Source: Nocardiopsis metallicus (GTDB taxonomy: Bacteria > Actinomycetota > Actinomycetes > Streptosporangiales > Streptosporangiaceae). Taken from it: 64,000 bases of DNA. A program made the translations under genes and the position numbers. Positions 1-64,000 of the stretch are shown here, piece by piece. The DNA lies in the NCBI RefSeq assembly GCF_014201115.1, contig NZ_JACHDO010000001.1, positions 620,001-684,000 of the forward strand, written 5' to 3'. The notes under the pieces are model-generated. The model was not told where the DNA came from, searched no databases, and saw only the letters and a program-made list of their open reading frames with translations. Position 1 is the first letter of the stretch, and every line of letters starts with the position of its first letter.

Positions 1-732
1 CTGCTGGCCTCGGTGGACGAGAAGGTCGAGCACGCCTTCCGCCACGGTGGCGGAGTGCCCTACAGCGCCTACACGCGTTTCCACGAGGTCATGGCCGAGA
101 TGAGCGGCGAGGTCATGGACGCCTCCCTGATCAACACCCTCCTGCCCATGATGGACGGCCTGCCCGAGCGACTGGCCATGGGCATCGACGTGGCCGACAT
201 CGGCTGCGGGCGCGGGCACGCGGTCAACGTCATGGGACGCACCTACCCGGACAGCACCTTCGTCGGCTACGACTTCAACGACGAGGCCCTGGCCTTCGCC
301 CGGGGCGAGGCCGACGCGATGCGGTTGTCCAACGTGCGCTTCGAGCTGCGCGACGTCGCCGACCTCGGGGTCACCGAGGAGTTCGACCTGGTCACGGCGT
401 TCGACAGCATCCACGACCAGGCCCACCCCGCCCAGGTTCTGGCCGCGATCCACCAGGCGCTGCGTCCCAGCGGCGGTTTCCTTATGGTGGACGTCAGGGC
501 CTCCAGCCACCTGCACGAGAACATGGACATGCCGCTGGGCACCTTCCTGTACACGGTGTCCCTGATGCACTGCATGACCGTGTCCCTGGCACTGGAGGGC
601 GACGGTCTGGGCACCGCCTGGGGCGAGCAGAAGGCGCGCGAGCTGCTCGCGGAGGCCGGGTTCGGGGACGTGCAGGTCATGGAGATCGACACCGACCCAC
701 TCGACTCCTGCTACGTCGCGAAGAAGACGTGA
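1..732 (+). CDS. SAM-dependent class I methyltransferase (5' truncated by window edge)
   Basis: The reading frame is open from the first base, so the true start lies upstream; a GTG at 13 is only an internal option. The visible 243 codons hold a Rossmann-type methyltransferase: the SAM-binding glycine loop VADIGCGRGH near residue 65, an acidic end-of-strand motif (VGYDFND) about 28 residues later, and the post-motif segment VTAFDSIHD. The usual post-core helix and beta strand ending in Y-V-A-K follow. Actinomycete proteins of this type commonly carry an N-terminal winged-helix segment, which would be the missing part. Substrate unknown. A 216-bp spacer separates it from the next gene, so it probably ends its own transcript. 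Confidence 0.75.
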   Translation: MLASVDEKVEHAFRHGGGVPYSAYTRFHEVMAEMSGEVMDASLINTLLPMMDGLPERLAMGIDVADIGCGRGHAVNVMGRTYPDSTFVGYDFNDEALAFARGEADAMRLSNVRFELRDVADLGVTEEFDLVTAFDSIHDQAHPAQVLAAIHQALRPSGGFLMVDVRASSHLHENMDMPLGTFLYTVSLMHCMTVSLALEGDGLGTAWGEQKARELLAEAGFGDVQVMEIDTDPLDSCYVAKKT

Positions 733-948
733 GCCCCACTCGGGTTCCCTCTTCCCGGCGCCTCCCCGCACCTCCTGACGCCGCCGCGGGTCTTCCGGCG
801 CTGATCCGACCCTCCCGACGGCGGCTCGGGCTTCCCGGCAGCGGCCCGAATCGGCTCGGGAACGCCCTGTGGACAAGCGGCTCCGGCGCTCGCCCGGGAC
901 CTAGGATCGATTCTGGATCCAGTTCCCTGAGCGCCGGAGGTAGCGGTT

Positions 949-2013
949 ATGCGGGCCAACAAGCTTCCCACCGAGGAGATCGAGCGGGATCCGGCGGCCT
1001 TCGCCGACCGGGTCACCGCGGACGGTCGCTTCGGGTTCGCCGCGGAGCCCGGCCGCTACCGGCTGGTCGTCAGCCGGGCCTGTCCATGGGCGCACCGGGT
1101 GGTGATGACCCGTCGGCTCATGGGGCTGGAGGAGGCGGTGTCGCTGGCCTTGACCGACCCGGTCCAGGAGATCATCGGGGGCGACCCGCACTGGGTGTTC
1201 ACCGAACGCACCGGCAGCCCCGGCGGCAGGGACCCGGTCCTGGGCATCCACGCCCTGCGCGAGGCCTACCTCGCCCGCAACCCCGGTTACGACGGCGGCG
1301 TGAGCGTGCCCGGGCTGGTCGACATCCCCAGCGGGCACCTGGTGTCCAACGATTTCGACCAGCTCAGCGTGGACCTGGCCACCGAGTGGGGGCATCTCGC
1401 CCGGGAGGGCGCGCCGGAGCTGTACCCGGCGGCGCTGCGCGAGGAGATCGACGCCGTGAGCGACGAGGTCTACCAGGACCTCAACAACGGCGTCTACCGC
1501 TCCGGGTTCGCCCCCGACCAGCGGCGGTACGACAGGGCCGTGGCCGCGGTCTTCAACCGGCTGGACGCCCTGGAGGAGCGCCTCACCGACCGCCGATACC
1601 TGGTGGGCGAGCACATCACCCTGGCCGACCTGCGCCTGTGGGCCACCCTGGTGCGGTTCGACGCGGTCTACCACGGCCACTTCAAGTGCAACCGCCGCAA
1701 GCTCATCGAGTACCCGGCACTGTGGGCCTACGCGCGCGACCTGTACCAGACCCCGGGTTTTGGGGACACCACCGAGTTCGAGCACATCAGAGCCCACTAC
1801 TACCGGGTGCACACGGCGTTCAACCCGACCGGTGTCATCGCGATCGGCCCCGACCCGCGCGGCTGGCTCAGTGAGCACGGCCGCGAGACGCTCGGTGGCA
1901 GGCCCTTCGGCGAGGGCACCCCGCCCGGCCCGGTCCCGACTGGCGAACGCGTCCCGCCCCTGGAGGAGCAGGACCGCCCCGCGGGAGACGACTGGTCCGT
2001 CCCCAAGAGCTGA
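949..2013 (+). CDS. Xi-class glutathione transferase / glutathionyl-hydroquinone reductase-like protein
   Basis: A 354-residue protein of the YqjG/ECM4 family. Family members reduce thiol-conjugated hydroquinones through a catalytic cysteine. The thioredoxin-like N domain contains the diagnostic CPWAHR motif (Cys45), and the alpha-helical C domain contains the conserved stretch around VGEHITLADLRLW and a Y-G/HFKCN segment. Length is normal for the family (about 320-360). The ATG at 949 follows a GGAGG ribosome site (935-940), which decides the start. Actinomycetes use mycothiol rather than glutathione, so the natural thiol partner is probably mycothiol; this is inference. It converges with the LysR gene, with only 25 bp between the stop codons. 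Confidence 0.85.
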   Translation: MRANKLPTEEIERDPAAFADRVTADGRFGFAAEPGRYRLVVSRACPWAHRVVMTRRLMGLEEAVSLALTDPVQEIIGGDPHWVFTERTGSPGGRDPVLGIHALREAYLARNPGYDGGVSVPGLVDIPSGHLVSNDFDQLSVDLATEWGHLAREGAPELYPAALREEIDAVSDEVYQDLNNGVYRSGFAPDQRRYDRAVAAVFNRLDALEERLTDRRYLVGEHITLADLRLWATLVRFDAVYHGHFKCNRRKLIEYPALWAYARDLYQTPGFGDTTEFEHIRAHYYRVHTAFNPTGVIAIGPDPRGWLSEHGRETLGGRPFGEGTPPGPVPTGERVPPLEEQDRPAGDDWSVPKS

Positions 2014-2038
2014 GCGAGCGGTTCGTGAGAGGAGGTGG

Positions 2039-2938
2039 TCAGAGGAGGGAGGCGTGTTCGCGTAGGAGGCGGACGGCCTCGGTGACGGCCGGGCGGCGGG
2101 AGGTGCCCTCGCGCCAGAGAACGGAGATCCCACGCACCGGGGTGGGTTCCAGCGGCTTGACCACCAGGGTGTCCGGGACGGCTCCCCGGCCCAGGCGGGG
2201 GACGAGTGCGATGCCCAGACCCACCTCGACCAGGGCGATCTGGGTCTGGTACTCGGCCACGAAGTGCGCGACGTCCGGTTCGGCGCGGACCGAACGCAGT
2301 GTGCGCATCAGCCAGTCGTGGCAGACCGTCCCGGGCGGTTGGCAGATCCAGCGTGCCGCTGCCACGTCCTGACGGCTCAGTACCGGCAGTTCGTTCAGGG
2401 GGTGGTCGCGGGGCAGGACGACGTCGCACCGGTCCTCGCCGAGCACCGTGCGCACAACCCCGTCGGGGACGGTCATCGGCGCGATGTCCCAGTCGTGCAC
2501 GAGGGCCAAGTCCACCGTGCCCTGCGCGACCATGTGCGGGGTGGCGTGCGGGTCCTCCTCGACCACCCTCAGGTCCAGGTCCGGGTGCTCGCGGGTGAGC
2601 TCGGCCAGGGGGCGGGGGAGAAGCCCACGGGCGGCGGTGGAGAAGGCGGCCACGGTCAGCCGCCCCGAAGGCCTGCCCCGCTGTTCCTCCAACGCCACCT
2701 CGGCGGTCTCCATGATGGCGAGCATCCGAGCCGCCTTGTCCACGAGCATGACCGCGGCGTCGGTGAGCACCACTCCGCGCCCACGGCGTTCCAGGAGCGG
2801 GGTACCGGTCTCCCGTTCGAGCTTGGTGACCTGCTGGGAGATGGCCGAGGGGGTGTAGCCCAGCGCCTTGGCCGCGGCGCTGACCGAACCGTGCACGCGG
2901 ACCGCGTGCAGGGCCCGGAGCCGGGAGAGGTCGAGCAC
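2039..2938 (-). CDS. LysR-family transcriptional regulator
   Basis: A 299-residue LysR regulator. The N-terminal winged helix-turn-helix spans about residues 4-62 (LRALHAVRVHGS, AAAKALGYTPSAISQQV), followed by the linker helix and the two-lobed effector domain. A GTG start at 2938 was chosen because an AAGGAG site lies 8 nt upstream and it gives the standard family length. The frame stays open further upstream to 3139, but that extension has no LysR homology and would cover the operator. It is transcribed away from an EamA exporter, and a long dyad lies between them, so it most likely controls that exporter and itself. Effector unknown. Confidence 0.9.
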   Translation of the reverse strand: MLDLSRLRALHAVRVHGSVSAAAKALGYTPSAISQQVTKLERETGTPLLERRGRGVVLTDAAVMLVDKAARMLAIMETAEVALEEQRGRPSGRLTVAAFSTAARGLLPRPLAELTREHPDLDLRVVEEDPHATPHMVAQGTVDLALVHDWDIAPMTVPDGVVRTVLGEDRCDVVLPRDHPLNELPVLSRQDVAAARWICQPPGTVCHDWLMRTLRSVRAEPDVAHFVAEYQTQIALVEVGLGIALVPRLGRGAVPDTLVVKPLEPTPVRGISVLWREGTSRRPAVTEAVRLLREHASLL

Positions 2939-2976
2939 GGGAACTCCTTGCCGAAACGGCTGGACGGAACACAGAT

Positions 2977-3027
2977 CTTTAAGCAGTGCTGAAACCAACC
3001 TAGTAGGAGGTTTCGCTGGTGCTAAAG
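2977..3027. promoter_or_regulatory. Long inverted repeat between lysR and eamA (candidate LysR operator)
   Basis: Left arm 2977-2996 reads CTTTAAGCAGTGCTGAAACC. Right arm 3009-3027 (GGTTTCGCTGGTGCTAAAG) is its imperfect reverse complement: the outer CTTTA and inner GAAACC match exactly. The arms are separated by 12 bp. LysR proteins bind such dyads in the shared intergenic region, so this is a good operator candidate. It overlaps an AGGAGG at 3005-3010 that is too far from the eamA ATG to act as its ribosome site. Confidence 0.6.
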
Positions 3028-3040
3028 CCGGGTTGGCGCC

Positions 3041-3958
3041 ATGATCGCTTCCATGCCTCTGCGTCACTCCCTTCTCGCCGTGCTGGTCGCTGCCGTGTGG
3101 GGGGTCAACTTCGTCGTGATCGAAGTCGGCCTCGACCACTTCCCGCCGTTGCTGTTCTCCGCTCTGCGGTTCCTGGCGGCCGCCCTGCCCGCGGTCTTCT
3201 TCGTGCGCCGCCCCGGGGTGGCGTTCGGCTGGATCCTCCTGGTGGGGCTGGTGCTGGGGGTGGCCAAGTTCGGACTGGTCTTCACCGGCATGGACCTCGG
3301 CATGCCAGCCGGGCTGACCTCGCTGGTCCTCCAGGTGCAGGCGGTGTTCACCGCCTTCTTCGCGGTGCTCTTCCTACGGGAGGGCCTGCGCCCGGTCCGC
3401 TACCTCGGGATGGGCGTCGCCCTGTGCGGGATCGGGGTCGCCGCCTACGACCACGGCGGCTCGAGGCCGCTGACCGCGTTCGCGCTGGTCGTGGCGGCCG
3501 CCGCGTTCTGGGGACTGTCCAACGTGATCACCCGCAGGGCGGCCCCGCCGGACGCGCTGAGCTGGATGGTCTGGGTCAGCGTGGTGCCGCCGCTGCCGTT
3601 GTTCGCGCTGTCCCTGCTGGTGGAGGGCCCCGAGGCGGGGTTGGCCGCGATCAGGGGACTCGGCCTGGCCGGGGCGGGCGCCATCCTCTTCGTCGCCTGG
3701 GCGGCCACGGTGTTCGGCTTCGGCGCGTGGGGGTACCTGCTACGGCAGAACGAGGCCTCTGCCGTGGCCCCCTACTCGCTGCTGGTGCCGGTGTTCGGGA
3801 TGGCCTCGGCGGCCCTGTTCTTGGGAGAGGCCATCAGCCCGCTGAGCCTGGTGGCCGCGCTGCTCCTGGTGGGCGGGGTGGCGCTCACGGCCCTGGGCGG
3901 GCGATCGGGCAAGACGGTGGACGCGGGTTCCCCGGAACCGGCGGAGAACCCGCGCTGA
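3041..3958 (+). CDS. EamA/DMT-superfamily transporter (10 TM, RhaT-like exporter)
   Basis: A 305-residue integral membrane protein with about ten hydrophobic helices in two EamA repeats. The first starts with AAVWGVNFVVIEVGL and the second with AAAFWGLSNVITRRA, the duplicated W-G-x-N/S signature of the drug/metabolite transporter family. These proteins usually export small metabolites or amino acids; the substrate here is unknown. An in-frame stop at 3023 rules out upstream starts, leaving ATG 3041 or ATG 3053; no good ribosome site is visible. The gene is divergent from a LysR regulator, a common exporter/regulator pairing. Confidence 0.88.
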   Translation: MIASMPLRHSLLAVLVAAVWGVNFVVIEVGLDHFPPLLFSALRFLAAALPAVFFVRRPGVAFGWILLVGLVLGVAKFGLVFTGMDLGMPAGLTSLVLQVQAVFTAFFAVLFLREGLRPVRYLGMGVALCGIGVAAYDHGGSRPLTAFALVVAAAAFWGLSNVITRRAAPPDALSWMVWVSVVPPLPLFALSLLVEGPEAGLAAIRGLGLAGAGAILFVAWAATVFGFGAWGYLLRQNEASAVAPYSLLVPVFGMASAALFLGEAISPLSLVAALLLVGGVALTALGGRSGKTVDAGSPEPAENPR

Positions 3959-3991
3959 GCCCGCTCGACCGCCGGGGCGGTGCTAGCGGGC
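3959..3991. terminator. Hairpin between convergent genes
   Basis: The arms GCCCGCT (3959-3965) and AGCGGGC (3985-3991) pair perfectly, and a smaller internal CCGCC/GGCGG hairpin sits in the loop. It lies between the eamA stop and the stop of the convergent phosphoesterase gene, overlapping the latter's last codon. No U-tract is visible, as is usual for actinomycete terminators. Confidence 0.4.
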
Positions 3992-5746
3992 CGGGTGGTG
4001 GGCGGCGACCAGGAGTTCGACGTTGCGGTCCCGGGACTCGCCGTAGTTGGCCGGGTCGGCGTACAGGTCGTTCACGGACAGCTCCCGGTAGAGCGAGGCC
4101 AGACCCTCCACGGAGAAGTCGCCGTGATCGGCCTGGTAGCGGCTGTCGGCCTCCAACAGGGTGGTGAACAGCGACATCGTGCCGTCCGCGTTGTCCACGA
4201 TCTCGATGCTGCGGGCCATCTGCGGGTGGTCGATGTGCGAGGCGGTGTTGATCTCCCAGAAGCCCCGCTCCGGGGTGCTGGAGGTGTGCGCCCGCACCTT
4301 GTTGTAGTGGGTGTGGCCGTTCACCCAGGCCAGCACGTTCGGGTAGCGCTTGAGCATGGCCACCAGGATCTCGCCGATGTAGCGCGGCTCGGCCGGACGG
4401 CGCTTGTCCGGCAGCGGGTTGTTCATCGTGGTGCTGGTGTGGTGGCTGAACAGCACGAACAGCTCGTCGGTCGCCCGCTGGGTGCGGCGGCGGCCGAGCA
4501 GGTCGTAGTAGACCGAGCTGGACGCGCGCAAGGTGCTCTCCAACCAGTCGTACTGCCGCTTGCCGATGGAGCCGTTGGCCAGCCCGGCGAGCGTGGTGGT
4601 GTCCATGCTGATCCCGGTCACCCCCTCGGCGATCGGGAAGGTGTAGAAGCAGTCCACGCCGTCCGCGTTGGCCTCGGTGTAGCCGTGGCCGACCGGCCCG
4701 GGGCCGGTGTTGGCCTCGGCCAGGTGCGCGGCCACGAAACCCGCGGTATCGAAGGGCTTGCGCCGCTCGTCCGGGGTGACGGTGGAGGTCAGCGCGGCGG
4801 TGGACATCGTGTCCGCGTTGTCGGGGTTCTCAACCTCGCCGGGGACGTCGCCGAGCTGCTCCTCCTCGGTCATGGCCTCGGCCATCCGCTCGGTGACGTC
4901 GTCGTCGGCGAACATCAGCTTGCGGTCGCCGACATAGACGTCGCTCAGGGTGCCCGCGGGCAGGGTCCCCGCCGGGGTGTTGTCGTGGTTGCCGATGGTG
5001 CAGTACCAGGGCACGTCCAGGCCGGGGCTGTGGAACTCGGCCGTGGCGGCGGCCAGGTAACCGGGCAGGTGGGGGAAGCCGCCCCGCTCCTTGTATCGGT
5101 CCGGGTTCTGGCTCTCGGGCTGCCAGTACAGCTGGGAACCGCAGTTCTGCACGCCCTCGAACCGCCCGATGTCACCGGTGTCCGGGGTGAGCGGGCCTCC
5201 GTTGAGGATCGTCATGAGCCAGTCGAGCTCGATCTCCTCGTGGTTGTCGGTGTTGTCGCCCGTGGTCATCATGAAGTCGAAGGGGCGTCCGGTCACCGGG
5301 CCGTTCCGGAGCGAGTTCACCCTCTTGACCAGCGCCGAAGCGCCCACCATAGCGAGCGCCTCCTGCGGCCGGTGCGCGCTGGAGCCGAGGACCGGGTGGG
5401 TGTACTCGAAGCGCACCGGGCTCTGCACGTCCAGGACGTGCAGGTCGGTGAACTGCACGAAGGCGCCCAGCGGCTCGCGCCGCTCGTCGCGGCCGGACTG
5501 GGCCTGAACCAGGTCCTCGCGGACCTCCAACGGCCAGCCGGGACCGGCGGTGAGCAGTTTGTAGCCGTCCCCGACGGGTGAGGCGACCTGGGCGAAGGTG
5601 GTGCCCTCGGGGTCGGTGATCCGGTCGAGGGTCTGCCGGATGAGCTCGTCATGGGTCGCGGCGGAGACGGGGAGAGCGGGCAGACCGAGGGCGAATCCGA
5701 GGCCTGCGGAGGCGGTGAGGAATCCGCGCCGGTTGAGGGAAGCCAT
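3983..5746 (-). CDS. Tat-exported metallophosphoesterase (TIGR03767-type family)
   Basis: A 587-residue secreted calcineurin-type phosphoesterase. The N terminus has a twin-arginine signal (LNRRGFLTASAG, then a hydrophobic stretch ending near A-x-A). All binuclear-metal motifs are present: DLH at residues 101-103, GD at 163-164, GNHD at 252-255, SHH near 434-436 and GHTH at 477-480. A long insert between the third and fourth motifs is typical of the PPA1498-like actinobacterial family, which I recognise by architecture; the physiological substrate is not known. ATG 5746 was preferred over an upstream in-frame start at 5806 because the signal peptide begins here and a GAAAGGA site precedes it. 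Confidence 0.85.
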   Translation of the reverse strand: MASLNRRGFLTASAGLGFALGLPALPVSAATHDELIRQTLDRITDPEGTTFAQVASPVGDGYKLLTAGPGWPLEVREDLVQAQSGRDERREPLGAFVQFTDLHVLDVQSPVRFEYTHPVLGSSAHRPQEALAMVGASALVKRVNSLRNGPVTGRPFDFMMTTGDNTDNHEEIELDWLMTILNGGPLTPDTGDIGRFEGVQNCGSQLYWQPESQNPDRYKERGGFPHLPGYLAAATAEFHSPGLDVPWYCTIGNHDNTPAGTLPAGTLSDVYVGDRKLMFADDDVTERMAEAMTEEEQLGDVPGEVENPDNADTMSTAALTSTVTPDERRKPFDTAGFVAAHLAEANTGPGPVGHGYTEANADGVDCFYTFPIAEGVTGISMDTTTLAGLANGSIGKRQYDWLESTLRASSSVYYDLLGRRRTQRATDELFVLFSHHTSTTMNNPLPDKRRPAEPRYIGEILVAMLKRYPNVLAWVNGHTHYNKVRAHTSSTPERGFWEINTASHIDHPQMARSIEIVDNADGTMSLFTTLLEADSRYQADHGDFSVEGLASLYRELSVNDLYADPANYGESRDRNVELLVAAHHPAR

Positions 5747-6087
5747 GGGTGACGGCGTCCTTTCGGCCCTGCCGGGGGCCTGTGGGGAGAGCGGGGGCGC
5801 CGTCATTAAAGGCCGGAGTCAGGGCGGTGGGCAACGGGGGAGCGGGCACCGGTGCCGGGCCCGGTCCCGGGTGGCCCGAGCCCGGGTGGGTACGATCACC
5901 GGTTCGACTCGTTCCGGCCGCCGGCCCGCCGCCGACCCCTTACCAAGAGTGATCGTCCGGCGTCCGCCCGCACGTCGGCGGCCCGTGGGGGACTGTTCGC
6001 CTGCGCCGTGATGAACCGTCATAAAGGTGAGTGCTTCTCACGTTTGGCCGGATGTGGCCAATGCCGCCCCGGGGCGGGACTCGGGCC
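5747..6087. other. Intergenic region, 341 bp
   Basis: This lies between the start of the phosphoesterase gene and the stop of the GntR gene, both on the minus strand. It must hold the phosphoesterase promoter. It contains GC-rich inverted runs around 5848-5885 and a comparatively AT-rich patch near 6010-6040. No convincing coding frame or known regulatory element is seen. Confidence 0.6.
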
Positions 6088-6882
6088 TCAGGCGAGGAAC
6101 CCCCGGATGAGGGCCTCGCTGCCCTCCAGGTGTTCGCGTACCGCGCGTACCGCGGCCTCGGTATTCGCGTCCCGGACCGCCTGGACCATCTCCCGGTGCT
6201 GGATGTTGCTGTGCTCCAGGTTGCGCACCAGCATGGGCATGGCGTCGAGCAGGTCGTTCACGCGCATCCGAACCTCGGTGAGGGATCGGGTGAGCGAGGC
6301 GGAACCGGTGAGTTCGGCCAGGGTCAGGTGCAGGACCGTGTCAAGACGCCGGTAGTCCGCCACCTCGGCCGCCTCCACCGCCGCCAGCCGCTCGGTGAGC
6401 AGTCGGTCCTGCTCAGGGGTGAGCTCCTTCTCGGCCAGCACCACGGCCGCGCCGGTCTCCAGCGCCCGGCGGTGGGTGAACAGGTCGTCGAGGTCGGTGC
6501 CGGTGTCCCGCAGGACCCGCTGGACCTCGCTCCGGCTCGGTTTGGGCCGTACGTACGTGACGAAGGTGCCGCCGAACCGTCCGCGCCTGGACTCCACGTA
6601 CCCGGCCTCCTGGAGGGCGCGCAGGGAGTCGCGGAGGATGACCCGGCTGACTCCGAGCCGCGCGGCGAGTTCGCGCTCGGCTGGAAAGCGCTCCCCGTGC
6701 CCGACCACGCCCAGCCTGATCGCGGACAGCAGTCGCTTCACCGTCTCCTCGAACGGGTTTCCGGTGCGCACGGCCCGGAACACGGCCTGGGCCGCGACCC
6801 CGGTCAGGTCGCCGTCCTCGGCTGGACCGGGCTCTCCGGTCGGACCCCTGTCCGCGGCCGGGTCGCTGTCCGAAAGGTGCAT
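6088..6882 (-). CDS. GntR-family (FadR subfamily) transcriptional regulator
   Basis: A 264-residue regulator. The winged helix-turn-helix lies at about residues 38-105 (GERFPAERELAARLGVSRVILRDSLRAL, reported here in outline), followed by the all-helical FCD effector domain. Acidic and His residues in the C domain (for example DTVLHLTLAE) are of the type that bind a metal or carboxylate ligand. ATG 6882 follows an AAAAGGAA ribosome site. It is divergent from the glutamine-synthetase-like/ALDH/SDR/PuuD operon and so is likely its repressor, responding to a polyamine-pathway metabolite (inference from context). Confidence 0.88.
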   Translation of the reverse strand: MHLSDSDPAADRGPTGEPGPAEDGDLTGVAAQAVFRAVRTGNPFEETVKRLLSAIRLGVVGHGERFPAERELAARLGVSRVILRDSLRALQEAGYVESRRGRFGGTFVTYVRPKPSRSEVQRVLRDTGTDLDDLFTHRRALETGAAVVLAEKELTPEQDRLLTERLAAVEAAEVADYRRLDTVLHLTLAELTGSASLTRSLTEVRMRVNDLLDAMPMLVRNLEHSNIQHREMVQAVRDANTEAAVRAVREHLEGSEALIRGFLA

Positions 6883-6983
6883 TTTCGTTCCTTTTCCCTT
6901 CCTGTCGGTGATGGGCCTCCAGGCCGATGTCGATCAGGAATCCCATTGACAGTCCCGGAGGATGCCTGGTTGCATGTTCCACC

Positions 6984-7004
6984 ATTGGTCTGAAATCGAA
7001 CCAT
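6984..7004. promoter_or_regulatory. Candidate GntR operator upstream of the polyamine operon
   Basis: TGGT at 6986-6989 and ACCA at 7000-7003 form a small inverted repeat in the divergent GntR/operon spacer, 37 bp before the GTG start at 7041. TGGT...ACCA half-sites are common in FadR-subfamily operators, although the usual spacing is shorter. Weak evidence only. Confidence 0.25.
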
Positions 7005-7040
7005 ACTCCCAGACGTCACGACGCTGACAAGGAGCCCCGG

Positions 7041-7544
7041 GTGCGAACGAACGGCAGCCTCCCCCCACTGTCGCTGGACCCACTCAGGATCGAGGCCGCC
7101 TCCGGCGAGATCGACACCGTCCTGGTCGCCTTCACCGACATGGAGGGCCGACTCCAGGGCAAACGGCTCTCCGCCCGCTTCTTCCTGGAGGAGACCCTCG
7201 AACACGGCACGGAGGGGTGCGACTACCTCCTCGCAGTGGACGTGGACATGAACACCGTCGACGGCTACGCCATGTCCTCCTGGGAGACCGGCTACGGCGA
7301 CTTCGTCATGGCCCCGGACCTGTCCACCCTGCGGCGCACCCCCTGGGCGCGGGGCGCGGTCATGGTCACCGCCGACCTCACCTGGCACGACGGCAGCCCC
7401 GTCGCCGCCTCTCCCCGCCAGGTCCTGGACCACCAGCGCCGACGCCTGGCCGAACGCGGCTGGCACGCGTACGCGGGCACCGAACTCGAGTTCGTGGTCT
7501 ACCTGTCTTGTCCGAGAGTGCTCCGGAGCTCACGCCGGAGGTGA
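7041..7544 (+). pseudogene. 5' fragment of a gamma-glutamylpolyamine synthetase (glutamine-synthetase-like), interrupted by IS
   Basis: GTG 7041 follows an AAGGAG site and starts a glutamine-synthetase-fold protein: a beta-grasp N domain (VAFTDMEGRLQGKRL), then the catalytic domain up to GTELEFVVY at about residue 154 (base 7502). The next bases belong to the insertion element, and the frame stops at 7544. The C-terminal half resumes in the same frame at 9390. Comparing the two halves with the usual family layout, about 75-85 residues of the early catalytic domain are missing in addition to the insertion. The neighbours ALDH and PuuD point to an ancestral role in glutamylating putrescine or another polyamine. 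Confidence 0.85.
7521..7540. repeat. Left-end subterminal hairpin of the IS605-type element
   Basis: A perfect 6-bp stem CTCCGG/CCGGAG with an 8-nt loop, 18 bases inside the presumed left border. Imperfect palindromes of this kind are recognised as single-stranded hairpins by Y1 transposases. Confidence 0.65.
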
Positions 7545-7570
7545 ATCGGATCCGAACCCGCGCCCGCCCG

Positions 7571-7999
7571 TCAGGACGGGTGTTTCTGGTCCTCGATGTA
7601 CTGCTGAAGGACGCTGGTCGGCGCGCCTCCGACCGATCCGGCGAAGTAGGACCCCGACCACAACCGGCCACCCCACAGGTACTGGTTCACGTGCGTGCCG
7701 TACTCCTTGCGCAGCAGCCGGGAGGAGACCCCTTTGAGGCTGTTGACCAGCTTGGACAGCTGCACCTTGGGCGGGTAGCGCACCAGCAGGTGGACGTGGT
7801 CGTCCTCGCCGTCGAACTCGCCCAGCTCGGCCTCGAAGTCCGCGCACACCTGCCGCATGATCTCCTCACACCGGACAAGCATGGCCTCAGTGAGGGCGCC
7901 ACGCCGATACTTCGTGACGAACACCAAATGGACATGAAGGCGGCAAACGACGTGTCGTCCGGTGCGCACATCGGGGTTTGGTTCCCATCGCGGTGACAT
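7571..7999 (-). CDS. tnpA: IS200/IS605-family transposase TnpA (Y1 HUH nuclease)
   Basis: A 142-residue single-domain HUH transposase of full family length. The histidine pair is at residues 68 and 70 (DDHVHLLV) and the catalytic tyrosine at 134 (VLQQYIEDQ). An N-terminal HVHLVFVTKYR strand and a YLWGGRLWSGSYF segment are typical. It cuts and rejoins single-stranded element ends during peel-and-paste transposition. It reads outward to the left, divergent from tnpB with only 14 bp between the starts, so the two must share a very compact promoter region. All catalytic residues are present, so the protein looks active. Confidence 0.92.
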   Translation of the reverse strand: MSPRWEPNPDVRTGRHVVCRLHVHLVFVTKYRRGALTEAMLVRCEEIMRQVCADFEAELGEFDGEDDHVHLLVRYPPKVQLSKLVNSLKGVSSRLLRKEYGTHVNQYLWGGRLWSGSYFAGSVGGAPTSVLQQYIEDQKHPS

Positions 8000-8013
8000 A
8001 AACCAATGCTACG

Positions 8014-9348
8014 GTGATGGGTGTGAGCACCAACGCCACCCCCAAGCGGCACACCGGGCACCGCGCCCGGCTCGCCCTGTCGCCTGAACAGGTGTCGGTG
8101 CTCGATGACCAGGCACACGCCGCCCGCACCCTGTGGAACCTCTTGCACGCCTGGTGGACCATGGCCAGCGAGAACCGGCGGGTGGATCTGAAGGACGCCG
8201 ACGCCGCGATCAAGCAGGCCCGCAAGGAGATCGGCTTCCTCAAGGCCCTGCCCGCCCAGGCCGCTCAGGCGGTGCTCAAGACCTACTTCCAGGCGTGGCG
8301 CAACTGCTGGGACAGACGGGCGGAAGAGCCGACGTTCAAGTCCCGCCTCCGCTCACAGATGGTGGTGGACATCCCCCAGGGCCGGGACCTGCACCTACAG
8401 CGGGTGCACCGCCGGTGGGGGATGGTGAACATCCCCAAGCTGGGGCGGGTCCGCTTCCGCTGGACCAAGGACCTGCCGGTGGGCAAACGCGCCAACAAGG
8501 AGAACCGGGTCACCGGGGCGCGGCTGGTCAAGGACGCCCTCGGGTGGCACATCAGCTTCCGCGTCCAGACCCTGGAACCGGTTCCCGAATCCCACCCCGG
8601 CCCCGAGGTGGGTATCGACGCCGGGATCGCGGTCCCCCTCGCTCTGTCCGACGGAACGACGTATGACCACCACCGCCCCCGCACCAATGAGGACGGTGGC
8701 CGCGCGGACCGCGACAAGTGGCTCAACCAGAGCGAGAAACAGAAACTGGCCAGCTTGGAGAAGCAGGCCGCCCACCAAAGAAGTTTCCGTGCACGCGGGG
8801 AGAGGATCTCCCATCGTCTGGTGCGGACCTACGACCAGATCAAGGCGCTCCGCGCAAAAGCCACGCGCAGGCACCTGGACTGGCAGCACAAAACCACCAC
8901 TGACATCGCCACCCGGTACGGCACCGTCGTGGTAGAGGCACTGGACATCACGAACATGGTCCGCTCCGCGCGCGGCACCATCGAACAGCCCGGGAAGAAC
9001 GTGGCTCAGAAGGCGGGGTTGAACCGGGCCATCGGCCAGGAGGCATGGGGGCGCACCGTCACCCTGCTGGGCTACAAGCTCGCCCAGCGCGGCGGAACCC
9101 TGTACAAGGTCCCGGCGCCGGGCACCTCGCAGCGGTGCTCGGAGTGCTTGGAGACCATCTCTGGGAGTCGGGGGTCCCAGGCCGTGTTCGTGTGCAAGAA
9201 CCCCGCGTGCGGCTGGTCGGGTAACGCCGACCACAACGCCGCGCGCAACGTTCTTCACCTGTTTCGGGCGGGCCACGTGCTCGTCCCGGCTGCCGGGAGG
9301 GCAGTCGGCAGGCGCGCTGGTCGCGTCAAGCCCGCCACCGCGAGGTAG
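8014..9348 (+). CDS. tnpB: TnpB RNA-guided endonuclease (IS605 OrfB, RuvC-like)
   Basis: A 444-residue TnpB with an intact RuvC site: Asp202 (VGIDAG), Glu308 (VVVEALD) and Asp406 (GNADHNAARN). A CxxC...CxxxxC zinc ribbon lies between the last two (Cys375, 378, 394, 399). A GTG at 8014, ATG at 8017 or GTG at 8023 could each start it. Known TnpBs are guided by an omega-RNA from the element's right end and cut DNA lacking the element, helping it persist. Here the 3' end of the gene lies about 40 bp from the element's right tip, so the omega-RNA would overlap the tnpB tail and extend into host sequence from 9390. Confidence 0.92.
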   Translation: MMGVSTNATPKRHTGHRARLALSPEQVSVLDDQAHAARTLWNLLHAWWTMASENRRVDLKDADAAIKQARKEIGFLKALPAQAAQAVLKTYFQAWRNCWDRRAEEPTFKSRLRSQMVVDIPQGRDLHLQRVHRRWGMVNIPKLGRVRFRWTKDLPVGKRANKENRVTGARLVKDALGWHISFRVQTLEPVPESHPGPEVGIDAGIAVPLALSDGTTYDHHRPRTNEDGGRADRDKWLNQSEKQKLASLEKQAAHQRSFRARGERISHRLVRTYDQIKALRAKATRRHLDWQHKTTTDIATRYGTVVVEALDITNMVRSARGTIEQPGKNVAQKAGLNRAIGQEAWGRTVTLLGYKLAQRGGTLYKVPAPGTSQRCSECLETISGSRGSQAVFVCKNPACGWSGNADHNAARNVLHLFRAGHVLVPAAGRAVGRRAGRVKPATAR

Positions 9349-9410
9349 GGGGAATCTCCCGGAACGCTTCAACCGGGAGAGCACTTCAAAAGAACGGCGC
9401 CAAGGAGATC
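9230..9410 (+). ncRNA. Predicted omega-RNA of TnpB (position inferred)
   Basis: In IS605-type elements the omega-RNA comes from the tnpB 3' end plus the right-end hairpin, and its guide is the host sequence just past the right end. Here the scaffold would include the hairpin 9356-9379 and the guide would begin at 9390 (AAGAACGGCGCCAAGG). The 5' limit given is a rough guess; only the hairpin and the element/host junction are seen directly. Confidence 0.35.
9355..9380. repeat. Right-end subterminal hairpin of the IS605-type element
   Basis: A perfect 8-bp stem, TCTCCCGG with CCGGGAGA, around a 10-nt loop. The tetranucleotide GAAT touches its 5' foot, and TCAA lies 6 bases past its 3' foot, immediately before the host sequence resumes. 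Confidence 0.7.
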
Positions 9411-10052
9411 GCCGCCCAGGAGGGCATGTCGCTCACCTTCATGGCCAAACCCAACGACCGCGAGGGCAACTCCTGCCACATCCACCTCTCACTGCGCGAC
9501 GACGACGGCGTCCCGGTCATGGCCCAGGGGCAGGGGCAGGGGCTTTCGGAGACCGGTCGCCACTTCCTCGGCGGTCAGTTGGCCGCGCTGCGCGAGTTCA
9601 CCCTGCTGCTCGCGCCCAACATCAGCTCCTACAAGCGCTTCGTCCCGGGCAGCTTCGCTCCCACCACCGTCGCCTGGGGCCACGACAACCACACCTGCGC
9701 GCTGCGGGTGGTCGGCCACGGGTCCTCACTGCGGGTGGAGAACCGGGTCCCCGGCGGCGACGTGAACCCCTACCTGGCCAGCGCCGCCATCGTCGCGGCC
9801 GGACTGCACGGGGTCGAGCACGGCATCGAACCGGGCGAGCCGCTCACCGGCAACGCCTACACCTCGGGTCTGCGCACCGTCCCCACCACCCTGCGCGAGG
9901 CCCTGCAGCTGTGGGAGGGCAGCGCGCTGGCCCGTGAGGCCTTCGGTGAGGAGGTCGTCGCCCACTACGCCAACCGCGCCCGCGTCGAACTCGCCGCCTT
10001 CGACGCCGCCGTCACCGACTGGGAGATGTTCCGCGGCTTCGAACGGATGTAA
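9390..10052 (+). pseudogene. 3' fragment of the glutamine-synthetase-like ligase gene
   Basis: The host frame resumes with KNGAKEIAAQEG, then LTFMAKPN and SCHIHLSL, the ATP/metal-binding core of glutamine synthetases, and continues to the normal C terminus at 10052 (TAA). The catalytic-domain His and Arg residues (HIHLSL, YKRFVPGS, NRVPGG) are intact here, but the acidic metal-binding residues that lie before KNGAKE in the family are gone. An internal ATG at 9426 could yield a 208-residue fragment, unlikely to be active. Codon boundaries match across the element (7502/9390), so excision would give an in-frame but internally deleted protein. Confidence 0.85.
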
Positions 10053-10081
10053 TCGACGCACAGGACAGGAGGGGACAACCG

Positions 10082-11500
10082 GTGAACACTGACGAGAGCA
10101 CACCGCCCAAACGGTCACGACGGTCCGAACCATACGAGCAGCGCGAACAGAAGGTGGTCGACCCGGCCAGCGGGGAGGTGGTGGCCACCGTCCCCCTGGC
10201 CTCCGAGGCCGAGACCGACGCCGCCGTCGCCCGCGCCGCCGCGGCCTTCCCCGCCTGGCGGGACACCCCGCCGGGCGAACGCGCCCGCCTGCTGCGCGCC
10301 GTGGCCGACCGCATCGACGCCCACACCGAGGAACTCGCCCAGCTGGAGGTCGCCAACGCCGGACACCCCGTCGGCCAGGCCCGCTGGGAGGCTGGTAACG
10401 CCAGGGACGTGTTCACCTACTTCTCGGCCGCACCCGAACGCGCTACCGGACGGCAGATCCCCGTTCCCGGCGGCTGGAGCGTCACCTTCGCCGACCCCCT
10501 CGGCGTGGTCGGCGTCATCGTCCCCTGGAACTTCCCGATGCCGGTCCTGTCCTGGGGCACCGCGCCAGCCCTGGCCGCGGGCAACACCGTCATCGTCAAA
10601 CCCGCCGAACTCACCCCGCTCACCGCCCTGCGCATCGGTGAACTCGCCCGCGAGGCGGGCCTGCCCGACGGTGTCCTGCAGATCCTGCCCGGCGCCGGAC
10701 CGGTGGCCGGAGCACGCCTGGTCCGCCACCCCGACGTCGCCAAGATCGTCTTCACCGGCTCCACCCGGGTGGGCAAGGGCATCATGGCGGCCGCCGCCGA
10801 GGACCTCACCCGCCTCACCCTCGAGCTCGGCGGCAAGAGCGCCAACATCGTCTTCGCCGACGCCGACCTGGACAAGGCCGCGGCCGCCGCGCCGATGGCC
10901 GCTTTCGACAACGCCGGACAGGACTGCTGCGCCCGCTCCCGCCTGCTCGTCCAGGCCGACGTGTACGAGCGCTTCCTGGAACTGCTGCGCCCGGCGGTGG
11001 AGGGGATCACCGTCGGCGACCCCCGCGACCCCGGCACCGGGATGGGTCCGCTGATCAGCGCCGCCCAGCGCGACCGCGTCGCCGCCTACGTGGATGGCGC
11101 CACCGTCCTCTTCCAGGGGAGTGCGCCCCGGGGGCCCGGTTTCTGGTTCCCGCCCACCGTGCTCGCCACCCACGACCCGGCCGAACCCGCCTTCCGCGAG
11201 GAGATCTTCGGCCCGGTCCTGTCCGTACTGCCCTTCGAGACCGAGGCCGACGCGGTGCGCATCGCCAACGACACCGCGTTCGGGCTGGCCGGATCGGTGT
11301 GGACCCGCGACGTCGGTCGGGCCCTGAGGGTCTCCCGGGCCGTCCGCGCCGGGAACCTGTCGGTGAACTCGCACTCGGCCGTGCGCTACTGGACGCCCTT
11401 CGGCGGCATGGGCCAGTCGGGTCTGGGCCGCGAACTGGGCCCGGACGCCCTGGACGCCTTCACCGAGACCAGGACCGTCTTCCTCTCCGACGACACCTGA
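10082..11500 (+). CDS. NAD(P)-dependent aldehyde dehydrogenase (PuuC-like)
   Basis: A 472-residue ALDH-superfamily enzyme. Visible motifs are PWNFP (Asn150), Lys173 in VKPAELTP, FTGSTRVGKG for cofactor binding, catalytic Glu248 in LELGGKS and nucleophile Cys282 in GQDCCA. The GTG start follows AGGAGGGG. It lies 29 bp after the broken ligase gene and 29 bp before an SDR, so the genes form one operon. In the gamma-glutamyl polyamine pathway such an enzyme oxidises gamma-glutamylaminobutyraldehyde to gamma-glutamyl-GABA; this role is inferred from the neighbouring PuuD. The element upstream may be polar on it unless a promoter within the element or fragment supplies transcription. Confidence 0.88.
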   Translation: MNTDESTPPKRSRRSEPYEQREQKVVDPASGEVVATVPLASEAETDAAVARAAAAFPAWRDTPPGERARLLRAVADRIDAHTEELAQLEVANAGHPVGQARWEAGNARDVFTYFSAAPERATGRQIPVPGGWSVTFADPLGVVGVIVPWNFPMPVLSWGTAPALAAGNTVIVKPAELTPLTALRIGELAREAGLPDGVLQILPGAGPVAGARLVRHPDVAKIVFTGSTRVGKGIMAAAAEDLTRLTLELGGKSANIVFADADLDKAAAAAPMAAFDNAGQDCCARSRLLVQADVYERFLELLRPAVEGITVGDPRDPGTGMGPLISAAQRDRVAAYVDGATVLFQGSAPRGPGFWFPPTVLATHDPAEPAFREEIFGPVLSVLPFETEADAVRIANDTAFGLAGSVWTRDVGRALRVSRAVRAGNLSVNSHSAVRYWTPFGGMGQSGLGRELGPDALDAFTETRTVFLSDDT

Positions 11501-11529
11501 CCGCCCCACCCCTGAGCTGGAGGAACACC

Positions 11530-12294
11530 ATGCAGCGATTCCAGGACCGCGTCGCCGTCATCACCGGGGCGGCGGGCGGTATCGGCCGCGCCACCGCGCT
11601 CCGCCTCTCGGAGGAGGGCGCCACCGTCATCGCCGTCGACCTCGACGAGGAGGGCGGCGGGAGCGTGGCCGAGGCCACCGGCGGCGCCTTCATCCGCGCC
11701 GACGTCACCGACGAAGCCGCGGTCGAAGCCCTCTTCGCCCGGGTCAGGGGCGAGTACGGCAGCGTGGACGCGGCTTTCAACAACGCCGGGATCTCACCGC
11801 CCGACGACGACTCCATCCTCACCACCAGCCTCGACACCTGGCGGCGGGTCCAGGAGGTCAACCTGACCTCCGTCTACCTTTGCTGCAAGTACGCCCTGCC
11901 GCACATGCGCGCACAGGGCAAGGGGGCGATCGTCAACACCGCGTCGTTCGTCGCCACCATGGGTGCCGCCACATCCCAGGTGTCCTACACCGCCAGCAAG
12001 GGCGGGGTACTCGCGCTCAGCCGCGAACTGGGCGTGCAGTTCGCCCGCGAGGGCATCCGGGTGAACGCGCTCTCTCCTGGGCCGGTGGACACACCCCTGC
12101 TGCGGGAACTGTTCGCCAAGGACCCCGAACGAGCCGCCCGCCGCCTGGTCCACGTCCCGCTGGGCCGTTTCGCCGAGGCCACCGAGATCGCCGCCGCGGT
12201 GGCCTTCCTGGCCAGCGACGACGCCTCGTTCGTCACGGCGTCCAACTTCCTCGTGGACGGCGGAATCTCCGGTGCCTACGTCACCCCGATCTAG
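11530..12294 (+). CDS. Short-chain dehydrogenase/reductase (classical SDR)
   Basis: A 254-residue classical SDR. It has the cofactor loop TGAAGGIG at residues 12-19, NNAG at 84-87, and a catalytic Ser139, Tyr153, Lys157 triad (SYTASKG). Asp37 at the end of the second strand favours NAD over NADP. ATG 11530 follows GGAGG. It sits in the polyamine operon between the aldehyde dehydrogenase and the PuuD hydrolase. Annotated relatives are often called 3-oxoacyl-ACP reductase, but nothing here supports fatty-acid synthesis; a role in processing an aldehyde or alcohol of the pathway is possible. Confidence 0.88.
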   Translation: MQRFQDRVAVITGAAGGIGRATALRLSEEGATVIAVDLDEEGGGSVAEATGGAFIRADVTDEAAVEALFARVRGEYGSVDAAFNNAGISPPDDDSILTTSLDTWRRVQEVNLTSVYLCCKYALPHMRAQGKGAIVNTASFVATMGAATSQVSYTASKGGVLALSRELGVQFAREGIRVNALSPGPVDTPLLRELFAKDPERAARRLVHVPLGRFAEATEIAAAVAFLASDDASFVTASNFLVDGGISGAYVTPI

Positions 12295-12350
12295 GTCCCT
12301 CCCTGCCCCGCCCCCAGACCCCGAACGAGAACCTGTTGGAGGCCGTTCAC

Positions 12351-13055
12351 ATGCCACCGGTCGTCGGCATCACCGCCTACGCGGAGCAGGCCCGCTGGGG
12401 CGAGGCCTGGGACCTGCCCGCCACCCTGCTGCCCCGGCACTACGCGGACTCGGTCGCCGCCACCGGCGCTGTGCCCCTCCTGCTGCCTCCGGTCGCCGGG
12501 GTCACCGGGGCGCTGGGCCGGCTGGACGGGCTGCTGCTGGCCGGGGGCGGTGACATCGACCCCGGCCGCTACGGCGCCCCGACCGGAACGCACACCGCCG
12601 GGGTCCAGGCGGGCCGCGACACCGCCGAGGTGGATCTGCTGGCCGGAGCGCTCGCCCGCGGCTTGCCGGTCCTGGGGGTGTGCCGGGGGATGCAGCTGCT
12701 CAACGTCTGCCGCGGCGGCACCCTCAACCAGCACCTGCCCGACGTGGTGGGCCACACCGGGCACCGCCAGCGCACCGGGATCTTCGACACCCACCCGGTC
12801 ACCGTCGCCGAGCACTCCCGCACCGCCCGGGTGCTGGGCCGCACCATGCTCGACGTACCCACCTACCACCACCAGTCCGTCGCCGACCTGGGCCGGAACG
12901 TCGCGGCCACCGCCTGGGCCGAGGACGGCACCATCGAGGCGATCGAGTACACCGACGTGTTCAACGTGCTCGGCGTGCAGTGGCATCCGGAGATGGGCAC
13001 CGATCCCGCCCTCTTCACCTGGCTCACCGAACGCGCCGCCGAAGGAGCCACCTGA
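12351..13055 (+). CDS. puuD: Gamma-glutamyl-gamma-aminobutyrate hydrolase (class I amidotransferase fold)
   Basis: A 234-residue peptidase C26 / GATase1-like hydrolase. The nucleophile is Cys111 in GVCRGMQLLN and the His212/Glu214 pair is in QWHPE. The LLAGGGDIDP motif near residue 62 and the YHHQSV segment are typical of PuuD-type enzymes, which release GABA (or a related amine acid) from its gamma-glutamyl conjugate. ATG 12351 is preceded by GGAGG. It is the last gene of the polyamine operon. No PuuB-type amine oxidase is present nearby, so that step must be encoded elsewhere. Confidence 0.87.
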   Translation: MPPVVGITAYAEQARWGEAWDLPATLLPRHYADSVAATGAVPLLLPPVAGVTGALGRLDGLLLAGGGDIDPGRYGAPTGTHTAGVQAGRDTAEVDLLAGALARGLPVLGVCRGMQLLNVCRGGTLNQHLPDVVGHTGHRQRTGIFDTHPVTVAEHSRTARVLGRTMLDVPTYHHQSVADLGRNVAATAWAEDGTIEAIEYTDVFNVLGVQWHPEMGTDPALFTWLTERAAEGAT

Positions 13056-13375
13056 CACCGTTGAAACCCAAGTGGGAGCCCCGCGGGTTCTGGAGCTCCA
13101 CCACGAGTCTCGGGAGCGGCAGGGGTTCGCCTCCCTCCACCCACAGGGGTTTGAGGGGCGGTTCTGTGTCGCTTACCGCGGTGCGTGGTGGGGCAGGCGC
13201 CCGGACGGCTGTGAGGCCGTCCCGGCCAAGCCGGGGCGGGCTGGTGACGCTCCTGGTTCTCTGGCCCAGCCGGAGCAGGCTTCCGGGAGGCTGCTAGCTT
13301 CTCGTGGCGGAATGCGGCCTTTCGGGCGCGAGATCACGGAGTGGTGGGCGGTGTGGGGTGGCGTGCGAACGGCGC
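13056..13375. other. Intergenic region, 320 bp
   Basis: This lies between puuD and the first propeller gene. A TAGCTT hexamer at 13295-13300 looks like an actinomycete -10 element and could drive the propeller operon. No other gene or structured element is evident. Confidence 0.5.
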
Positions 13376-15208
13376 ATGGAGAACGCCCTGTCCTGGGTCG
13401 GGGCGGGCGCGGTCGCGGGGGCGCTGCTCCTGGCGGCGGTGACCCTGGCCCTGCACCGGGCGGGCCAGGACACCGGGGTGATCGAGGAAGTCGGGTTGGC
13501 CTGGTTCTGGGCCTGCGTGCTCGGCGGGTTCGTCCTGGTGCTCGGGGTGCGGTGGAAGAACGTGCGTGCCGGCGAACCACCGGACGCGGAGAGGGGCTGG
13601 CACTACGCCCTCTGCCTGACCGGTACCGCGGTCCTCACAGCCCTCATCGCGGGCAACGGCGCGCTCCTGGGTGCGGACTCTCCTGCGATCGACGCGCTCT
13701 CCCCGACCGAGCTGAGGATGGCGGTCGTGGTCTGCGCTGTCCCCCTGGGCGTGCTGCTCATGTTGACCGTCGTGCGCCGACCGCTTCTGCCGCCCCGAAG
13801 CCGCTCTCTGCCGCCCTTCGCCGCGGGTGCGTTTGCCGTTGCCTTGGCCGGGACGTCCGTGCCGCTGGTCCTCGTCGACGAGGACCAGAGCGGCGTACGG
13901 CACGTCGTCGCCGAGGACCCGCCGGAGTCGGCGGCGCTCCCAGACCGGGTCAACCGGTCCGGCTGGGCCTGGGAACCCGAACCGTCGGGCACGATCGACC
14001 GGATCGTCCGGGGCGCTCACGGGCCCCTCGTGGTCCTCGACGACGGCGTGGTGTCTTTGGACGGGACCGACGGCACGGAGATCTGGTCGTACCGTGACCC
14101 CGCTGCCAGGGACGCCGCGGTCTGGGTAGGAAACGGACAGGTGCTCTTCACCCGTGTTCCGGAGCGGGACGAGGATGCCGCGGAACACGGCGGGAACGCA
14201 CCCGAAGAGCAGTTCACCCGGGTGTTCGACATGGTGGACGGTGAACTGGTCACCGAGTTCAGCGTAGACACGGGTGAGACTTCACGGGGCGGTGCCCGTA
14301 CTCTCGTGGGCTGGTCGGACGGTGTCCGTGTGCATTCCGACCGGCGCGATGGCGGCGAGCCGGACGAGGCGCCGGGGATGAGCGCCTGGGACGCGGAGTC
14401 CGGCGAGGAACTGTGGTACCGCGACCCGGGCCCCGAACCGGGGGCGGCCTGTGCAGGCGGACCGCCGCGGGTACGCGCCGAGACGGTCGTGTACGCCGTG
14501 GCCTGTGTCGATGAGGAGGATCTCACCGACAGTACACGGCAGATCGAATCCCTCATCCGTGACGAGGAACCCGACAAACGGTTCAGGGTGGTCGCCGTGG
14601 ATCTGCGTACCGGCGAGGAGTTGTGGAGCTACGGGCTGGAGGGGGAGGAGGTCTTCGTTCCCGACCGGCCGTGGGCGGTTCCGGGGGCGGAGGGCCGGGG
14701 CAGTGTCATCGCCGTGCTGGGCCACTACCGATCCGACCCCGTCCTCCTGCTCGACCCGGAGAGCGGAGAGGAACTCATGTACCTGAGTGAGGACATGGTC
14801 GAGGCGGCGGAGGGCTTTTCCCAGGAGGCGGTCATCGACGTCGACGGCAGCGGCGTCACCATGCTGTTCTCCCGGTCGGGCGAGGGGTCCGAGGTCGACC
14901 GCATCGATCCGGACGGTCACCGTACTTCGCTGATCGGCGCGGGCGGTGCCCACGTCAGCCGTCACAGCCACAGGGCCGTACTGCCGGAGCAGGTGGTGTT
15001 CGCCGCTGATGAATCCCCGGAGACCGGGGACCGTGCCCAGGTCAGTGTCGCCTCGCACGGTGAGCTTTTCGGTGAGGGGCTGCGCAACCGGATCGTTCTG
15101 GAAACCCGGGCGAATGTGGGACAGCTCGTGGCTGTCCCCGGTGGCGTCGCGGCCCTAGTGGCCGAGCCGTACCACCAGGGCGCGCGGGTGGAAGGGCTGG
15201 TGCCGTGA
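13376..15208 (+). CDS. Propeller-family membrane protein, paralog 1 (5 TM + PQQ-like beta-propeller)
   Basis: A 610-residue protein. Five hydrophobic helices fill the first ~155 residues (starting LSWVGAGAVAGALLLAAVT). A short linker leads to a repeat region with blades such as GPLVVLDDGVVSLDGTDGTE and DLRTGEELWSYG, the PQQ-like beta-propeller signature. The GW-x-W...P motif opens the propeller and the chain ends with G-L-V-P. Five helices with a short N terminus would place the propeller outside the cell. It overlaps the next paralog by 4 bp. Four more paralogs are in this window. Function unknown; these are not PQQ dehydrogenases. The ATG 13376 start is chosen because the first helix follows it; GTG 13304 is possible. 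Confidence 0.75.
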   Translation: MENALSWVGAGAVAGALLLAAVTLALHRAGQDTGVIEEVGLAWFWACVLGGFVLVLGVRWKNVRAGEPPDAERGWHYALCLTGTAVLTALIAGNGALLGADSPAIDALSPTELRMAVVVCAVPLGVLLMLTVVRRPLLPPRSRSLPPFAAGAFAVALAGTSVPLVLVDEDQSGVRHVVAEDPPESAALPDRVNRSGWAWEPEPSGTIDRIVRGAHGPLVVLDDGVVSLDGTDGTEIWSYRDPAARDAAVWVGNGQVLFTRVPERDEDAAEHGGNAPEEQFTRVFDMVDGELVTEFSVDTGETSRGGARTLVGWSDGVRVHSDRRDGGEPDEAPGMSAWDAESGEELWYRDPGPEPGAACAGGPPRVRAETVVYAVACVDEEDLTDSTRQIESLIRDEEPDKRFRVVAVDLRTGEELWSYGLEGEEVFVPDRPWAVPGAEGRGSVIAVLGHYRSDPVLLLDPESGEELMYLSEDMVEAAEGFSQEAVIDVDGSGVTMLFSRSGEGSEVDRIDPDGHRTSLIGAGGAHVSRHSHRAVLPEQVVFAADESPETGDRAQVSVASHGELFGEGLRNRIVLETRANVGQLVAVPGGVAALVAEPYHQGARVEGLVP

Positions 15209-16992
15209 TGCGCTGGATCATTGCGGACACGGTCTGGCGGCTGATCTCCTGGGCGGGCACCGGGGCGGTCCTGGGCGGAGGGCTCGCGCTGGTCGTGGCC
15301 GCCGCACTGAGCCCCGAGGAGCGGTGGGACGGGGTCACTCCGCTGCTTCACTGGGGGCTGGGAGGCGCGGTCGTCCTGCTCGCCGTCGTCTGGGCTCTGC
15401 GCGGCGGTGAACAGCGGCCCGATTCAGGGTGGGACCGTCACCCGGGTGAGGGTTCGGGTCCGCTCCGTGCGGCGACCGTCCTCGTGGGGTGCCTGGCGGT
15501 GCTGGTGGCCCTGCGGGAGGTCCCGGCCGCCCGTACCCCGGTGCGCGCGTCGGGCGAGGGGGAGCCGCTGCCGGACGTCCTGGTGGACTTCGGAGCGATC
15601 TCCCACCTGTGGTACCTGGCTGCGCTCACGCTGCTGGCGGGCGCGCTGATGCTCGCAGCCTCCGGACGGCCCGAACCGCTGCGACCTGCCGGAGGATTGC
15701 CCCGTCGCCAGGCGATCCTGTCCGGAACCGCACCGATCGTCGTGATCGCGGTGCTCGCTTCTCCCGCGGTCCTGGAGCGGGACCGCTCCGTGCACACCCT
15801 TGCCGAACCGCTCACCGAGGTCGAGGCTTCCTCCTCGACCCACGGTGACGAGGTCACCTGGGTGTGGAAGCATCCCGAAGCGGGGTCGGCGGGTGAGGTC
15901 TCCGTGGCCGCGACGCATACCGGTGCGCTGGTTCAGGGCCCTGGGGGCGTGTGGGCCCTGGACAGTCGGGACGGCGCTGAACTCTGGCGGTTCCAACCGG
16001 TCGGTGAGGTTCTGCGGGCCGAGGTCACTCCTGACGGCGAACGTGTGGCGGTGCTGTACCGGGACGAGAGCGGCCCGGAGGGCGAGCAGCGGTCCGTGGC
16101 GGTGTTGGTCGCAGACACCGGCCAGTTGGTCGGTTATCACCGGGTCCGGAACGAGGTGGACCGGTTTCTCGTGACCGACCGCGCTTTCCTGCAAGTGGAG
16201 GAGAGCGGCCGCTTCACCGTCCGGGACCATGAATCCGGGGAGTCGGTCCGCTACCAGAGGGACCGAGGGTGCACGCAGACCGGCGCTCCGGTCGTCGCGG
16301 GTTCCAGGATCCTGGTCCCTGAGGAGTGCCCTTCGGACGAGGACGGCGCCGAGTCTGCAGGGGAGGATTACCACCAGCTGCGGGTGCTGACCGAGACCGG
16401 TGACACCTACGGCAGACGCACGATCCCCGGGCCCGCGGAGCGGGTGCTGTCCGCCCCCGACGGCTGGGCCGTGGTGGTTCACTACGGCGGTGACGAACCG
16501 GGTGCGCTGACCCTCCGCAGCCAGGTCACCGGTGTGACAGCCCGAGGTCTGCCCACCGAACCCGGCCGGGTGGTTCCCGTCGACGGGGAACTGCTGATGT
16601 ACACCGAGTCCGACGAGGAAACCGACCAGGTCGAGTACCGCCTGGAGCGGCCGGTGGTCGGCAAACCGGGTGGAGAGGTCCCCGACACCGAGACCGTAGA
16701 CAGCCTCGTGTTCGCCACCCCAGCCCCCGCTCCGGAGAGCGTCGCGGTGAACGCGGAGCTGTTCGCCGCCGTCCGCGCGGAGGGACCCGACGGGAACGGC
16801 CCGGCCAGCCTGCTCGTCGGTACCTGGGGTGCCGGCGGCATCGAGGTTCCGCTGGACTCGGCTGCTGGGGGCCTCGCCCCGGACGGCTCGGCCTTCGGGG
16901 TGGCGCTGGTCCCGCGGGCGATCGTGGTGTCCGGGTTCTCCGTCGGTGACCGTGCCCAGGTCATCGGGGTGGGTTCCGGTTCCGTGAGCTGA
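15205..16992 (+). CDS. Propeller-family membrane protein, paralog 2 (5 TM + PQQ-like beta-propeller)
   Basis: A 595-residue paralog of the preceding protein and co-transcribed with it: GTG 15205 (or ATG 15208) overlaps the upstream TGA. Five membrane segments lie in about the first 185 residues (first: ISWAGTGAVLGGGLALVV). The propeller begins near VTWVWKHPEAGS and contains GGVWALDSRDGAELWRFQ-type blades. Its sequence has drifted more than the others (acidic loops, weaker GTGEELW repeats), which suggests divergence after duplication. No enzymatic motif or cysteine pair stands out. Function unknown. Confidence 0.75.
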   Translation: MMRWIIADTVWRLISWAGTGAVLGGGLALVVAAALSPEERWDGVTPLLHWGLGGAVVLLAVVWALRGGEQRPDSGWDRHPGEGSGPLRAATVLVGCLAVLVALREVPAARTPVRASGEGEPLPDVLVDFGAISHLWYLAALTLLAGALMLAASGRPEPLRPAGGLPRRQAILSGTAPIVVIAVLASPAVLERDRSVHTLAEPLTEVEASSSTHGDEVTWVWKHPEAGSAGEVSVAATHTGALVQGPGGVWALDSRDGAELWRFQPVGEVLRAEVTPDGERVAVLYRDESGPEGEQRSVAVLVADTGQLVGYHRVRNEVDRFLVTDRAFLQVEESGRFTVRDHESGESVRYQRDRGCTQTGAPVVAGSRILVPEECPSDEDGAESAGEDYHQLRVLTETGDTYGRRTIPGPAERVLSAPDGWAVVVHYGGDEPGALTLRSQVTGVTARGLPTEPGRVVPVDGELLMYTESDEETDQVEYRLERPVVGKPGGEVPDTETVDSLVFATPAPAPESVAVNAELFAAVRAEGPDGNGPASLLVGTWGAGGIEVPLDSAAGGLAPDGSAFGVALVPRAIVVSGFSVGDRAQVIGVGSGSVS

Positions 16993-17091
16993 TTGCCGCG
17001 CTGACCCCTGAGCCGGCCTGGTCTGAACGGCCCCGCCGATGCGGTAGGGTTTTACCTGTTGGCGGGGGCGGAAACGCCGTCGCTCAACGGA

Positions 17092-17165
17092 CGGGACGTA
17101 GCGCAGTTTGGCAGCGCACTTGACTGGGGGTCAAGGGGTCGTGGGTTCAAATCCCGCCGTCCCGA
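17092..17165 (+). tRNA. tRNA-Pro (anticodon GGG)
   Basis: A complete 74-nt cloverleaf. The acceptor stem is CGGGACG (17092-17098) with CGTCCCG (17158-17164) and discriminator A. The D arm is GCGC/GCGC, the anticodon stem is CTTGA/TCAAG around the loop CTGGGGG (anticodon GGG), and the T arm is GTGGG-TTCAAAT-CCCGC. CCA is not encoded. A strong hairpin follows 12 bases later. Confidence 0.95.
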
Positions 17166-17176
17166 CAGAGCAGTAG

Positions 17177-17214
17177 CAGGAAAAGGGTCCGCCTGATGGT
17201 GGGCCCTTTTCCTG
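17177..17214 (+). terminator. Terminator hairpin after tRNA-Pro
   Basis: The arm starting CAGGAAAAGGG at 17177 pairs with the complementary CCCTTTTCCTG ending at 17214; inner GTCC/GGGC bases extend the stem with a mismatch. It starts 12 bases past the tRNA and is followed by TTCCCC, not a clean U-tract. Confidence 0.75.
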
Positions 17215-17457
17215 TTCCCCGGGCGGGGTTCGTTCGAGCTCGAACCGGGAACGAGCCGGGGCCGCCGTTCGGATCCGGTGGCCGCGCGCTCGCCTTCGCG
17301 CAGGGAGGTCATCGAGGCCACCTGGAACTGATCGCCGAGCAGGGGCAGACAACGTCAGCGTCCGCCACCTGGAGACTCCGCGCCTCTGATCCGGATCTTC
17401 GGCGCGGAGCCCGTCGATTCGGGGCGTGGGGCTCCAATGCCCGGGAACCGAAGGGTT

Positions 17458-18405
17458 TCAGGGGCGGACCAGCACGTTGCCGACCTTGCGCCCGGAGTCG
17501 ACTCGCCGGTAGGCCGCGACGATCTCCTCGATGGGGACGATCCTGTCGGTGACCGAGGTCAGAGCGCCCTCGGCCACCAGCTCCAGCAGGAACGCGAAGT
17601 CCTCGGGGCGCTCCGGTGCGGCACCCGCCCGGACGTTCCCGCGGGCTGTGATCAGCTCCCACAGCCCGGCCGCGGCCAGGAGTAGCACGCCGCCGTCGTT
17701 GAGCAGCCTGCGTCCGGAGGCGGGGGAGAGGTTGCCGACGGTGTCCAGGACGACGTCGAACCGGTCGGTCAGTGAGGCCAGGCCGGTGCTCGTGTAGTCA
17801 ACGGTGTGCTCTGCGCCCAGCTCGGTGACCAGGTCCAGGTTGGGCGTGCTCGCCACCCCGGTGACCCGCGCGCCGAAATGCCCGGCGAGCTGGACGGCGT
17901 TGGTGCCCACTGCCCCCGACGCCCCGTTGACCAGCACGGAGGCGCCCGGTTTCAGTGTGGCCTCGTCCCGCAGGAAGAACAGCGCTGTGGTCCCGCCGAA
18001 CAGCACCCCGGCCGCGTCCTCGTGGCTCACCCCGGCGGGCTTGGGCACGGCCTGTGCGGCCGCGACCACCACGTACTCGGCGTGCGCGCCCATCCCTGGA
18101 CCGGTCATGCCGCACACCTCGTCTCCGGGGGAGAGGTCGGTGACCCCCGCGCCGACGGCGTCCACGGTTCCGGAGAACACGTTGCCCAGAACCTTCCGCC
18201 GTGGCCCTCGCACCCCGAACATCAGCCGGGCCAGCGGGCCGAAGCCCTTAGGGAAGCGGGCGCCGCGGATCCGGGCGTCCCCCGCGGTGACCGCCGTGAC
18301 GGCCACCCGCACGCGCACCTGCCCGGCCCGTGGTTCGGGGACGGGTAACTCCACGAGGCGGACCACGTCCGGAGCCCCGTACCTCTTGACGACCGCTGCC
18401 TTCAT
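17458..18405 (-). CDS. Zinc-free medium-chain dehydrogenase (quinone-oxidoreductase type)
   Basis: A 315-residue MDR-superfamily protein of the NAD(P)H:quinone oxidoreductase class. The GroES-like N domain lacks zinc-binding cysteines. The nucleotide domain has the loop VNGASGAVGTNAVQLA near residue 150. ATG 18405 is preceded by GGGAG. It is divergent from a TetR regulator, and one of two identical palindromes (18415-18428) overlaps its ribosome site, so the TetR protein very likely represses it. Such pairs often respond to reactive quinones or drugs; the inducer is unknown. Confidence 0.87.
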   Translation of the reverse strand: MKAAVVKRYGAPDVVRLVELPVPEPRAGQVRVRVAVTAVTAGDARIRGARFPKGFGPLARLMFGVRGPRRKVLGNVFSGTVDAVGAGVTDLSPGDEVCGMTGPGMGAHAEYVVVAAAQAVPKPAGVSHEDAAGVLFGGTTALFFLRDEATLKPGASVLVNGASGAVGTNAVQLAGHFGARVTGVASTPNLDLVTELGAEHTVDYTSTGLASLTDRFDVVLDTVGNLSPASGRRLLNDGGVLLLAAAGLWELITARGNVRAGAAPERPEDFAFLLELVAEGALTSVTDRIVPIEEIVAAYRRVDSGRKVGNVLVRP

Positions 18406-18414
18406 GGGAGCTCC

Positions 18415-18428
18415 CTTACACCTGTAAG
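18415..18428. promoter_or_regulatory. TetR operator, site 1
   Basis: CTTACACCTGTAAG: 6-bp arms around a 2-bp centre. Its reverse complement is exactly site 2. It touches the ribosome site of the oxidoreductase gene, placing it where repressor binding would block transcription or its early transcript. Confidence 0.75.
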
Positions 18429-18452
18429 CCACCTGTTCTGGAAAACGGTACT

Positions 18453-18466
18453 CTTACAGGTGTAAG
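18453..18466. promoter_or_regulatory. TetR operator, site 2
   Basis: CTTACAGGTGTAAG, the reverse complement of site 1, centred 38 bp from it and 25 bp before the TetR start codon. Two copies in a 90-bp divergent spacer make an operator role very likely. Confidence 0.75.
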
Positions 18467-18490
18467 TCCACAAGGGTCCGTGAGGTGGGA

Positions 18491-19141
18491 ATGGTCGAGC
18501 GCCCAGCGCTGAACCGTGCGCGTGTGGTCCGGGCGGCGGTCGCGGTCGCCGATCGCCGCGGGCTGGCCGGGGTGAGCATGCGCAGTGTCGGCCGGGAACT
18601 GGGAGTGGAGGCGATGTCGCTCTACCACCACGTCTCAGGCAAGGAAGCCCTGCTCGACGCGATGGTGGACTGGATCTTCGTCCGCATCGAACTCCCGGGC
18701 ACCGGACAGCCCTGGCGGCAGGCGATGGAGGACCGCTGCGCCTCGGCCCGCGCCGTGCTCGCCCGGCACCCGTGGGCGTTGGGGCTGATGGAGTCCCGTA
18801 CCTCCCCGGGCCCGGCACTGCTGCACCACCACGACGCCGTGCTGGGCTGCCTGCGGGCCAACGGATTCCCGGTGCGCTTGGCGGCCCACGCCTACTCGGC
18901 GCTCGACTCCTACGTCTACGGGTTCGTCCTGACCGAACTGCACCTGCCCTTCGCGCCGGGCGAGGGAGCCGAGGAGTTCACCGCGGAACTCGCACCGCCC
19001 CCGGACCGCTACCCCCACCTGGCCGAGTTCATCACCGAGATGGTGGTCGGCCGGGAGTACGCCTACGGCGACGAGTTCTCCTACGGGCTGGCGCTCGTCC
19101 TGGACCAGCTGGAGCAACGGCTCGCCGATCAGCGTCCCTGA
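18491..19141 (+). CDS. TetR-family repressor (tetracycline-repressor-like C domain)
   Basis: A 216-residue regulator. The N-terminal helix-turn-helix at about residues 10-55 contains VSMRSVGRELGVEAMSLYHHV and an LL-DAMVDWIF helix, matching the TetR class with a TetR_C-type ligand domain. ATG 18491 follows GAGGTGG; a GTG at 18485 is an alternative. It is divergent from the zinc-free dehydrogenase and two palindromic sites lie between them, so autorepression plus repression of the dehydrogenase is expected. Its 3' end abuts a convergent SRPBCC gene with only 13 bp between stop codons. Confidence 0.9.
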   Translation: MVERPALNRARVVRAAVAVADRRGLAGVSMRSVGRELGVEAMSLYHHVSGKEALLDAMVDWIFVRIELPGTGQPWRQAMEDRCASARAVLARHPWALGLMESRTSPGPALLHHHDAVLGCLRANGFPVRLAAHAYSALDSYVYGFVLTELHLPFAPGEGAEEFTAELAPPPDRYPHLAEFITEMVVGREYAYGDEFSYGLALVLDQLEQRLADQRP

Positions 19142-19154
19142 CCAGAGCTTCTCG

Positions 19155-19646
19155 TCAGCGCTCCTGGTCAGCGGAGAACCTGGTCCGGTAGCGCGTGAGG
19201 AGCTCCTCGTCGGGGCCCGGCGCGGAAGTGGGCTCGCGCCCGTCCAGCACCGTGTCGAGGTCGCCCAGACAGGTGTCCCAACCAGCGGCGATGTTCGCGG
19301 TCCACTCGGGATCGGGGATGGTGTTGGACAGCCGGAGCAGACATCCCGCCCCGTCCTCCTCCAGGGTCCAGCGCAGGTCGTCACCGGACCAGTGGAAGGC
19401 CAGGAGCCGGGGCGGGTCGAACTCGGAGACGGGCGCGACCTCCGGTTCGTCGTCCTCCCCGGGGAAGGAGAAGGTGATGGTGCCCGCGGCAGCGTCCAGC
19501 TTCGGCTCGCCGGGGAACCACTGGGCGAGGGGCTCGTCGGTGGTCAGGGCGGCCCACACCGCGGAGCGGGGGTGGGCGTAGCGGCGGCTGAAGAACAGGG
19601 CCCGCGCGCCCTGCGGAGTGGTGCCCAGTCTGACTTCGGTGCTCAT
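19155..19646 (-). CDS. SRPBCC/AHSA1-domain protein
   Basis: A 163-residue START-like fold protein of the activator-of-Hsp90-homology type. It shows the conserved pattern F-S-R-R-Y, A-V-W-A-A-L-T-x-x-E-P-L-x-Q-W-F-P and later WDTCLGDLD, which closes the helix-grip cavity. Members bind small hydrophobic ligands or polyketide-like molecules; no specific function can be given. ATG 19646 follows an AAAGG site; the longer open frame to 19766 has no homology. Confidence 0.85.
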   Translation of the reverse strand: MSTEVRLGTTPQGARALFFSRRYAHPRSAVWAALTTDEPLAQWFPGEPKLDAAAGTITFSFPGEDDEPEVAPVSEFDPPRLLAFHWSGDDLRWTLEEDGAGCLLRLSNTIPDPEWTANIAAGWDTCLGDLDTVLDGREPTSAPGPDEELLTRYRTRFSADQER

Positions 19647-19873
19647 CGCGCCGGCCTTTCCCCTGTGCGTTCGGGTGTGGTTCTCAGGATGCTCTGTCCG
19701 CCGGGGCCCCGAGCGCCGACGCGCGGGAACCGGGTTCATCGGGGAGTCGGGCGCACCGGGGTTCACCGGACCCCGGGGACTCCGCCTGGGGGTGAACCCC
19801 GCTCGCTGCTATTTTTCCTCTGTCCTGCTTACTGACTTGCTTGTTGGCCGACGGTACGGGGAGGCGGTGACAG

Positions 19874-21628
19874 TTGACGCAGAAGAGGGCCGGGAACGCG
19901 CGAACGGTGCTCTCCTGGGCGGGTGCGGGGCTGGTGGCCGGCTCCCTCGTGACGGCCGCGATGGCTGCTTGGACCGGCTGGGGCTCCCTCTGGGACGAGT
20001 CCAGGGCTTGGTGGCTCTTTCCCGTGGCGGCAGCCGTCGTGGTCCTGTACCGCGGACTGACCCGACTCCTGGGCCCGGACCCCGAACGTATGAGCGGAAT
20101 CGGCGCCTCGGGTGGTGTTCACCGGGGTCGGCTCCTCTCACTCGGGCCGTTCGTCCTGATCGGGCTGGTGCTGATCTGGTCCACCCTGCCCACCGGGGCG
20201 GCCGAGGCGCTCACGAAGCCCGGGGAGGAGTTCCGCGCCTCGCAGACGGCCGTGCGCCAGTGGCTCACCACCTGCGGGCTGACCCTGGGCTTCCTGTTCC
20301 TGCTGCCCTCGGGCGCCGCCCGGGCGCGGCCCAGGGCGCTGCCCCTGACCGGGTTGGGCGCCGGTGCCCTGGCCGTACTGCTACCCGGGGCGCTGGTCGG
20401 GCCGGTGCTCTTCCCGTACGAGCGCCACACGGTGGCGGAGCGGACGGGGGAGGCCGCTCCGGTCCCGGCCGCGGTGACCCGGCAGGGCTGGGCCTGGGTT
20501 CCCCCGGCGGGCACCGGGATCACCGAGGTGGTGGCCGGTACACACGGCCCGCTGGTCCTGCTCGCGGACGGAGCGGTCGCCCTGGACGGCCGGACCGGGG
20601 AGGAGCTGTGGACCTACCGCCTGCCGCACCCCGGGGTCGGTCCTGGATACGCCCGACAGTGGAACAACGGTGAGCGGGTTTGGGCCGACGGAGAGCTGGT
20701 CTACGTCGAGCATCCCGACGACATCACCCCCGAAGGGCCCAGGGTGGTCGCCCTGGACGCGCGCACCGGTGCGGTGGTCGAGGGCGACCACCCCGGCTTG
20801 GCGCAGGTGCGGGCCGACACCGAACAATGGCGTGCGGAGGCCAGTGTGGCCTGGTCACAGGTGGTGGGGGATGGCCCGGGCTGCCATCAGGCGCCGAGCC
20901 GCCCGTTCGGCGACCTGATGATCGGGGTGCTGGCCTGCGCCGAGCGGGCCGGGGACTTCGCCGGCTACAGCGGGCTGGCCTGGGCGCAGGACGGGCCGAT
21001 CGACTTCGCCCTGGTGGCGGTCGACCCCGCGGCCGAGAGGGAACTCTGGCGCCGGGAGTGGTCGGCGCGGGACGGCGGCCGGGTCAGGTGGTTCGAGGCG
21101 CTCGCCGGGAGCGGGGACCCGGTCGCCGTACTCGAACCCGGACCGGGGCTCGCACCGGTCGGCCTGGACCCGGCCACCGGGGAGGAGGTCCTGGACTTCC
21201 CCGAGGGCCTCCTCCCCTGGGAGGGCGGCCCCTTCGGGCCGGTGCGGCTGCAAGCCGACACCTCCGGGCTGGTGGTCGTGGTGGAAACGGACGAGGAGAC
21301 TACCCGTCTCCAGCGGTCCACCCCCGAGGGGGAGACCGTCGCGGCCGCGGTGCTCGACGAGGTGCCCTTCGCGGACACGGTGCCGCGCAGGGCCGCGGTG
21401 CTCGACGGCATGGTGCTCCTGCCGGTCGGGAGCGGACACGAACGGGGCCGACCCGCCCGGGTGCTCGCGGTCCCGCTCCCCGGAGCCGGAGGAGGCGGGG
21501 GAGAAGAGGCCGAGGAGGCCGATCTGGGTACCTATCCGCTGATCGACGTTCTGGCCGTTCCCGGGGCGGCCGTGGTGGTCGTCGGTGACCAGTACGGCCC
21601 CACGGGGCTGCGGGGACTGCTGCCCTGA
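19874..21628 (+). CDS. Propeller-family membrane protein, paralog 3 (5 TM + PQQ-like beta-propeller)
   Basis: A 584-residue protein. TTG 19874 is the likely start because GGGGAGG lies 10 bases upstream and the protein then begins directly before the first helix (LSWAGAGLVAGSLVTAAM). Five membrane segments end near residue 180. The propeller opens with GWAWVPPAGTGITEVVAG and contains GPLVLLADGAVALDGRTGEE, nearly identical in layout to paralogs 1, 4 and 5. The chain ends with a short G-L-L-P. It stands alone, separated from paralogs 1-2 by the tRNA and three genes. Function unknown. Confidence 0.75.
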   Translation: MTQKRAGNARTVLSWAGAGLVAGSLVTAAMAAWTGWGSLWDESRAWWLFPVAAAVVVLYRGLTRLLGPDPERMSGIGASGGVHRGRLLSLGPFVLIGLVLIWSTLPTGAAEALTKPGEEFRASQTAVRQWLTTCGLTLGFLFLLPSGAARARPRALPLTGLGAGALAVLLPGALVGPVLFPYERHTVAERTGEAAPVPAAVTRQGWAWVPPAGTGITEVVAGTHGPLVLLADGAVALDGRTGEELWTYRLPHPGVGPGYARQWNNGERVWADGELVYVEHPDDITPEGPRVVALDARTGAVVEGDHPGLAQVRADTEQWRAEASVAWSQVVGDGPGCHQAPSRPFGDLMIGVLACAERAGDFAGYSGLAWAQDGPIDFALVAVDPAAERELWRREWSARDGGRVRWFEALAGSGDPVAVLEPGPGLAPVGLDPATGEEVLDFPEGLLPWEGGPFGPVRLQADTSGLVVVVETDEETTRLQRSTPEGETVAAAVLDEVPFADTVPRRAAVLDGMVLLPVGSGHERGRPARVLAVPLPGAGGGGGEEAEEADLGTYPLIDVLAVPGAAVVVVGDQYGPTGLRGLLP

Positions 21629-21690
21629 CCCGTGCCCGCCCTGCTGCGGGGCCGGTGTCCGCGGCTGTGCCGGTCGGTCCGCCGGTCTCC

Positions 21691-22641
21691 TCAGCCCTGG
21701 GCGGGCAAAGCATCGGCGCGCACCATCACGCAGTCGAACTCCAGCACCCGCCCGGTGCTCTCCTCCCGGGTGACCGGGTACATGCCGGTGATCTCGAAAC
21801 CGTCCGCCTCATAGGTCCGGATCGCCTCGTCCATACGCGGCATGCCCTCGTAGATCTGCATCAGCGCCACCTCTGACTGCATTCCGACGAATTCCCGGAT
21901 GCGCTCGCCCGCCCCGGCGTAGGCCTCCAGGTCGAAGCCCTGGGTGTCGAGCTTCAGGTAGGGGCGCGGGTCGGCGATACCGGCGAGGGCCTCGTCGAGG
22001 AGTCCGTCGAGGCGGCGCAGGATGATCTCCTGGGTCCGGGTCCTGCGGAACCGCTTGTACCGGGTGTTGCCGAACTCGGTCGGCCCCAGCATCGAACTCA
22101 TGGAGCCGTGCACGACGTTGATGCTGTCCGTGCGGTCCTCCCGGCCCAGGGCGAACGGGCGCACCCACCAGTCCGGGTCGTCCTCGGTGACCCGCCGCAG
22201 CTTGTCGGCCACGGCGGCGACCGGCTCGAAGGAGACGATACGGCCCCGGTAGCCGTGCGCGCGTAGCTGCTGACCGTACTGCCCGATGTTGGCCCCCACG
22301 TCGAAGACGCAGTTCACCCGGTAGTGACGCAGTATCGAGGCGATGTGCCGCGCGCCCAGGTACTCCTGGGCCTTCTTGTGCAGCGCGAGCTCCGACGCCG
22401 GGGGCAGGTCCCGTGCCACGGACAGTGTCGCGCCGGGGCCGAGCGGCACGGGTTCGCGGACGGCCGCCGAGGTGCCCGCGGAACCGGCAGCGCCCCTGGT
22501 CACGGCCCAGGAGCGCTTGCCGCTCCGCGAGACGCGGTAGTCGCCGCGGCGTTCGAGGACCACGGCCCCGGGCCCGAGATCGTGCACGTTGACGTTGAAC
22601 TTGGTGAGGAGTCCGAGCAGACGTCGCCGTAGCGTTGCCAT
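21691..22641 (-). CDS. FkbM-family methyltransferase
   Basis: A 316-residue SAM-dependent methyltransferase. The glycine motif VFDVGANIGQYG is at residues 112-123, followed by SFEPV (acidic end of strand 2) and a late LKLDTQGFDLE segment, all diagnostic of FkbM proteins. These methylate hydroxyls of sugars or polyketides; in actinomycetes many modify surface glycans. An N-terminal ~90-residue extension precedes the core. It is a single gene on the minus strand with 115 bp to the next minus-strand gene. Substrate unknown. Confidence 0.88.
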   Translation of the reverse strand: MATLRRRLLGLLTKFNVNVHDLGPGAVVLERRGDYRVSRSGKRSWAVTRGAAGSAGTSAAVREPVPLGPGATLSVARDLPPASELALHKKAQEYLGARHIASILRHYRVNCVFDVGANIGQYGQQLRAHGYRGRIVSFEPVAAVADKLRRVTEDDPDWWVRPFALGREDRTDSINVVHGSMSSMLGPTEFGNTRYKRFRRTRTQEIILRRLDGLLDEALAGIADPRPYLKLDTQGFDLEAYAGAGERIREFVGMQSEVALMQIYEGMPRMDEAIRTYEADGFEITGMYPVTREESTGRVLEFDCVMVRADALPAQG

Positions 22642-22756
22642 GCCCCCAACGTATTCACGAACACGCCGAAGGCAACAGATCGCCGATCTGGTCGAGGCAG
22701 CGGCCGTGGCCCCGGCGGCGGTGGCGGCAGTGGTGGCGGTCAGCGGCTCGGCGGGC

Positions 22757-23311
22757 TCACCCGCGGTCGAGGGCGCGGACGAGGGGTTCGGGGACCAGGG
22801 TCGGCTCCAGCGCCTCCACGAGCACCCGGCCGTACCGGATCTTGCGCCCGCTGGTGGTGCCCAGGAAACGGCGCAGCTGCTGGTCGGCGGGGCGGCCGCG
22901 CTGCGCGGGCTGGTTCCGGAACGTGCGCAGCGAACGCAGCTCGTCCTGTTCGGCGATGACCCGCTCGACCTCAGCGACGCCCAGGGCGCGGATCAGTTCG
23001 TCCTCCAGATCGGCCACGCACACGTGGAAACCCTGGGGTTCCAACTCGGTGCCGAGCCCGGAGCGTCCGAGGGCCGCACGGAAGTGGTGCTCCTCGCCGG
23101 CGTCGCACAGACCGCCGAGCCGGAGCCCGAGGCCCCTGGGGCCGAGGCGCTCCACGAAGCGGTGGATGTTGGTGGCCCCGCCCATGGACACGACCACCGT
23201 GCGCCGCGCGCTCAGGTCGAGGCCGAGCCGGGCGGCGAGGGCCTCCAGCGCGGCACGGTCGCTCGCACCCTCGACGAGGATCACCGTCCGGGCCCGCTCC
23301 AGTTCGCTCAC
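22757..23311 (-). CDS. TOPRIM nucleotidyltransferase/hydrolase-domain protein
   Basis: A 184-residue protein dominated by a TOPRIM fold like that at the end of OLD-family nucleases. Motifs are VILVEGASDRAAL (catalytic Glu), VVSMGGATNI and GLCDAGEE (acidic pair). There is no ATPase domain here, so it is a stand-alone TOPRIM protein. GTG 23311 begins just before the first strand, with AGGGTGG upstream; the frame is open to 23404 without homology. Possible roles are nucleic-acid cleavage or nucleotidyl transfer; neither can be shown from sequence. Confidence 0.75.
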   Translation of the reverse strand: MSELERARTVILVEGASDRAALEALAARLGLDLSARRTVVVSMGGATNIHRFVERLGPRGLGLRLGGLCDAGEEHHFRAALGRSGLGTELEPQGFHVCVADLEDELIRALGVAEVERVIAEQDELRSLRTFRNQPAQRGRPADQQLRRFLGTTSGRKIRYGRVLVEALEPTLVPEPLVRALDRG

Positions 23312-23483
23312 GGGCGCCACCCTACGGTCGGGTTCGGAGACGGCGCACCCGGTTTTCCCGGGTGCGAGGACCTGGACGCGGTGCCCGGACGAGGTTCCGT
23401 ACAAGACTGCCGCCCTCGCTTCGGTGGCACTGCCCGCGTGCTCCGCCCCCGGCCTTCAGCGGAGCACACCCAATACCTGCTCC

Positions 23484-23921
23484 CTAGTACCGCGCCACCC
23501 CCGGTTTCCACAGGGTCGCCCGTTCCACCACGTAGACCTCCAGGTTGCTGATGCTCGCCCCGCACTCGGCATGGCGTTCGGTGGTGACCAGCGCGGAGGC
23601 GATGAGTTCGGCCCGGTGCCGCTCCTCGGCCTCGGTGTCACCCACCGGGATCACCTGCCGGACGTGGTGGCACAGCGCGCTCCCCTCGGTGTGCACCAGC
23701 CCCACCACGTACGTGCGCTTCCAGCGCCGTAGCGCTGCCTGGCGCGGGATCACGTACCGGTACCGGCAGCGCACCCGGCTGCCGTCGGGTAGCCCGGCCT
23801 CCGCCTGGTAGGTGATCGACCACCAGTTCTCGGCCACCGGCACGACCGGCGCGCGCATGGCCCGCGCCCATGCCTCCAGGGTCGACCGGTCCTTGGCCTC
23901 GATGGTGGCGGCGTCGCCCAC
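23484..23921 (-). CDS. Conserved hypothetical protein
   Basis: A 145-residue protein starting at GTG 23921 with AGGGGG upstream. No family is recognised. It is rich in Arg and aromatic residues, has no signal peptide or membrane segment, and contains YRYVIPRQAALRRWKR in the middle and a C-terminal VYVVERATLWKP. It is likely a small soluble alpha/beta protein. It is on the same strand as the XRE regulator upstream and the TOPRIM gene downstream, but with 163-172 bp gaps, so co-transcription is doubtful. Confidence 0.6.
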   Translation of the reverse strand: MGDAATIEAKDRSTLEAWARAMRAPVVPVAENWWSITYQAEAGLPDGSRVRCRYRYVIPRQAALRRWKRTYVVGLVHTEGSALCHHVRQVIPVGDTEAEERHRAELIASALVTTERHAECGASISNLEVYVVERATLWKPGVARY

Positions 23922-24084
23922 GGCGCCCCCTGAGCTGTTGAACGGGCCCCGGGCACCCCCTTGCCCTGCCCGGGGCTCTGACGTTGTGTAACTCTAGGTA
24001 GTTGTCAAGATCCGAGGGGTACAGAATGTATCCCCGCGCCTTGGGTTCCCGCCGGTGCCTCCCAGGGGTAGATGCCCGGTCCGG

Positions 24085-25326
24085 TCAGGACAGCAAACCG
24101 ATCCGTAGGGCCAGCCCGCCCGCCCGTTCCCGGCGCCGTGCCTGGCGTGACTCCAGTTCCTCCAATACCATCCGCCGGGCGAAGCCGTTGTACCGGGTCG
24201 TCTCCGGGGCGGCCTCGTGCGCCGCCTCCAGTACCCGCATGGCCTCCCCCGGCTGCCCCGCCAGATGATGGGCGCGGGCCTGCTCGATCCGGTGCCGGGC
24301 CCTGCGCGGCCGCGACGGGATCGCCTCCGCCGGGGCCCGTTCGGCCTGGCGCACCGCCTCGTGACCGCCGCGCAGCTCCACCGCCACGGTCACCGCGTGC
24401 GCGCCCAGCACCGGTCGGGAGAACGAGGTCACCGGGTGGTAGTAGGAGGGGGGCAGCCGTTCGGCCGCCCGGCGCGCGCTGTCCCAGTGCCGCCACGCCG
24501 TTCCGGCCTCCCCGCGCCGCGCCGCCGTGTACCCCGCCTCGAAGCGCAGCGAGCCCCAGACGGCCAGTACGTCCCGGTTCCCGTCCGGCAGGTGCCGGAT
24601 CAAATGGCGGCTGGCGTCCTCGGTGACCGTGTCGGCGGCCTCCCAGTCGCCCGCGTCCCGGTGCGCCTGGGCCAGCAGCCAGGCGGCCACCCCCAGCGCG
24701 TGCGGGTCCTCGGCCTCCTGCGCGGCCACCATGCCGCGCTCGGCCACCCGCCACAGCAGACTCTGCGCGGGTTGGTAGGCGATGAAGAACTGCGCGAGCG
24801 AGCACACCTCCGACAGCACCGACTGCGCCGAGGCCCGTGCGGCCCCGTCCTCGGCCTGGCGCACCGCCCGCTGCGCGTCCTCGAACAACCCGGGCAGCAA
24901 CCGTCCCACCACCTCCCGGTGGTTGGGTGCCGAGTGCCGGGCCCGCCAGGCCCCGGCCAGCCGGGCGCGCAACTCTTCTGTCGGCGGGGCGGGCCCCTCG
25001 TCCGACCCGGGCAGGGCGTTGACCGCCGCCCGCACCCTCGGCAGCAGGGTGTGGCCCGGACCGGTGAACAGCTCCACCGGAACGGACTGCTCACCGGTGA
25101 GCTCGGCGAGGTCGCGGATCCGCAGCGCCTCGACCAGGCGCAGCAGGATCGGGAGTTTCGGAGTGCCCAGACGGCCGGTCTCCACGGCCTTGACCCACGA
25201 GGCCGAGCGGCCCACCAGTCCGCCCAGCACCTCCCTGGTCAGGCCGCGCCTGGTGCGGTTCAGTCTGAGACGGGTACCGAAGGAGACCTCGACCTCGTGT
25301 GGGTCCGGGGTGCCGTCCACGGGCAT
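24085..25326 (-). CDS. XRE-type helix-turn-helix regulator with TPR-like C domain
   Basis: A 413-residue protein. The N-terminal helix-turn-helix (about residues 12-65: FGTRLRLNRTRRGLTREVLG, SASWVKAVETG) resembles the actinomycete NsdA/XRE class. The rest is Ala/Arg-rich helical repeats like tetratricopeptides (for example ALGVAAWLLAQAHRDAGDW). Such regulators in Streptomyces relatives affect development and antibiotic production; that is family knowledge, not shown here. ATG 25326 follows GAAGGACG. The frame stays open to 25437, but the added residues are low-complexity. Confidence 0.82.
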   Translation of the reverse strand: MPVDGTPDPHEVEVSFGTRLRLNRTRRGLTREVLGGLVGRSASWVKAVETGRLGTPKLPILLRLVEALRIRDLAELTGEQSVPVELFTGPGHTLLPRVRAAVNALPGSDEGPAPPTEELRARLAGAWRARHSAPNHREVVGRLLPGLFEDAQRAVRQAEDGAARASAQSVLSEVCSLAQFFIAYQPAQSLLWRVAERGMVAAQEAEDPHALGVAAWLLAQAHRDAGDWEAADTVTEDASRHLIRHLPDGNRDVLAVWGSLRFEAGYTAARRGEAGTAWRHWDSARRAAERLPPSYYHPVTSFSRPVLGAHAVTVAVELRGGHEAVRQAERAPAEAIPSRPRRARHRIEQARAHHLAGQPGEAMRVLEAAHEAAPETTRYNGFARRMVLEELESRQARRRERAGGLALRIGLLS

Positions 25327-25560
25327 CGCGTTGCCGTCCTTCCCTGGGGGGCCGCGGAGTCCAGGGTACGAGGGCGCCTCCGACCCCGGGGCGGGAACGG
25401 CCGAACCTCCCCCTGTCGGGCCCCTTCCGCCGCCCATCCTTCCTTCGAACCCCCTCTGGCCTGGGCTGACACCTCTTTCAGGCCTCCGGTGGGTGAGAGG
25501 ACCGGCCAGCGGACGAAGCGGGGGTCCGTGCGGCCCGCTCGCCGCGCGGCAAGCGCCCGG

Positions 25561-26037
25561 TCAGTTAGCGGCAGTGGTGCCGTGCCCGGTCTGCAGGAGG
25601 AGCGGGGACACGGCGAACCCGTGGCGGGTGTAGGCGGAGACCGCCCGGTCGCTGGAGTGGACGGTCACCCGCTCCACCCCGAGCTCTCGGGCCAGTTCCA
25701 GCACCGCCTCGACCAGCTGACCGCCCAGGCCGCCGCCGCGCAGCTCCGGGCGCATGTACACGCACTGCACGTCCGCCGAGGCCCGCTCGAACGATCGCGG
25801 CTGCGGCACGCGCGGGGTGACGGCCAGCCAGGCCATGCCGACGACCGACCCGCCCAGGGCCGCGACGAAGCAGTGGTGGGAGCCCTGGTGCTGTTTCGCC
25901 CAGTCCACGAAGCGGGGTGCGAACTCGTCGAGCGTCAGGTCGGGGGTGCCGCGGTTCTCCTGTTCCCACAGCCACCGGAGTTCGGCGACGGCGTGTAGGT
26001 CCTCGGGGCCGGCGGTGCGGATGACGATATCGGTCAT
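25561..26037 (-). CDS. GNAT-family N-acetyltransferase
   Basis: A 158-residue acetyltransferase. The acetyl-CoA site is visible as VYMRPELRGGGLGGQLVEAV (R/Q-x-x-G-x-G/A), and the C-terminal strand as VHSSDRAVSAYTRHGF. It starts at ATG 26037 (TDIVIRTAGPEDL). It transfers an acetyl group to an amine of unknown identity. It lies alone between a hairpin (26123-26148) and a 233-bp gap. Confidence 0.87.
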   Translation of the reverse strand: MTDIVIRTAGPEDLHAVAELRWLWEQENRGTPDLTLDEFAPRFVDWAKQHQGSHHCFVAALGGSVVGMAWLAVTPRVPQPRSFERASADVQCVYMRPELRGGGLGGQLVEAVLELARELGVERVTVHSSDRAVSAYTRHGFAVSPLLLQTGHGTTAAN

Positions 26038-26122
26038 GCCCCGATTGTGCATCAGCGGCCCGGAACGGTCACTGGGATTCTCCGGTGCCCGAAGGCTCTG
26101 GACGCGGGGGCTCCGGACACGG

Positions 26123-26148
26123 CGGAGCCCCCGGACCGTTGGGCTCCG
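26123..26148. terminator. Hairpin between prsW-like and GNAT genes
   Basis: A perfect 8-bp stem CGGAGCCC/GGGCTCCG with a 10-nt loop, placed 25 bp past the stop of the PrsW gene on the minus strand. GCTCC repeats follow it. A terminator is plausible. Confidence 0.45.
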
Positions 26149-26173
26149 AGGGCTCCAGGGCTCCAGCGTTCTC

Positions 26174-27325
26174 TCAGCCGCGGTACTCCGACGCACGGTC
26201 CTCGGCCGCCGCCACCATCTGTTCCTGCCGGGCACGGACCGCGGGCCGCTCCGGGTGCGCCACCCGGCCCAGTTCGCTGCGGCGGCCGTGGCGGTTGGCC
26301 AGGGCCACCGCCGACGAACGGCGGATGCCCAGCTCCTCGCCCTGCTCGGCCAAGGACTGGCGTACCCGGCCGCGGTAGGCGTGCCGCGCCACGAAGTACA
26401 CGACCACGGCGGCCAGGAACACGGTCAGGGTCTTGACGAGGACCCCGAGGAGGTTCCCCATCAGCGGTGAGTCGAAGAACCAGTGCACGCCCATCGCCAA
26501 CAGCAGCAGGAGCAGCGCACCCGCCCCCCGGCGGGCTCCGGGCCGCCAGGCCGCGGCGGCCAGCAGCCCGATCGCGGTACCCGCCACGGCCGACATCGCC
26601 CAGTGCGAGCCCAGCCCGGTGAGGCCTACCCGCAGGAAGAGCGTCTGGACCACCGAGGCCACCCCGTCGGTGGCCCCCTGCATGGTGATCGTGTTGAGCG
26701 CGTAGGTGAGATCCTCCACCAACTGGAACCCCAGGCCCACCAGGGCACCCATGATGAAGCCGTCGACCGGTCCGCGCACCGCGCGCGGGGCGATGACCGC
26801 GATCAGCACGACCCCGATGACCTTGAACAGCTCCTCGTTGACCGGCGCGGTCAGCGCCGCACCCCAGGTGGAGCCGAACTCCAGGCCGCCAGCCCGGGAC
26901 CACGCGGACATCAGCTGGTGGTTGGCGACCAGGGCCAGCCCGATCGCTCCGGTCATGCCCCAGACCAGGGCCAGCAACGAGAACGTCAGGCTCGGGGCCC
27001 GGACCGGGCGGATGCGGCGCAGGATCCAGAACCCGAGTACCCCCACCCCCGCCAGCAGGACCATCGAGACCACGGCTTCGACGGTGAAGACCCGGATCGC
27101 TCCGGTGAAATTCAGCAGGGTGTAGCCGAAACCGCCCAGACAGAGCACTGCGAAGAGCACCATGGCGACCAGGCTCGGCAGACGTTGCGTGCGCGGCGGT
27201 CCCGGGGCCGTTCTCTGCCCGGGCAGGCGTTCGGTGCCCTCGTGGCCCTGCCCGGACTCCCGTGGGGTGGGCACCTGGCCGCCAGTGGTGGACGGAACAC
27301 GGGGTTCGGGGTGTGCCTGGCTCAT
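26174..27325 (-). CDS. PrsW-family intramembrane metalloprotease
   Basis: A 383-residue membrane protein with about eight hydrophobic helices and a polar N-terminal 50-residue tail. The PrsW glutamate motif NEELFK is at residues 163-168, the second acidic motif FQLVED at 200-205, and later histidines in GSHWAM and GVHWFFDSP complete the proposed metal site. Characterised PrsW cleaves anti-sigma factors in the membrane. A 4-bp ATGA overlap ties it to the membrane-anchored protein encoded just before it, a natural candidate partner or substrate (inference). Confidence 0.87.
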   Translation of the reverse strand: MSQAHPEPRVPSTTGGQVPTPRESGQGHEGTERLPGQRTAPGPPRTQRLPSLVAMVLFAVLCLGGFGYTLLNFTGAIRVFTVEAVVSMVLLAGVGVLGFWILRRIRPVRAPSLTFSLLALVWGMTGAIGLALVANHQLMSAWSRAGGLEFGSTWGAALTAPVNEELFKVIGVVLIAVIAPRAVRGPVDGFIMGALVGLGFQLVEDLTYALNTITMQGATDGVASVVQTLFLRVGLTGLGSHWAMSAVAGTAIGLLAAAAWRPGARRGAGALLLLLLAMGVHWFFDSPLMGNLLGVLVKTLTVFLAAVVVYFVARHAYRGRVRQSLAEQGEELGIRRSSAVALANRHGRRSELGRVAHPERPAVRARQEQMVAAAEDRASEYRG

Positions 27326-27933
27326 GAGGTGCCTCCGGAGGACCGGTCGAACCGGAGCGACTGGAGCAGTTTCTCCGCGTCGGCGAGTTCGGTCTGGCTG
27401 GCCTCGGCGCCGAAGACCTGTGCCTCCACCGCGAAGTCCTCGCGCGGGGCGGGGAAGACGGTCGCCGAACCGGTGTGCTGCCGGATGTGCATGTCGCCGG
27501 TGAGCCCCTCCGCGCCGCTCTCCGAGGTGATGGGTTGCGGTTCGCCCAGAGCCGCCGAGGCGTCACTGACCCGGACGATGTCGCGCATGCCCTCCCACAG
27601 TTCGGTGGCGGTGGCGCTCTCCACCGGCTGCACCACGCTCACGATGAGGTTCACCGGCCCCTTGGTGAAGAGGTACTGCTGGCCCTGGGAACTGGAGCCC
27701 GTATCGAGCTCCCAGCCGTCGTCGAAGGTCACCGAGGCCTCGTGCGTTTCGCCGGACCCGAGCACCATGCTCTGGCCCTCGGCCATCTCCTCGGTCTCGG
27801 GCAGAGCCGAGTTCACCAGCGCCCACCCCCCGGTCAGTACCGCGACCACTACCGGGGTGACCCCCAACGGGAACCAGTTGCTCCGCGGCCCCCGCGGTCT
27901 GGCATGGCGCGGCTGCGCGCTCTCCTCCGCCAT
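27322..27933 (-). CDS. Single-pass membrane-anchored protein of unknown function
   Basis: A 203-residue protein. A basic N terminus is followed by one membrane helix (PLGVTPVVVAVLTGGWALV, residues ~22-40) and an acidic extracytoplasmic domain of about 160 residues. The domain has repeated V-x-F-D-D-G-W and Q-Q-Y-L-F-T segments but matches no family I know. It is translationally coupled (ATGA) to the PrsW protease. Its short cytoplasmic tail and single helix resemble the topology of substrates of intramembrane proteases, but no sigma-binding domain is visible. Confidence 0.6.
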   Translation of the reverse strand: MAEESAQPRHARPRGPRSNWFPLGVTPVVVAVLTGGWALVNSALPETEEMAEGQSMVLGSGETHEASVTFDDGWELDTGSSSQGQQYLFTKGPVNLIVSVVQPVESATATELWEGMRDIVRVSDASAALGEPQPITSESGAEGLTGDMHIRQHTGSATVFPAPREDFAVEAQVFGAEASQTELADAEKLLQSLRFDRSSGGTS

Positions 27934-28268
27934 CGTGCCCCCATCCCTGTGTTCGTCCGGACGACCTGTCTGTGCAACAGCGAAACACCCGAAGAAGGGC
28001 GTACAGTCGAAAAAAGGGATGCTTGGCGCATATTTGCGGTGATTTCACCCGGGCAGGGGGTGGTGCGACCAGCGCTTTGCCTCCGAAGCCGCGGTGGGAC
28101 CGCTCCGCGGTGGTCGGTGGAGCCCCGGCGGTCCTCGAAAAGCGCCGGCTACGCGTTGGCCGAAGTCAGCCGCCGTCAGTGGGCTTGCCCCCTTTTGTAG
28201 GGGAGCCCACCCGTGATGGAATGCCACCCCAGCGTGACGGCCTACCGACGGAAGAGCACGGGAAACCG
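27934..28268. other. Divergent intergenic region, 335 bp
   Basis: This separates the minus-strand PrsW operon from the plus-strand methyltransferase. It has an unusually AT-rich patch around 27965-28045 for this genome, probably promoter DNA, and a hairpin at 28179-28210. No coding frame with support was found. Confidence 0.5.
28179..28210 (+). other. Leader hairpin upstream of methyltransferase gene
   Basis: GTGGGCT (28179-28185) pairs with AGCCCAC (28204-28210), and an inner CCCC/GGGG block extends the stem past a 2-nt bulge around the loop containing TTTTGTA. It ends 58 bp before the methyltransferase start, so it would lie in the mRNA leader or act as an upstream terminator. No known riboswitch class fits. 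Confidence 0.4.
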
Positions 28269-29054
28269 ATGCCGAAGCAGCCCACCGATTCTCTCAACGC
28301 GGATCGCTCCTCACTCAGCCACCGGATCCGCTACGCGTTGCGCCACCCCGGGCGGATCGGCCCCTACGTGCTCCGCTCCGTGCGCGACCTGCGACTCCGC
28401 CTCACCCACCGCGACCACGTCTCCTACTACCGCGCGGTGATGGCCTCCGACGCCGCCCGCGACCCCAAGGCGGCGGTCGGCAGCCACAACGAGGAGCGCT
28501 GGCTCGCCCTCGGCGCGATGCAGTTCGACTACCTCGTCGAACACGGACTCAAGCCCAGCCACCGGATGCTCGACATCGGTTGCGGCAACCTCCGGGCGGG
28601 CTGGCGCTTCATCGACTACCTGGACACCGGCGGCTACTACGGCATCGACATCTCCCCGGACATCCTGGTCGCGGGCAAGAAGGTCCTCGCCGAACGCGGC
28701 CTCCAGCACAAACTGCCGTACCTGACCCTCACCCAGGACCTGACCTTCGACTTCCTCCCCGAAGGCGCCTTCGACGTCGTCCACGCGCACAGCGTCTTCT
28801 CGCACTCACCCCTGGACGTGATCGACGAGTGCCTGGCCCACGTGGGCAGGGTGCTCGCCCCGGGCGGGTTCTTCGACTTCACCTTCGACCGCACGGAGGG
28901 GGCCGAACACCACGTGCTGCGGGAGGACTTCTACTACCGCACCGAGACCCTGGTCGACCTCGCCGCCGAGCACGGGCTGCGGGCACGCTTCATGGAGGAC
29001 TGGGAGGAGCGGCCGCACGGCCAGTCCAAGATCCGGGTCACCGCCCCGGACTGA
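28269..29054 (+). CDS. SAM-dependent class I methyltransferase
   Basis: A 261-residue methyltransferase. An N-terminal ~85-residue helical part (YALRHPGRIGPYVLRSVRDL) precedes the Rossmann core with MLDIGCGNLRAG at residues 100-111, YYGIDIS as motif II and FDVVHAHSVFSH as the post-motif. ATG 28269 (MPKQPTD) was chosen over upstream in-frame codons that lack homology. It sits just upstream of a truncated Stealth gene, which suggests a remnant of a surface-glycan locus, but the substrate cannot be read from sequence. Confidence 0.8.
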   Translation: MPKQPTDSLNADRSSLSHRIRYALRHPGRIGPYVLRSVRDLRLRLTHRDHVSYYRAVMASDAARDPKAAVGSHNEERWLALGAMQFDYLVEHGLKPSHRMLDIGCGNLRAGWRFIDYLDTGGYYGIDISPDILVAGKKVLAERGLQHKLPYLTLTQDLTFDFLPEGAFDVVHAHSVFSHSPLDVIDECLAHVGRVLAPGGFFDFTFDRTEGAEHHVLREDFYYRTETLVDLAAEHGLRARFMEDWEERPHGQSKIRVTAPD

Positions 29055-29224
29055 TCCGTCACCCTGAGCGGAGGTTGTGAACGCATCAGGTCACCAAGCG
29101 GCCTGTCCGGTCGCGATTCGGTCGCAGGTGGGTCTTTGTTCAGTTTCTCGTGCGTGATCGTGTCATCCGGGCGAGTGAATCGCGGGTCAGGACAGTGTGG
29201 TCTCCGAGCACCATCCCCCCAGAT

Positions 29225-29759
29225 CGGTGTGGGTCCGCCCATCCCGGAGGAGGTGGCGCCCAACTGGGCCGGGAAGAACGCCCGCGAACTCTTCCTGGAG
29301 TCCTTCGGCGCGACCATCACCCACAAGATCCGGCACGCTCCCTTCCCGCAGATCCGCGCAGTGCACCGGGAACTGGAGGAGCGGTACCGCGAGGACGTGG
29401 AACGCACCGCCGCCTCCCGGTTCCGGCACCCGGACGACATCGCCATGGCCACCACGCTGCACCAGTACTACGCCCTGCTCAGCGGCTACGGGGTGCGCGG
29501 TGAGTACCGGACCAGATACGTGGACATCGGCACCAACACCGCGGCTGACCGGCTCGCCGCACTGGCCGCGGGGGATCCGGCGGAGGGGGAGTACGACTTC
29601 CTCTGCCTCAACGACTTCGACACCCCGCCCGAACGCCAGGAGGCGGTGAGCCGCATGGTCCGTGACTTCCTGGAGCGCCGCTTCCCCTCCCCCTCCCGCT
29701 TCGAGAAGGAGAGCGAGCCGGTTGGCGGCCCCGAACCGGGGATCTCCGTAGCCGCCTGA
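29225..29759 (+). pseudogene. 5'-truncated Stealth-family (hexose-1-phosphate transferase) gene
   Basis: From about 29265 the frame encodes the C-terminal part of a Stealth protein: GKNARELFLESFG, KIRHAPFPQIRAVHRELEER, SRFRHPDDIAMATTLHQYYA (conserved region 3), then FLCLND and RRFPSPSRFEK (region 4). The usual N-terminal regions 1 and 2, with the catalytic core that adds sugar-phosphate to capsular or surface glycans, are absent. Upstream sequence back to 29055 has no Stealth similarity, and the possible start at 29136 gives an unrelated leader. I therefore call it a remnant of about 165 codons. No ribosome site fits the homologous part well. Confidence 0.72.
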
Positions 29760-29827
29760 CCCGCCCGGCCTGAACCGGTGACTCGTAGGGAACCCGTGCC
29801 CGCACGGGCCCCGATCGTGTCTCGGGG

Positions 29828-31273
29828 TCAGCGCAGGCGGCGGATGTCGCCTCGAACGCGGTAGAAACCGCCGCTGGTGGAGGTGAGGACCTCGCCCACG
29901 ACGTAGCGGGCGCCCGGGTGCCGGATGTCTTTGGGGAACTGCACCCTCAGCGAGGGGTCGTAGCCGTCGGAGACCACGCGCACGCGCAGTCGGCCGCCCT
30001 CGTTCACGCACTCCACGACGATCCCGTCGGCGTCGGAGATCTCGGCCGCGCGGACGGTTTCCAGTTCGGTGGCGGGGGTGACCGCGTCCCAGGCCGGAGC
30101 CTTGACGCAGACCGGCTCCGGGACGCTGCCCCGCTCGGCGGCCATGATGGCGGACTCAGACGCGTCGATGCAGGCCAGGGAGCCGTCGGTGGTGACGATG
30201 TAGAGCCGGTCCTGGTGGAACTGCATCGAGTAGGCCGAGCCGCACCCCGTCGCCAGCTTCCACAGGCGGCGGCCGTCCCGGGCGAAGCAGTAGACCGAGG
30301 AGTGATTGTCACCCGCGAAGACGTAGCGGCCGTCCGGGGAGGCCGCGCAGGAGAAGACAGCGCCGTCGCAGCGGTAGGTCGACCGGTGTTCCCCGTTCTT
30401 GCCGATGCGGTCCACGGAGTTGCGGGCGGTGGCGGCGAAGACCTCACCGCCCTCCTGCCAGCCGAACAGCACCGCGCCGCTGGTCGGCACTGACCAGCGC
30501 TCGTCTCCGGTGCGCGCGTCGTACATGGTCACGCCCCGGGAGTGGCCGTGGTAGACACCGGCCTCGTCGTGGCGGACCATCCACGCGGAGTTGCCCGTGC
30601 TGCGCCGCGCCCACTGGAACTCGTCCTCGTGGTCGATCACGGTGATCCGGCCCGCGACGTCGGAGACTCCCAGCACGCCGTCGTGGATATCCAGCCAGTA
30701 GATGTCCACGTCCTCGGCGATCTCGTACGCCACGTGCGGGATCTTCGCGCCCAGGTCGTAGACCTTGCCGTCGTCACAGCCCGCGTAGATCCAGAAGTCG
30801 TCGGCCACGATGCACTTGACGCCGTCCGGCAGGCCGTAGCGGGCGGTGACCTCGCCCTGGTGGGACAGGGTGTACACGTCTCCCCGCTCGTTGCCGACCC
30901 AGCAGCGCTCGTCGTCGACGAAGATGCCGAAGGCGGGACTGCCCGAGCGGAACCGCCACAGCACCGGGGCCTGACGCGCGGTCGACCGCTGGCTGACGAT
31001 GCTCCGCCTGGTCACGGCGCGTCGCTTGCGGACCCCGGCCACCGCGGGCTCGTACCCCTTGCGCCGCTTCTCGGCGATCTTCTTCGCCGCCGTGGCCTCG
31101 GCCTTGGCGACCGTGGCGTGGCCCGCGGTGCGCGACTGGCCGGACTCGCCGATCCGCCCGTAGCGGATGGTGACGTCGGTGCCGTCCACGATGACCTCGT
31201 AGAACTTGTGCGCGCCGCCGCCTTCTTCCGAAAGCTCCAGGTAGGTGCGGGTGCTGAGGCTGCTGGAGGTCAT
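29828..31273 (-). CDS. WGR-domain / PQQ-like beta-propeller fusion protein
   Basis: A 481-residue soluble protein. Residues ~1-80 form a WGR domain (YLELSEEGGGAHKFYEV, RYGRIGESGQ, the K-x-E-x-K basic helix), a fold known in poly(ADP-ribose) polymerases and some bacterial regulators. Residues ~105-400 form a beta-propeller (GDVYTLSHQGEV, GRITVIDHEDEF, GSLACIDASES). A C-terminal ~80-residue beta domain follows (VVECVNEGGRLRVRVVSDGY). There is no signal peptide, so it is cytoplasmic, unlike the five membrane propeller proteins here. WGR domains bind nucleic acid or protein; the role of this combination is unknown. Confidence 0.8.
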   Translation of the reverse strand: MTSSSLSTRTYLELSEEGGGAHKFYEVIVDGTDVTIRYGRIGESGQSRTAGHATVAKAEATAAKKIAEKRRKGYEPAVAGVRKRRAVTRRSIVSQRSTARQAPVLWRFRSGSPAFGIFVDDERCWVGNERGDVYTLSHQGEVTARYGLPDGVKCIVADDFWIYAGCDDGKVYDLGAKIPHVAYEIAEDVDIYWLDIHDGVLGVSDVAGRITVIDHEDEFQWARRSTGNSAWMVRHDEAGVYHGHSRGVTMYDARTGDERWSVPTSGAVLFGWQEGGEVFAATARNSVDRIGKNGEHRSTYRCDGAVFSCAASPDGRYVFAGDNHSSVYCFARDGRRLWKLATGCGSAYSMQFHQDRLYIVTTDGSLACIDASESAIMAAERGSVPEPVCVKAPAWDAVTPATELETVRAAEISDADGIVVECVNEGGRLRVRVVSDGYDPSLRVQFPKDIRHPGARYVVGEVLTSTSGGFYRVRGDIRRLR

Positions 31274-31548
31274 GGACTTCCCTTCGGCTGGGTTTCGGGC
31301 ACGCCGAAGGAGCGGCGGGCACCGAGGGGGAGAGGGGCAGGGGGAGGGCGGACGGCAGGGGAGGACCCACAGTCCGGATGGAGGCCTTGTCGACTGGTTC
31401 CCAACCTACGGGCCGGTACCGACAATCCAGCGTCTGCGCGGCTCAGGGCCGCATCCCGAAGCCAGCCCCGTGCTCCGCTCCGGTACCGATCCCGCAACCG
31501 CCTCCCGAGATCAGGCTCCTGTTCCCACGCCGTTCACCGTGTCGGCCT

Positions 31549-32490
31549 TCACAGCGTGGTGGGCATCGGGCCGCCGTTCCACTCGACCGTGTCCGTCAGG
31601 GACCGGGCCAGGTCCAGGGGCTCCCCGGACAGGTCCGCCATGGCGCGGTGGAGGTTCATGACGATCCGTTCGGCGTCCGCCCAGCCCGCGAACTCTCCGA
31701 GGCCGGTGGTGCGCGCGCACTCCAGAGGGGTGCGGCCCTCGCGGACGGCGTTCCCGGCGATCTGGAGCACGAACCGGTAGTAACGCTCGTGGGCGGCCAG
31801 GACCCCGTCCAGTTCGGTGCCGGTCAGGACCGGGCCGTGGCCGGGCACCACGTGGTCCGGGGCGAAGGAGCGCACCCACTCCAGGGAGCGCAGCGCGCCG
31901 TCGAGCGAGCCCATGAGCACCAGCGGGGTCAGCCCGTGGAAGAGCAGGTCACCGGTGAACAGGACCCGCTCCCCGGGCAGCCAGGCCACCACGTCGCCGG
32001 GCGTGTGCGCGGTGTACCCCGGATGGTGCAGGTCCACCCGGCGCCCGCCCAGGTGGAGGGTGAGCTCGCGGTCCATGGTGAGGGACGGGAGCCTGCGGGT
32101 GACCGCGCCCCAGTCGGGGACGGGGTCCCAGACCGCAGGCGGGTTCTCGAACAGGGGGTCCGCGCTGAGCGCCTCGCGCATGGCGGTCTGGCCGATGAGC
32201 ACGGTGGTGTCGGGGAGTAGGCTGTTGCCGTAGGTGTGGTCGCCGTGCTGGTGGGTGTTGACCGCCCAGCGGATCGGCGCGCCTGCCGTGGCCGTGCCGA
32301 GCGCGTCCAGAAAGCGTCGGGTCCGGGTCTCGGTCGCGCAGGTGTCCACCACCAGCACACCGTCCTCACCGGCCACGGCGCCCGCGTTGTTCACCCACCA
32401 GGTGCCGTCCGGCTGCACCCACGCGTACACCCCGTCGACGATCTCGCTCAACGCCCCGGCCCGTGGCCCGATCGGTACGGCCTCTCCCAT
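31549..32490 (-). CDS. MBL-fold metallo-hydrolase
   Basis: A 313-residue metallo-beta-lactamase-fold hydrolase. The metal motif NTHQHGDHTYGN (HxHxDH) is near residue 90. The later ligands are HTPGDVVAW (His of motif 3), TGDLLFHGLTP (Asp) and VVPGHGP (His). The fold and the TWWVNNAGAV start resemble quinoprotein-relay/SoxH-like or lactonase-type branches; the substrate is uncertain. ATG 32490 follows GAGGAAA. It stands between the WGR gene and a divergent DinB-like gene. Confidence 0.87.
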   Translation of the reverse strand: MGEAVPIGPRAGALSEIVDGVYAWVQPDGTWWVNNAGAVAGEDGVLVVDTCATETRTRRFLDALGTATAGAPIRWAVNTHQHGDHTYGNSLLPDTTVLIGQTAMREALSADPLFENPPAVWDPVPDWGAVTRRLPSLTMDRELTLHLGGRRVDLHHPGYTAHTPGDVVAWLPGERVLFTGDLLFHGLTPLVLMGSLDGALRSLEWVRSFAPDHVVPGHGPVLTGTELDGVLAAHERYYRFVLQIAGNAVREGRTPLECARTTGLGEFAGWADAERIVMNLHRAMADLSGEPLDLARSLTDTVEWNGGPMPTTL

Positions 32491-32777
32491 GGCGGTTTCC
32501 TCGCTCCCTGTGGTCGCCTGTGCCCGGTGCGGCAGCAGCCTAGCCCGAGGTCCCGTGCGAGAAGGGCGCTCCACTCGATTTCACTGGTCCACCAGGGAAG
32601 GTATGCACCTGTTCCCTGCGGTTTCGGGAGGCCTCAGGGATCGGATGATCGCAGCCACAGGGAACCACGGCTCCGCCTTCCCCCGTCTGCGGGGCTCAGT
32701 CCCGGAGACCGCCCACGGGCTGGCGCCCTGACCAGGACCGGCCTGTGGAAAACCGGACTTGGATCACTCCGGGGTGC

Positions 32778-32783
32778 TAACGT
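32778..32783 (+). promoter_or_regulatory. -10 element of a probable leaderless promoter
   Basis: TAACGT ends 7 nt before the ATG at 32791, which has no ribosome site. In actinomycetes this spacing puts transcription start on the initiation codon. No good -35 is visible. Confidence 0.45.
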
Positions 32784-32790
32784 CCCGGAC

Positions 32791-33531
32791 ATGGACACCC
32801 CCCGATACCTCACGGTTCTCCGCGAGAGCGGGACTCTCCTCGCCGACGCGGCCGAGGACAGACCCCACGCACACGTGCCCACCTGCCCCGAGTGGAACGT
32901 CGCCGACCTCGTCTGGCATGTCGGCGAGGTCCATCACTTCTGGAGATCGATCGCCTCCGGAGAGATCAAGGACCCCGACGACGGCTACGTGTCGCCAGAG
33001 CGGCCCAAGGACGAGGACCTCCTGCCCTGGTACCGGGAGGGGCTGGCCGAAACGCTCACCGTGCTCACCGAGCTCGATCCCGAGGAGCCCCGCTGGACGT
33101 GGGCCCCGCAGAAGGACGTGGCGTTCATCCAGAGACGGATGGCCCACGAGACCGCCGTGCACGCCTGGGACGTGCTCAACGCGATCGGCAGCCGTGCGCC
33201 GTTACCCGCCGACGTGGCCGCCGACGGGGTGGACGAGTTCCTCTCCTTCTTCCTGGGCCTGGCCGAGATGCTGGGCCTGCCCCGGGAGCCGGTCGGACCG
33301 GTCGGGACGGTGCTGTTGAGCGCGACCGACACCGGACAGGTCTGGTCGGTGGACCACACCGGTCAGCACTGGCGGGTCAGCCGCAGCCAGACACGGGCCG
33401 GTACCGCGGTCGGGGGAACCGCCTCCGACTTGCTGCTCGCCCTGTGGCGGCGGACCGGCAGCGAAGGCCTCAGTATCACGGGTGATGAGGAGGCCTTCGC
33501 GCGCTTCCTCAGAGCCGCCGAAACCGAGTAA
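32791..33531 (+). CDS. Maleylpyruvate-isomerase-family, mycothiol-dependent (DinB-like) protein
   Basis: A 246-residue protein of the mycothiol-dependent maleylpyruvate isomerase / DinB superfamily. The four-helix N domain carries metal-ligand positions His43 (LVWHVGEVHHFW) and the RRMAHETAVHAWD motif near residue 115 (Glu/His). A C-terminal domain with a W-x-V-D-H-T-G segment and a G-T-A-S-D-L-L-L-A-L-W helix is typical. Most members have unknown reactions using mycothiol as cofactor. The mRNA is probably leaderless. Confidence 0.83.
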   Translation: MDTPRYLTVLRESGTLLADAAEDRPHAHVPTCPEWNVADLVWHVGEVHHFWRSIASGEIKDPDDGYVSPERPKDEDLLPWYREGLAETLTVLTELDPEEPRWTWAPQKDVAFIQRRMAHETAVHAWDVLNAIGSRAPLPADVAADGVDEFLSFFLGLAEMLGLPREPVGPVGTVLLSATDTGQVWSVDHTGQHWRVSRSQTRAGTAVGGTASDLLLALWRRTGSEGLSITGDEEAFARFLRAAETE

Positions 33532-33638
33532 CCGGCCCGACCCGGGGGAGGGGCGAGAGGCTGGTCGGGTTTGGTCAAGACAGAGTGCCCGCGGTGAGGC
33601 AAGCACCAGGAGAGGGGAGCACCTGGGGCAGGAGCGCT

Positions 33639-33655
33639 GGTGAGAGGCGCTCACC
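33639..33655. terminator. Small hairpin between convergent genes
   Basis: GGTGAG (33639-33644) pairs with CTCACC (33650-33655) around a 5-nt loop, in the 152-bp gap between two convergent stop codons. Weak terminator candidate. Confidence 0.3.
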
Positions 33656-33683
33656 GGTCATGAGGTCCCGCGAACCCCGGCGG

Positions 33684-34526
33684 TCAGCGGTCGAGGAAGT
33701 CCGCGACCGTCCGGACGAAGAAATCCGGGTCGTCCAGCCAGGGGAAGTGGCCGCCGCCCGGCTGCACCGCCAACTCGCCGTCGGCGAACAACTCCGCGAT
33801 CTGCGCACCCACCCTGGGAATCGGAGCGCTGTCCAGTTCGCCCGCCACCACCAGTACACGGACATCCCACGACTCGGCGATCGCGCGGGCCCCGTCCGGA
33901 TCGAAGGCGTCCCAGGGCGAGAAGAGCCTGGCCGCTTCCTTGTTGGTCTGGGCCGCGTCGCCGGCCGCGTGCTCGCGGGCGGCCTCGTCCCAGCGTCCGT
34001 AGAAGAACGGCGTCATCGCCTCCCAGTCCGCGTCCGAGTCCGACCCGTCCATCAGGTTCTGGTACGCCTGGAACGCCTCCGCATGCCAGGGCTCCCCCAC
34101 CCGCAGGGCGGCCCGCTCGTCGCGGTGCTCGCGGGTGAACTCCACCCCGAGGGGGCGGGATCGGGCGGTCACCAGGGTGAGGGTTCGGACGCGGTCCGGG
34201 TGCGCGAGCGCGTACAGCAGCCCCAGGTCGCCGGCGGCGGAGTGGGCGAGCAGGTCCACCCGGTCCAGACCCAGGTGTACGCGCAGGGCCTCGATATCGC
34301 CGACCTGCCGGTCGCAGCGGTAGCTGGCCGGGTCCGCGGGTTCGGCGGAGTCACCGGTACCGCGCAGGTCGAGCAGGACCAGTCGGCGCCGGTTCGACAG
34401 CCCGCCGAGGTCACCAAGGTAGACGGAGGCGCGCATGGGGCCGCCGGGCAGACAGAGCAGGGGTTCGCCCCGGCCTTCGAGGCGGTAGGCGAGTTCGGTC
34501 CCGTCCGGGGCGGTGAGAGTCGGCAT
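33684..34526 (-). CDS. Alpha/beta-hydrolase (prolyl-aminopeptidase-like)
   Basis: A 280-residue alpha/beta-hydrolase. The oxyanion region is LCLPGGPM, the nucleophile elbow is AHSAAGDLG (Ser ~100), the acid is in VVAGELDSAPIP and the base is His in QPGGGHFPW. A G-T-G-D-S motif after the second strand resembles proline iminopeptidases. ATG 34526 follows AAAGGAT; a longer frame to 34589 lacks homology. Substrate unknown; it converges with the mycothiol-dependent gene and is divergent from the kinase. Confidence 0.87.
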   Translation of the reverse strand: MPTLTAPDGTELAYRLEGRGEPLLCLPGGPMRASVYLGDLGGLSNRRRLVLLDLRGTGDSAEPADPASYRCDRQVGDIEALRVHLGLDRVDLLAHSAAGDLGLLYALAHPDRVRTLTLVTARSRPLGVEFTREHRDERAALRVGEPWHAEAFQAYQNLMDGSDSDADWEAMTPFFYGRWDEAAREHAAGDAAQTNKEAARLFSPWDAFDPDGARAIAESWDVRVLVVAGELDSAPIPRVGAQIAELFADGELAVQPGGGHFPWLDDPDFFVRTVADFLDR

Positions 34527-34752
34527 GGCGAGATCCTTTCCCCGCAGGGTTCGGAACAGCAAGTGGTTTGTCCACGTTGGTTCGGCCACAACTGGTGGCA
34601 GGGGGATCCTCGGGGTTGAGGGTGAGAGGGCAGATCAGTAGGCGGCCCAGCATGCGCGGGCGCATCCGGTGATGAACCCCGTCTGCCGGGTGACACCGGT
34701 CCGTATCAACCGGGGCCGTGAAAACACCGTGCCGTGGTGACAGGGCGGCTGC

Positions 34753-34758
34753 TAGCGT
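34753..34758 (+). promoter_or_regulatory. -10 element of a probable leaderless promoter
   Basis: TAGCGT ends 7 nt before the ATG at 34766, with no ribosome site between. Same geometry as at 32778 and 62907. Confidence 0.45.
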
Positions 34759-34765
34759 CGCTGGC

Positions 34766-35740
34766 ATGCGGGACAGGCCGGTTGACCTCGATGAACAGCA
34801 GATCCAGAGCGCGCTGACGGACTGGGGTGTGCACGCCGCTGTCCTCTCCCACGTTCCCCTGGGCTTCGGCGACCACCACTGGAGTGCCACGGACACCTCC
34901 GGGCGCCGCTGGTTCCTCACCCTGGCCGACCTGGAACACAAGGCCTTCCTCGGCGCGGACCCGGACACCGTCCTGCACCGTCTGGGCGCCGCGATGGACA
35001 CCACCGCGCACCTGCACGACGAGGGCGGGCTCGGGTTCGTGGTGGCCCCGTTGCGCTCGGCCGGGGGCGAGACCGTCCAACGGATCGGCGAACGCTACGC
35101 GCTGAGCGTCTTCCCCTACACGAACGGCACCCCGGGTGCTTTCGGGCAGACCCTCAGTTCTGAGCGGCGTGCCCAGGTCCTGGACGCCCTCGCCCGGTTG
35201 CACGGGCGCACCCCGCCCCGCACCATCAGGGCCACCCCGCCGGAGCTGGCCGGGGCCGAGCGCCTGGCGGAGCTGACCGCCGACCCGGAGAAGGTCGGCG
35301 ACCAGGGCCCCTTCGCGGCGCTCACCGCCGAGCTGCTCGCCGGGCAGCGCACCGTACTGCTGGGGCGCCTGGCGGAGTTCGGCCGCCGCGCCGCCGAGGC
35401 CGACACCTCGCGCGCCGTCACCACCCACGGCGAACCGCACCCCGGCAACCTGCTGTGGCGCGAGGCCGGGCCGCTGCTCGTGGACTGGGACACCGTGGGA
35501 CTGGCCGTTCCCGAGCGAGACCTGTGGTTGGTCACCGACGACCCCGACGAACTCGCCCGCTACGCCGAGGCCACCGGACACGTGCCCGATCCCGCGCTCC
35601 TGGCCCTGTACCGGCTGCGCTGGGACCTGCAGGACGTGGTGGAGTTCGTCGACTGGTTCGCCGCCCCGCACCGGCGAGGCCCGGACACCGAACAGGCCTG
35701 GCGCGATCTGGGCACGATCCTGCACCGACTGGGCCGCTGA
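34766..35740 (+). CDS. Aminoglycoside-phosphotransferase-fold kinase
   Basis: A 324-residue APH/choline-kinase-fold protein. The catalytic loop reads THGEPHPGNLLW (near residue 240), so the usual catalytic Asp of HGDxxxxN is Glu. The metal-binding Asp is kept in LVDWDTVGL. The N lobe has a G-F-G-D-H-H-W loop and a TLADL strand. The HGEPHPGN variant occurs widely in actinomycete members of unknown substrate, so it need not be inactive; resistance should not be inferred. ATG 34766 is supported by a -10 element 7 nt upstream (leaderless). Confidence 0.82.
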   Translation: MRDRPVDLDEQQIQSALTDWGVHAAVLSHVPLGFGDHHWSATDTSGRRWFLTLADLEHKAFLGADPDTVLHRLGAAMDTTAHLHDEGGLGFVVAPLRSAGGETVQRIGERYALSVFPYTNGTPGAFGQTLSSERRAQVLDALARLHGRTPPRTIRATPPELAGAERLAELTADPEKVGDQGPFAALTAELLAGQRTVLLGRLAEFGRRAAEADTSRAVTTHGEPHPGNLLWREAGPLLVDWDTVGLAVPERDLWLVTDDPDELARYAEATGHVPDPALLALYRLRWDLQDVVEFVDWFAAPHRRGPDTEQAWRDLGTILHRLGR

Positions 35741-35808
35741 ACCGGAACCAGGGAGTCGGACCTGGTGAGGGGAGCCTCCTGCGGCGGGTCGCGGCCCAAC
35801 GCGCGGTC

Positions 35809-37317
35809 TCAGCCCTTGTCGAGAGGGACGAACACCTTCAGCGCCGCCGGGCGTTTGCGGAAGGCCACCGTCGGCGACCCCTCCATGACCTCGCCGTCCA
35901 CCGCGAGCAGTCGGGGCTCCTCCGCGATGGCCAGGGTCAGCGACTCGGTCAGCCGCTCGGTGTAGCCGCCACCGGACACCGCTCGGCCGAACAGTACGTC
36001 CGCCAGGGCCCGCAACCGGGGGAACGGCGACCGCGCGCACAGCACCCGTACGTCCAGTTGTCCGTCGTCCAGGACCTCCCGCAGTCCGGGAACCCGCGCG
36101 TGTGTCCGGTACCGGCAGTTGCCCACGAACGCCCACCACACCTTGGCCGGGCGGCCGTCCACCAGCGCCGGGGTGGGCCTGACCTCGCGCAGGTCCCGCC
36201 AGAGCGCCAGCGCGAACGCGGGCCACTTGCCGATCCGGCCGGCCCACCGGTCGCGCCGCTCCACCATGCGCGGGTACGAGCCGAACGACGCCGTGTTCAG
36301 GAAGATGTTCCCGTCCACCTCGCCCACGTCCACCCGGGCCAGTCGGCGGTCGGCGAAGGCGCGCAGCGCGATCTCCACCGAGGTCAGCCCCAGGGTGCGG
36401 GCGAAGTTGTTCAGGGTGCCGTCCGGCAGTACCAGCAGCGGCCGGTCGTGTGCGAGCGCCGCCGCGGCCCCGGCGTTGACGGTGCCGTCACCGCCCGCCA
36501 CCGCGAGGACCTCGCAGTCGCGCGCCGCCTTGTCCATCACCTCGGGCAGGTCGTCGTCGGCGGACAGCGGCACGATTCGTGCCCGGGGCAGCTGGCGGGC
36601 CACCCGGGTGGTGGTGTCGGCGGTGGTCAGGGTGGGCACCCCGGTGTCACCGCCGCGCGGGTTGACCACCACGGTCACCCCCGCGCCCTCGGGGTCCACG
36701 GCTGCCTCCCCGGCGGGGATGGTGTTCGCGCCGAAGACGAGTTCGGGCCGGGGCGGGATGAGCGCGCGGGCCAGCAGGGCCGCCCCGGCGCCCACGGCCA
36801 GCCCGCCGAGCACGTCGCCCGGGTAGTGGACGCCGCTGTGCACTCGGGAGAAGCCCACCGCGCCCGCCATCGCGGACACCAGGACGGAGAGCGGTAGCGG
36901 GGCGTCGGCCGCGATCCCGCCCGCGTAGCCGGTCGCGGCGGCGGTGTGCCCGGAGGGGAAGGAGGAGCTGAGGTAGGACCGGTAGGGGAAGCGGGCCTCG
37001 GGCACCGCCGAACTGTCCGGTCGGGGGCGCCGTGCCAGGTACTTGATCCCGGTGGCGGCGACGTTGGCGATCCCCGCGGCGGCGATCGCCCGTAGCGCGG
37101 TGCGGCGCAGGCGGGGCCCGCCGGTGACCGCGAGCGTGGCCGAGACCAGGACCCACGGCGCCATGTTGTCGGTGCTCTGCACGAACTTGGGCGTGTACCC
37201 GTCCAGGACGGGTGTGCCGACCCGGGTCACCCGGTCGTAGACGCGCTTGTCGATTCGTTGGAGCCGCTGGAGCAGTCGCATGGGGCCAGCCTGGTGGGCG
37301 GAGGGTGAGTTGTCCAT
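35809..37317 (-). CDS. Bifunctional PAP2 phosphatase / diacylglycerol-kinase-domain protein
   Basis: A 502-residue fusion. The N half is a membrane PAP2 phosphatase with KYLARRPRP (92-100), SFPSGHT (119-125) and SRVHSGVHYPGD (157-168), the three acid-phosphatase motifs. The C half is a lipid-kinase catalytic domain with VAGGDGTVN (273-281), LPDGTLNNFARTLG and a final AVDGEVMEGSP. One half makes and the other removes lipid phosphate, so it may interconvert diacylglycerol, phosphatidate or polyprenyl phosphates at the membrane. Both active sites look intact. ATG 37317 is the likely start; the frame is open to 37476. Confidence 0.88.
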   Translation of the reverse strand: MDNSPSAHQAGPMRLLQRLQRIDKRVYDRVTRVGTPVLDGYTPKFVQSTDNMAPWVLVSATLAVTGGPRLRRTALRAIAAAGIANVAATGIKYLARRPRPDSSAVPEARFPYRSYLSSSFPSGHTAAATGYAGGIAADAPLPLSVLVSAMAGAVGFSRVHSGVHYPGDVLGGLAVGAGAALLARALIPPRPELVFGANTIPAGEAAVDPEGAGVTVVVNPRGGDTGVPTLTTADTTTRVARQLPRARIVPLSADDDLPEVMDKAARDCEVLAVAGGDGTVNAGAAAALAHDRPLLVLPDGTLNNFARTLGLTSVEIALRAFADRRLARVDVGEVDGNIFLNTASFGSYPRMVERRDRWAGRIGKWPAFALALWRDLREVRPTPALVDGRPAKVWWAFVGNCRYRTHARVPGLREVLDDGQLDVRVLCARSPFPRLRALADVLFGRAVSGGGYTERLTESLTLAIAEEPRLLAVDGEVMEGSPTVAFRKRPAALKVFVPLDKG

Positions 37318-37858
37318 AAGGCTCGCTTCTGCTCGGGCAGGGGAGCGGGGCCGTGCCGTGGCCGCTGCCGGCCCCGGAACCATTGCGGAGGGTGCCGTCT
37401 CCTGTTCCGTACCGGTGCCGCTGGTCCGCATGGTGCGAGGACGGGAAACGGGGTCAGGACGGCGGGGACGAAGCATGACACGGGGCCGACTTCCCGGTGC
37501 CGAACGGCTGACCCAACGGGAGGAGAGCTCCGACCGGACTTGGGAGGGGACGGCTCAGGGGCGACGGCTGGGGAAGAGTCGTCGCCCCCGCGTGCCGTCG
37601 CCCGGGTGGTCCTGCTGAGGTTCACCTGCCGCAAATTCCGTGTCTGCGGCATGTGCCGTGTCCGCCGCGCTGGTTGCGCGGGTACCGCTCGGAACCATTC
37701 AGGGGCCCGGGGTGCCCACTGGGGTGTTTAGGTTAGCCTACCCTTGTATCGATCGTGGTGGGTGGGTTTTCCGTAACCCAACCCCACTTTCTCTCCAGTG
37801 CCGACTCTGTCCCCACGGTCAGCGCCCCGTTCTCCCCTTCCTCCCCGAAAGGACTCCC
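37318..37858. other. Divergent intergenic region, 541 bp, with iron box
   Basis: This lies between the PAP2/kinase gene and the FMN-binding operon. The iron box is at 37728-37746. The 410 bp before it show no convincing coding frame and should hold the promoter of the minus-strand gene. A T-rich pyrimidine run (about 37785-37845) forms the leader of the FMN-binding gene. Confidence 0.6.
37728..37746 (+). promoter_or_regulatory. DtxR/IdeR-type iron box
   Basis: TTAGGTTAGCCTACCCTTG agrees with the DtxR/IdeR consensus TTAGGTTAGSCTAACCTAA at 16 of 19 positions, including the whole left half-site. It lies 113 bp before the FMN-binding gene start. Iron-loaded DtxR/IdeR/DmdR proteins bind such boxes and repress the genes, so the downstream operon should be induced under iron limitation. 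Confidence 0.8.
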
Positions 37859-38464
37859 GTGCGGAACACCTCTGGCAGACAGGTCCGTGACGGCCTCGTC
37901 CGGGCCGGGCTCGCCGCCGCCGGGGTCGGCCTGGTCCTGGGCGTCGCCCACCTCCAGAACGCCGACGCCCCCGCTGAGGCCGCCGAACCCGAGCCCGAGC
38001 CCACGCGCTTCCCTTCGACTGAGCCCTCCGAAGAACCCGAACCGGTCCTCTACGGCGATTACGAAGACGGCGAGTACACCGCGACCGGGCCCTACATCGC
38101 GCACGGCGCACCCAACGAGATCAACGTGACCGTCACCCTGGAGGACAACGCCGTCGCCGGGGTCGAGGTGGTCGGCACCGCGGAGAGCGCCAGCTCCAAG
38201 CGCTTCCAGGAGCAGTTCGCCGAGAAGATTCCCGAAATCGTGGTCGGTGTGCCCTTGGACGAGATCGAGGTGGGCAAGGTCTCCGGGTCCTCCCTCACCG
38301 GTGATGGCTTCATGGAGGCGCTCAACCAGATCCGGGACGATGCCAAGCTCCGAACAGCGAACCGGCTCCACCCGCCGGCCCGGTCCCGTGCAGCCGCTGG
38401 CCGCCCGCCCCCACGGTTGGGATCTGACCGCCATCGGAACCCACTGGCGGATCGACACCCCTGA
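37859..38464 (+). CDS. Secreted/anchored FMN-binding domain protein (covalent flavin carrier)
   Basis: A 201-residue protein. An N-terminal hydrophobic segment (VRAGLAAAGVGLVLGVAHL, ~13-31) directs export or anchors it. A Pro/Glu-rich spacer follows, then a single FMN_bind domain (GDYEDGEYTATGPY ... VSGSSLTGDGFMEAL, 142-155). Ser145 occupies the residue that ApbE flavinylates in such domains. GTG 37859 follows AAAGGA. Usual homology ends near residue 164; about 37 extra residues are read in a second frame over the start of apbE. It is the first gene of an iron-box operon and the likely extracytoplasmic electron carrier. Confidence 0.85.
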   Translation: MRNTSGRQVRDGLVRAGLAAAGVGLVLGVAHLQNADAPAEAAEPEPEPTRFPSTEPSEEPEPVLYGDYEDGEYTATGPYIAHGAPNEINVTVTLEDNAVAGVEVVGTAESASSKRFQEQFAEKIPEIVVGVPLDEIEVGKVSGSSLTGDGFMEALNQIRDDAKLRTANRLHPPARSRAAAGRPPPRLGSDRHRNPLADRHP

Positions 38465-39344
38465 ACCGCCCGCACCCGAACTCACCGCCGCGGTGGCAGC
38501 ACTGGTCGCCGACTTCGACCGCGCCTACTCGCGCTTTCGCCCGGACTCCCTGGTCACCCGGTTGGCCGAGACCGGTGGGCCGGTGACCTTTCCCGACAGC
38601 GTCGTCGGGCTGCTCGACCTCTACGAAACCCTCTTCCACGCCACCGGCGGCGCGGTGAGCCCGCTGGTCGGTGCCTCCCTGGCCCGGCTCGGCGATGATG
38701 CCGACCACACTCTGCGCCAGCAGGGGGAACCCCTCCCGGCACCAGCCCTGGAACGGCTCCGGCGCGAGGGCACGACGCTGGCTATTGAAGCGGCCGAACC
38801 CGCTGCAGTGGCTGAACCCGCCGAAGCGGCCGATGTCGTGCTGGACTTCGGGGCTGCCGGTAAGGGCTGGCTGGTGGACGAGGTCACCGCCCTGCTGGCC
38901 GAGCGCGGGGTCACCGGCGCGGTGGTCGACGCCAGTGGTGACCTGCGCGTCCACGGTGCCCCGCTCCGGGTCGCCCTGGAGCACCCGTGGGACCCCGCTC
39001 AGGCGATCGGGATCGTCGAGGTCCGGGACCGGGCGCTCGCCGCCTCGGCCACCAACCGCCGCCGGTGGGGTGAGGGCCTGCACCACGTCCTGGACGCCCG
39101 CACCGGGGAACCGGTCGAACGGACCACCGCGACCTGGGTGCTCGCCGGTACCGCCGCCGTCGCCGACGGGGTGGCAACGGCCCTGTTCCACACGGAGCCC
39201 GAGGAACTCGCGGCTCGCACCGGTGTCCGGTTCGGGTACGTCCGCGTGTTCACCGACGGCACCCTCCAGCACGCCCCCGGGCCCCCAGTCACGGAGCCCG
39301 ATACCCCCGAACACCCCACACCTACCTGGGAGATCTTCCGATGA
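38340..39344 (+). CDS. apbE: ApbE-family FAD:protein FMN transferase
   Basis: A 334-residue flavin transferase that moves FMN from FAD onto Ser/Thr of FMN_bind domains. Motifs are VVLDFGAAGKGWLVDEV (FAD/metal site), DASGDLRVHG, HHVLDARTGEP and TWVLAGTAAVADGVATAL. No obvious signal peptide is seen. ATG 38340 or GTG 38388 are the possible starts; the former overlaps the previous gene by 125 bp. Its stop overlaps the next start by ATGA. Its substrate is presumably the FMN-binding protein encoded just upstream. Confidence 0.87.
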   Translation: MPSSEQRTGSTRRPGPVQPLAARPHGWDLTAIGTHWRIDTPEPPAPELTAAVAALVADFDRAYSRFRPDSLVTRLAETGGPVTFPDSVVGLLDLYETLFHATGGAVSPLVGASLARLGDDADHTLRQQGEPLPAPALERLRREGTTLAIEAAEPAAVAEPAEAADVVLDFGAAGKGWLVDEVTALLAERGVTGAVVDASGDLRVHGAPLRVALEHPWDPAQAIGIVEVRDRALAASATNRRRWGEGLHHVLDARTGEPVERTTATWVLAGTAAVADGVATALFHTEPEELAARTGVRFGYVRVFTDGTLQHAPGPPVTEPDTPEHPTPTWEIFR

Positions 39345-40948
39345 GACGCCTGCTGGCCCCGTTCACCGGGCAGGTGACGATGTACCGGCTGGTGTCGGTG
39401 ACCCTCGGCGCGATAGCCCTGGCCGCACTGGTCCAGTCCGCACTCGGCGTCCTCGCCTTCGACCTGCTTGATGTGGCCCTCTCACTCGCGGTGTCCGTGG
39501 GTGCGGCCCTGCTCACCGGATGGCTGGTGCCCAAGGCGCTCGGTGTGCGCCCGCACCTGGAGTCGTCACTCGTCACCGGCTTGATCCTGTTCCTCATCCT
39601 GTGGCCGGAGAGCAGCCTGACCGGGCTGTTGGCGCTCGCGGTTGCCGCTGCACTGGCCACCCTGTCCAAGTACGTGCTGACCTGGCGCGGCAGGCACGTC
39701 TTCAACCCGGCGGCGTTCGCGCTCGTGGTGGTCGGCGTCGCCGGGATCGCCTCCCCGTCCTGGTGGGTGGGGTCGGCGAGCCTGCTTCCGCTGGTGGCGG
39801 TCGCCGCTTACCTGGTGGTGCGCCGCCTGGGGGTGTTCCCCTTCGTCGGGGTGTTCCTGCTGGTCAGCGGTGGCATCAACCTGTACACGACGGCGGCCTC
39901 CGGCATACCCGTGGTCGAGGCGGCGTGGACGGTACTGGCTTCCTCGCCGCTGCTGTTCCTGGCGGCGTTCATGCTCACCGAACCGCTCACCACCCCGCCC
40001 CGCTGGTGGCAGCGGGGCGCGGTGGCCGCCACCGTGGGTGTCCTGGACGGGGTCGTCTTCACCTTCGGTCCGGTCTACTCCTCGCCGGAGCTGGCCCTGC
40101 TCGCGGGCAACCTGCTGGCCTTCGCGTTCGGGCAGCGCCACGGCGTCCGCCTGCGCCTGCTCAGCCGACACGAACCCGCTCCGGGCACCGTCGAGCTGGT
40201 CCTGTCCGCCTCCCGGCCGCTGCGCTTCGAGGCGGGCCAGTACCTCGAGCTCTCCCTGCCGCACGCCCGCCCCGACTCCCGGGGCACCCGCAGGATGTTC
40301 AGCATCGCCTCGCCGCCCGGCAACCCCGACGAGATCTCCCTGGCCATGCGTCTGCCGGAGAACCCGAGCAGTTTCAAACGGGCGGTCACCACCCTCGAAC
40401 CCGGCCAGGAGCTGCACGCCACCGGGATCAGCGGCGACTTCGTCCTGCCCTCGGACCCGGCCGCCCCCGTCCTGATGGTGGCGGGCGGCATCGGGGTCAC
40501 CCCCTTCGCCTCGATGGCCGCCGAACAGCCCGGCCGCGACGCCGTGCTCGTGCACTGCGTCAACGATCCCGCCGACCTCACCCACACCGAGGTCTTCAGC
40601 AAGGCCGGAACCCGGGTGGTCATCGTCTGCCCGGATCCCCGGGCCGGGCAGACCGCCTCAGCCGCCGCAACCACCTCGGCAGCCTCGGCCTCCCCGGGTA
40701 CACAGGCCTCCTGGGCCTCCCCGAGTACTCGGACCGCCTCAGCCGCCTTGAATCTTCTGGAGGGCCTCCCCGAGAACGCTGTCTACGGCGGGCCGCACCT
40801 GGCCACTGCCCTCGGCGAACACGTTCCCGACCTCGCCGAGCGCACCGCCTACGTGGCGGGCTCCCCGGCCATGGTCACCGCCACCCGCCGCACCCTGCGC
40901 CTGCTCGGGGCCCGGAAGGTGAGGGTCGACGCCTTCAGCGGTTACTGA
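39341..40948 (+). CDS. NqrB/RnfD-like membrane protein fused to ferredoxin-reductase-type FAD/NAD domain
   Basis: A 535-residue fusion. Residues ~1-265 contain about nine hydrophobic helices with the SKYVLTWRGRHVFNPAAFAL motif typical of NqrB/RnfD subunits. Residues ~270-535 form a ferredoxin-NADP-reductase module: RMFSIAS (flavin), MVAGGIGVTPF (nucleotide) and a C-terminal VAGSPAMVTATRRTL. A low-complexity Ala/Ser/Thr insert (~435-470) sits inside the nucleotide domain. It could take electrons from cytosolic NAD(P)H and pass them through the membrane to the flavinylated carrier. Translationally coupled to apbE; last gene of the iron-box operon. Confidence 0.85.
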   Translation: MRRLLAPFTGQVTMYRLVSVTLGAIALAALVQSALGVLAFDLLDVALSLAVSVGAALLTGWLVPKALGVRPHLESSLVTGLILFLILWPESSLTGLLALAVAAALATLSKYVLTWRGRHVFNPAAFALVVVGVAGIASPSWWVGSASLLPLVAVAAYLVVRRLGVFPFVGVFLLVSGGINLYTTAASGIPVVEAAWTVLASSPLLFLAAFMLTEPLTTPPRWWQRGAVAATVGVLDGVVFTFGPVYSSPELALLAGNLLAFAFGQRHGVRLRLLSRHEPAPGTVELVLSASRPLRFEAGQYLELSLPHARPDSRGTRRMFSIASPPGNPDEISLAMRLPENPSSFKRAVTTLEPGQELHATGISGDFVLPSDPAAPVLMVAGGIGVTPFASMAAEQPGRDAVLVHCVNDPADLTHTEVFSKAGTRVVIVCPDPRAGQTASAAATTSAASASPGTQASWASPSTRTASAALNLLEGLPENAVYGGPHLATALGEHVPDLAERTAYVAGSPAMVTATRRTLRLLGARKVRVDAFSGY

Positions 40949-41092
40949 GTCCACGGATGAGCGGGCCCGCCACACCGGTGGCCAGGACAGGACGACCGGT
41001 GCTGGTGGCCGGTTCCGGCCCTGTGCACAACGTTTCGGAGGGGTCTCGGAAGAGTAGGTTCCAGGGCGTTCCCCCCTTTCGGAAAGGCGCCC

Positions 41093-41434
41093 ATGTCCAC
41101 CACCGAGACACCCGACCAGATCCACGTCGTGGTCCTGCACTCCGAGCAGCCGCTCACCGTCGACCTCGCCGAGCTCCACCCCGACTGCCGGGTCACCGTC
41201 CTCACCGACGGCGTCCCGAACGCCGTCAGCGAGGGGACCGAAGCTCCCGACGTCGTGTCCATGCCGCGCTCGGAGTGGGCCGACCAGCTCGCTCGGTGGG
41301 CCAAGGGCGGGGAGGTCGACGTGGTGAGCAGGGACGAGAGCCTCCAGCACGTGTGCGCCGAACTCCGCTCCGGACTCGGGCTGCCCCCGAACCCTACGGT
41401 CCACACAGGTCACGCGACCCCCGCTAACCGCTGA
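41093..41434 (+). CDS. Small protein resembling a pre-ATP-grasp domain (possible remnant)
   Basis: A 113-residue protein starting at ATG 41093 after GGAAAGG. Its pattern, an N-terminal strand (IHVVVLHSEQP), a VLTD turn, then EVDVVSRDESLQHVCAELRS followed by G-L-P, resembles the N-terminal pre-ATP-grasp domain of actinomycete ATP-grasp ligases. There the chain goes on into the nucleotide-binding domain; here it stops soon after. It may be a decayed fragment or a stand-alone small protein. Medium-low certainty on family, good certainty that it is a real start. Confidence 0.5.
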   Translation: MSTTETPDQIHVVVLHSEQPLTVDLAELHPDCRVTVLTDGVPNAVSEGTEAPDVVSMPRSEWADQLARWAKGGEVDVVSRDESLQHVCAELRSGLGLPPNPTVHTGHATPANR

Positions 41435-41595
41435 ACCTTGGCCCCTCTCCAAGCCCGCAGGTCTCTCCTGACCGCTTGCTCCACCGCTGCTAGGTTGTCG
41501 ATCGCACAACGGACAGTCGGCAATCAGGCACGCAAAGCGTCCGCACGCGGTCGAAGCGGGAACCTGGGTCGGAGGCGAATCGAGGAGCGGATTGG

Positions 41596-43647
41596 GTGGG
41601 CGGTACGGAGAGTGAGGGCGACCCCGGGCGTACGGGGCATCCGGAGAGCGGAGGCGGGGCACGGGGCGGTGTTCAGACGGACACCGCGCCCCCACACCCC
41701 CGGCAGCTCTGGCGTGATGCGCTCGCCTGGGCCGCGGCAGGCCTCTTCGCGGGTGCCCTTGTGCTCTGCCTGTTCGGCCTGGCCCGGCACCTGGGCCTCT
41801 TCGGAACCGAACTCGTCGGCGATATTCCCGAGTCAGCCCTCACGTACTGGATCCTGCTGGCGTTGGTCGCGGTGGCCGGTCTGGTCCTCCCGCACACCTC
41901 CCTGACCGTCCTGGAAGACGAACAGGACCAGGGGGACGCCACGGATGCCCCAGCTGTCTCATCCGCCCCGGACACCCCATCCACCTCAGTCGCCCCGGAA
42001 GCTCAGGGCGCAACGCACTCCTTTCCCCGGGCGCACACGGTGCTGCTGTCCGTCAGCAGCGGGATCCTGGTCTTTCTCGTCGTGTGGCTCTTCCCCCGCT
42101 ACCCTCTGAGTCCCACCTCGGGCCGCGTGGCGTCCTCCGAGACGGAGGTCCTGCTCTGGGCCTGCCTCGTGGCGCTGTTCCTGGGCGGATTCCTCTCGCT
42201 CGCGGCTCAGCGCCCGCCCCGGCGCCCCTTCGTGTCTTTCGCCTCTCTGCCCTCCTTCACCGCTGCGGCACTGGCTGTGGTGGTGGCCGCGACAGCGCTC
42301 GGATCGGTCACCCACCCGAAAGTGGTCCACACGGTCGCCGCCGATGACCCGGGTGATCCGCCCCCGGTCCCCGCCGGTGTCAGTGCCACAGGATGGACCT
42401 GGGCGCCCCCGCCCGGGACGAGCGTCTCAAGGGTCGCGGCGGGACCGCGCGGGCCGATCCTGCTGCTCGATGACGGATTCGTCGCCCTGGACGGGGCCAC
42501 CGGCTCGGAACTGTGGACCTACCGCGAGCTCCACGCGACAGAGCTCGAAACGCGCCTTTTCGAGGGTGCCGCGCTCCTGACCCGCAGCACCGGGAACGGC
42601 GCCGCCACGGGCGTGCTCCTGGATCCGGCGACCGGCGAGATCACCAGCGAAAGGCCCCAACTGGAGGGTCTCCAGACGTATACGCCGACGGCCTCACTCC
42701 ACGATTACCTGAGCGATGACGGCACCGAGGGCATCGAGGCGCGGTCGCGCGAACCGGGGCTGACCGGCCCCGCCGACCCCCTATGGAGCTTCGTCCCGCA
42801 GGAAGCGGACCTGTTCTGCGAGTTCCAGCCAAGGGCGCGGCCGACGACCGATCCCGACACCGGTGACGGCCTGGTAGTGGTGGCCTACGCCTGTGTGGAC
42901 CCGGGGGAGTTCGAGGAGAAGACCCTGGAGACCCTCGAACCCCAGCCGATCCGCGGCGACTATCACGGGATTCTCGCCCATGGTGGCTCGGTGGACTCTC
43001 TGGTCGCCACCGTCGCCGTCCTCGACCTCTCCACCGGGGAGGAGGTCTGGCGGCGGGACGATCCCGTCCTCCACTCCCAGCACCGCATCGACCTGAAGTC
43101 GGGCCGCCGTGCTCTCGCTACCGAAGGCGAGGTCCCCGCACTCGAGCTCTGGTCCGACTACGAGCTGTTCCTGCTCGACCCCCGGACCGGGGAACCCCAG
43201 GGCCACCCCGAGGAGGCACGGGACCGCCGCGGTCGCTTCGGCCCGGCCGTGGACCGCGTCCTTCGCGCGGACACCGGGGGAGCGGTCCTCCTCATGCGCG
43301 GCGACTACCACGGGAGTGGCAGCCCCCGCGAGGTGCTCACCACCGACCCGGACGGGAAGGTCACCGCCCGGGTGACGATCGACGAGAGCGAGCTGGATCA
43401 GAGCCACCTGAACCAGGCGGTCGCTCTTGAGGACACGCTGCTGATCCCCTACATGGACGAGGACACCCGCTTGATGTCGGTGTACGCCGCCCCACTGGCC
43501 GCCGGTGATTTCGGTGGGGAGTGGCTGGAGGTCGGATCGCTCCTGGAGTCCGGCTTCCGCCGGGAACACCGCCTGACCGCGGTCCCCGGGGCCGTGGTCT
43601 CCTACAACCCCGCTGACATCGCCGAGATCCACGGCCTGGTGCCCTGA
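41596..43647 (+). CDS. Propeller-family membrane protein, paralog 4 (5 TM + PQQ-like beta-propeller)
   Basis: A 683-residue protein, the longest of the five paralogs. A 40-residue polar N terminus is followed by five membrane helices (first: ALAWAAAGLFAGALVLCLFG) with an Asp/Pro/Ser-rich loop after the second. The propeller begins GWTWAPPPGTSVSRVAAG, then GPILLLDDGFVALDGATGSE and DLSTGEEVWRRD. The chain ends PGAVVSYNPADIAEIHGLVP. GTG 41596 follows GGAG. It is 48 bp upstream of paralog 5, so the two form an operon, as paralogs 1 and 2 do. Function unknown. Confidence 0.75.
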   Translation: MGGTESEGDPGRTGHPESGGGARGGVQTDTAPPHPRQLWRDALAWAAAGLFAGALVLCLFGLARHLGLFGTELVGDIPESALTYWILLALVAVAGLVLPHTSLTVLEDEQDQGDATDAPAVSSAPDTPSTSVAPEAQGATHSFPRAHTVLLSVSSGILVFLVVWLFPRYPLSPTSGRVASSETEVLLWACLVALFLGGFLSLAAQRPPRRPFVSFASLPSFTAAALAVVVAATALGSVTHPKVVHTVAADDPGDPPPVPAGVSATGWTWAPPPGTSVSRVAAGPRGPILLLDDGFVALDGATGSELWTYRELHATELETRLFEGAALLTRSTGNGAATGVLLDPATGEITSERPQLEGLQTYTPTASLHDYLSDDGTEGIEARSREPGLTGPADPLWSFVPQEADLFCEFQPRARPTTDPDTGDGLVVVAYACVDPGEFEEKTLETLEPQPIRGDYHGILAHGGSVDSLVATVAVLDLSTGEEVWRRDDPVLHSQHRIDLKSGRRALATEGEVPALELWSDYELFLLDPRTGEPQGHPEEARDRRGRFGPAVDRVLRADTGGAVLLMRGDYHGSGSPREVLTTDPDGKVTARVTIDESELDQSHLNQAVALEDTLLIPYMDEDTRLMSVYAAPLAAGDFGGEWLEVGSLLESGFRREHRLTAVPGAVVSYNPADIAEIHGLVP

Positions 43648-43695
43648 GACTGGCCGTCTCCCTCCCCGAACCCCGAACGAGAAGAACCCCTGAGC

Positions 43696-45717
43696 ATGAC
43701 ACCGACTCCCGCGACACCGATCGCCGAAAGCACCGCACCTACATCGAAGACGACGTTTCCCCATCTCTGGGAGGCAGTGGCCTGGCTCGGGACCGGGCTG
43801 GTGTTGGGGACTGTCCTGTCGGTCGTCTTCGTCCTGCGGCGCTTGGAAGGGGACGACTTCGGGATCGGGTTGCTGGCCCTCGCCCCGAGCCGCGGGGTCT
43901 GGCAGTTGCTCCTCGTGATGGCGGTGATCGTGGCCGCCACTATGTTCGTCAGGGACTGGGACCGGCTGAATCCCGACCCGGACGGGCGGGTCAACTCGAC
44001 CTTCTTCGTTTTTCTCGGGACCGTGCTGGCGATCCTGCTGTTCGTGATGTGGATCGAGCTGCCCCGCGCTTCGTTCACGTTCACGGCCCGGGTGTTCGAC
44101 GAGCCGTACGGCGTCAGCCCCGATGAGGTCGGCCACTGGGGGCTCTCGGTTCCGCTCCTGGTGGGCATCGTCCTGCTGCTGGCCTCCCGCCGTTGGCCGC
44201 GTACCAGCCCCTGGAAGTGGTGGACAGTCCCGTTCGCGGTCGGCACGGCCCTGGCCCTGCTCGCCGATCCGGCCGTTCGAGCCCTGTCCGAGTACGTACC
44301 CACAGAACACGCTTTTCTGGTCCGGGTCCCGGCCGAGTCCGCGCCCTACCCCGGCTCCGTCTCCCAGCCGGGGTGGGAGTGGCAGGCACCCGGGGAGACG
44401 ACGGTACTCAGGGTCGAACGCGGTCCCCAAGGCCCGGTCATCGCGATCACGGACGGCCTGGTCGGGCTGGACGGCCGGACCGGGGAGGAACTGTGGAGTT
44501 ACCGGCGTCCGTCCGGTTCCGTCTCCACGGCTGTCCAGGCAGGCGCCGACCGCGCGCACGTGGTGCTGTACTCCGAACCCGCCTCACCGCGGAGCCGGGA
44601 CGCGGTCGCCGACTCCCTCCGGAGCGGTCGGGTGATAGTGCTGGACACCGCAACCGGGGAGGTGGTCGAGGAGTTCGACCGGGCCTTGGAGGATCCCGGA
44701 GACAGCTTCGTCCGCGTTCTTCCCGAACACACGGCTTGGGTTCGCGGACGGAACAGCTCCCTCCACCTGGAAGTGCGGGGGGTCAACGGAGAAGAGAGCC
44801 TGTGGCGGTTCTCCGTGCCGACCGGTAAGGACGACATGGAGGAGGGGATGGTCTGCGGGGCCGAGAGAGCCGAACTCTACACCGACGGCAGCGGACGGAA
44901 CGTCCTCCTCCGGGTAGACCAGATCCTGGTCGGCTACAAGTGCGCCGACCCGGACGACTTCGACGACGAGTGGCAGGCGCAGGAACTGCTGGACACGCGG
45001 GACGAACGGTTCTCCGCCCGTCTGCTCTCGCTGGATCCGCGCACCGGTGCCCAGAACTGGCACCGTGCCTGGGACGGTCCTGTGCGGGCCCTGTACCTGG
45101 ACGATGGCGGCCCGGCCCTGAACGAGGGCGCTGGCCCGGTGATCACCGTGGCGGGTCTCAGCGACCAGGGAACCGTGGTCCTGGACGCCGCCGACGGCTC
45201 CGACGTCATGGCGGTGGCAGGGGAAGAGGAGGGCCCTTCGCGGTCGGTGGTGCACGCGGACACCGGTGGTGCGGTCGTCTCCGCCTCGGAGGAGGCCTGG
45301 GTGGACCAGGAGAGGGAGGACTGGGACCAGGTCTTCCACCGCTTCGACACCTCCGGTGAGGTCAGCGGAGTCGTCCGCCTCCCCGCAGGGGAGTGGGCCG
45401 GTGAGCGCCCCTCGGCCTCGGCCTACCGCGGGCCCGCCGTCGTCCTAGCGGGCGGCGTGGCCCTGCCGTTCCGGGACGCTGCGGACCCCGATCCGGGAGG
45501 AACCCCCTCTCTGCTGGCCGCGCCCTTCAAGGACACCGACTCCGGTCCCGGCCAGGCCACCGGCGGCGCGAGCCTGCTGGCCGGGGTGGCCGAGCACTGG
45601 GAGGAACCGGAGCGGGGGTTCGAGGAGGAGCCCCGACCCACGGCGGTCCTGGTTCCCGGAGCGGTGGTCTCATACACGACGCACGTGGGCGAACGCGTCT
45701 ACGGCTGGCAGCCCTGA
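43696..45717 (+). CDS. Propeller-family membrane protein, paralog 5 (5 TM + PQQ-like beta-propeller)
   Basis: A 673-residue paralog. Five membrane helices (first: AVAWLGTGLVLGTVLSVVFV) end near residue 205. The propeller starts GWEWQAPGETTVLRVERG and carries DGLVGLDGRTGEELWSYRRP and SLDPRTGAQNWHRAW blades. It ends PGAVVSYTTHVGERVYGWQP, keeping the family's P-G-A-V-V-S-Y closing strand. Acidic stretches in the loops are common to all five. It is co-transcribed with paralog 4. No catalytic motif is visible; a role as an extracellular binding or assembly scaffold is possible. Confidence 0.75.
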   Translation: MTPTPATPIAESTAPTSKTTFPHLWEAVAWLGTGLVLGTVLSVVFVLRRLEGDDFGIGLLALAPSRGVWQLLLVMAVIVAATMFVRDWDRLNPDPDGRVNSTFFVFLGTVLAILLFVMWIELPRASFTFTARVFDEPYGVSPDEVGHWGLSVPLLVGIVLLLASRRWPRTSPWKWWTVPFAVGTALALLADPAVRALSEYVPTEHAFLVRVPAESAPYPGSVSQPGWEWQAPGETTVLRVERGPQGPVIAITDGLVGLDGRTGEELWSYRRPSGSVSTAVQAGADRAHVVLYSEPASPRSRDAVADSLRSGRVIVLDTATGEVVEEFDRALEDPGDSFVRVLPEHTAWVRGRNSSLHLEVRGVNGEESLWRFSVPTGKDDMEEGMVCGAERAELYTDGSGRNVLLRVDQILVGYKCADPDDFDDEWQAQELLDTRDERFSARLLSLDPRTGAQNWHRAWDGPVRALYLDDGGPALNEGAGPVITVAGLSDQGTVVLDAADGSDVMAVAGEEEGPSRSVVHADTGGAVVSASEEAWVDQEREDWDQVFHRFDTSGEVSGVVRLPAGEWAGERPSASAYRGPAVVLAGGVALPFRDAADPDPGGTPSLLAAPFKDTDSGPGQATGGASLLAGVAEHWEEPERGFEEEPRPTAVLVPGAVVSYTTHVGERVYGWQP

Positions 45718-45769
45718 CCCGACCCGGCCCTGCTCTCGGCACGACTCGGACACGGCCCTGACCCTGCCC

Positions 45770-45798
45770 TGATCCGCCCCCTGTCGTGCGCTCCGAAT
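45770..45798 (+). promoter_or_regulatory. SigK-like ECF promoter candidate, distal
   Basis: TGATCC, 17 bp, CCGAAT. The M. tuberculosis SigK consensus is CCATCC-N16/17-CCGAAT; the -10 half is exact and the -35 half matches 4 of 6. It lies 107 bp before the flavoprotein start. Confidence 0.4.
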
Positions 45799-45838
45799 GC
45801 CCCCTCGCATTCCGTGAATCTTTTCCGCCAAATACCAC

Positions 45839-45865
45839 CAATCCACCCCGCGACCTGCTCCGAAT
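45839..45865 (+). promoter_or_regulatory. SigK-like ECF promoter candidate, proximal
   Basis: CAATCC, 15 bp, CCGAAT. The -10 hexamer is exact and the -35 matches 5 of 6, although the spacer is 1-2 bp shorter than the reported SigK spacing. It ends 39 bp before the flavoprotein start codon, a good distance for the main promoter. Confidence 0.45.
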
Positions 45866-45866
45866 G

Positions 45867-45889
45867 ACCGGTGTCAGCCGTACACCGGT
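45867..45889. promoter_or_regulatory. Inverted repeat in the leader of the lipid operon
   Basis: Perfect 8-bp arms ACCGGTGT and ACACCGGT separated by 7 bp, starting one base after the proximal CCGAAT hexamer and ending 15 bp before the start codon at 45905. It could be an operator or an mRNA hairpin next to the ribosome site (GAGAGGGAG). Confidence 0.5.
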
Positions 45890-45904
45890 TTCGCGAGAGG
45901 GAGC

Positions 45905-47239
45905 ATGAACACACACCAACCGGGACGTCGCAGGGTCGCGGTCATCGGCAGCGGCGTCTCCGGACTGACCGCTGCGCACGTCCTGCACCGCCATGACGAC
46001 GTCACGCTGTTCGAGGCCGACGACCGCCCCGGCGGACACGCCCACACCCACCGGCTCCCGGGCCGCGAGGGCTCGGAGCTGGGCGTGGACAGCGGCTTCA
46101 TCGTGCACAACCGCCGCACCTACCCCCACCTGCTGCGGCTCTTCGACGAACTCGGCGTGAGCACCCGGCCCACCGAGATGAGTCTCTCGGTGAGCTGTGA
46201 GGGCTGCGGACTGGAGTACGCGGGCGCGCGCGGGCTCCGGGCCCTGTGGCCGGGACGCTCCCGGCACGGCGCCGACTACCTGCGCATGCTGGTGGAGATC
46301 CCCCGCTTCCACCGGGCCGCGCGCCGTCTGATCACCACAGCCCGTGCCGTGGATCCCGGCACGACCGCTGTCGGCCCCACTCTCGGGTCCTTCGTGGCAC
46401 GGCACGGTTTCTCCCCGTACTTCACCGCGCACTTCCTGCTGCCGCTGGTCTCGGCGGTCTGGTCCTGCCCGGCCGGGACCGCTCTGGACTACCCGGCCCG
46501 CCACCTGTTCACCTTCCTGGAGCACCACGGCATGCTCGGGATCTGGGGATCGCCGCGCTGGCGCACCGTGGAGGGCGGCTCGCGCTCCTACGTGGAGCGC
46601 GTGGTCAAGAACCTGCACTCGGTCCGCCTGGGCACCCCGGTGCGCGGCCTGGTCCGCACCGAGACCGGGGTGCGGCTGCGCACCGACTCCGAGGAGCTGG
46701 AGTTCGACGCCGCCGTGGTCGCCACCCACGCCGACCAGGCCCTCGCCCTGCTGGACGCCCCCACCTCCGACGAGGCGGAGGTACTGGGCGCGTTCACCTA
46801 CTCCCGCAACCGCACCCTGCTGCACACCGACACCTCGGTACTGCCCGCCGACCGAGCCACCTGGGCCTCCTGGAACCACCGCCTGGCCTCCTGTGCCCCG
46901 GGCGGAGCCCAGGCTGACGCGGACCACGCCCCGACCGCACCGGATCGCGCGCCGGTACGGGTCAGCTACCACATGAACCGCCTCCAGGGGCTGCCCGAGG
47001 GCACCGACTACGTGGTCACGCTCAACGCCGACGACAGCGTGGACCCCGGGCGGGTCATCGCGGCCATGGACTACACCCACCCCGTCTTCACCCCTGAATC
47101 GGTCGCCGCGCAAAAGCGGCTGCGCTCCCTGGACGGCCCCACGCTGGCCTTCGCCGGGGCCCACCACGGCTGGGGCTTCCACGAGGACGGCTGCCGCGCC
47201 GGAGTCGAGGCGGCCGCCGCCCTCGGGAGGCAGTGGTGA
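45905..47239 (+). CDS. FAD-dependent amine-oxidase-like flavoprotein (Rv0449c-like)
   Basis: A 444-residue flavoprotein. The dinucleotide motif is VAVIGSGVSGLTAA (GxGxxG at 15-20), Glu37 binds the FAD ribose (TLFEADDRPGGH), and a GWGFHEDGCRAGVEAA end closes the FAD site. Proteins of this type sit beside DUF1365 and cyclopropane-synthase genes in many bacteria, including M. tuberculosis Rv0449c. A likely role is oxidation or desaturation of a fatty-acyl chain before or after methylation; not proven. ATG 45905 follows GAGGGAG. First gene of a five-gene operon. Confidence 0.85.
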   Translation: MNTHQPGRRRVAVIGSGVSGLTAAHVLHRHDDVTLFEADDRPGGHAHTHRLPGREGSELGVDSGFIVHNRRTYPHLLRLFDELGVSTRPTEMSLSVSCEGCGLEYAGARGLRALWPGRSRHGADYLRMLVEIPRFHRAARRLITTARAVDPGTTAVGPTLGSFVARHGFSPYFTAHFLLPLVSAVWSCPAGTALDYPARHLFTFLEHHGMLGIWGSPRWRTVEGGSRSYVERVVKNLHSVRLGTPVRGLVRTETGVRLRTDSEELEFDAAVVATHADQALALLDAPTSDEAEVLGAFTYSRNRTLLHTDTSVLPADRATWASWNHRLASCAPGGAQADADHAPTAPDRAPVRVSYHMNRLQGLPEGTDYVVTLNADDSVDPGRVIAAMDYTHPVFTPESVAAQKRLRSLDGPTLAFAGAHHGWGFHEDGCRAGVEAAAALGRQW

Positions 47240-48042
47240 CCCCCGCCCGGGGAACGGAGGGAACGGCCCCCGCCCTGTACGAGGCGACGGTGCACCACGC
47301 CCGGGCCGAACCCGTCCGGCACGCCTTCGCCCACCGCACCCACTACTGGCTCATCGACCTGGACGCCCCGCCCCGGCTGCCGTGGCCGCTGCGCGCCCTG
47401 GCCGGGTTCCACCCCGCCGACCACGGCGACGGCCGCGCCGCGACCCTGCGTTCGGACATCGACTCCTACCTGCGCGAACACGGAATCGATCTGGCCGGTG
47501 GCCGGGTGCTCATGCTCGCTCACGCGCGGGTGTTCGGGTACGTGTTCAACCCGCTCACCGTCTACTGGTGCCACGGCCCCGACGGATCCCCGCGCGCGGT
47601 CGTCGCCGAGGTGCACAACACCTACGGCGACCGCCACCGCTACCTGCTGCACCCCGACGGGCGCGGGCGCGCCGCCGTGGCCAAGGCCCTGTACGTCTCC
47701 CCGTTCAACGAGGTCGACGGCGAGTACCGGCTCAGCCTGCCCGAACCAGGGGAGCGGCTCGCCCTGTCGGTCGCCCTCCACCGCGAGGGGCGTCCGCCCT
47801 TCACCGCGTCCGTACGCGGCCGGCGCCGCCCGGCCACCGTCCCGGAGCTGCTGCGCCTGTCGTTGCGCCAGCCGCTGGCGCCGCTGGTCAACGCCGCCCG
47901 CATCCGGTTCCACGGCGTCTGGCTCTACCTGCGCGGCCTCCCCGTCAAGGAACGCCCCGAGCCCCCTCGCCCACAGGCCCGGGGGTGCCCTTCGGCGAGT
48001 GCGAAGCACACCCCGCCCGCAGCACCAGTCACACCCACCTGA
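47233..48042 (+). CDS. DUF1365-family protein (Rv0448c-like)
   Basis: A 269-residue DUF1365 protein with the family signatures VHHARAEPVRHAFAHRTHYW, ARVFGYVFNPLTVYWCHG, EVHNTYGDRHRYLL and KALYVSPFNEVDGEY. The function is unknown, but the family is almost always next to a cyclopropane-synthase-like methyltransferase and an amine-oxidase-like flavoprotein, as here. GTG 47233 overlaps the end of the previous gene and follows GGGAGG. The last ~30 residues are Pro/Ala-rich and probably disordered. Confidence 0.87.
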   Translation: MVTPARGTEGTAPALYEATVHHARAEPVRHAFAHRTHYWLIDLDAPPRLPWPLRALAGFHPADHGDGRAATLRSDIDSYLREHGIDLAGGRVLMLAHARVFGYVFNPLTVYWCHGPDGSPRAVVAEVHNTYGDRHRYLLHPDGRGRAAVAKALYVSPFNEVDGEYRLSLPEPGERLALSVALHREGRPPFTASVRGRRRPATVPELLRLSLRQPLAPLVNAARIRFHGVWLYLRGLPVKERPEPPRPQARGCPSASAKHTPPAAPVTPT

Positions 48043-48076
48043 GCCCCAGCAGTATCAGAGCACGAGGAACACGACC

Positions 48077-49336
48077 ATGACCACGACCAACCCGCACCCG
48101 CCCGGCGCCGTCGACCCGCACCGCTGGCCCGACGTGGCCCGGGTCCCCTCCGGCAGACTGCGCACCGCCGTCGCCCGGCTGCTGGCCGCCCGCGCGATCC
48201 CGGCGGTCGGGATCCGGCTGCACACCGGCCCCGACGCGCCGCCCGCCGAGCTCGCCGAGGGCGAGGCCCCCGTCCTGTGGTTGCGCGACCCCGACGCCTT
48301 CCACGCCCGCCTGGCCCACGACGGCCTCATCGGGTTCGGCGAGTCGTACATGGCGGGGGAGTGGGACTCACCGGACCCGGTCGCCATGCTGACCCGCTTC
48401 GCCGAGCACTACGAAGAACTCGTTCCCAAGCCCCTCCAGCCCTTCCGCCACCTGACCCTGCCGCGCCGTCCCGCCTCGGACCGCAACACCCGTGACGGCG
48501 CCCGCCGCCACATCAGCCACCACTACGACCTGTCCAACGACCTCTTCGGGCTCTTCCTCGACCGCACCATGACCTACTCGTCGGCGCTGTTCACCGATGA
48601 GGACCCCCGGGACGCCTACGGCCTGGCCCGAGCCCAGGAGCGCAAGGTCGACCGCCTCCTGGACGCCGCGCGGGTCGGCGAGGGCACCCGCCTGCTGGAG
48701 ATCGGCACCGGCTGGGGCGAACTGGCCGTGCGCGCCGCCCGCCGGGGCGCACAGGTCACCTCCATCACCCTGTCCGCCGAGCAGCGCGACCTCGCCCGCG
48801 AACGCGTGGCCGCCGAGGGCCTGTCCGACCGGGTCACCGTCGACCTGTGCGACTACCGCGACGCCACCGGCTCCTACGACTCCGTCGTCAGCTGCGAGAT
48901 GATCGAGGCGGTCGGCGAACGCTACTGGCCCGACTACTTCACCGCCCTGGACAGACTCGTCCGCCCCGGCGGAAGAGTGGCCTTGCAGAGCATCACCATG
49001 GAGCACCAGCTGATGCGGGCCTCCCGTGGTTCCTACACCTGGATGCACAAGTACGTCTTCCCGGGCGGATTGATCCCGTCCGTCACCGCCATCCGCGAGC
49101 AGCTCGCCGCCGGTACCGGACTACGGATCACCGACCGCCTCGCCTTCGGCCACGACTACGCCGAAACCCTGCGCCTGTGGCGGGACAGCTTCACCGAGGC
49201 CGCGGAGCGGGTCCGCTCGCTCGGCTTCGACGACACCTTCCGCCGTATGTGGACCTTCTACCTGGCCTACTGCGAGGCCGGTTTCCGGTCCGGGATCATC
49301 GACGTCGAACAGATCACCATGGAGCGTGCCGCATGA
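48077..49336 (+). CDS. ufaA1: Cyclopropane-fatty-acid-synthase-family methyltransferase (UfaA1-like)
   Basis: A 419-residue SAM methyltransferase of the CFA/mycolic-acid class. The N part has SYMAGEWDSPD and SHHYDLSNDLFGLFLD. The SAM site is LLEIGTGWGELAVRAA. The catalytic region reads SCEMIEAVGERYWPDYF and FPGGLIPSV, ending FGHDYAETLRLWRDSF. The EMIEAVGE and EIGTGWGE variants are those of M. tuberculosis UfaA1 (Rv0447c) rather than of E. coli Cfa. It adds a methyl or methylene group to unsaturated phospholipid acyl chains; which product is made cannot be told. ATG 48077 follows GAGGAA. It overlaps the next gene by ATGA. Confidence 0.85.
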   Translation: MTTTNPHPPGAVDPHRWPDVARVPSGRLRTAVARLLAARAIPAVGIRLHTGPDAPPAELAEGEAPVLWLRDPDAFHARLAHDGLIGFGESYMAGEWDSPDPVAMLTRFAEHYEELVPKPLQPFRHLTLPRRPASDRNTRDGARRHISHHYDLSNDLFGLFLDRTMTYSSALFTDEDPRDAYGLARAQERKVDRLLDAARVGEGTRLLEIGTGWGELAVRAARRGAQVTSITLSAEQRDLARERVAAEGLSDRVTVDLCDYRDATGSYDSVVSCEMIEAVGERYWPDYFTALDRLVRPGGRVALQSITMEHQLMRASRGSYTWMHKYVFPGGLIPSVTAIREQLAAGTGLRITDRLAFGHDYAETLRLWRDSFTEAAERVRSLGFDDTFRRMWTFYLAYCEAGFRSGIIDVEQITMERAA

Positions 49337-50676
49337 CCACCGCGAACCCGCGTCCCCGCCCCGGCCCCGGTTCCCGCCCCCGGGGTGTGGCCCACCTGCT
49401 CGGCCCGCTGGTCGCCGCCTTCCTCAACGGGGTCCTCCCGGTGCGGCTGCGCGCCTGGGACGGCAGCGAGACCGGCCCGCAGGACGCCCCGCGGGTGACC
49501 GTCCGCGACCGCGACGCCCTGCGCCACGTCCTGGCCCGCCCCGGTGAACTGGGCCTGTCCCGCGCCTACGTCACCGGCGGGATCGAGGTCGAGGGCGACC
49601 TGACCGACGCGCTGCGCCACGTGTGGGCCTCGGTCGAGGAGCACGGCACCTCGCTGCCCGGCCCCCGCACCTGGGCGCGCGCCGCCCACGCGGCCCTGGT
49701 CCTGGACGTGGTCGGCCCGCCGCCGCCCCCGCCGGTCACCGAGGCCCGGATGGGTGGCCGGCTCCACTCCAAGGAGCGCGACGCCGCCGCGATCTCCCAC
49801 CACTACGACGCGGGCAACGACCTCTACGAGCTACTGCTCGACGAGACCATGGCCTACTCCTGCGCCCTGTGGGACGAGGGCGACCCGGACCAGAGCCTGA
49901 CCGACGCCCAGCGGGCCAAACTCGACCTGATCTGCGGGAAGCTCCGCCTGGGCAAGGGCGACCGGCTGCTGGACGTCGGCTGCGGCTGGGGTTCGCTCAC
50001 CCTGCACGCCGCCCGCCGGTACGGGGCGCGGGTCTCGGCGGTCACCCTGTCCGCCCGACAGCGCGACCACGTGCGCAAGCGAGCGGCGGAGGAGGGGCTG
50101 GAGCAGCTCGTGGACGTGCGGCTGCTGCACTACCGCGACATCGAGCCCGACACCTTCGGCCCCGGCCTCTTCGACGCCGCCGCATCGGTGGAGATGGGCG
50201 AGCACGTGGGCCGCGACGCCTACGCCCCGTTCGTCCGCCAGCTGCACGACCTGATCCGCCCGGGCGGATCCCTCCTGGTCCAGCAGATGTCCCGGCGCGG
50301 CGCCCATCCCGGCGGCGGCCCGTTCATCGAACGCTACATCGCACCGGACATGCACATGCGCCCGCTCGGCGAGACCGTCGGACTGCTGGAGGAGGCGGGA
50401 CTGGAGGTCCGCGGCGTCCAGGCGATGCGCGAACACTACGTGCGCACCGCCCGCGCCTGGTCGGACGTGCTGGAACGGCGCTTCGACGAGATGGTCTCCA
50501 TCGCCGGTCCGCAGGCGGCCCGGGTGTGGCGGCTCTACCTGGCCGGGGGAGCGCTCGCCTTCGAGGAGGGCCGTATGGGCGTGGACCAGATCCTCGCCCG
50601 CCGCCCGGGACCACACCCCGACGGCTGGGCGTCGAGGCCAGCCGAACAGCCCGAGCTCACGGAGGTGACCGGATGA
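49333..50676 (+). CDS. Second cyclopropane-synthase-family methyltransferase
   Basis: A 447-residue paralog in tandem with the UfaA1-like gene. A longer N domain (GLSRAYVTGGIEVEGDLTDA) precedes ISHHYDAGNDLYELLLDE. The SAM motif is LLDVGCGWGSLTLHAA, the catalytic stretch SVEMGEHVGRDAY, and the C end has YVRTARAWSDVLERRF and EEGRMGVDQ. It keeps the classical GCGWGS loop and EHVG motif, so it is closer to the general CFA class than its neighbour. M. tuberculosis has only one such gene in the matching locus. ATGA overlaps on both sides show tight co-translation. Confidence 0.83.
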   Translation: MTTANPRPRPGPGSRPRGVAHLLGPLVAAFLNGVLPVRLRAWDGSETGPQDAPRVTVRDRDALRHVLARPGELGLSRAYVTGGIEVEGDLTDALRHVWASVEEHGTSLPGPRTWARAAHAALVLDVVGPPPPPPVTEARMGGRLHSKERDAAAISHHYDAGNDLYELLLDETMAYSCALWDEGDPDQSLTDAQRAKLDLICGKLRLGKGDRLLDVGCGWGSLTLHAARRYGARVSAVTLSARQRDHVRKRAAEEGLEQLVDVRLLHYRDIEPDTFGPGLFDAAASVEMGEHVGRDAYAPFVRQLHDLIRPGGSLLVQQMSRRGAHPGGGPFIERYIAPDMHMRPLGETVGLLEEAGLEVRGVQAMREHYVRTARAWSDVLERRFDEMVSIAGPQAARVWRLYLAGGALAFEEGRMGVDQILARRPGPHPDGWASRPAEQPELTEVTG

Positions 50677-51485
50677 CCGCCGGTACCGCCCTCCTGCTCA
50701 ACCTCGGGGTCACCGCCGCCGTGATCGGTGCGCTCATGCTCGCCACCTTCGCCATCGGGGTGCGCCTGGGACGCCACAGTGTCGTGGACGTCGCCTGGGG
50801 GCTGGGCTTCGTGGCGGCCGCGCTGGCCACCGCTGCCGTCGCCACCGCCACCGGGTTCGGCGATCCGGTCCGGAACTGGCTGCTGTGCGGGCTCACCGCG
50901 GTGTGGGGGCTGCGGCTGGCCATCCACATCGGCCTGCGCGGTCGGGGCAAGGGCGAGGACCCCCGCTACGAGCGCTTCCTGGCCAACGCCCCCGGAAACC
51001 CGAACCTGTACGCCCTGCGGGTGGTCTACCTGCTCCAGGGCTCCCTGGTCTGGTTGATCTCGCTCCCCGTCCAGGTGGCCGCCTTCACCGCCGGGCCGCT
51101 GGGATGGGTGGCCTTCCTCGGCGCGCTGGTCTGGCTGGTCGGCATGGTCTTCGAGACCGTCGGCGACGCCCAGCTCGCCCGGTTCAAGGCCGACCCCGCC
51201 AATAGGGAAAAGATCATGGACCGGGGGCTGTGGGCCTGGACCCGGCACCCGAACTACTTCGGTGACGCGTGCGTGTGGTGGGGCCTCTTCCTGGTCGCCG
51301 CCGGTTCCTGGTGGGTCCTGCTCACCCTGCCCGCGCCGTTGGTGATGACCTACCTGCTCACCCGGGGCTCGGGCCAGCGGCTGCTGGACGAGCACATGTC
51401 GAACCGTCCCGGCTGGTCCGAGTACGCGGCCCGGACCAGCGCGTTCTTCCCGCTTCCCCCGAGGAAGGCCGTTCCGGGAACGTAG
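50673..51485 (+). CDS. DUF1295-family membrane protein (steroid-reductase/ICMT fold, Rv0446c-like)
   Basis: A 270-residue membrane protein with about seven helices. The DUF1295 signature is clear: SVVDVAWGLGFV, GKGEDPRYERFL, then DRGLWAWTRHPNYFGDACVWWGLFL and a C-terminal GWSEYAARTSAFFPLPPRK. The RHPNYFG motif binds NADPH in reductases of this fold. It could reduce a double bond in the lipid made by the upstream enzymes (inference). Last gene of the operon, coupled by ATGA. No sigma or anti-sigma gene follows, unlike in M. tuberculosis. Confidence 0.87.
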   Translation: MTAGTALLLNLGVTAAVIGALMLATFAIGVRLGRHSVVDVAWGLGFVAAALATAAVATATGFGDPVRNWLLCGLTAVWGLRLAIHIGLRGRGKGEDPRYERFLANAPGNPNLYALRVVYLLQGSLVWLISLPVQVAAFTAGPLGWVAFLGALVWLVGMVFETVGDAQLARFKADPANREKIMDRGLWAWTRHPNYFGDACVWWGLFLVAAGSWWVLLTLPAPLVMTYLLTRGSGQRLLDEHMSNRPGWSEYAARTSAFFPLPPRKAVPGT

Positions 51486-51617
51486 ACCACGGACGGTCTG
51501 GGAAAGACAGCGCATCGATGAGGGCACGCGCGGTCGTCGGCGCGGGACGGTGCCGCCCCGGCGGGCACCATCCCGTGCCGACCCGTGCCGGATCGGACAC
51601 GGGCGACCGCGAGAGCG

Positions 51618-52610
51618 TCAGTCCTGGAGGGTCAGTTCGGACATCTCGATGGGCTCGTGGAGGACCCCCGTGGTCAGCAGCAGGTCGTTCCAGCGGGCCA
51701 GTTCGTCCACGTCCACCGAACCCTCGGTCCACACCGGGAGCTCCATGGCCTCGGCCTGCTCCTCGGTGGTCTCGGAGTAGGTCTGCACGATCTCCGCCGC
51801 GATCGAGGGATCCTGGGCGAGCAGGGCGTTCGCGCGTTCGACGGCTCGGGCGAAGCCCTCCACCGTGGTGGGGTTGGCCTCGACGAACTCGTCCGACATC
51901 CCGATCCCCGAGACCGGGATGCCCTCGGCGACCCAGGTGTAGGAGGAGTGCACCTTGCGGGCACCGCTGTTCTCCGCGCCGCTGCGGAACGGCTCGACCA
52001 GCCATACCGCGTCCACGGCGCCCTGTTCGAGGGCGGGCATCATGTCGGGGAAGGGGTACTCGACGAACTCGATGCCGGCGGTGTCCAGACCTTCCTCCTC
52101 CAAGGAGGCGGTGATGCTCACGTCGCCGATGTTGTTCAGGGTGTTGACCGCGATGGTCGTCCCCTCGAGGTCGGCGGACCCCTCGATGGGGGAGTCGTCC
52201 GTGACGTAGATTCCGGCGGTCTCCTCGGTGCCGCGGACGCCCTCGGCCACGATGGTGACGCCGATGTACTGGCTCTCGGCGAGGAAGAAGGACGGGTAGC
52301 TGGCGAAGGCCGCCTGGAGGTCGTCGGAGACCATCGCCGGGACGGCCGCCGCCCCGCCCTGCACGGGCTGGGCGGACACGTTCAGGCCCTCCTCCTCGAA
52401 GAATCCCTCCTCGGTGGCGATGAACACCGAGGCGTGGTCGACGATGGGGGTGATGCCCACGATCAGGGTCGTGACCTCGTCGGTGGTGCCGGCCTCCGCG
52501 CTGTCGTCGCCCGAACCCGAGCACGCGGTGGCGGCCATGACCAGGGCGGTGGCGGCGCAGGCGATGGTCCGGCGCCCGCTGGTCGAGGGGTTTTCGGTCA
52601 TAATCATCAT
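51618..52610 (-). CDS. ABC transporter substrate-binding lipoprotein (NMT1/SsuA-like)
   Basis: A 330-residue lipoprotein (or 327 from the second ATG, 52601). The signal peptide ends with the lipobox AATAC-SG (Cys30). The mature domain follows the SsuA/ThiY/TauA fold: VGITPIVDHASVFIATEEGFF, then LEGTTIAVNTLNNIGD, and DAVWLVEPF as an aromatic/acid binding segment. It should capture a small organic anion or aromatic outside the cell for the permeases encoded upstream on the same strand. The start overlaps two CATAATSA motifs and no ribosome site is visible, so the start is uncertain. Confidence 0.85.
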   Translation of the reverse strand: MMIMTENPSTSGRRTIACAATALVMAATACSGSGDDSAEAGTTDEVTTLIVGITPIVDHASVFIATEEGFFEEEGLNVSAQPVQGGAAAVPAMVSDDLQAAFASYPSFFLAESQYIGVTIVAEGVRGTEETAGIYVTDDSPIEGSADLEGTTIAVNTLNNIGDVSITASLEEEGLDTAGIEFVEYPFPDMMPALEQGAVDAVWLVEPFRSGAENSGARKVHSSYTWVAEGIPVSGIGMSDEFVEANPTTVEGFARAVERANALLAQDPSIAAEIVQTYSETTEEQAEAMELPVWTEGSVDVDELARWNDLLLTTGVLHEPIEMSELTLQD

Positions 52611-52615
52611 AATGA
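52599..52615. promoter_or_regulatory. Paired CATAATSA motifs at the binding-protein gene start
   Basis: CATAATCA (52599-52606) and CATAATGA (52608-52615) stand 9 bp apart over the start codon of the binding-protein gene. The same 8-mer occurs at 55299-55306 and 56167-56174 in the other two promoter regions of this transport cluster, suggesting a shared GntR operator. Confidence 0.4.
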
Positions 52616-52715
52616 ATAAGCGCCTAGGTGGGGGGTGGGGGCGGGGCCGAGGGGCGGCCGCGCCTTTCGGTCGTCGAACGGCCGGTTACCGTGTGTTCGA
52701 TCGGTGAGTGGTCGG

Positions 52716-53522
52716 TTACCTGCTGATCGGTTCCGCCGTCCGTTCGGTGGAAGGACGCCGGATCAGCCGTGCGACTTCGCCGCGCAGGGCGACGAACTCC
52801 CGCAGCTCCTTGGTCTCGATCTGGTCCCTCGGATGCGGGAGCGGCACGTCGATGGTGGTCATGACCCTGGTGGGCGGACCCGAGAGCACCACCACGCGGT
52901 CAGCGAGGTAGACGCTCTCGTCGATGTCGTGGGTGACGAAGACGATGGTCATGGCGTAGCGTTCCCGGACGTGCAGGACCAGGTCCTCCAGGTCCTCACG
53001 GGTCTGGGCGTCGATGGAGGCGAAGGGCTCGTCCATGAGCAGCACCCCCGGTTGGTAGGCCAGGGCGCGGGCGATGGCCACCCGCTGCTGCATACCGCCG
53101 GAGAGCTGGCTCGGGTACTTGCCGGCGTGGCCCTCCAACCCCACCGCGGACAGGGACTCGTGCACGCGGCGGTCGGTCTCCGCGCGGCCCAGCCGCAGGT
53201 GTCGCAGGGGGAAGCGGACGTTGCCCGCCACCGTCTGCCACGGGTACAGGGACCGGGCGTAGTCCTGGAAGACCATCGCCAGCCCTTCGGGCACCCCGGT
53301 CACGGGCCGCCCCTGGAAGGAGACCTCGCCGCCGGTGGGGCGCTGGAGCCCGGACAGGATCCGTAGCAGCGTGGTCTTGCCGCAGCCGGAGGGGCCCACC
53401 ACGGAGACCAGTTCGCCCTCGGCGACCGAGAAGGTGATGTCGGCCAGGGCCGTGTGCGCGGTGGTGCCCCCGCCGTAGGTGTGGGTGAGGCTGCTGACGT
53501 CGAGCATGGGTGCGGTCCTCAT
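52716..53522 (-). CDS. ABC transporter ATP-binding protein (SsuB/TauB-like)
   Basis: A 268-residue ATPase. Walker A is GPSGCGKTT (43-51), the Q-loop is VFQDYARSLYPWQTV, the signature is QLSGGMQQRVAIARAL, Walker B is VLLMDEPFASID and the switch is VTHDIDES. This is the nitrate/sulfonate/taurine subclass, matching the SsuA-type binding protein and SsuC-type permeases beside it. ATG 53522, or ATG 53507 with AGGACC upstream, may start it. It lies 10 bp past the permease gene, in one operon. Confidence 0.9.
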   Translation of the reverse strand: MRTAPMLDVSSLTHTYGGGTTAHTALADITFSVAEGELVSVVGPSGCGKTTLLRILSGLQRPTGGEVSFQGRPVTGVPEGLAMVFQDYARSLYPWQTVAGNVRFPLRHLRLGRAETDRRVHESLSAVGLEGHAGKYPSQLSGGMQQRVAIARALAYQPGVLLMDEPFASIDAQTREDLEDLVLHVRERYAMTIVFVTHDIDESVYLADRVVVLSGPPTRVMTTIDVPLPHPRDQIETKELREFVALRGEVARLIRRPSTERTAEPISR

Positions 53523-53532
53523 GGTCGGGGCC

Positions 53533-54432
53533 TCACTGGCCCGCGGGTTCGGGCGTGGAGCTGTTGGCGATCCGGTGCCAGGCCAGCAGTCGGTGCTCCA
53601 CCAGGGTCAGGGCGAGGTTGAGCAGGTAGCCCAGCACGCCCAGGAGCACGATCCCCGCCCACATGTCGAGGATCTGGAAGCCGCGCTGGGCCTGGACGAT
53701 GTGGAACCCGATCCCGCTGGTGGCGGCGACCATCTCGGAGATCACCATCAGGATCAGGCCGAGCGCGAGGGCGGTGCGCACCCCCGCGAGGATCTTCTGC
53801 GAGGCGCCGGGCAGGACGATCCGGGCCAGGCGCGTGCGCAGGGGGACACCGAACACGCGGGCGGTCTCGTGCTTGAGGGGATCGATGGAGCGCACGCCCT
53901 CAACGGTGTTGATCAGGACCGGCCAGGCTGAGCCGAAGGCGATCAGCAGCACCCGCATCAGGTCCTCGCGGCCGAACAGCACCAGGAAGACCGGGATGAG
54001 GGCGGGCGGAGGCAGGGCCCTGGCGAACTGGATGATCGGGTCCACATAGTCGCCGACCCGCCGGTTCAGGGCGATCGCCACCCCCAGCGCGACCGCGGTG
54101 ACGGTGGCCAGGGCCAAACCGGAGAGCATGCGCGCCAGGCTCGGCAGGACGTCCCGGCGCATGCTCTCGGTCAGCCACGCCTCGGCGGAGGGAAGCCACA
54201 GCTGGCCCGCGCGGGCCAGGAACTCCGAGGGCGGCGGGAAGAACGGCGAACGCGCGTTCTGCGCGACCAGTTCCCAGACCAGGAGCAGCCCGGCCAGTAC
54301 GGCCCAGCGCAGCAGGAACGAACCCAGGGCCCGGCCCGCGCGCTCCGAGCGCCCGGTGCCGGTATCCGGGGCCCGCGTTTGCGCGGGCCGGTCGCCGTCC
54401 GGTGGCGGATCCGCCTCGGGGAGGGTCTTCAC
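53533..54432 (-). CDS. ABC transporter permease (SsuC-like), subunit 2
   Basis: A 299-residue permease. After a ~40-residue polar tail come six helices with the EAA loop near SIDPLKHETARVFGVPLRTRLARIVLP. GTG 54432 overlaps the upstream TGA (GTGA) and is preferred over the start at 54459. It differs from the neighbouring permease, so the transporter is probably a heterodimer in the membrane. Confidence 0.88.
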   Translation of the reverse strand: MKTLPEADPPPDGDRPAQTRAPDTGTGRSERAGRALGSFLLRWAVLAGLLLVWELVAQNARSPFFPPPSEFLARAGQLWLPSAEAWLTESMRRDVLPSLARMLSGLALATVTAVALGVAIALNRRVGDYVDPIIQFARALPPPALIPVFLVLFGREDLMRVLLIAFGSAWPVLINTVEGVRSIDPLKHETARVFGVPLRTRLARIVLPGASQKILAGVRTALALGLILMVISEMVAATSGIGFHIVQAQRGFQILDMWAGIVLLGVLGYLLNLALTLVEHRLLAWHRIANSSTPEPAGQ

Positions 54433-55277
54433 GTGCGTTCCTCCACGAGGCGCTTCCACCGGAAGAGCCGGTGCTCAACCGCACGCAGTAGTCCGTTCAC
54501 GGACAGGCCCAGCAGCCCCGCCACGATCGTCCCCGCGTAGACCATGTCGGTGTTGGCGCCGCCCGAGCTCATCCGCAGGATCCAGCTGCCCAGCCCTTCG
54601 GCGGCCCCGGCGAGCAGCTCGGCGCTGACCGTGACGATCAGCGCGATCGCCGCAGAGATCCGCACGCCGGCGGCGATGAACGGGGCGGTGGAGGGCAGGA
54701 CGACCCTGTTCAGGACGGAGAGCCGGGGCACCCCGAAGACCCGGGCCGACTCCTTGGCCAGCGGCTCCACGGCGCGCACCCCGTACAGGGTGTTGAACAG
54801 GATCGGCCACAGGGCCGCGTAGGTCACCAGCGCGACCTTCATCTCGGCGCCCTGCCCGAAGGCCAGGATTGCCACCGGGATGAGCGCCACGGAGGGGATC
54901 GGCCGCAGGAACTCCACCACCACCGAGGAGGCGCGTTCGACCCAGCCCACGGAGCCCAGGGCCAGCCCCAGGGCGGTCCCCGCGAGCGCGGCTACGCCGA
55001 GCCCGGTCAGGGCGGCCGTCAGGGTCGCGCCGACCTCGGCCAGGAAGTCCGGGTCCGCCAGCAGATTCGCGGTGTTGGCCAGGACGAGCGAGACCGGCGG
55101 CAGGGCAGCGGAGTCCACGCCCCAGCGGGCGACGGCCTCGGCGAGGCACAGGGCGGTGGCCACGCCGACCATCCCCCGGCGTAGGGTGCCCAGGGGCGAC
55201 GAGCGCGCACCGTGGTCAGTGCGCACACGCTGTGTCAGTGGCAGATGGGGGGTCACGTCGGAAAGCTCCCGAGTCAT
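54429..55277 (-). CDS. ABC transporter permease (SsuC-like), subunit 1
   Basis: A 282-residue permease with six helices and the EAA motif VEPLAKESARVFGVPRLSVLNRVVLP. ATG 55277 is the probable start (TTG 55289 is the only longer option). It is the first transport gene after the GntR gene on this strand, with a 154-bp gap that contains a CATAATCA motif at 55299-55306. Confidence 0.88.
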   Translation of the reverse strand: MTRELSDVTPHLPLTQRVRTDHGARSSPLGTLRRGMVGVATALCLAEAVARWGVDSAALPPVSLVLANTANLLADPDFLAEVGATLTAALTGLGVAALAGTALGLALGSVGWVERASSVVVEFLRPIPSVALIPVAILAFGQGAEMKVALVTYAALWPILFNTLYGVRAVEPLAKESARVFGVPRLSVLNRVVLPSTAPFIAAGVRISAAIALIVTVSAELLAGAAEGLGSWILRMSSGGANTDMVYAGTIVAGLLGLSVNGLLRAVEHRLFRWKRLVEERT

Positions 55278-55298
55278 AACGGAACGCAATGACTCTAT

Positions 55299-55306
55299 TG
55301 ATTATG
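55299..55306. promoter_or_regulatory. CATAATCA motif upstream of the permease gene
   Basis: TGATTATG on the plus strand (CATAATCA on minus) sits in an AT-rich patch (55286-55322) 22 bp upstream of the permease start. It is the same 8-mer as in the other two promoters of the cluster. Confidence 0.35.
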
Positions 55307-55431
55307 GTTAATATGTCAATGTGTGTCCCCCGAACCCCAGTTCCGCGCTTCCCCTCCCGGAACCCTCCCGCCGCCGGGTGCTCTGCCGGGCCTGCCGCGC
55401 AGCGCCCCGGCGGGCCTCTCCCGAGCCGGGC

Positions 55432-56178
55432 TCAGGACATCGCCGCGCGGGCACTGCTCCGCGGCGGTGTGTGCTCCTCGGCGGCCTTGCGCGCCAGCCG
55501 GGCGTCTCCCGAGGCGATGGCGTCCACCAGGTTCCGATGCAGCCGAAGGTTGGCCTCGAACCCCTCCTCGAACCCGGAGTCGGCGGCGATCTCGCGCACC
55601 GACTCACGAGCGGTGTCCAGCAGAGAGACGTAGAGCGTGCGCAGCAGCTGGTTGGGCGAGATCCGCGCGATCTCCTCGTGCAGCTCCCAGTTGCGCGCCA
55701 GATAGCCGACCGGGTCGTGCCGCAGGTCCGCCATCAGCGCCACGATCTCCCGCAACCGCCGGATCTGCTCCATCCCGGCCTCCTTGGCCGCGTGCTCGGC
55801 GATCGTGGCCTCCAGGGACTCGCGTACCTCCAGGCTGTTGGAGACCGACAGCGCGTCGTCACCCAGGCCGAGGATCAGGTGGCTCAACCGGATGTGGGCG
55901 CTGGGCGAGCTGACGAAGATCCCGCCGCGCGGACCGGGGCGGGCCTCGACCAGGCCGCGCGTCTCCAGCAACCGCACGGCTTCGTTGAACGTGCCCACCG
56001 AGACCCCGAACCGCTGCCGCAGCTCTTCCTTGGTACCCAGGCGTTCACCGGGGCTGACCTGGCGGCTCGTGATGGTGTCGCTGATGTGGCGCACCACGAC
56101 CTCAGCCTTGGACATGCGCTCGGGCAGGGGACCGCCAGCACCGGGCCAGCCGTGAAAACGATTCACCATAATGATCAC
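55432..56178 (-). CDS. GntR-family (FadR subfamily) regulator of the transport/catabolic cluster
   Basis: A 248-residue regulator. The wHTH is around residues 25-90 (GERLGTKEELRQRFGVSVGT, RLLETRGLVEARPG), and the FCD-type helical domain follows (ELHEEIARIS, LRLHRNLVDAIASGD). Starts at 56178, 56169 or 56115 are all possible; the first two have no ribosome site and may be leaderless. It is divergent from the aldolase/dioxygenase genes and upstream of the ABC importer, the natural position for their controller. Confidence 0.87.
   Translation of the reverse strand: MIIMVNRFHGWPGAGGPLPERMSKAEVVVRHISDTITSRQVSPGERLGTKEELRQRFGVSVGTFNEAVRLLETRGLVEARPGPRGGIFVSSPSAHIRLSHLILGLGDDALSVSNSLEVRESLEATIAEHAAKEAGMEQIRRLREIVALMADLRHDPVGYLARNWELHEEIARISPNQLLRTLYVSLLDTARESVREIAADSGFEEGFEANLRLHRNLVDAIASGDARLARKAAEEHTPPRSSARAAMS
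56167..56174. promoter_or_regulatory. CATAATGA motif at the GntR gene start
   Basis: CATAATGA overlaps the first codons of the GntR gene and faces the divergent catabolic genes. It matches the motifs at 52599-52615 and 55299-55306. Confidence 0.35.
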
Positions 56179-56336
56179 GACTATAAGACCTTTGACCGAA
56201 TGCCCCAGGTAAGCGGCCTGCGTTCGGGGCCGAAACGCTTCCCGGTGGTTTCCGCAAGCCCCACGTGGCCCAGCAGTCCCGCGGCCGCTGCCATGAGCTC
56301 TGTCGCGGCCCCCGCTCCGCAGCAGAAGGAGACCCC

Positions 56337-56996
56337 GTGGACCCCACGATGACCCGCGCGCTCACGTCGGCCGGAGCCGCACTGGCCCGCAAGGGACTGG
56401 TCGACGCCTTCGGTCACATCAGCGCACGCACCCCGGAAGGCGGCTGGGCCATGACCGGGGCGGTGCCCCTCGGCTCGCTCACCCCGGCCGACATCCACCC
56501 CTTCGACCCCGCCGCCGACGCAGTGACCCCGCCTTTGCCCAAGGAAGCGTGGATCCACCGCGCGGTCGCCCGGGCCCGACCCGAGGTCGGGGCGGTCTGC
56601 CGGGCCCAACCACCCACCGCTACCGCCTTGGCCTGTGCCGGTGTGCCCATCGTCCCCCTGCACGGGCAGGGCGCGTTCCTGGGGCCGCGGGTCCCGGTCC
56701 ACGACGACCCCCGACTGGTCCGCGACGCCGATCACGCCCGGGCACTGGCCCGCGACCTCGGCAGCGCCCCGGCCGTCCTGATGCGCGGAAACGGTGCGAT
56801 CACCGTCGGGGACTCGGTCGCTGAGGCGGTCGCTCTCATGTGGGTCCTGGAACGCTCGGCCGCCATGAACGCCACCGCCTCCGCGGCCGGGGCCCCGCGC
56901 CCGCTGTCCGAGGACGAACAGCGCTCCTGGCGGGCCGTGGCCCCGGAACTCTGCCGCCGCATCTGGCTGTACCTGACCAGCGCTCCGACTCTCTGA
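56337..56996 (+). CDS. Class II aldolase/adducin-family protein, zinc-ligand histidines replaced
   Basis: A 219-residue AraD/FucA-fold protein from GTG 56337 (AGAAGGAG upstream). The layout is canonical: GLVDAFGHISAR at the start, PLGSLTP, AVARARPEVGAV, then VLMRGNGAITVGDSVAEAV. Yet the usual HxHP zinc motif reads RAQP (Arg89, Gln91) and the RGHG histidine is Asn152. Without these it may lack aldolase metal chemistry, or bind metal differently, or act as a decarboxylase/lyase relative. It is 50 bp upstream of the extradiol dioxygenase and probably in one operon with it. Confidence 0.8.
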   Translation: MDPTMTRALTSAGAALARKGLVDAFGHISARTPEGGWAMTGAVPLGSLTPADIHPFDPAADAVTPPLPKEAWIHRAVARARPEVGAVCRAQPPTATALACAGVPIVPLHGQGAFLGPRVPVHDDPRLVRDADHARALARDLGSAPAVLMRGNGAITVGDSVAEAVALMWVLERSAAMNATASAAGAPRPLSEDEQRSWRAVAPELCRRIWLYLTSAPTL

Positions 56997-57046
56997 GCCC
57001 CCGCCTCCTGAACCCCCTGACCCCCTGACTGGAGACCCACGGAACC

Positions 57047-57943
57047 ATGATCGAACTCAAGGACATCGCCTACGTACGCTCCGGCGCCGCCGACCTGCGG
57101 GCGGCGGTCGACTTCGCCACGGACATCGTCGGCATGGAGCTGGTCCGTGAGGAGGAGGGGATCGCCTACCTGAGGGTGGACCACCGCCACCACTGCCTGG
57201 CCTTCGTCGAGGGCGACTCGGGTGTGATCAGCTCCGGTTTCACCGTTGCCGACCTGGACGCCCTGTCCGCCGCGGAGACCGAGCTCGAGGCCGCGGGACT
57301 GCCCGTGCGGCGCGGCGGCAAGGAGGGCGCGCGCTCCCGTAAGGTCCACGACTACCTGACCTTCGAGGACCCCTTCGGCAACCGCATCGACCTGGTCGTC
57401 GGCCAGACCCGCCTGAGCACCCCGGTCGCCTTCTCCCGCCCCGCCGGGATCACCGAGTTCGGCCACATCTGCTTCGACGCCCCCGACATCTACGAGGCAG
57501 GGCGGTTCTGGACCACGAAGTTCAACGCGAGGGTCTCGGACTGGGTGAGCGGCGCCGCCTGCCTGATGCGCATCGACCCGGTGCACCACAAGCTCGCGGT
57601 CTTCCACGGCGAGCGGCCCGGGCTGTGCCACATCAACTTCCAGGTGGAGTCGATCGACGACGTCATGCGCTCCTGGAACTTCCTCAAGAGCAAGGGTGTG
57701 GAGATCGAGCAGGGGCCGGGCCGCCACCCCCAGTCCACCGCGGTCTTCCTCTACTTCAAGGGGCCCGAGGGGCTCACCTACGAGTACTCCTTCGGGGTGC
57801 GGCGCATCCCCGAGGACTCGGACTGGCAGCCCCGCTGGTTCGACCTCGAAGAGCCGGGCGCCATCGACATGTGGCTCGGCGAGAACAAGCGGGTGAGCAC
57901 CCAGTACCAGTTGCCCTCGGGTCGTATCGCGCTCTCCGACTGA
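57047..57943 (+). CDS. Type I extradiol (catechol 2,3-) dioxygenase
   Basis: A 298-residue two-domain vicinal-oxygen-chelate protein. Aligning by spacing with BphC-type enzymes, all active-site positions are present: metal ligands His140 (FGHICFDAP), His195 (CHINFQ) and Glu246 (TYEYSFG), and catalytic His180 (DPVHHK), His227 (GRHPQS) and Tyr236 (FLYFKGP). It should cleave a catecholic ring next to one hydroxyl in an Fe(II)-dependent reaction. The substrate is unknown. It follows the aldolase-family gene and ends in a strong hairpin terminator. Confidence 0.87.
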   Translation: MIELKDIAYVRSGAADLRAAVDFATDIVGMELVREEEGIAYLRVDHRHHCLAFVEGDSGVISSGFTVADLDALSAAETELEAAGLPVRRGGKEGARSRKVHDYLTFEDPFGNRIDLVVGQTRLSTPVAFSRPAGITEFGHICFDAPDIYEAGRFWTTKFNARVSDWVSGAACLMRIDPVHHKLAVFHGERPGLCHINFQVESIDDVMRSWNFLKSKGVEIEQGPGRHPQSTAVFLYFKGPEGLTYEYSFGVRRIPEDSDWQPRWFDLEEPGAIDMWLGENKRVSTQYQLPSGRIALSD

Positions 57944-57960
57944 GCGGGGGGCTCTCGGAC

Positions 57961-58001
57961 GGCCCGGGGAGGGGCAGCGGTGTCCTGCCCCTCCCCGGGC
58001 C
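57961..58001. terminator. Bidirectional terminator, 17-bp perfect stem
   Basis: Bases 57961-57977 pair perfectly with 57985-58001 around the loop CGGTGTC. It lies between the convergent stops of the dioxygenase (57943) and the SDR (58033), so it can serve both. Confidence 0.85.
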
Positions 58002-58032
58002 TGTGGACGCGAGCTCGGGGCCCGAACCGGAT

Positions 58033-58818
58033 TCAGACCGAGGGGATCTGGCCGCCGTCGACCCGGATGATCGAGCCGTTCACGTAGGCGGCCTGGCGGC
58101 TGGCCAGGAACGCGGCCACCGCGCCGTACTCCTCCGGGTCACCGTAACGGCCGGCGGGGATCGAGGCGCGGCCCTGCTCCTGGACCCGCTCCAGCGGCAG
58201 CCCCTCCCGTTCGGCGCGGGCGCCGTCCAGGGAGGCCACACGCGGGGTGGCGATCCGGCCGGGGACGATGACGTTGGCGGTCACCCCGTCGGCGGCCACC
58301 TCGTTCGCGATCGTCTTGGACCAGGAGTGCAGCGAGGCGCGCAGCGTGTTGGACACGCCCAGGTTCGGGATGGGCGCGATCGGCCCGGCCGAGGTGCTGG
58401 TGATAATCCGGCCCCAGCCGCGCTCGCGCATCCCGCCGACCACGGCGTCGGTCAGCCCGATCACCGGCAGCACCATGGACGCGTACATGTCCTGCCACAG
58501 CTCCGGGTTCTGGCCCAGTGCGGTGGTGGGCGGCGGGCCGCCGGTGTTGTTGACCAGGATGTCCACCGGGCCCAGCTCGTCGACGACCCGGGCGACGACC
58601 TCGCCCGCACGCCCGTGTTCGGCCAGGTCCCAGGCGACACCGACCGAGTCGGCCCCGTGGGCGCGGCAGGCCGCGACGGTCGCGTCGAGGCGTTCTTCGT
58701 TGCGGCCGGTCACCGCGACCCGGACGCCTTCCGCCGCCAGCGCGACGGCCATCGCCCGGCCCAACCCGGAGCTGGCGGCGGTCACGAGCGCGACCTTGCC
58801 AGCGATTCCCAGATCCAT
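58033..58818 (-). CDS. SDR-family oxidoreductase with atypical active site
   Basis: A 261-residue SDR. The cofactor loop TAASSGLGRAMA and NNTGGPPP are clear. Where classical SDRs have YxxxK, this one reads SNTLRAS with no Tyr or Lys, as in a known 3-oxoacyl-reductase-like SDR subgroup (S-N-x-x-R). An Arg (TGRNEER) after strand 2 favours NADPH. ATG 58818 follows GAGGAG. It is on the strand opposite the dioxygenase and reads towards it; the PPOX and VOC genes lie upstream on the same strand. Confidence 0.85.
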   Translation of the reverse strand: MDLGIAGKVALVTAASSGLGRAMAVALAAEGVRVAVTGRNEERLDATVAACRAHGADSVGVAWDLAEHGRAGEVVARVVDELGPVDILVNNTGGPPPTTALGQNPELWQDMYASMVLPVIGLTDAVVGGMRERGWGRIITSTSAGPIAPIPNLGVSNTLRASLHSWSKTIANEVAADGVTANVIVPGRIATPRVASLDGARAEREGLPLERVQEQGRASIPAGRYGDPEEYGAVAAFLASRQAAYVNGSIIRVDGGQIPSV

Positions 58819-58921
58819 TGTTCTCCTCAGACTTCCTAGGACTGCTCCCGGCATCCTGGCAGCCCCCGTGAGTCCCCGGCCACCCGGGTCGGGCTCGGCG
58901 AGGATCCGCAGGCGCGGCCGG

Positions 58922-59851
58922 TCAGGGCATCGAGGCGGCGGGGGCCGGGGGGTTGGCCCGGGAGTACTCGGGTGGGCCCTGAGCGAGTAGTCCGCCCGAC
59001 GGGATGGCCAGCACGCGCTCGACCGTGAACTCCACGCTCCGGCCCTCCGGTCCCGCGCCCGCGCCCCACAGCACCCGCGCGGTACCGGTGAGCTGGAGCA
59101 GCCCGCCGCTCTCCCAGTCGGGCACCAGGAGCCCGGCTCTCGGGTTCACGTGCAGGTTGCCCAGGGTGCCGAACATGGCGTTCCCGGCGTAGTCGGGCCA
59201 GCTGAGCACGGTGGGGGAGTGGACGCTCACGAAACCCGGACCGCCGCCCCGGTGGTTGGTGTCGACCGCTCCGGTGTCGTCGGCGGTGGTGACGAAGAAG
59301 GTGTCCGACCGTGCGAGCAACTCGCGATCGGCGTCGGTCAAGTGCCCTCCGATCCTGGGAGTATCGGCTGTCGCGGTCGTCGAAGGGGCTGGCACCAGGG
59401 TGCGCTTCTGGATGTACTTGGGGCAGTTGGCGTACACCTGCTCGGTCCGCAGCCGCCATCCAGGCCCCTCCGGGTCCTGGTGCGCGGTGCCGTTGACCCG
59501 CATCCGGCGCCGCCGGGCCGGTTCGATCGCCAGGGCGCCGACCGGTACCGGCTCTCGGTCCGACACCCCGGCCAGCACTTCGGCCAGCGGGTCGCCGCCG
59601 CGGGGCAGGGCGGCGACGTCGAGTGTGCGCGCGTCGCGGGCGCGGAGGAACCCGGGCGTTCCAGTGAGCAGGGAGCACCACAGGTCGCCCCCCGCGTCGG
59701 CCGCGCCCACCACGAGCAGTGGCTGCGCGGCGAGGAAGTCGGCGGCCACGGCTGGGATCTCCGTGCGCACCGCCCTGGCGGTGTGGGCCGCCCGTTCGGC
59801 CAGACCCGCCCTGCGCTGGATCGCCAGCTCACCCCGGTGGTACCCGCTCAC
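58922..59851 (-). CDS. Pyridoxamine-5'-phosphate-oxidase-fold flavin protein
   Basis: A 309-residue protein. The N half (LAERAAHTARAVRTEIPAVA, LLVVGAADAGGDLW) and the C half (DTFFVTTADD, NAMFGTLGNLHVNPRAGLL, LLQLTGTARVLW) are both split-barrel PPOX-like domains that bind FMN or F420. Such tandem-domain proteins are widespread and often annotated only as pyridoxamine-phosphate-oxidase family. GTG 59851 follows GAGGAG; the longer frame is unrelated. Here it lies in a catabolic cluster and may supply reduced flavin or reduce an intermediate (inference). Confidence 0.82.
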   Translation of the reverse strand: MSGYHRGELAIQRRAGLAERAAHTARAVRTEIPAVAADFLAAQPLLVVGAADAGGDLWCSLLTGTPGFLRARDARTLDVAALPRGGDPLAEVLAGVSDREPVPVGALAIEPARRRRMRVNGTAHQDPEGPGWRLRTEQVYANCPKYIQKRTLVPAPSTTATADTPRIGGHLTDADRELLARSDTFFVTTADDTGAVDTNHRGGGPGFVSVHSPTVLSWPDYAGNAMFGTLGNLHVNPRAGLLVPDWESGGLLQLTGTARVLWGAGAGPEGRSVEFTVERVLAIPSGGLLAQGPPEYSRANPPAPAASMP

Positions 59852-59898
59852 GTGCGTCTCCTCGGTTCCGGTGCGGTCTTGGGAAGAAGGCCGGGCTT

Positions 59899-60351
59899 CT
59901 AGAAGAAACCGCAGGTGGGGGCGGCCGCGGTCGGGGCCTTGCCCTCCTTCGCGCCCGAGGGCGCGTAGATCTCCAGCCGCACGCCGTCCGGGTCGTGGAA
60001 GAAGATGCCGCCGGAGGCGGCGCCCTCGCCGTGCGGGACCACGCCGTCGTAGGCGAACTCCACGGCGATCTCCAGGAGCGCGGCCTCGGCCCGGCGGACC
60101 TCCTCGACCGTCTCCACCTGGAAGGACAGGTGGTGGAGTCCGGCGGTGTCGGTACGAAAGCCCCCGCCGCTCTGCTGCCACAGGGTGATCAGGAGGGTTC
60201 CGTCGTGGCCCAGGAAGGCGTACTCACGGCCTTCCTCGCGGCTCTCACCCATGACCTCGAAACCCAGGACGCGCGCGTAGAAGTCGAGTGAGCGTTCGAG
60301 GTCGGTGACGTTCAGTCCGACGTGTCCGGTGGTCAGCCGGGGCTGTGCCAT
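59899..60351 (-). CDS. VOC-family (glyoxalase/dioxygenase-fold) protein
   Basis: A 150-residue single VOC domain pair. Ligand-type residues are His10 (TGHVGLNV), Glu near EYAFLGHD, His ~75 (LHHLSFQVE) and Glu near VRLEIYAP, the glyoxalase-I pattern. It may act on a methylketone or aromatic intermediate. ATG 60351 follows GAAGAGG. It is divergent from a CGNR regulator with two direct repeats in between. Confidence 0.85.
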   Translation of the reverse strand: MAQPRLTTGHVGLNVTDLERSLDFYARVLGFEVMGESREEGREYAFLGHDGTLLITLWQQSGGGFRTDTAGLHHLSFQVETVEEVRRAEAALLEIAVEFAYDGVVPHGEGAASGGIFFHDPDGVRLEIYAPSGAKEGKAPTAAAPTCGFF

Positions 60352-60396
60352 GGCATGCCTCTTCTCTCGGGGCGGCCACCCGGATTCGGGTAACCG

Positions 60397-60418
60397 TTCA
60401 AGGTGACTTTAAGGGTTA
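60397..60418 (+). promoter_or_regulatory. Direct repeat 1 in the VOC/CGNR divergent spacer
   Basis: A 22-bp unit ending CTTTAAGGGTTA; 17 of 22 positions match the second copy starting 42 bp downstream (four helical turns), typical of a regulator binding one DNA face. Confidence 0.5.
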
Positions 60419-60438
60419 TAGGAGAGCAGGGTCAACCA

Positions 60439-60460
60439 CTCAAGTTCATTTGAAGGGTTA
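60439..60460 (+). promoter_or_regulatory. Direct repeat 2 in the VOC/CGNR divergent spacer
   Basis: The second copy of the 22-bp unit, ending TTTGAAGGGTTA. Together with repeat 1 it is the best operator candidate for the CGNR protein encoded at 60548. Confidence 0.5.
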
Positions 60461-60547
60461 GAATCTGTGTTCTTGGTAGGCTCCCCGGCACCCGGTATCT
60501 CGATCGGACCGGGGGCGACCAGCCAGGACGGGACACCGGGAGGGCCG

Positions 60548-61105
60548 ATGACGGCGAGGGAGACGAATCGGCGGCGACCGCTCACCGGCGAACCGGTGGC
60601 CGTGGACCTGCTCAACACCCGCTGGGTGGTCGGCGCCGACCACTTCGACCTGCTCGACTCCGAGGACGGACTCCGGCAGTGGCTCACCGAGGCCGGACTG
60701 GCCGAACGCTTCACCGCCGACACCCGGACCCGTGCCCACCTCCTGGCGGTCCGCGACACCCTCGCCCGGCTCCTCCGGGACCCCACGGACCCCGAGGCCA
60801 CGGATCAGCTCAACGCCGTCCTCGGCCACGGAAGCGTGCGCCGCCTCCTACGCGACGGCGCCCCCGCCTCCACCGTCGAGTTCGACGACCCGGCCCGCGG
60901 GCCCGCCTGGCTCGCCGCCGCCGACCTCCTCGACCTGATGGAACGCCCGGACCGCCTCCGCGGCTGCGCCAACCCCGACTGCGTCCTGCACTTCTTCGAC
61001 ACCTCGAAGAACGGCACCCGCCGCTGGTGCTCCATGTCGGGCTGCGGCAACCGCGCGAAGGCCGCCCGGCACCACGCCCGGGGACGGGCGGGCCGGACGG
61101 CCTGA
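60548..61105 (+). CDS. CGNR zinc-finger transcriptional regulator (ABATE domain)
   Basis: A 185-residue protein. The N-terminal ABATE-type domain (VAVDLLNTRWVVGADHFDLL) probably binds a ligand. The C-terminal zinc finger reads GCANPDCVLHFFD...RRWCSMSGCGNRAKAARH, with the naming CGNR motif. Such proteins regulate neighbouring catabolic genes. ATG 60548 is chosen because the conserved domain begins soon after; the frame is open from 60467. It faces the VOC gene across a 196-bp AT-rich spacer with paired repeats. Confidence 0.88.
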   Translation: MTARETNRRRPLTGEPVAVDLLNTRWVVGADHFDLLDSEDGLRQWLTEAGLAERFTADTRTRAHLLAVRDTLARLLRDPTDPEATDQLNAVLGHGSVRRLLRDGAPASTVEFDDPARGPAWLAAADLLDLMERPDRLRGCANPDCVLHFFDTSKNGTRRWCSMSGCGNRAKAARHHARGRAGRTA

Positions 61106-61172
61106 GAAACAGAGGAGCGGGAGGTCCAGGTGCCCCGGGCGACTCCGGCGCGGCGGATCAGCGCTCGTCGGG

Positions 61173-62222
61173 TCAGCGCTCGTTGGGTACCACGACCGCA
61201 CGTCCGTTGACCTCGCCCGCCTCCAGCTTCCGGTACGCCTCCAGGGCGTCGTCCATGGAGAACCGCTCGATGTCCGGCCGGATCTGCCCCGCCTTGTACA
61301 TGTCCACCACCTCCCACAGCTCGCCCACCGAACCCCAGTAGGTGTTGGTCACGTACGACTCGTACGGGTTGGTGAAGAACGAGAACTCGTGGGTGCCGCC
61401 CGCGATGCCGACGACGCTCACCCGGCCGCCCTGGGCCACACTGGCCGCGGCCGTCGACACCGTCGGCCCCGCGCCCACGAAGTCGAAGACCGTGTCCGCG
61501 CCCCGGCCCCCGGTGAGCTCACGGATCTGCTCGGCCTGTCGCTCCCCGGCGCCCACCGTGATCGCCCCGTTGGCCTCCGCCCGGGCGCGGGCCTCCTCCT
61601 TGACGTCGGTGGCGATCACCGTCGCCCCGCTCAGCGCCCGCAGGATCTGCACCCCGATCTGCCCGAGACCACCCAGCCCGATCACCAGCGCGTACCGGCC
61701 GCCGCCGTCCAGGTGAGGCAGGGCCTGCTTGATCGCGTGGTAGGGGGTCAACCCGGCGTCGGCCAGCGGCGCCGCGGCCACCGGATCGGCGTCACCCAAC
61801 GGGATCAGATGCCGCTCGGGAACGGTCATGTACTCGGCCATACCACCGTCCCGGCCCAGCCCCACCGCCAGATAGGGCATGGTCGCGGCGTTCTCGCAGT
61901 AGGTCTCCAGACCGGCCGCGCACTTGCGGCAGTGCTGGCAGCCGATCGGCCCGTACACCATGTAGGCGGCGCCCACCCGGACCCGTTCGCTCACCCCGGG
62001 ACCGACCGACTCCACCCAGCCCGCGTTCTCGTGCCCCAGGACGAACGGCGGTTTCTGCGCCCCCGGCTGCCCCTCCTCGAACACCCGGTACACGCTGATG
62101 TCGGAGTGGCAGGCCCCGGCCCCGGCGACCCGGAGCAGGACCTCCCCGGGGCCCGGCTCGGGCTTGGGGACCTCGGTGAGCGACGGAAATTCCCCGTAGT
62201 TCTCGAACACGACTGCGCGCAT
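61173..62222 (-). CDS. Zinc-dependent NAD(P) alcohol dehydrogenase (MDR)
   Basis: A 349-residue medium-chain dehydrogenase. The catalytic-zinc residues are Cys in GAGACHSD and His in LGHENAGW. The structural-zinc cysteines are in GCQHCRKCAAGLETYC. The cofactor loop is VIGLGGLGQIGV, and the Asp in ATDVKEEA favours NAD. It oxidises a primary or secondary alcohol; substrates of close relatives include aryl alcohols, but this is not readable here. ATG 62222 follows GGGGGGAA. It converges with the CGNR gene. Confidence 0.88.
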   Translation of the reverse strand: MRAVVFENYGEFPSLTEVPKPEPGPGEVLLRVAGAGACHSDISVYRVFEEGQPGAQKPPFVLGHENAGWVESVGPGVSERVRVGAAYMVYGPIGCQHCRKCAAGLETYCENAATMPYLAVGLGRDGGMAEYMTVPERHLIPLGDADPVAAAPLADAGLTPYHAIKQALPHLDGGGRYALVIGLGGLGQIGVQILRALSGATVIATDVKEEARARAEANGAITVGAGERQAEQIRELTGGRGADTVFDFVGAGPTVSTAAASVAQGGRVSVVGIAGGTHEFSFFTNPYESYVTNTYWGSVGELWEVVDMYKAGQIRPDIERFSMDDALEAYRKLEAGEVNGRAVVVPNER

Positions 62223-62489
62223 GTGCGTTCCCCCCGCGTGCGGCGCGGTGCCCCGGCCGAGGCACCGAGAGCGGGACACGATCCGTGTCACGTTGCCCAC
62301 GCGAAGTTAACACCGGAGGAATTCTCAGGTCGCCCAAGGGGCGGGCAGGGATTCGTCCGCATTGTTTGACCCGGCGGCGATGAGTCGCGGCCCCGGCCCG
62401 GGTCAGTACGGGTGAGAACAGAGCCGCGGACACAACCCGGAACCACCCGAGACGACCACACCGACACGACCGCTTCCAGGGAGAACAGC

Positions 62490-62873
62490 ATGTTGGACAC
62501 CACCAGGGCCTTCGGCTCCTTCGCGGTCCCCGACACCGGGGCCGCCCTCGCCTTCTACCGGGACACCCTGGGCCTGGACGTGCGGTACGTGCCCGGTATG
62601 GAGGAGCACGGCCTGCTGGAGATCGTCCTCGGCCACGGCCACGGGGTCCTCGTCTACCCGAAGCCGGACCACCGGCCCGCCGTGTTCACCGTCCTGAACC
62701 TGCCCGTCGACGACATCGACACCGCCGTCGACCACCTCACCGCCCGGGGCGCGGGCATGCTCCGCTACGAGGGGTTCGAGCAGGACGAGAAGGGCATCGT
62801 GCGCGGGGAGAGGCCCCACGTCGCCTGGTTCGCGGACCCGGCGGGCAACACCATCGGCCTCGTCCAGGAGTAA
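62490..62873 (+). CDS. VOC-family protein (single glyoxalase/bleomycin-resistance-like domain)
   Basis: A 127-residue protein with the split VOC pattern: FGSFAVPDTGAALAFYRDTLGL, VLVYPKPDHRPAVF, then VAWFADPAGNTIGLVQE at the end. It lacks the first histidine of metal-dependent glyoxalases (Ser at that position), so it may bind rather than convert a ligand. ATG 62490 with GGGAG upstream; the frame is open to 62412. Confidence 0.83.
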   Translation: MLDTTRAFGSFAVPDTGAALAFYRDTLGLDVRYVPGMEEHGLLEIVLGHGHGVLVYPKPDHRPAVFTVLNLPVDDIDTAVDHLTARGAGMLRYEGFEQDEKGIVRGERPHVAWFADPAGNTIGLVQE

Positions 62874-62906
62874 CCCGAACCCCGCGTGGGGGAGGGACCG
62901 GGTCGG

Positions 62907-62912
62907 TAACAT
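62907..62912 (+). promoter_or_regulatory. -10 element of a probable leaderless promoter
   Basis: TAACAT ends exactly 7 nt before the MFS gene ATG at 62920, with no ribosome site. Same spacing as at 32778 and 34753. Confidence 0.45.
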
Positions 62913-62919
62913 CGCCCGA

Positions 62920-64000
62920 ATGCCCTCCCCCCGTACCCCCCGTAGCGACAGCGTCGGCGGGCACCGCGACTTCCAACGCCTGTGGGCCGGTTCGGTGGTC
63001 AGCCAGTTCGGCTCGGCGATCGGCATGGTAGCCCTGCCCGTCATCGCCGTCGCGGTCCTGGACGTGGCGGCCTGGCAGGTCTCGCTCCTGGCCGGGGTCG
63101 CCGCCCTGACCACCGTTCTGGTCGCCTTCCCGATCGGCCGCCGGATCGAGTACACCCGCAAACGCCCGGTCATGATCGGCAGTGACCTCCTGCGCGCCGC
63201 CACCCTGGCCAGCCTTCCGGCCGCCCATGCCCTCGGCGCGCTGACCTACACCCACCTGTGCGCGGTCGCCGCGGTCAACGCCGTCTGCGCCATCGCGTTC
63301 ACCGGTGCCTCACAGGCCCACCTCAAGTCCCTGGTCGGCCCGGCCCGGCTGATCGACGCCAACAGCCGACTGGAATCCACCCGCTGGCTCAGCGTCTCCG
63401 TGGGCCCCTCCCTGGCAGGCGCCCTGATCGCCGCGCTCTCCGCGGTCGGCGCGCTGGTGGCCAACACCGTCGGTTTCCTCATCGGAGCCCTGGCGGTCCG
63501 CTCCATCCGCGAACCCGAACCCGACCCGCCCACGCCCCCGGCGCCCGGGGAAGGCACCTCCAAACGCTCGGAGCTCTTCGCCGGGCTCGGATTCGTGTGG
63601 GGCCACCCCGCCCTCCGACCGATCCTGATCAGCTGGATCCTGTTCGCCGGGGCCTCCTCGATGGCCGCCCCGCTCACCGCCGTCTACTACATGCGCGATC
63701 TGGGTTTCAGCGCCTTCGAGTACGGGCTGCTCATGGGCGTACCGTCACTGGGCGGCCTGCTCGGGGCCCGTCTCGTGCCCCGCCTGGTCAGACGCCTGGG
63801 CGCGCTGCGCACCCTCTGGTGGGCCTCCCTGCTGCGCGGTCCCTGGTACTTCCTCATCCCGTTCGCGGTCCCCGGCAAGGTCGGGCTGCTCATGTGCGGG
63901 GTGGGCTTCGGGCTGGTCCTGGTGTTCGCCGCGGCGGCCAACTCGGCGATGTCCGGCTACCGGCAGTTGGAGACCCCCGACGGCCTGATGTCGCGGGTGG
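62920..64000 (+). CDS. MFS transporter (EntS/MFS_3-like), 3' truncated by window edge
   Basis: The frame runs open to the last base (360 codons visible), so the gene continues beyond the window. It shows about ten of twelve expected helices, an N-terminal FQRLWAGSVVSQFGSAI signature and the loop GRRIEYTRKRPVMIGSD after helix 2, typical of the MFS_3 branch that includes macrolide and siderophore exporters. Substrate unknown. A -10 hexamer 7 nt before the ATG suggests a leaderless mRNA. Confidence 0.85.
   Translation, partial: MPSPRTPRSDSVGGHRDFQRLWAGSVVSQFGSAIGMVALPVIAVAVLDVAAWQVSLLAGVAALTTVLVAFPIGRRIEYTRKRPVMIGSDLLRAATLASLPAAHALGALTYTHLCAVAAVNAVCAIAFTGASQAHLKSLVGPARLIDANSRLESTRWLSVSVGPSLAGALIAALSAVGALVANTVGFLIGALAVRSIREPEPDPPTPPAPGEGTSKRSELFAGLGFVWGHPALRPILISWILFAGASSMAAPLTAVYYMRDLGFSAFEYGLLMGVPSLGGLLGARLVPRLVRRLGALRTLWWASLLRGPWYFLIPFAVPGKVGLLMCGVGFGLVLVFAAAANSAMSGYRQLETPDGLMSRV

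Follow-up and report, generated by a model that had tools for sequence, protein, structure and literature searches.

An IS200/IS605-type element and a deletion from target motif to target motif in a glutamine-synthetase-like gene of Nocardiopsis metallicus

Insertion sequences of the IS200/IS605 type are usually described as movers, which insert without duplication or loss of target DNA. According to the accessible portions of two accounts, IS608 of Helicobacter pylori and ISDra2 of Deinococcus both encode a Y1 HUH transposase (TnpA) together with TnpB, carry subterminal hairpins and insert 3′ of a 4-5 nt motif with no duplication (PMC5934647, PMC8612924); a loss of target-adjacent DNA was not found described in those portions. 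In IS608 it is a guide at the left end, not the protein, that recognises the cleavage sites, both in the flank when the element leaves and in the target when it enters, whilst GAAT and TCAA are given as the right guide and right cleavage sequences (PMC5934647). IS200/IS605 elements have been reported to act on the lagging strand (PMC8612924).

An element with the same organization is found in the window, the stretch of 64,000 nucleotides of the Nocardiopsis metallicus genome that was analysed here. It is complete, 1887 bp long (7503..9389, + strand) and lacks a target duplication; its ends are fixed by a copy in a sister species (genome G010) that lies at a different locus, is 90% identical and matches over all 1887 bases, and they agree with the ends of other copies. 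The tnpA gene (7571..7999, - strand) encodes a Y1 HUH transposase of 142 aa (PF01797, 3.6e-41; NF033573, 146.5 bits against a cut-off of 55), with HVH at residue 68 and Tyr134, assigned by eye, as the candidate catalytic residue. The tnpB gene (8014..9348, + strand) encodes an RNA-guided nuclease homolog of 444 aa (NF040570, 196.8 bits against a cut-off of 100; PF07282 and PF01385 also above cut-off), in which GIDAG, VVEAL and NADHNAARN were taken by eye as RuvC-like motifs; both frames are open and contain the motifs of their families. Folding predicts a subterminal hairpin at each end, CTCCGG..CCGGAG at the left (7521..7540, + strand) and, at the right (9352..9389, + strand; folding and alignment of copies), one that follows GAAT in an end that finishes in TCAA, the same two sequences as in IS608 (PMC5934647). 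On the strength of its Y1 transposase, TnpB, hairpins and fixed target motif, the insert is classed as an IS200/IS605-type element. Its target is CTAC, mostly TCTAC, as opposed to the TTAC or TTGAT given for IS608 and ISDra2. Of the 31 copies for which both ends could be defined, 28 have CTAC at the left end, 19 of them as TCTAC; the motif finishes 0-3 bases from the aligned left end in 27 of the 28, the other, L203, being 9 bases off and having its end set on CTAC. The motif was rejected as a part of the element, as it is present in relatives both at empty sites and where lost segments end; the flanks of clean copies are contiguous in relatives, which means that the target is not duplicated. 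Likewise, no known RNA family was recognised at the element: an Rfam search of the window gave one match that reached threshold, a tRNA.

The element splits a glutamine-synthetase-like gene into a 5′ half of 154 codons with a GTG start (7041..7502, + strand) and a 3′ half of 220 codons plus the stop (9390..10052, + strand), with DNA identities of 94% and 93%, respectively, to the nearest ortholog, L005. Homology to L005 stops at 7502/7503 and restarts at 9390. The left flank ends in GTCTAC (7497..7502, + strand), which holds the target motif CTAC (site 1); in L005 it is followed by 246 bp more, ending in a second GTCTAC (site 2) directly before the counterpart of the 3′ half. In the window the element, lying at the 3′ side of CTAC, has the site-1 flank on its left and the site-2 flank on its right, and the 246 bp between the two GTCTACs of L005 are gone: the element's own target motif marks both breakpoints. 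The gene is broken by the element and the deletion together. A search of 39 other genomes of the genus gave 12 close orthologs, the remainder having only more distant glutamine synthetase genes or none, and the 246 bp (82 codons) are present in all 12, each free of the element. Among these orthologs, CTAC closes site 1 in 11 and site 2 in seven; the other five read GTGTAC at site 2, so that GTCTAC as the ancestral hexamer is presumed from the nearest ortholog. In the orthologs the lost segment contains ESAKGE and GQHE, alignable with glutamine synthetases of known structure, stretches of a type that we take to carry metal-binding glutamates. Relocation of the segment within this genome was rejected, the best match to it being 33 bases at 86%.

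These comparisons bear out most of a sequence-only reading of the locus, which had recognised an IS605-type element between two gene halves in the same codon phase (7502/9390), had expected some 75-85 residues to be missing and had proposed an element-adjacent deletion ending near matching GT-rich/TAC codons; the element and the coordinates stand, the gap is one of 82 residues, and the end points can be sharpened to GTCTAC and GTCTAC in L005. The common codon phase is unsurprising, because the CTACs listed for the L005 gene, 14 in number, all fall in one phase, and an in-frame fusion was accordingly rejected as a meaningful feature. It could be argued that the deletion came first, as an in-frame loss of 246 bp that left an open frame, and that the element then inserted at the one GTCTAC remaining there, the junction being a valid target. 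However, the deletion is absent from all 12 orthologs that lack the element, and the same coincidence would be required at three of the loci described below (L104, L195 and L198), which makes this order of events very improbable indeed.

The broken gene heads a putative operon, with a GntR/FCD regulator transcribed divergently (6088..6882, - strand) and, on the + strand, an aldehyde dehydrogenase (PF00171; 10082..11500), a short-chain dehydrogenase (11509..12294) and a Peptidase C26/PuuD-like hydrolase that scores below the PuuD equivalog cut-off (12348..13055), all assigned by profile matches. Genes for an aldehyde dehydrogenase and a C26 hydrolase beside a glutamine-synthetase-type ligase are expected of a gamma-glutamylation route. 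The 3′ half matches the catalytic-domain profile PF00120 above its cut-off, the match starting at profile position 121, and L005 can be aligned over almost its entire length with solved structures of the glutamine synthetase type, yet this intact ortholog falls under every NCBIfam equivalog cut-off (213.5 of 650 bits for gamma-glutamylputrescine synthetase, NF045547). The gene is of the glutamine synthetase type and gamma-glutamylamine-ligase-like, with that substrate class being putative. Two other glutamine synthetase genes are kept in this genome, one of them glnA and the other, ~14 kb from it, presumably glnA2-like by position and length. Of the earlier suggestion that a polyamine operon had lost its first step, the broken gene therefore stands, whereas the polyamine assignment is weakened by the NF045547 score and the loss of the step by the two genes kept. 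In Streptomyces coelicolor, as described in the available parts of three papers, GlnA2 and GlnA3 are gamma-glutamylpolyamine synthetases, GlnA2 being the second such enzyme (PMC8998196), and GlnA4 is a gamma-glutamylethanolamide synthetase (PMC8998196, PMC5403932, PMC6529630). These are glutamine-synthetase-type ligases, as here; unlike them, the gene in the window is a pseudogene that meets no equivalog cut-off, and it is likened to them from the family level.

Related copies were compared with relatives, which are not true ancestors, at the same locus. Eighteen same-genus regions were fetched, of which 11 were dropped for one or both ends being undefined, and 40 order-level regions, of which 17 were dropped for having no clear end; 31 copies had both ends, and 30 of these were compared (L208 was left out). 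Eighteen look clean, three of them weakly (L181, with one match across the joint and relatives 51 bp shorter by a gap that was not located; L206, with only ~9 bases of native left context; and L210, with 18 bp of left flank), four are deletions, five have one side unverified and three (L189, L199 and L200) were assigned to no class. The four deletions, for each of which a relative shows both sites, are the 246 bp of the window and three others. At L104, which is the 90% identical copy of G010, 687 bp are lost from TTCTAC to TTCTAC as read in L162 and L163, and six more relatives show the gap. At L195 the loss is ~1.5 kb: 1440 bp, from ACCTAC to GCCTAC, in L232 and 1553 bp against L231, where site 2 is GCCTAT; a third relative, L233, is harder to fit, as the right flank goes unmatched for its first 230 bases. 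At L198, 12 bp are lost from ATCTAC to CTTTAT in L216, the single relative behind this case, at 73-78% identity. Similar-looking deletions with one side unverified are found at L094, L188 (with ~935 bp of other DNA on the left side), L203, L211 and L215, and CTAC precedes the right flank in at least one relative in seven of the eight rearranged copies with a matched right flank. L102 and L206 were not taken as examples of the pattern, because their deletions lie 36 bp and 12 bp, respectively, left of the element, and their junctions were counted as clean; L186 was rejected as a tandem pair because its second tnpB is only 29% identical. The whole-genome searches scored 2, 6, 7 or 19 candidates per genome and part of the comparison rests on the matches listed, an unmatched flank not being the same as an absent one. 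All four measured losses are at most ~1.55 kb, a size range biased by the readier detection of short losses than of long ones.

Recombination between direct copies is the classical explanation of deletions beside insertion sequences. Two direct copies, one per CTAC, would recombine with removal of one copy and the DNA between, which yields exactly what is seen, the site-1 flank, one element and the site-2 flank, and one genome (G300) does carry two copies, L188 and L198, that share ~90% identity. Against this, the next best long copy in the N. metallicus genome is 69% identical and G010 has one full-length copy only (copy numbers elsewhere being drawn from two scored candidates per genome), and the element would have had to insert twice at a spacing of 12, 246 or 687 bp; we consider recombination distinctly improbable. 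A close plasmid-borne copy was also sought and rejected, the best full-length plasmid match being 75.8% ('near' search mode).

Short-homology repair or replication slippage is a less remote alternative, although still an unlikely one. After a clean insertion of the element at one CTAC, a break or a slip in replication at some later time would have annealed the flanking GTCTAC to another copy 246 bp away, the trigger possibly being TnpB cutting an empty sister site or TnpA nicking the element end. Repeats of 6 nt are present at the window and L104 events, the TnpB frame is open with its family motifs, and repeat-mediated deletion, the repeats usually <20 bp, is reported in the accessible part of a study of a different genome with many IS605-type elements (PMC3119063). 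Moreover, the GTCTAC pair used in the window is the sole 6-nt match in the L005 gene, as slippage would likewise predict. However, the sequence common to both sites beyond the preferred YCTAC is one base (window and L104) or none (L195 with L232), and the exact boundary at the left end at several loci requires a trigger at the element. Plain slippage is further disfavoured because longer repeats (7 nt) that lie nearer site 2 in the relatives of L104 and L195 were passed over.

The reading that we favour, since the breakpoints are the target motif, the pattern recurs and longer, nearer repeats went unused, is that TnpA itself made the deletion, guided by the left end to another CTAC past the right end; we give about equal credence to its being correct and to its being wrong. 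The left-end guide would pair with this downstream CTAC on the same single strand, and not with the CTAC abutting the left end, whereupon TnpA would cleave at RE^flank and at CTAC^flank, the right end (RE) would be joined to the new flank and the intervening segment would be released as a circle, with the net result that the element stays and adjacent DNA is lost. A mirror route, in which the left end is re-joined to an upstream CTAC, would give the same product and is indistinguishable here. Losses of up to ~1.55 kb would fit one single-stranded stretch of the lagging strand. Deletion is not obligatory, because 18 of the 30 copies look clean, and the deletions of L102 and L206 away from the element are unexplained by the transposase model.

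No report of a deletion from target motif to target motif by an IS200/IS605 element was found in the accessible parts of the open-access literature searched. Tn3, IS6, IS21 and IS30-type elements, whose transposases are of types other than Y1, also delete adjacent DNA. Such deletions likewise start exactly at the element end and finish at a target site, as summarized in the available part of one account (PMC9330008); unlike them, the deletions described here involve a single-strand Y1 transposase and a fixed motif of 4-5 nt at both ends. That some related elements share the motif-to-motif loss suggests an ability of elements of this class to remove adjoining DNA besides moving. More broadly, and with slightly more doubt than belief, we propose that IS200/IS605 elements are guided deletion makers, in which the left-end guide can select any target motif in reach beyond the right end and TnpA excises host DNA motif to motif whilst the element stays. 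Such mis-excision could be tested directly in what is one of the simplest transposases, and it is also relevant to the engineering of IS608-type guided integration. For this genome, the deletion means that a catabolic gene is dead beyond repair by excision of the element. If a good share of insertions delete host DNA in this way (4 to 9 of 30 here), IS200/IS605 elements would shape genomes more than has been thought, and comparisons of flanks that assume simple insertion would misread their copies.

The glutamine-synthetase-like gene lies in two halves (7041-7502 and 9390-10052), where the sequence-only reading had put them, split by an IS200/IS605-type element at 7503-9389. The source genome measures 7.78 Mb in two contigs. 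Close orthologs were found in 12 of the 39 other same-genus genomes searched, and these are 79-96% identical across the 220 residues of the 3′ half, with no stops. In the nearest, L005 from a sister species (genome G010), DNA identity is 94% and 93% on the two sides of the element, homology ending at 7502/7503 and restarting at 9390. The claim that a catalytic-domain segment is missing at the element was borne out by alignment with these element-free orthologs, all 12 of which have exactly 246 bp between the codons that adjoin the element in the window. The 82 residues lost (RDTYEQ to HSVY) include ESAKGE and GQHE, which have counterparts in alignments with structurally solved glutamine synthetases; in this family such stretches carry metal-binding glutamates. 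A search of the source genome for the lost segment at other loci gave nothing beyond a single 33-base match.

The element encodes a single-tyrosine HUH (Y1) transposase (minus strand) and TnpB (plus strand), both within 7503-9389, and its ends are fixed by a copy at another G010 locus that matches at 90% identity across all 1887 bases. Folding revealed subterminal hairpins at both the left and right ends; at the right end GAAT lies ahead of the hairpin and TCAA at its tip, identical to the IS608 right guide and right cleavage sequences, respectively (PMC5934647). CTAC is present at the left end in 28 of the 31 copies with both ends defined (exceptions L090, L104 and L189), 19 of these 28 having TCTAC, and the insertion point is therefore 3′ of CTAC. 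In 27 of the 28, the distance between the end of the motif and the aligned left end is 0-3 bases; the remaining copy, L203, has a distance of 9 bases, and its left end was placed at the motif. Six short elements of about 0.19 to 1.6 kb (L057, L059, L061, L062, L066 and L063) have the same ends as the window element and otherwise match only in part; they are perhaps tnpB-only or gene-free derivatives mobilised in trans. Copies L093 (G013) and L098 (G000:C1, left end near 1,552,794) have nearly alike left flanks, and the right flank of L093 is 85% similar to G000:1554303. Two different element lineages thus appear to have used one orthologous CTAC, each in its own species, which suggests a favoured target.

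GTCTAC occurs just twice in the L005 gene, at a spacing of 246 bp, and the two copies mark the ends of the lost segment; the window element stands behind the first (site 1) and ahead of the sequence that follows the second (site 2). Since the element inserts 3′ of CTAC, both breakpoints of the loss are its target motifs. Of the 12 orthologs, 11 have CTAC at the end of site 1 and seven at the end of site 2; in L013, second in identity, the sites are GTCTAC and ATCTAC, respectively. All 14 CTACs listed for the L005 gene fall in one reading phase through codon use, hence the shared phase of the two gene halves. A deletion that preceded the insertion is very improbable.

Mis-excision by the transposase could account for this arrangement, and we give it about an even chance. 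In IS608 a left-end guide sequence pairs with the left flank during excision and with the target during insertion (PMC5934647). Were the left end to capture a CTAC lying beyond the right end, cutting would be directed at the right end and at that distal CTAC, and the DNA between them would be removed whilst the element was kept; the structure so predicted is exactly the structure seen.

For 30 of the 31 copies (all but L208) the flanking DNA, in most cases with its two sides joined, was compared with that of relatives. Eighteen looked clean, their flanks being contiguous in relatives (L090, L093, L095, L096, L102, L181, L182, L190, L191, L192, L193, L196, L197, L201, L204, L206, L207 and L210, with L181, L206 and L210 weakly supported), and three were unclassed (L189, L199 and L200). 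Clean junctions notwithstanding, L102 (G038) and L206 (G117) have deletions to the left of the element, at distances of 36 bp and 12 bp from it, of which the transposase model gives no account. Both deletion sites were visible in a relative for four copies: the window (246 bp, GTCTAC to GTCTAC in L005); L104, the sister copy in G010 (687 bp, TTCTAC to TTCTAC in L162 and L163, the gap likewise seen in L164-L169); L195 (1440 bp, ACCTAC to GCCTAC in L232, or 1553 bp with site 2 GCCTAT in L231); and L198 (12 bp, ATCTAC to CTTTAT in L216). By eye, L104 sits in an MFS-type transporter gene, whose homology with relatives breaks off again about 240 bp beyond the right end, so that the gene seems to have suffered a second disruption from another cause. 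The L195 deletion, again with genes named by eye, brings a glyoxalase-like gene up against the end of an AzlD-like gene; in a third L195 relative, L233, the right flank has no match over its first 230 bases. The four deletions measure at most 1.55 kb, a range biased by the difficulty of detecting long losses, and fit within a single-stranded portion of the lagging strand, where IS200/IS605-type elements act (PMC8612924).

Homology-directed repair or slippage, perhaps following TnpB or TnpA breaks, is a possible but clearly less probable origin. The pair used in the window is the only 6-nt match in the gene, which is compatible with slippage there, but the L104 and L195 relatives have 7-nt repeats closer to site 2 that went unused, and past the preferred YCTAC target the two sites share one base (window, L104) or no base at all (L195 with L232). 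Both findings disfavour plain slippage between the longest repeats nearby.

One site was verified in two copies: L211 (G156), with site 2 GTCTAC in both L223 and L224, some 190 bp shorter and with its left site in intergenic DNA that has diverged, and L094, from the window's own genome, whose right flank follows TTCTAC in L236 and whose left flank is apparently from another gene. The match pattern of L211 also indicates that another stretch, of about 1 kb, was probably lost some 115-125 bp past the right end. In three copies one flank had no match in the regions examined from relatives, which is no proof of absence as genome searches scored few candidates per genome: L203 (site 2 GTCTAC in L227, GTTTAC in L226), L188 (site 2 TTCTAC in L225, some 935 bp of other DNA to the left) and L215 (native left flank, CTCTAT in L228; no match on the right). 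CTAC precedes the right flank in at least one relative in seven of the eight rearranged copies with a matched right flank, the exception being L198. Recombination between two direct element copies is unlikely, though G300 holds two (L188 and L198) about 90% identical to each other; flanks are altered in both.

The element, its family and the gene type are already known. No description of a recurring motif-to-motif deletion was found for IS200/IS605 elements in the open-access literature searched; adjacent deletions are known for other element families (PMC9330008). Elsewhere in the window are tRNA-Pro (ggg; 17092-17166), across which the ORFs called are probably artefacts, and tRNA-Arg (tcg; 51118-51203).

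Downstream, the ALDH, SDR and C26 hydrolase (read earlier as PuuD) genes have open frames, in line with their having been judged intact. That the polyamine operon has lost its first step stands only in so far as the gene is broken; the intact ortholog falls below every equivalog cut-off, and the source genome retains two further glutamine synthetase genes, one presumably glnA2-like from its position and length. GlnA2 of S. coelicolor is a second gamma-glutamylpolyamine synthetase (PMC8998196). The glutamine-synthetase-like gene itself is broken twofold, by insertion and by loss, and excision of the element alone would therefore not restore it.
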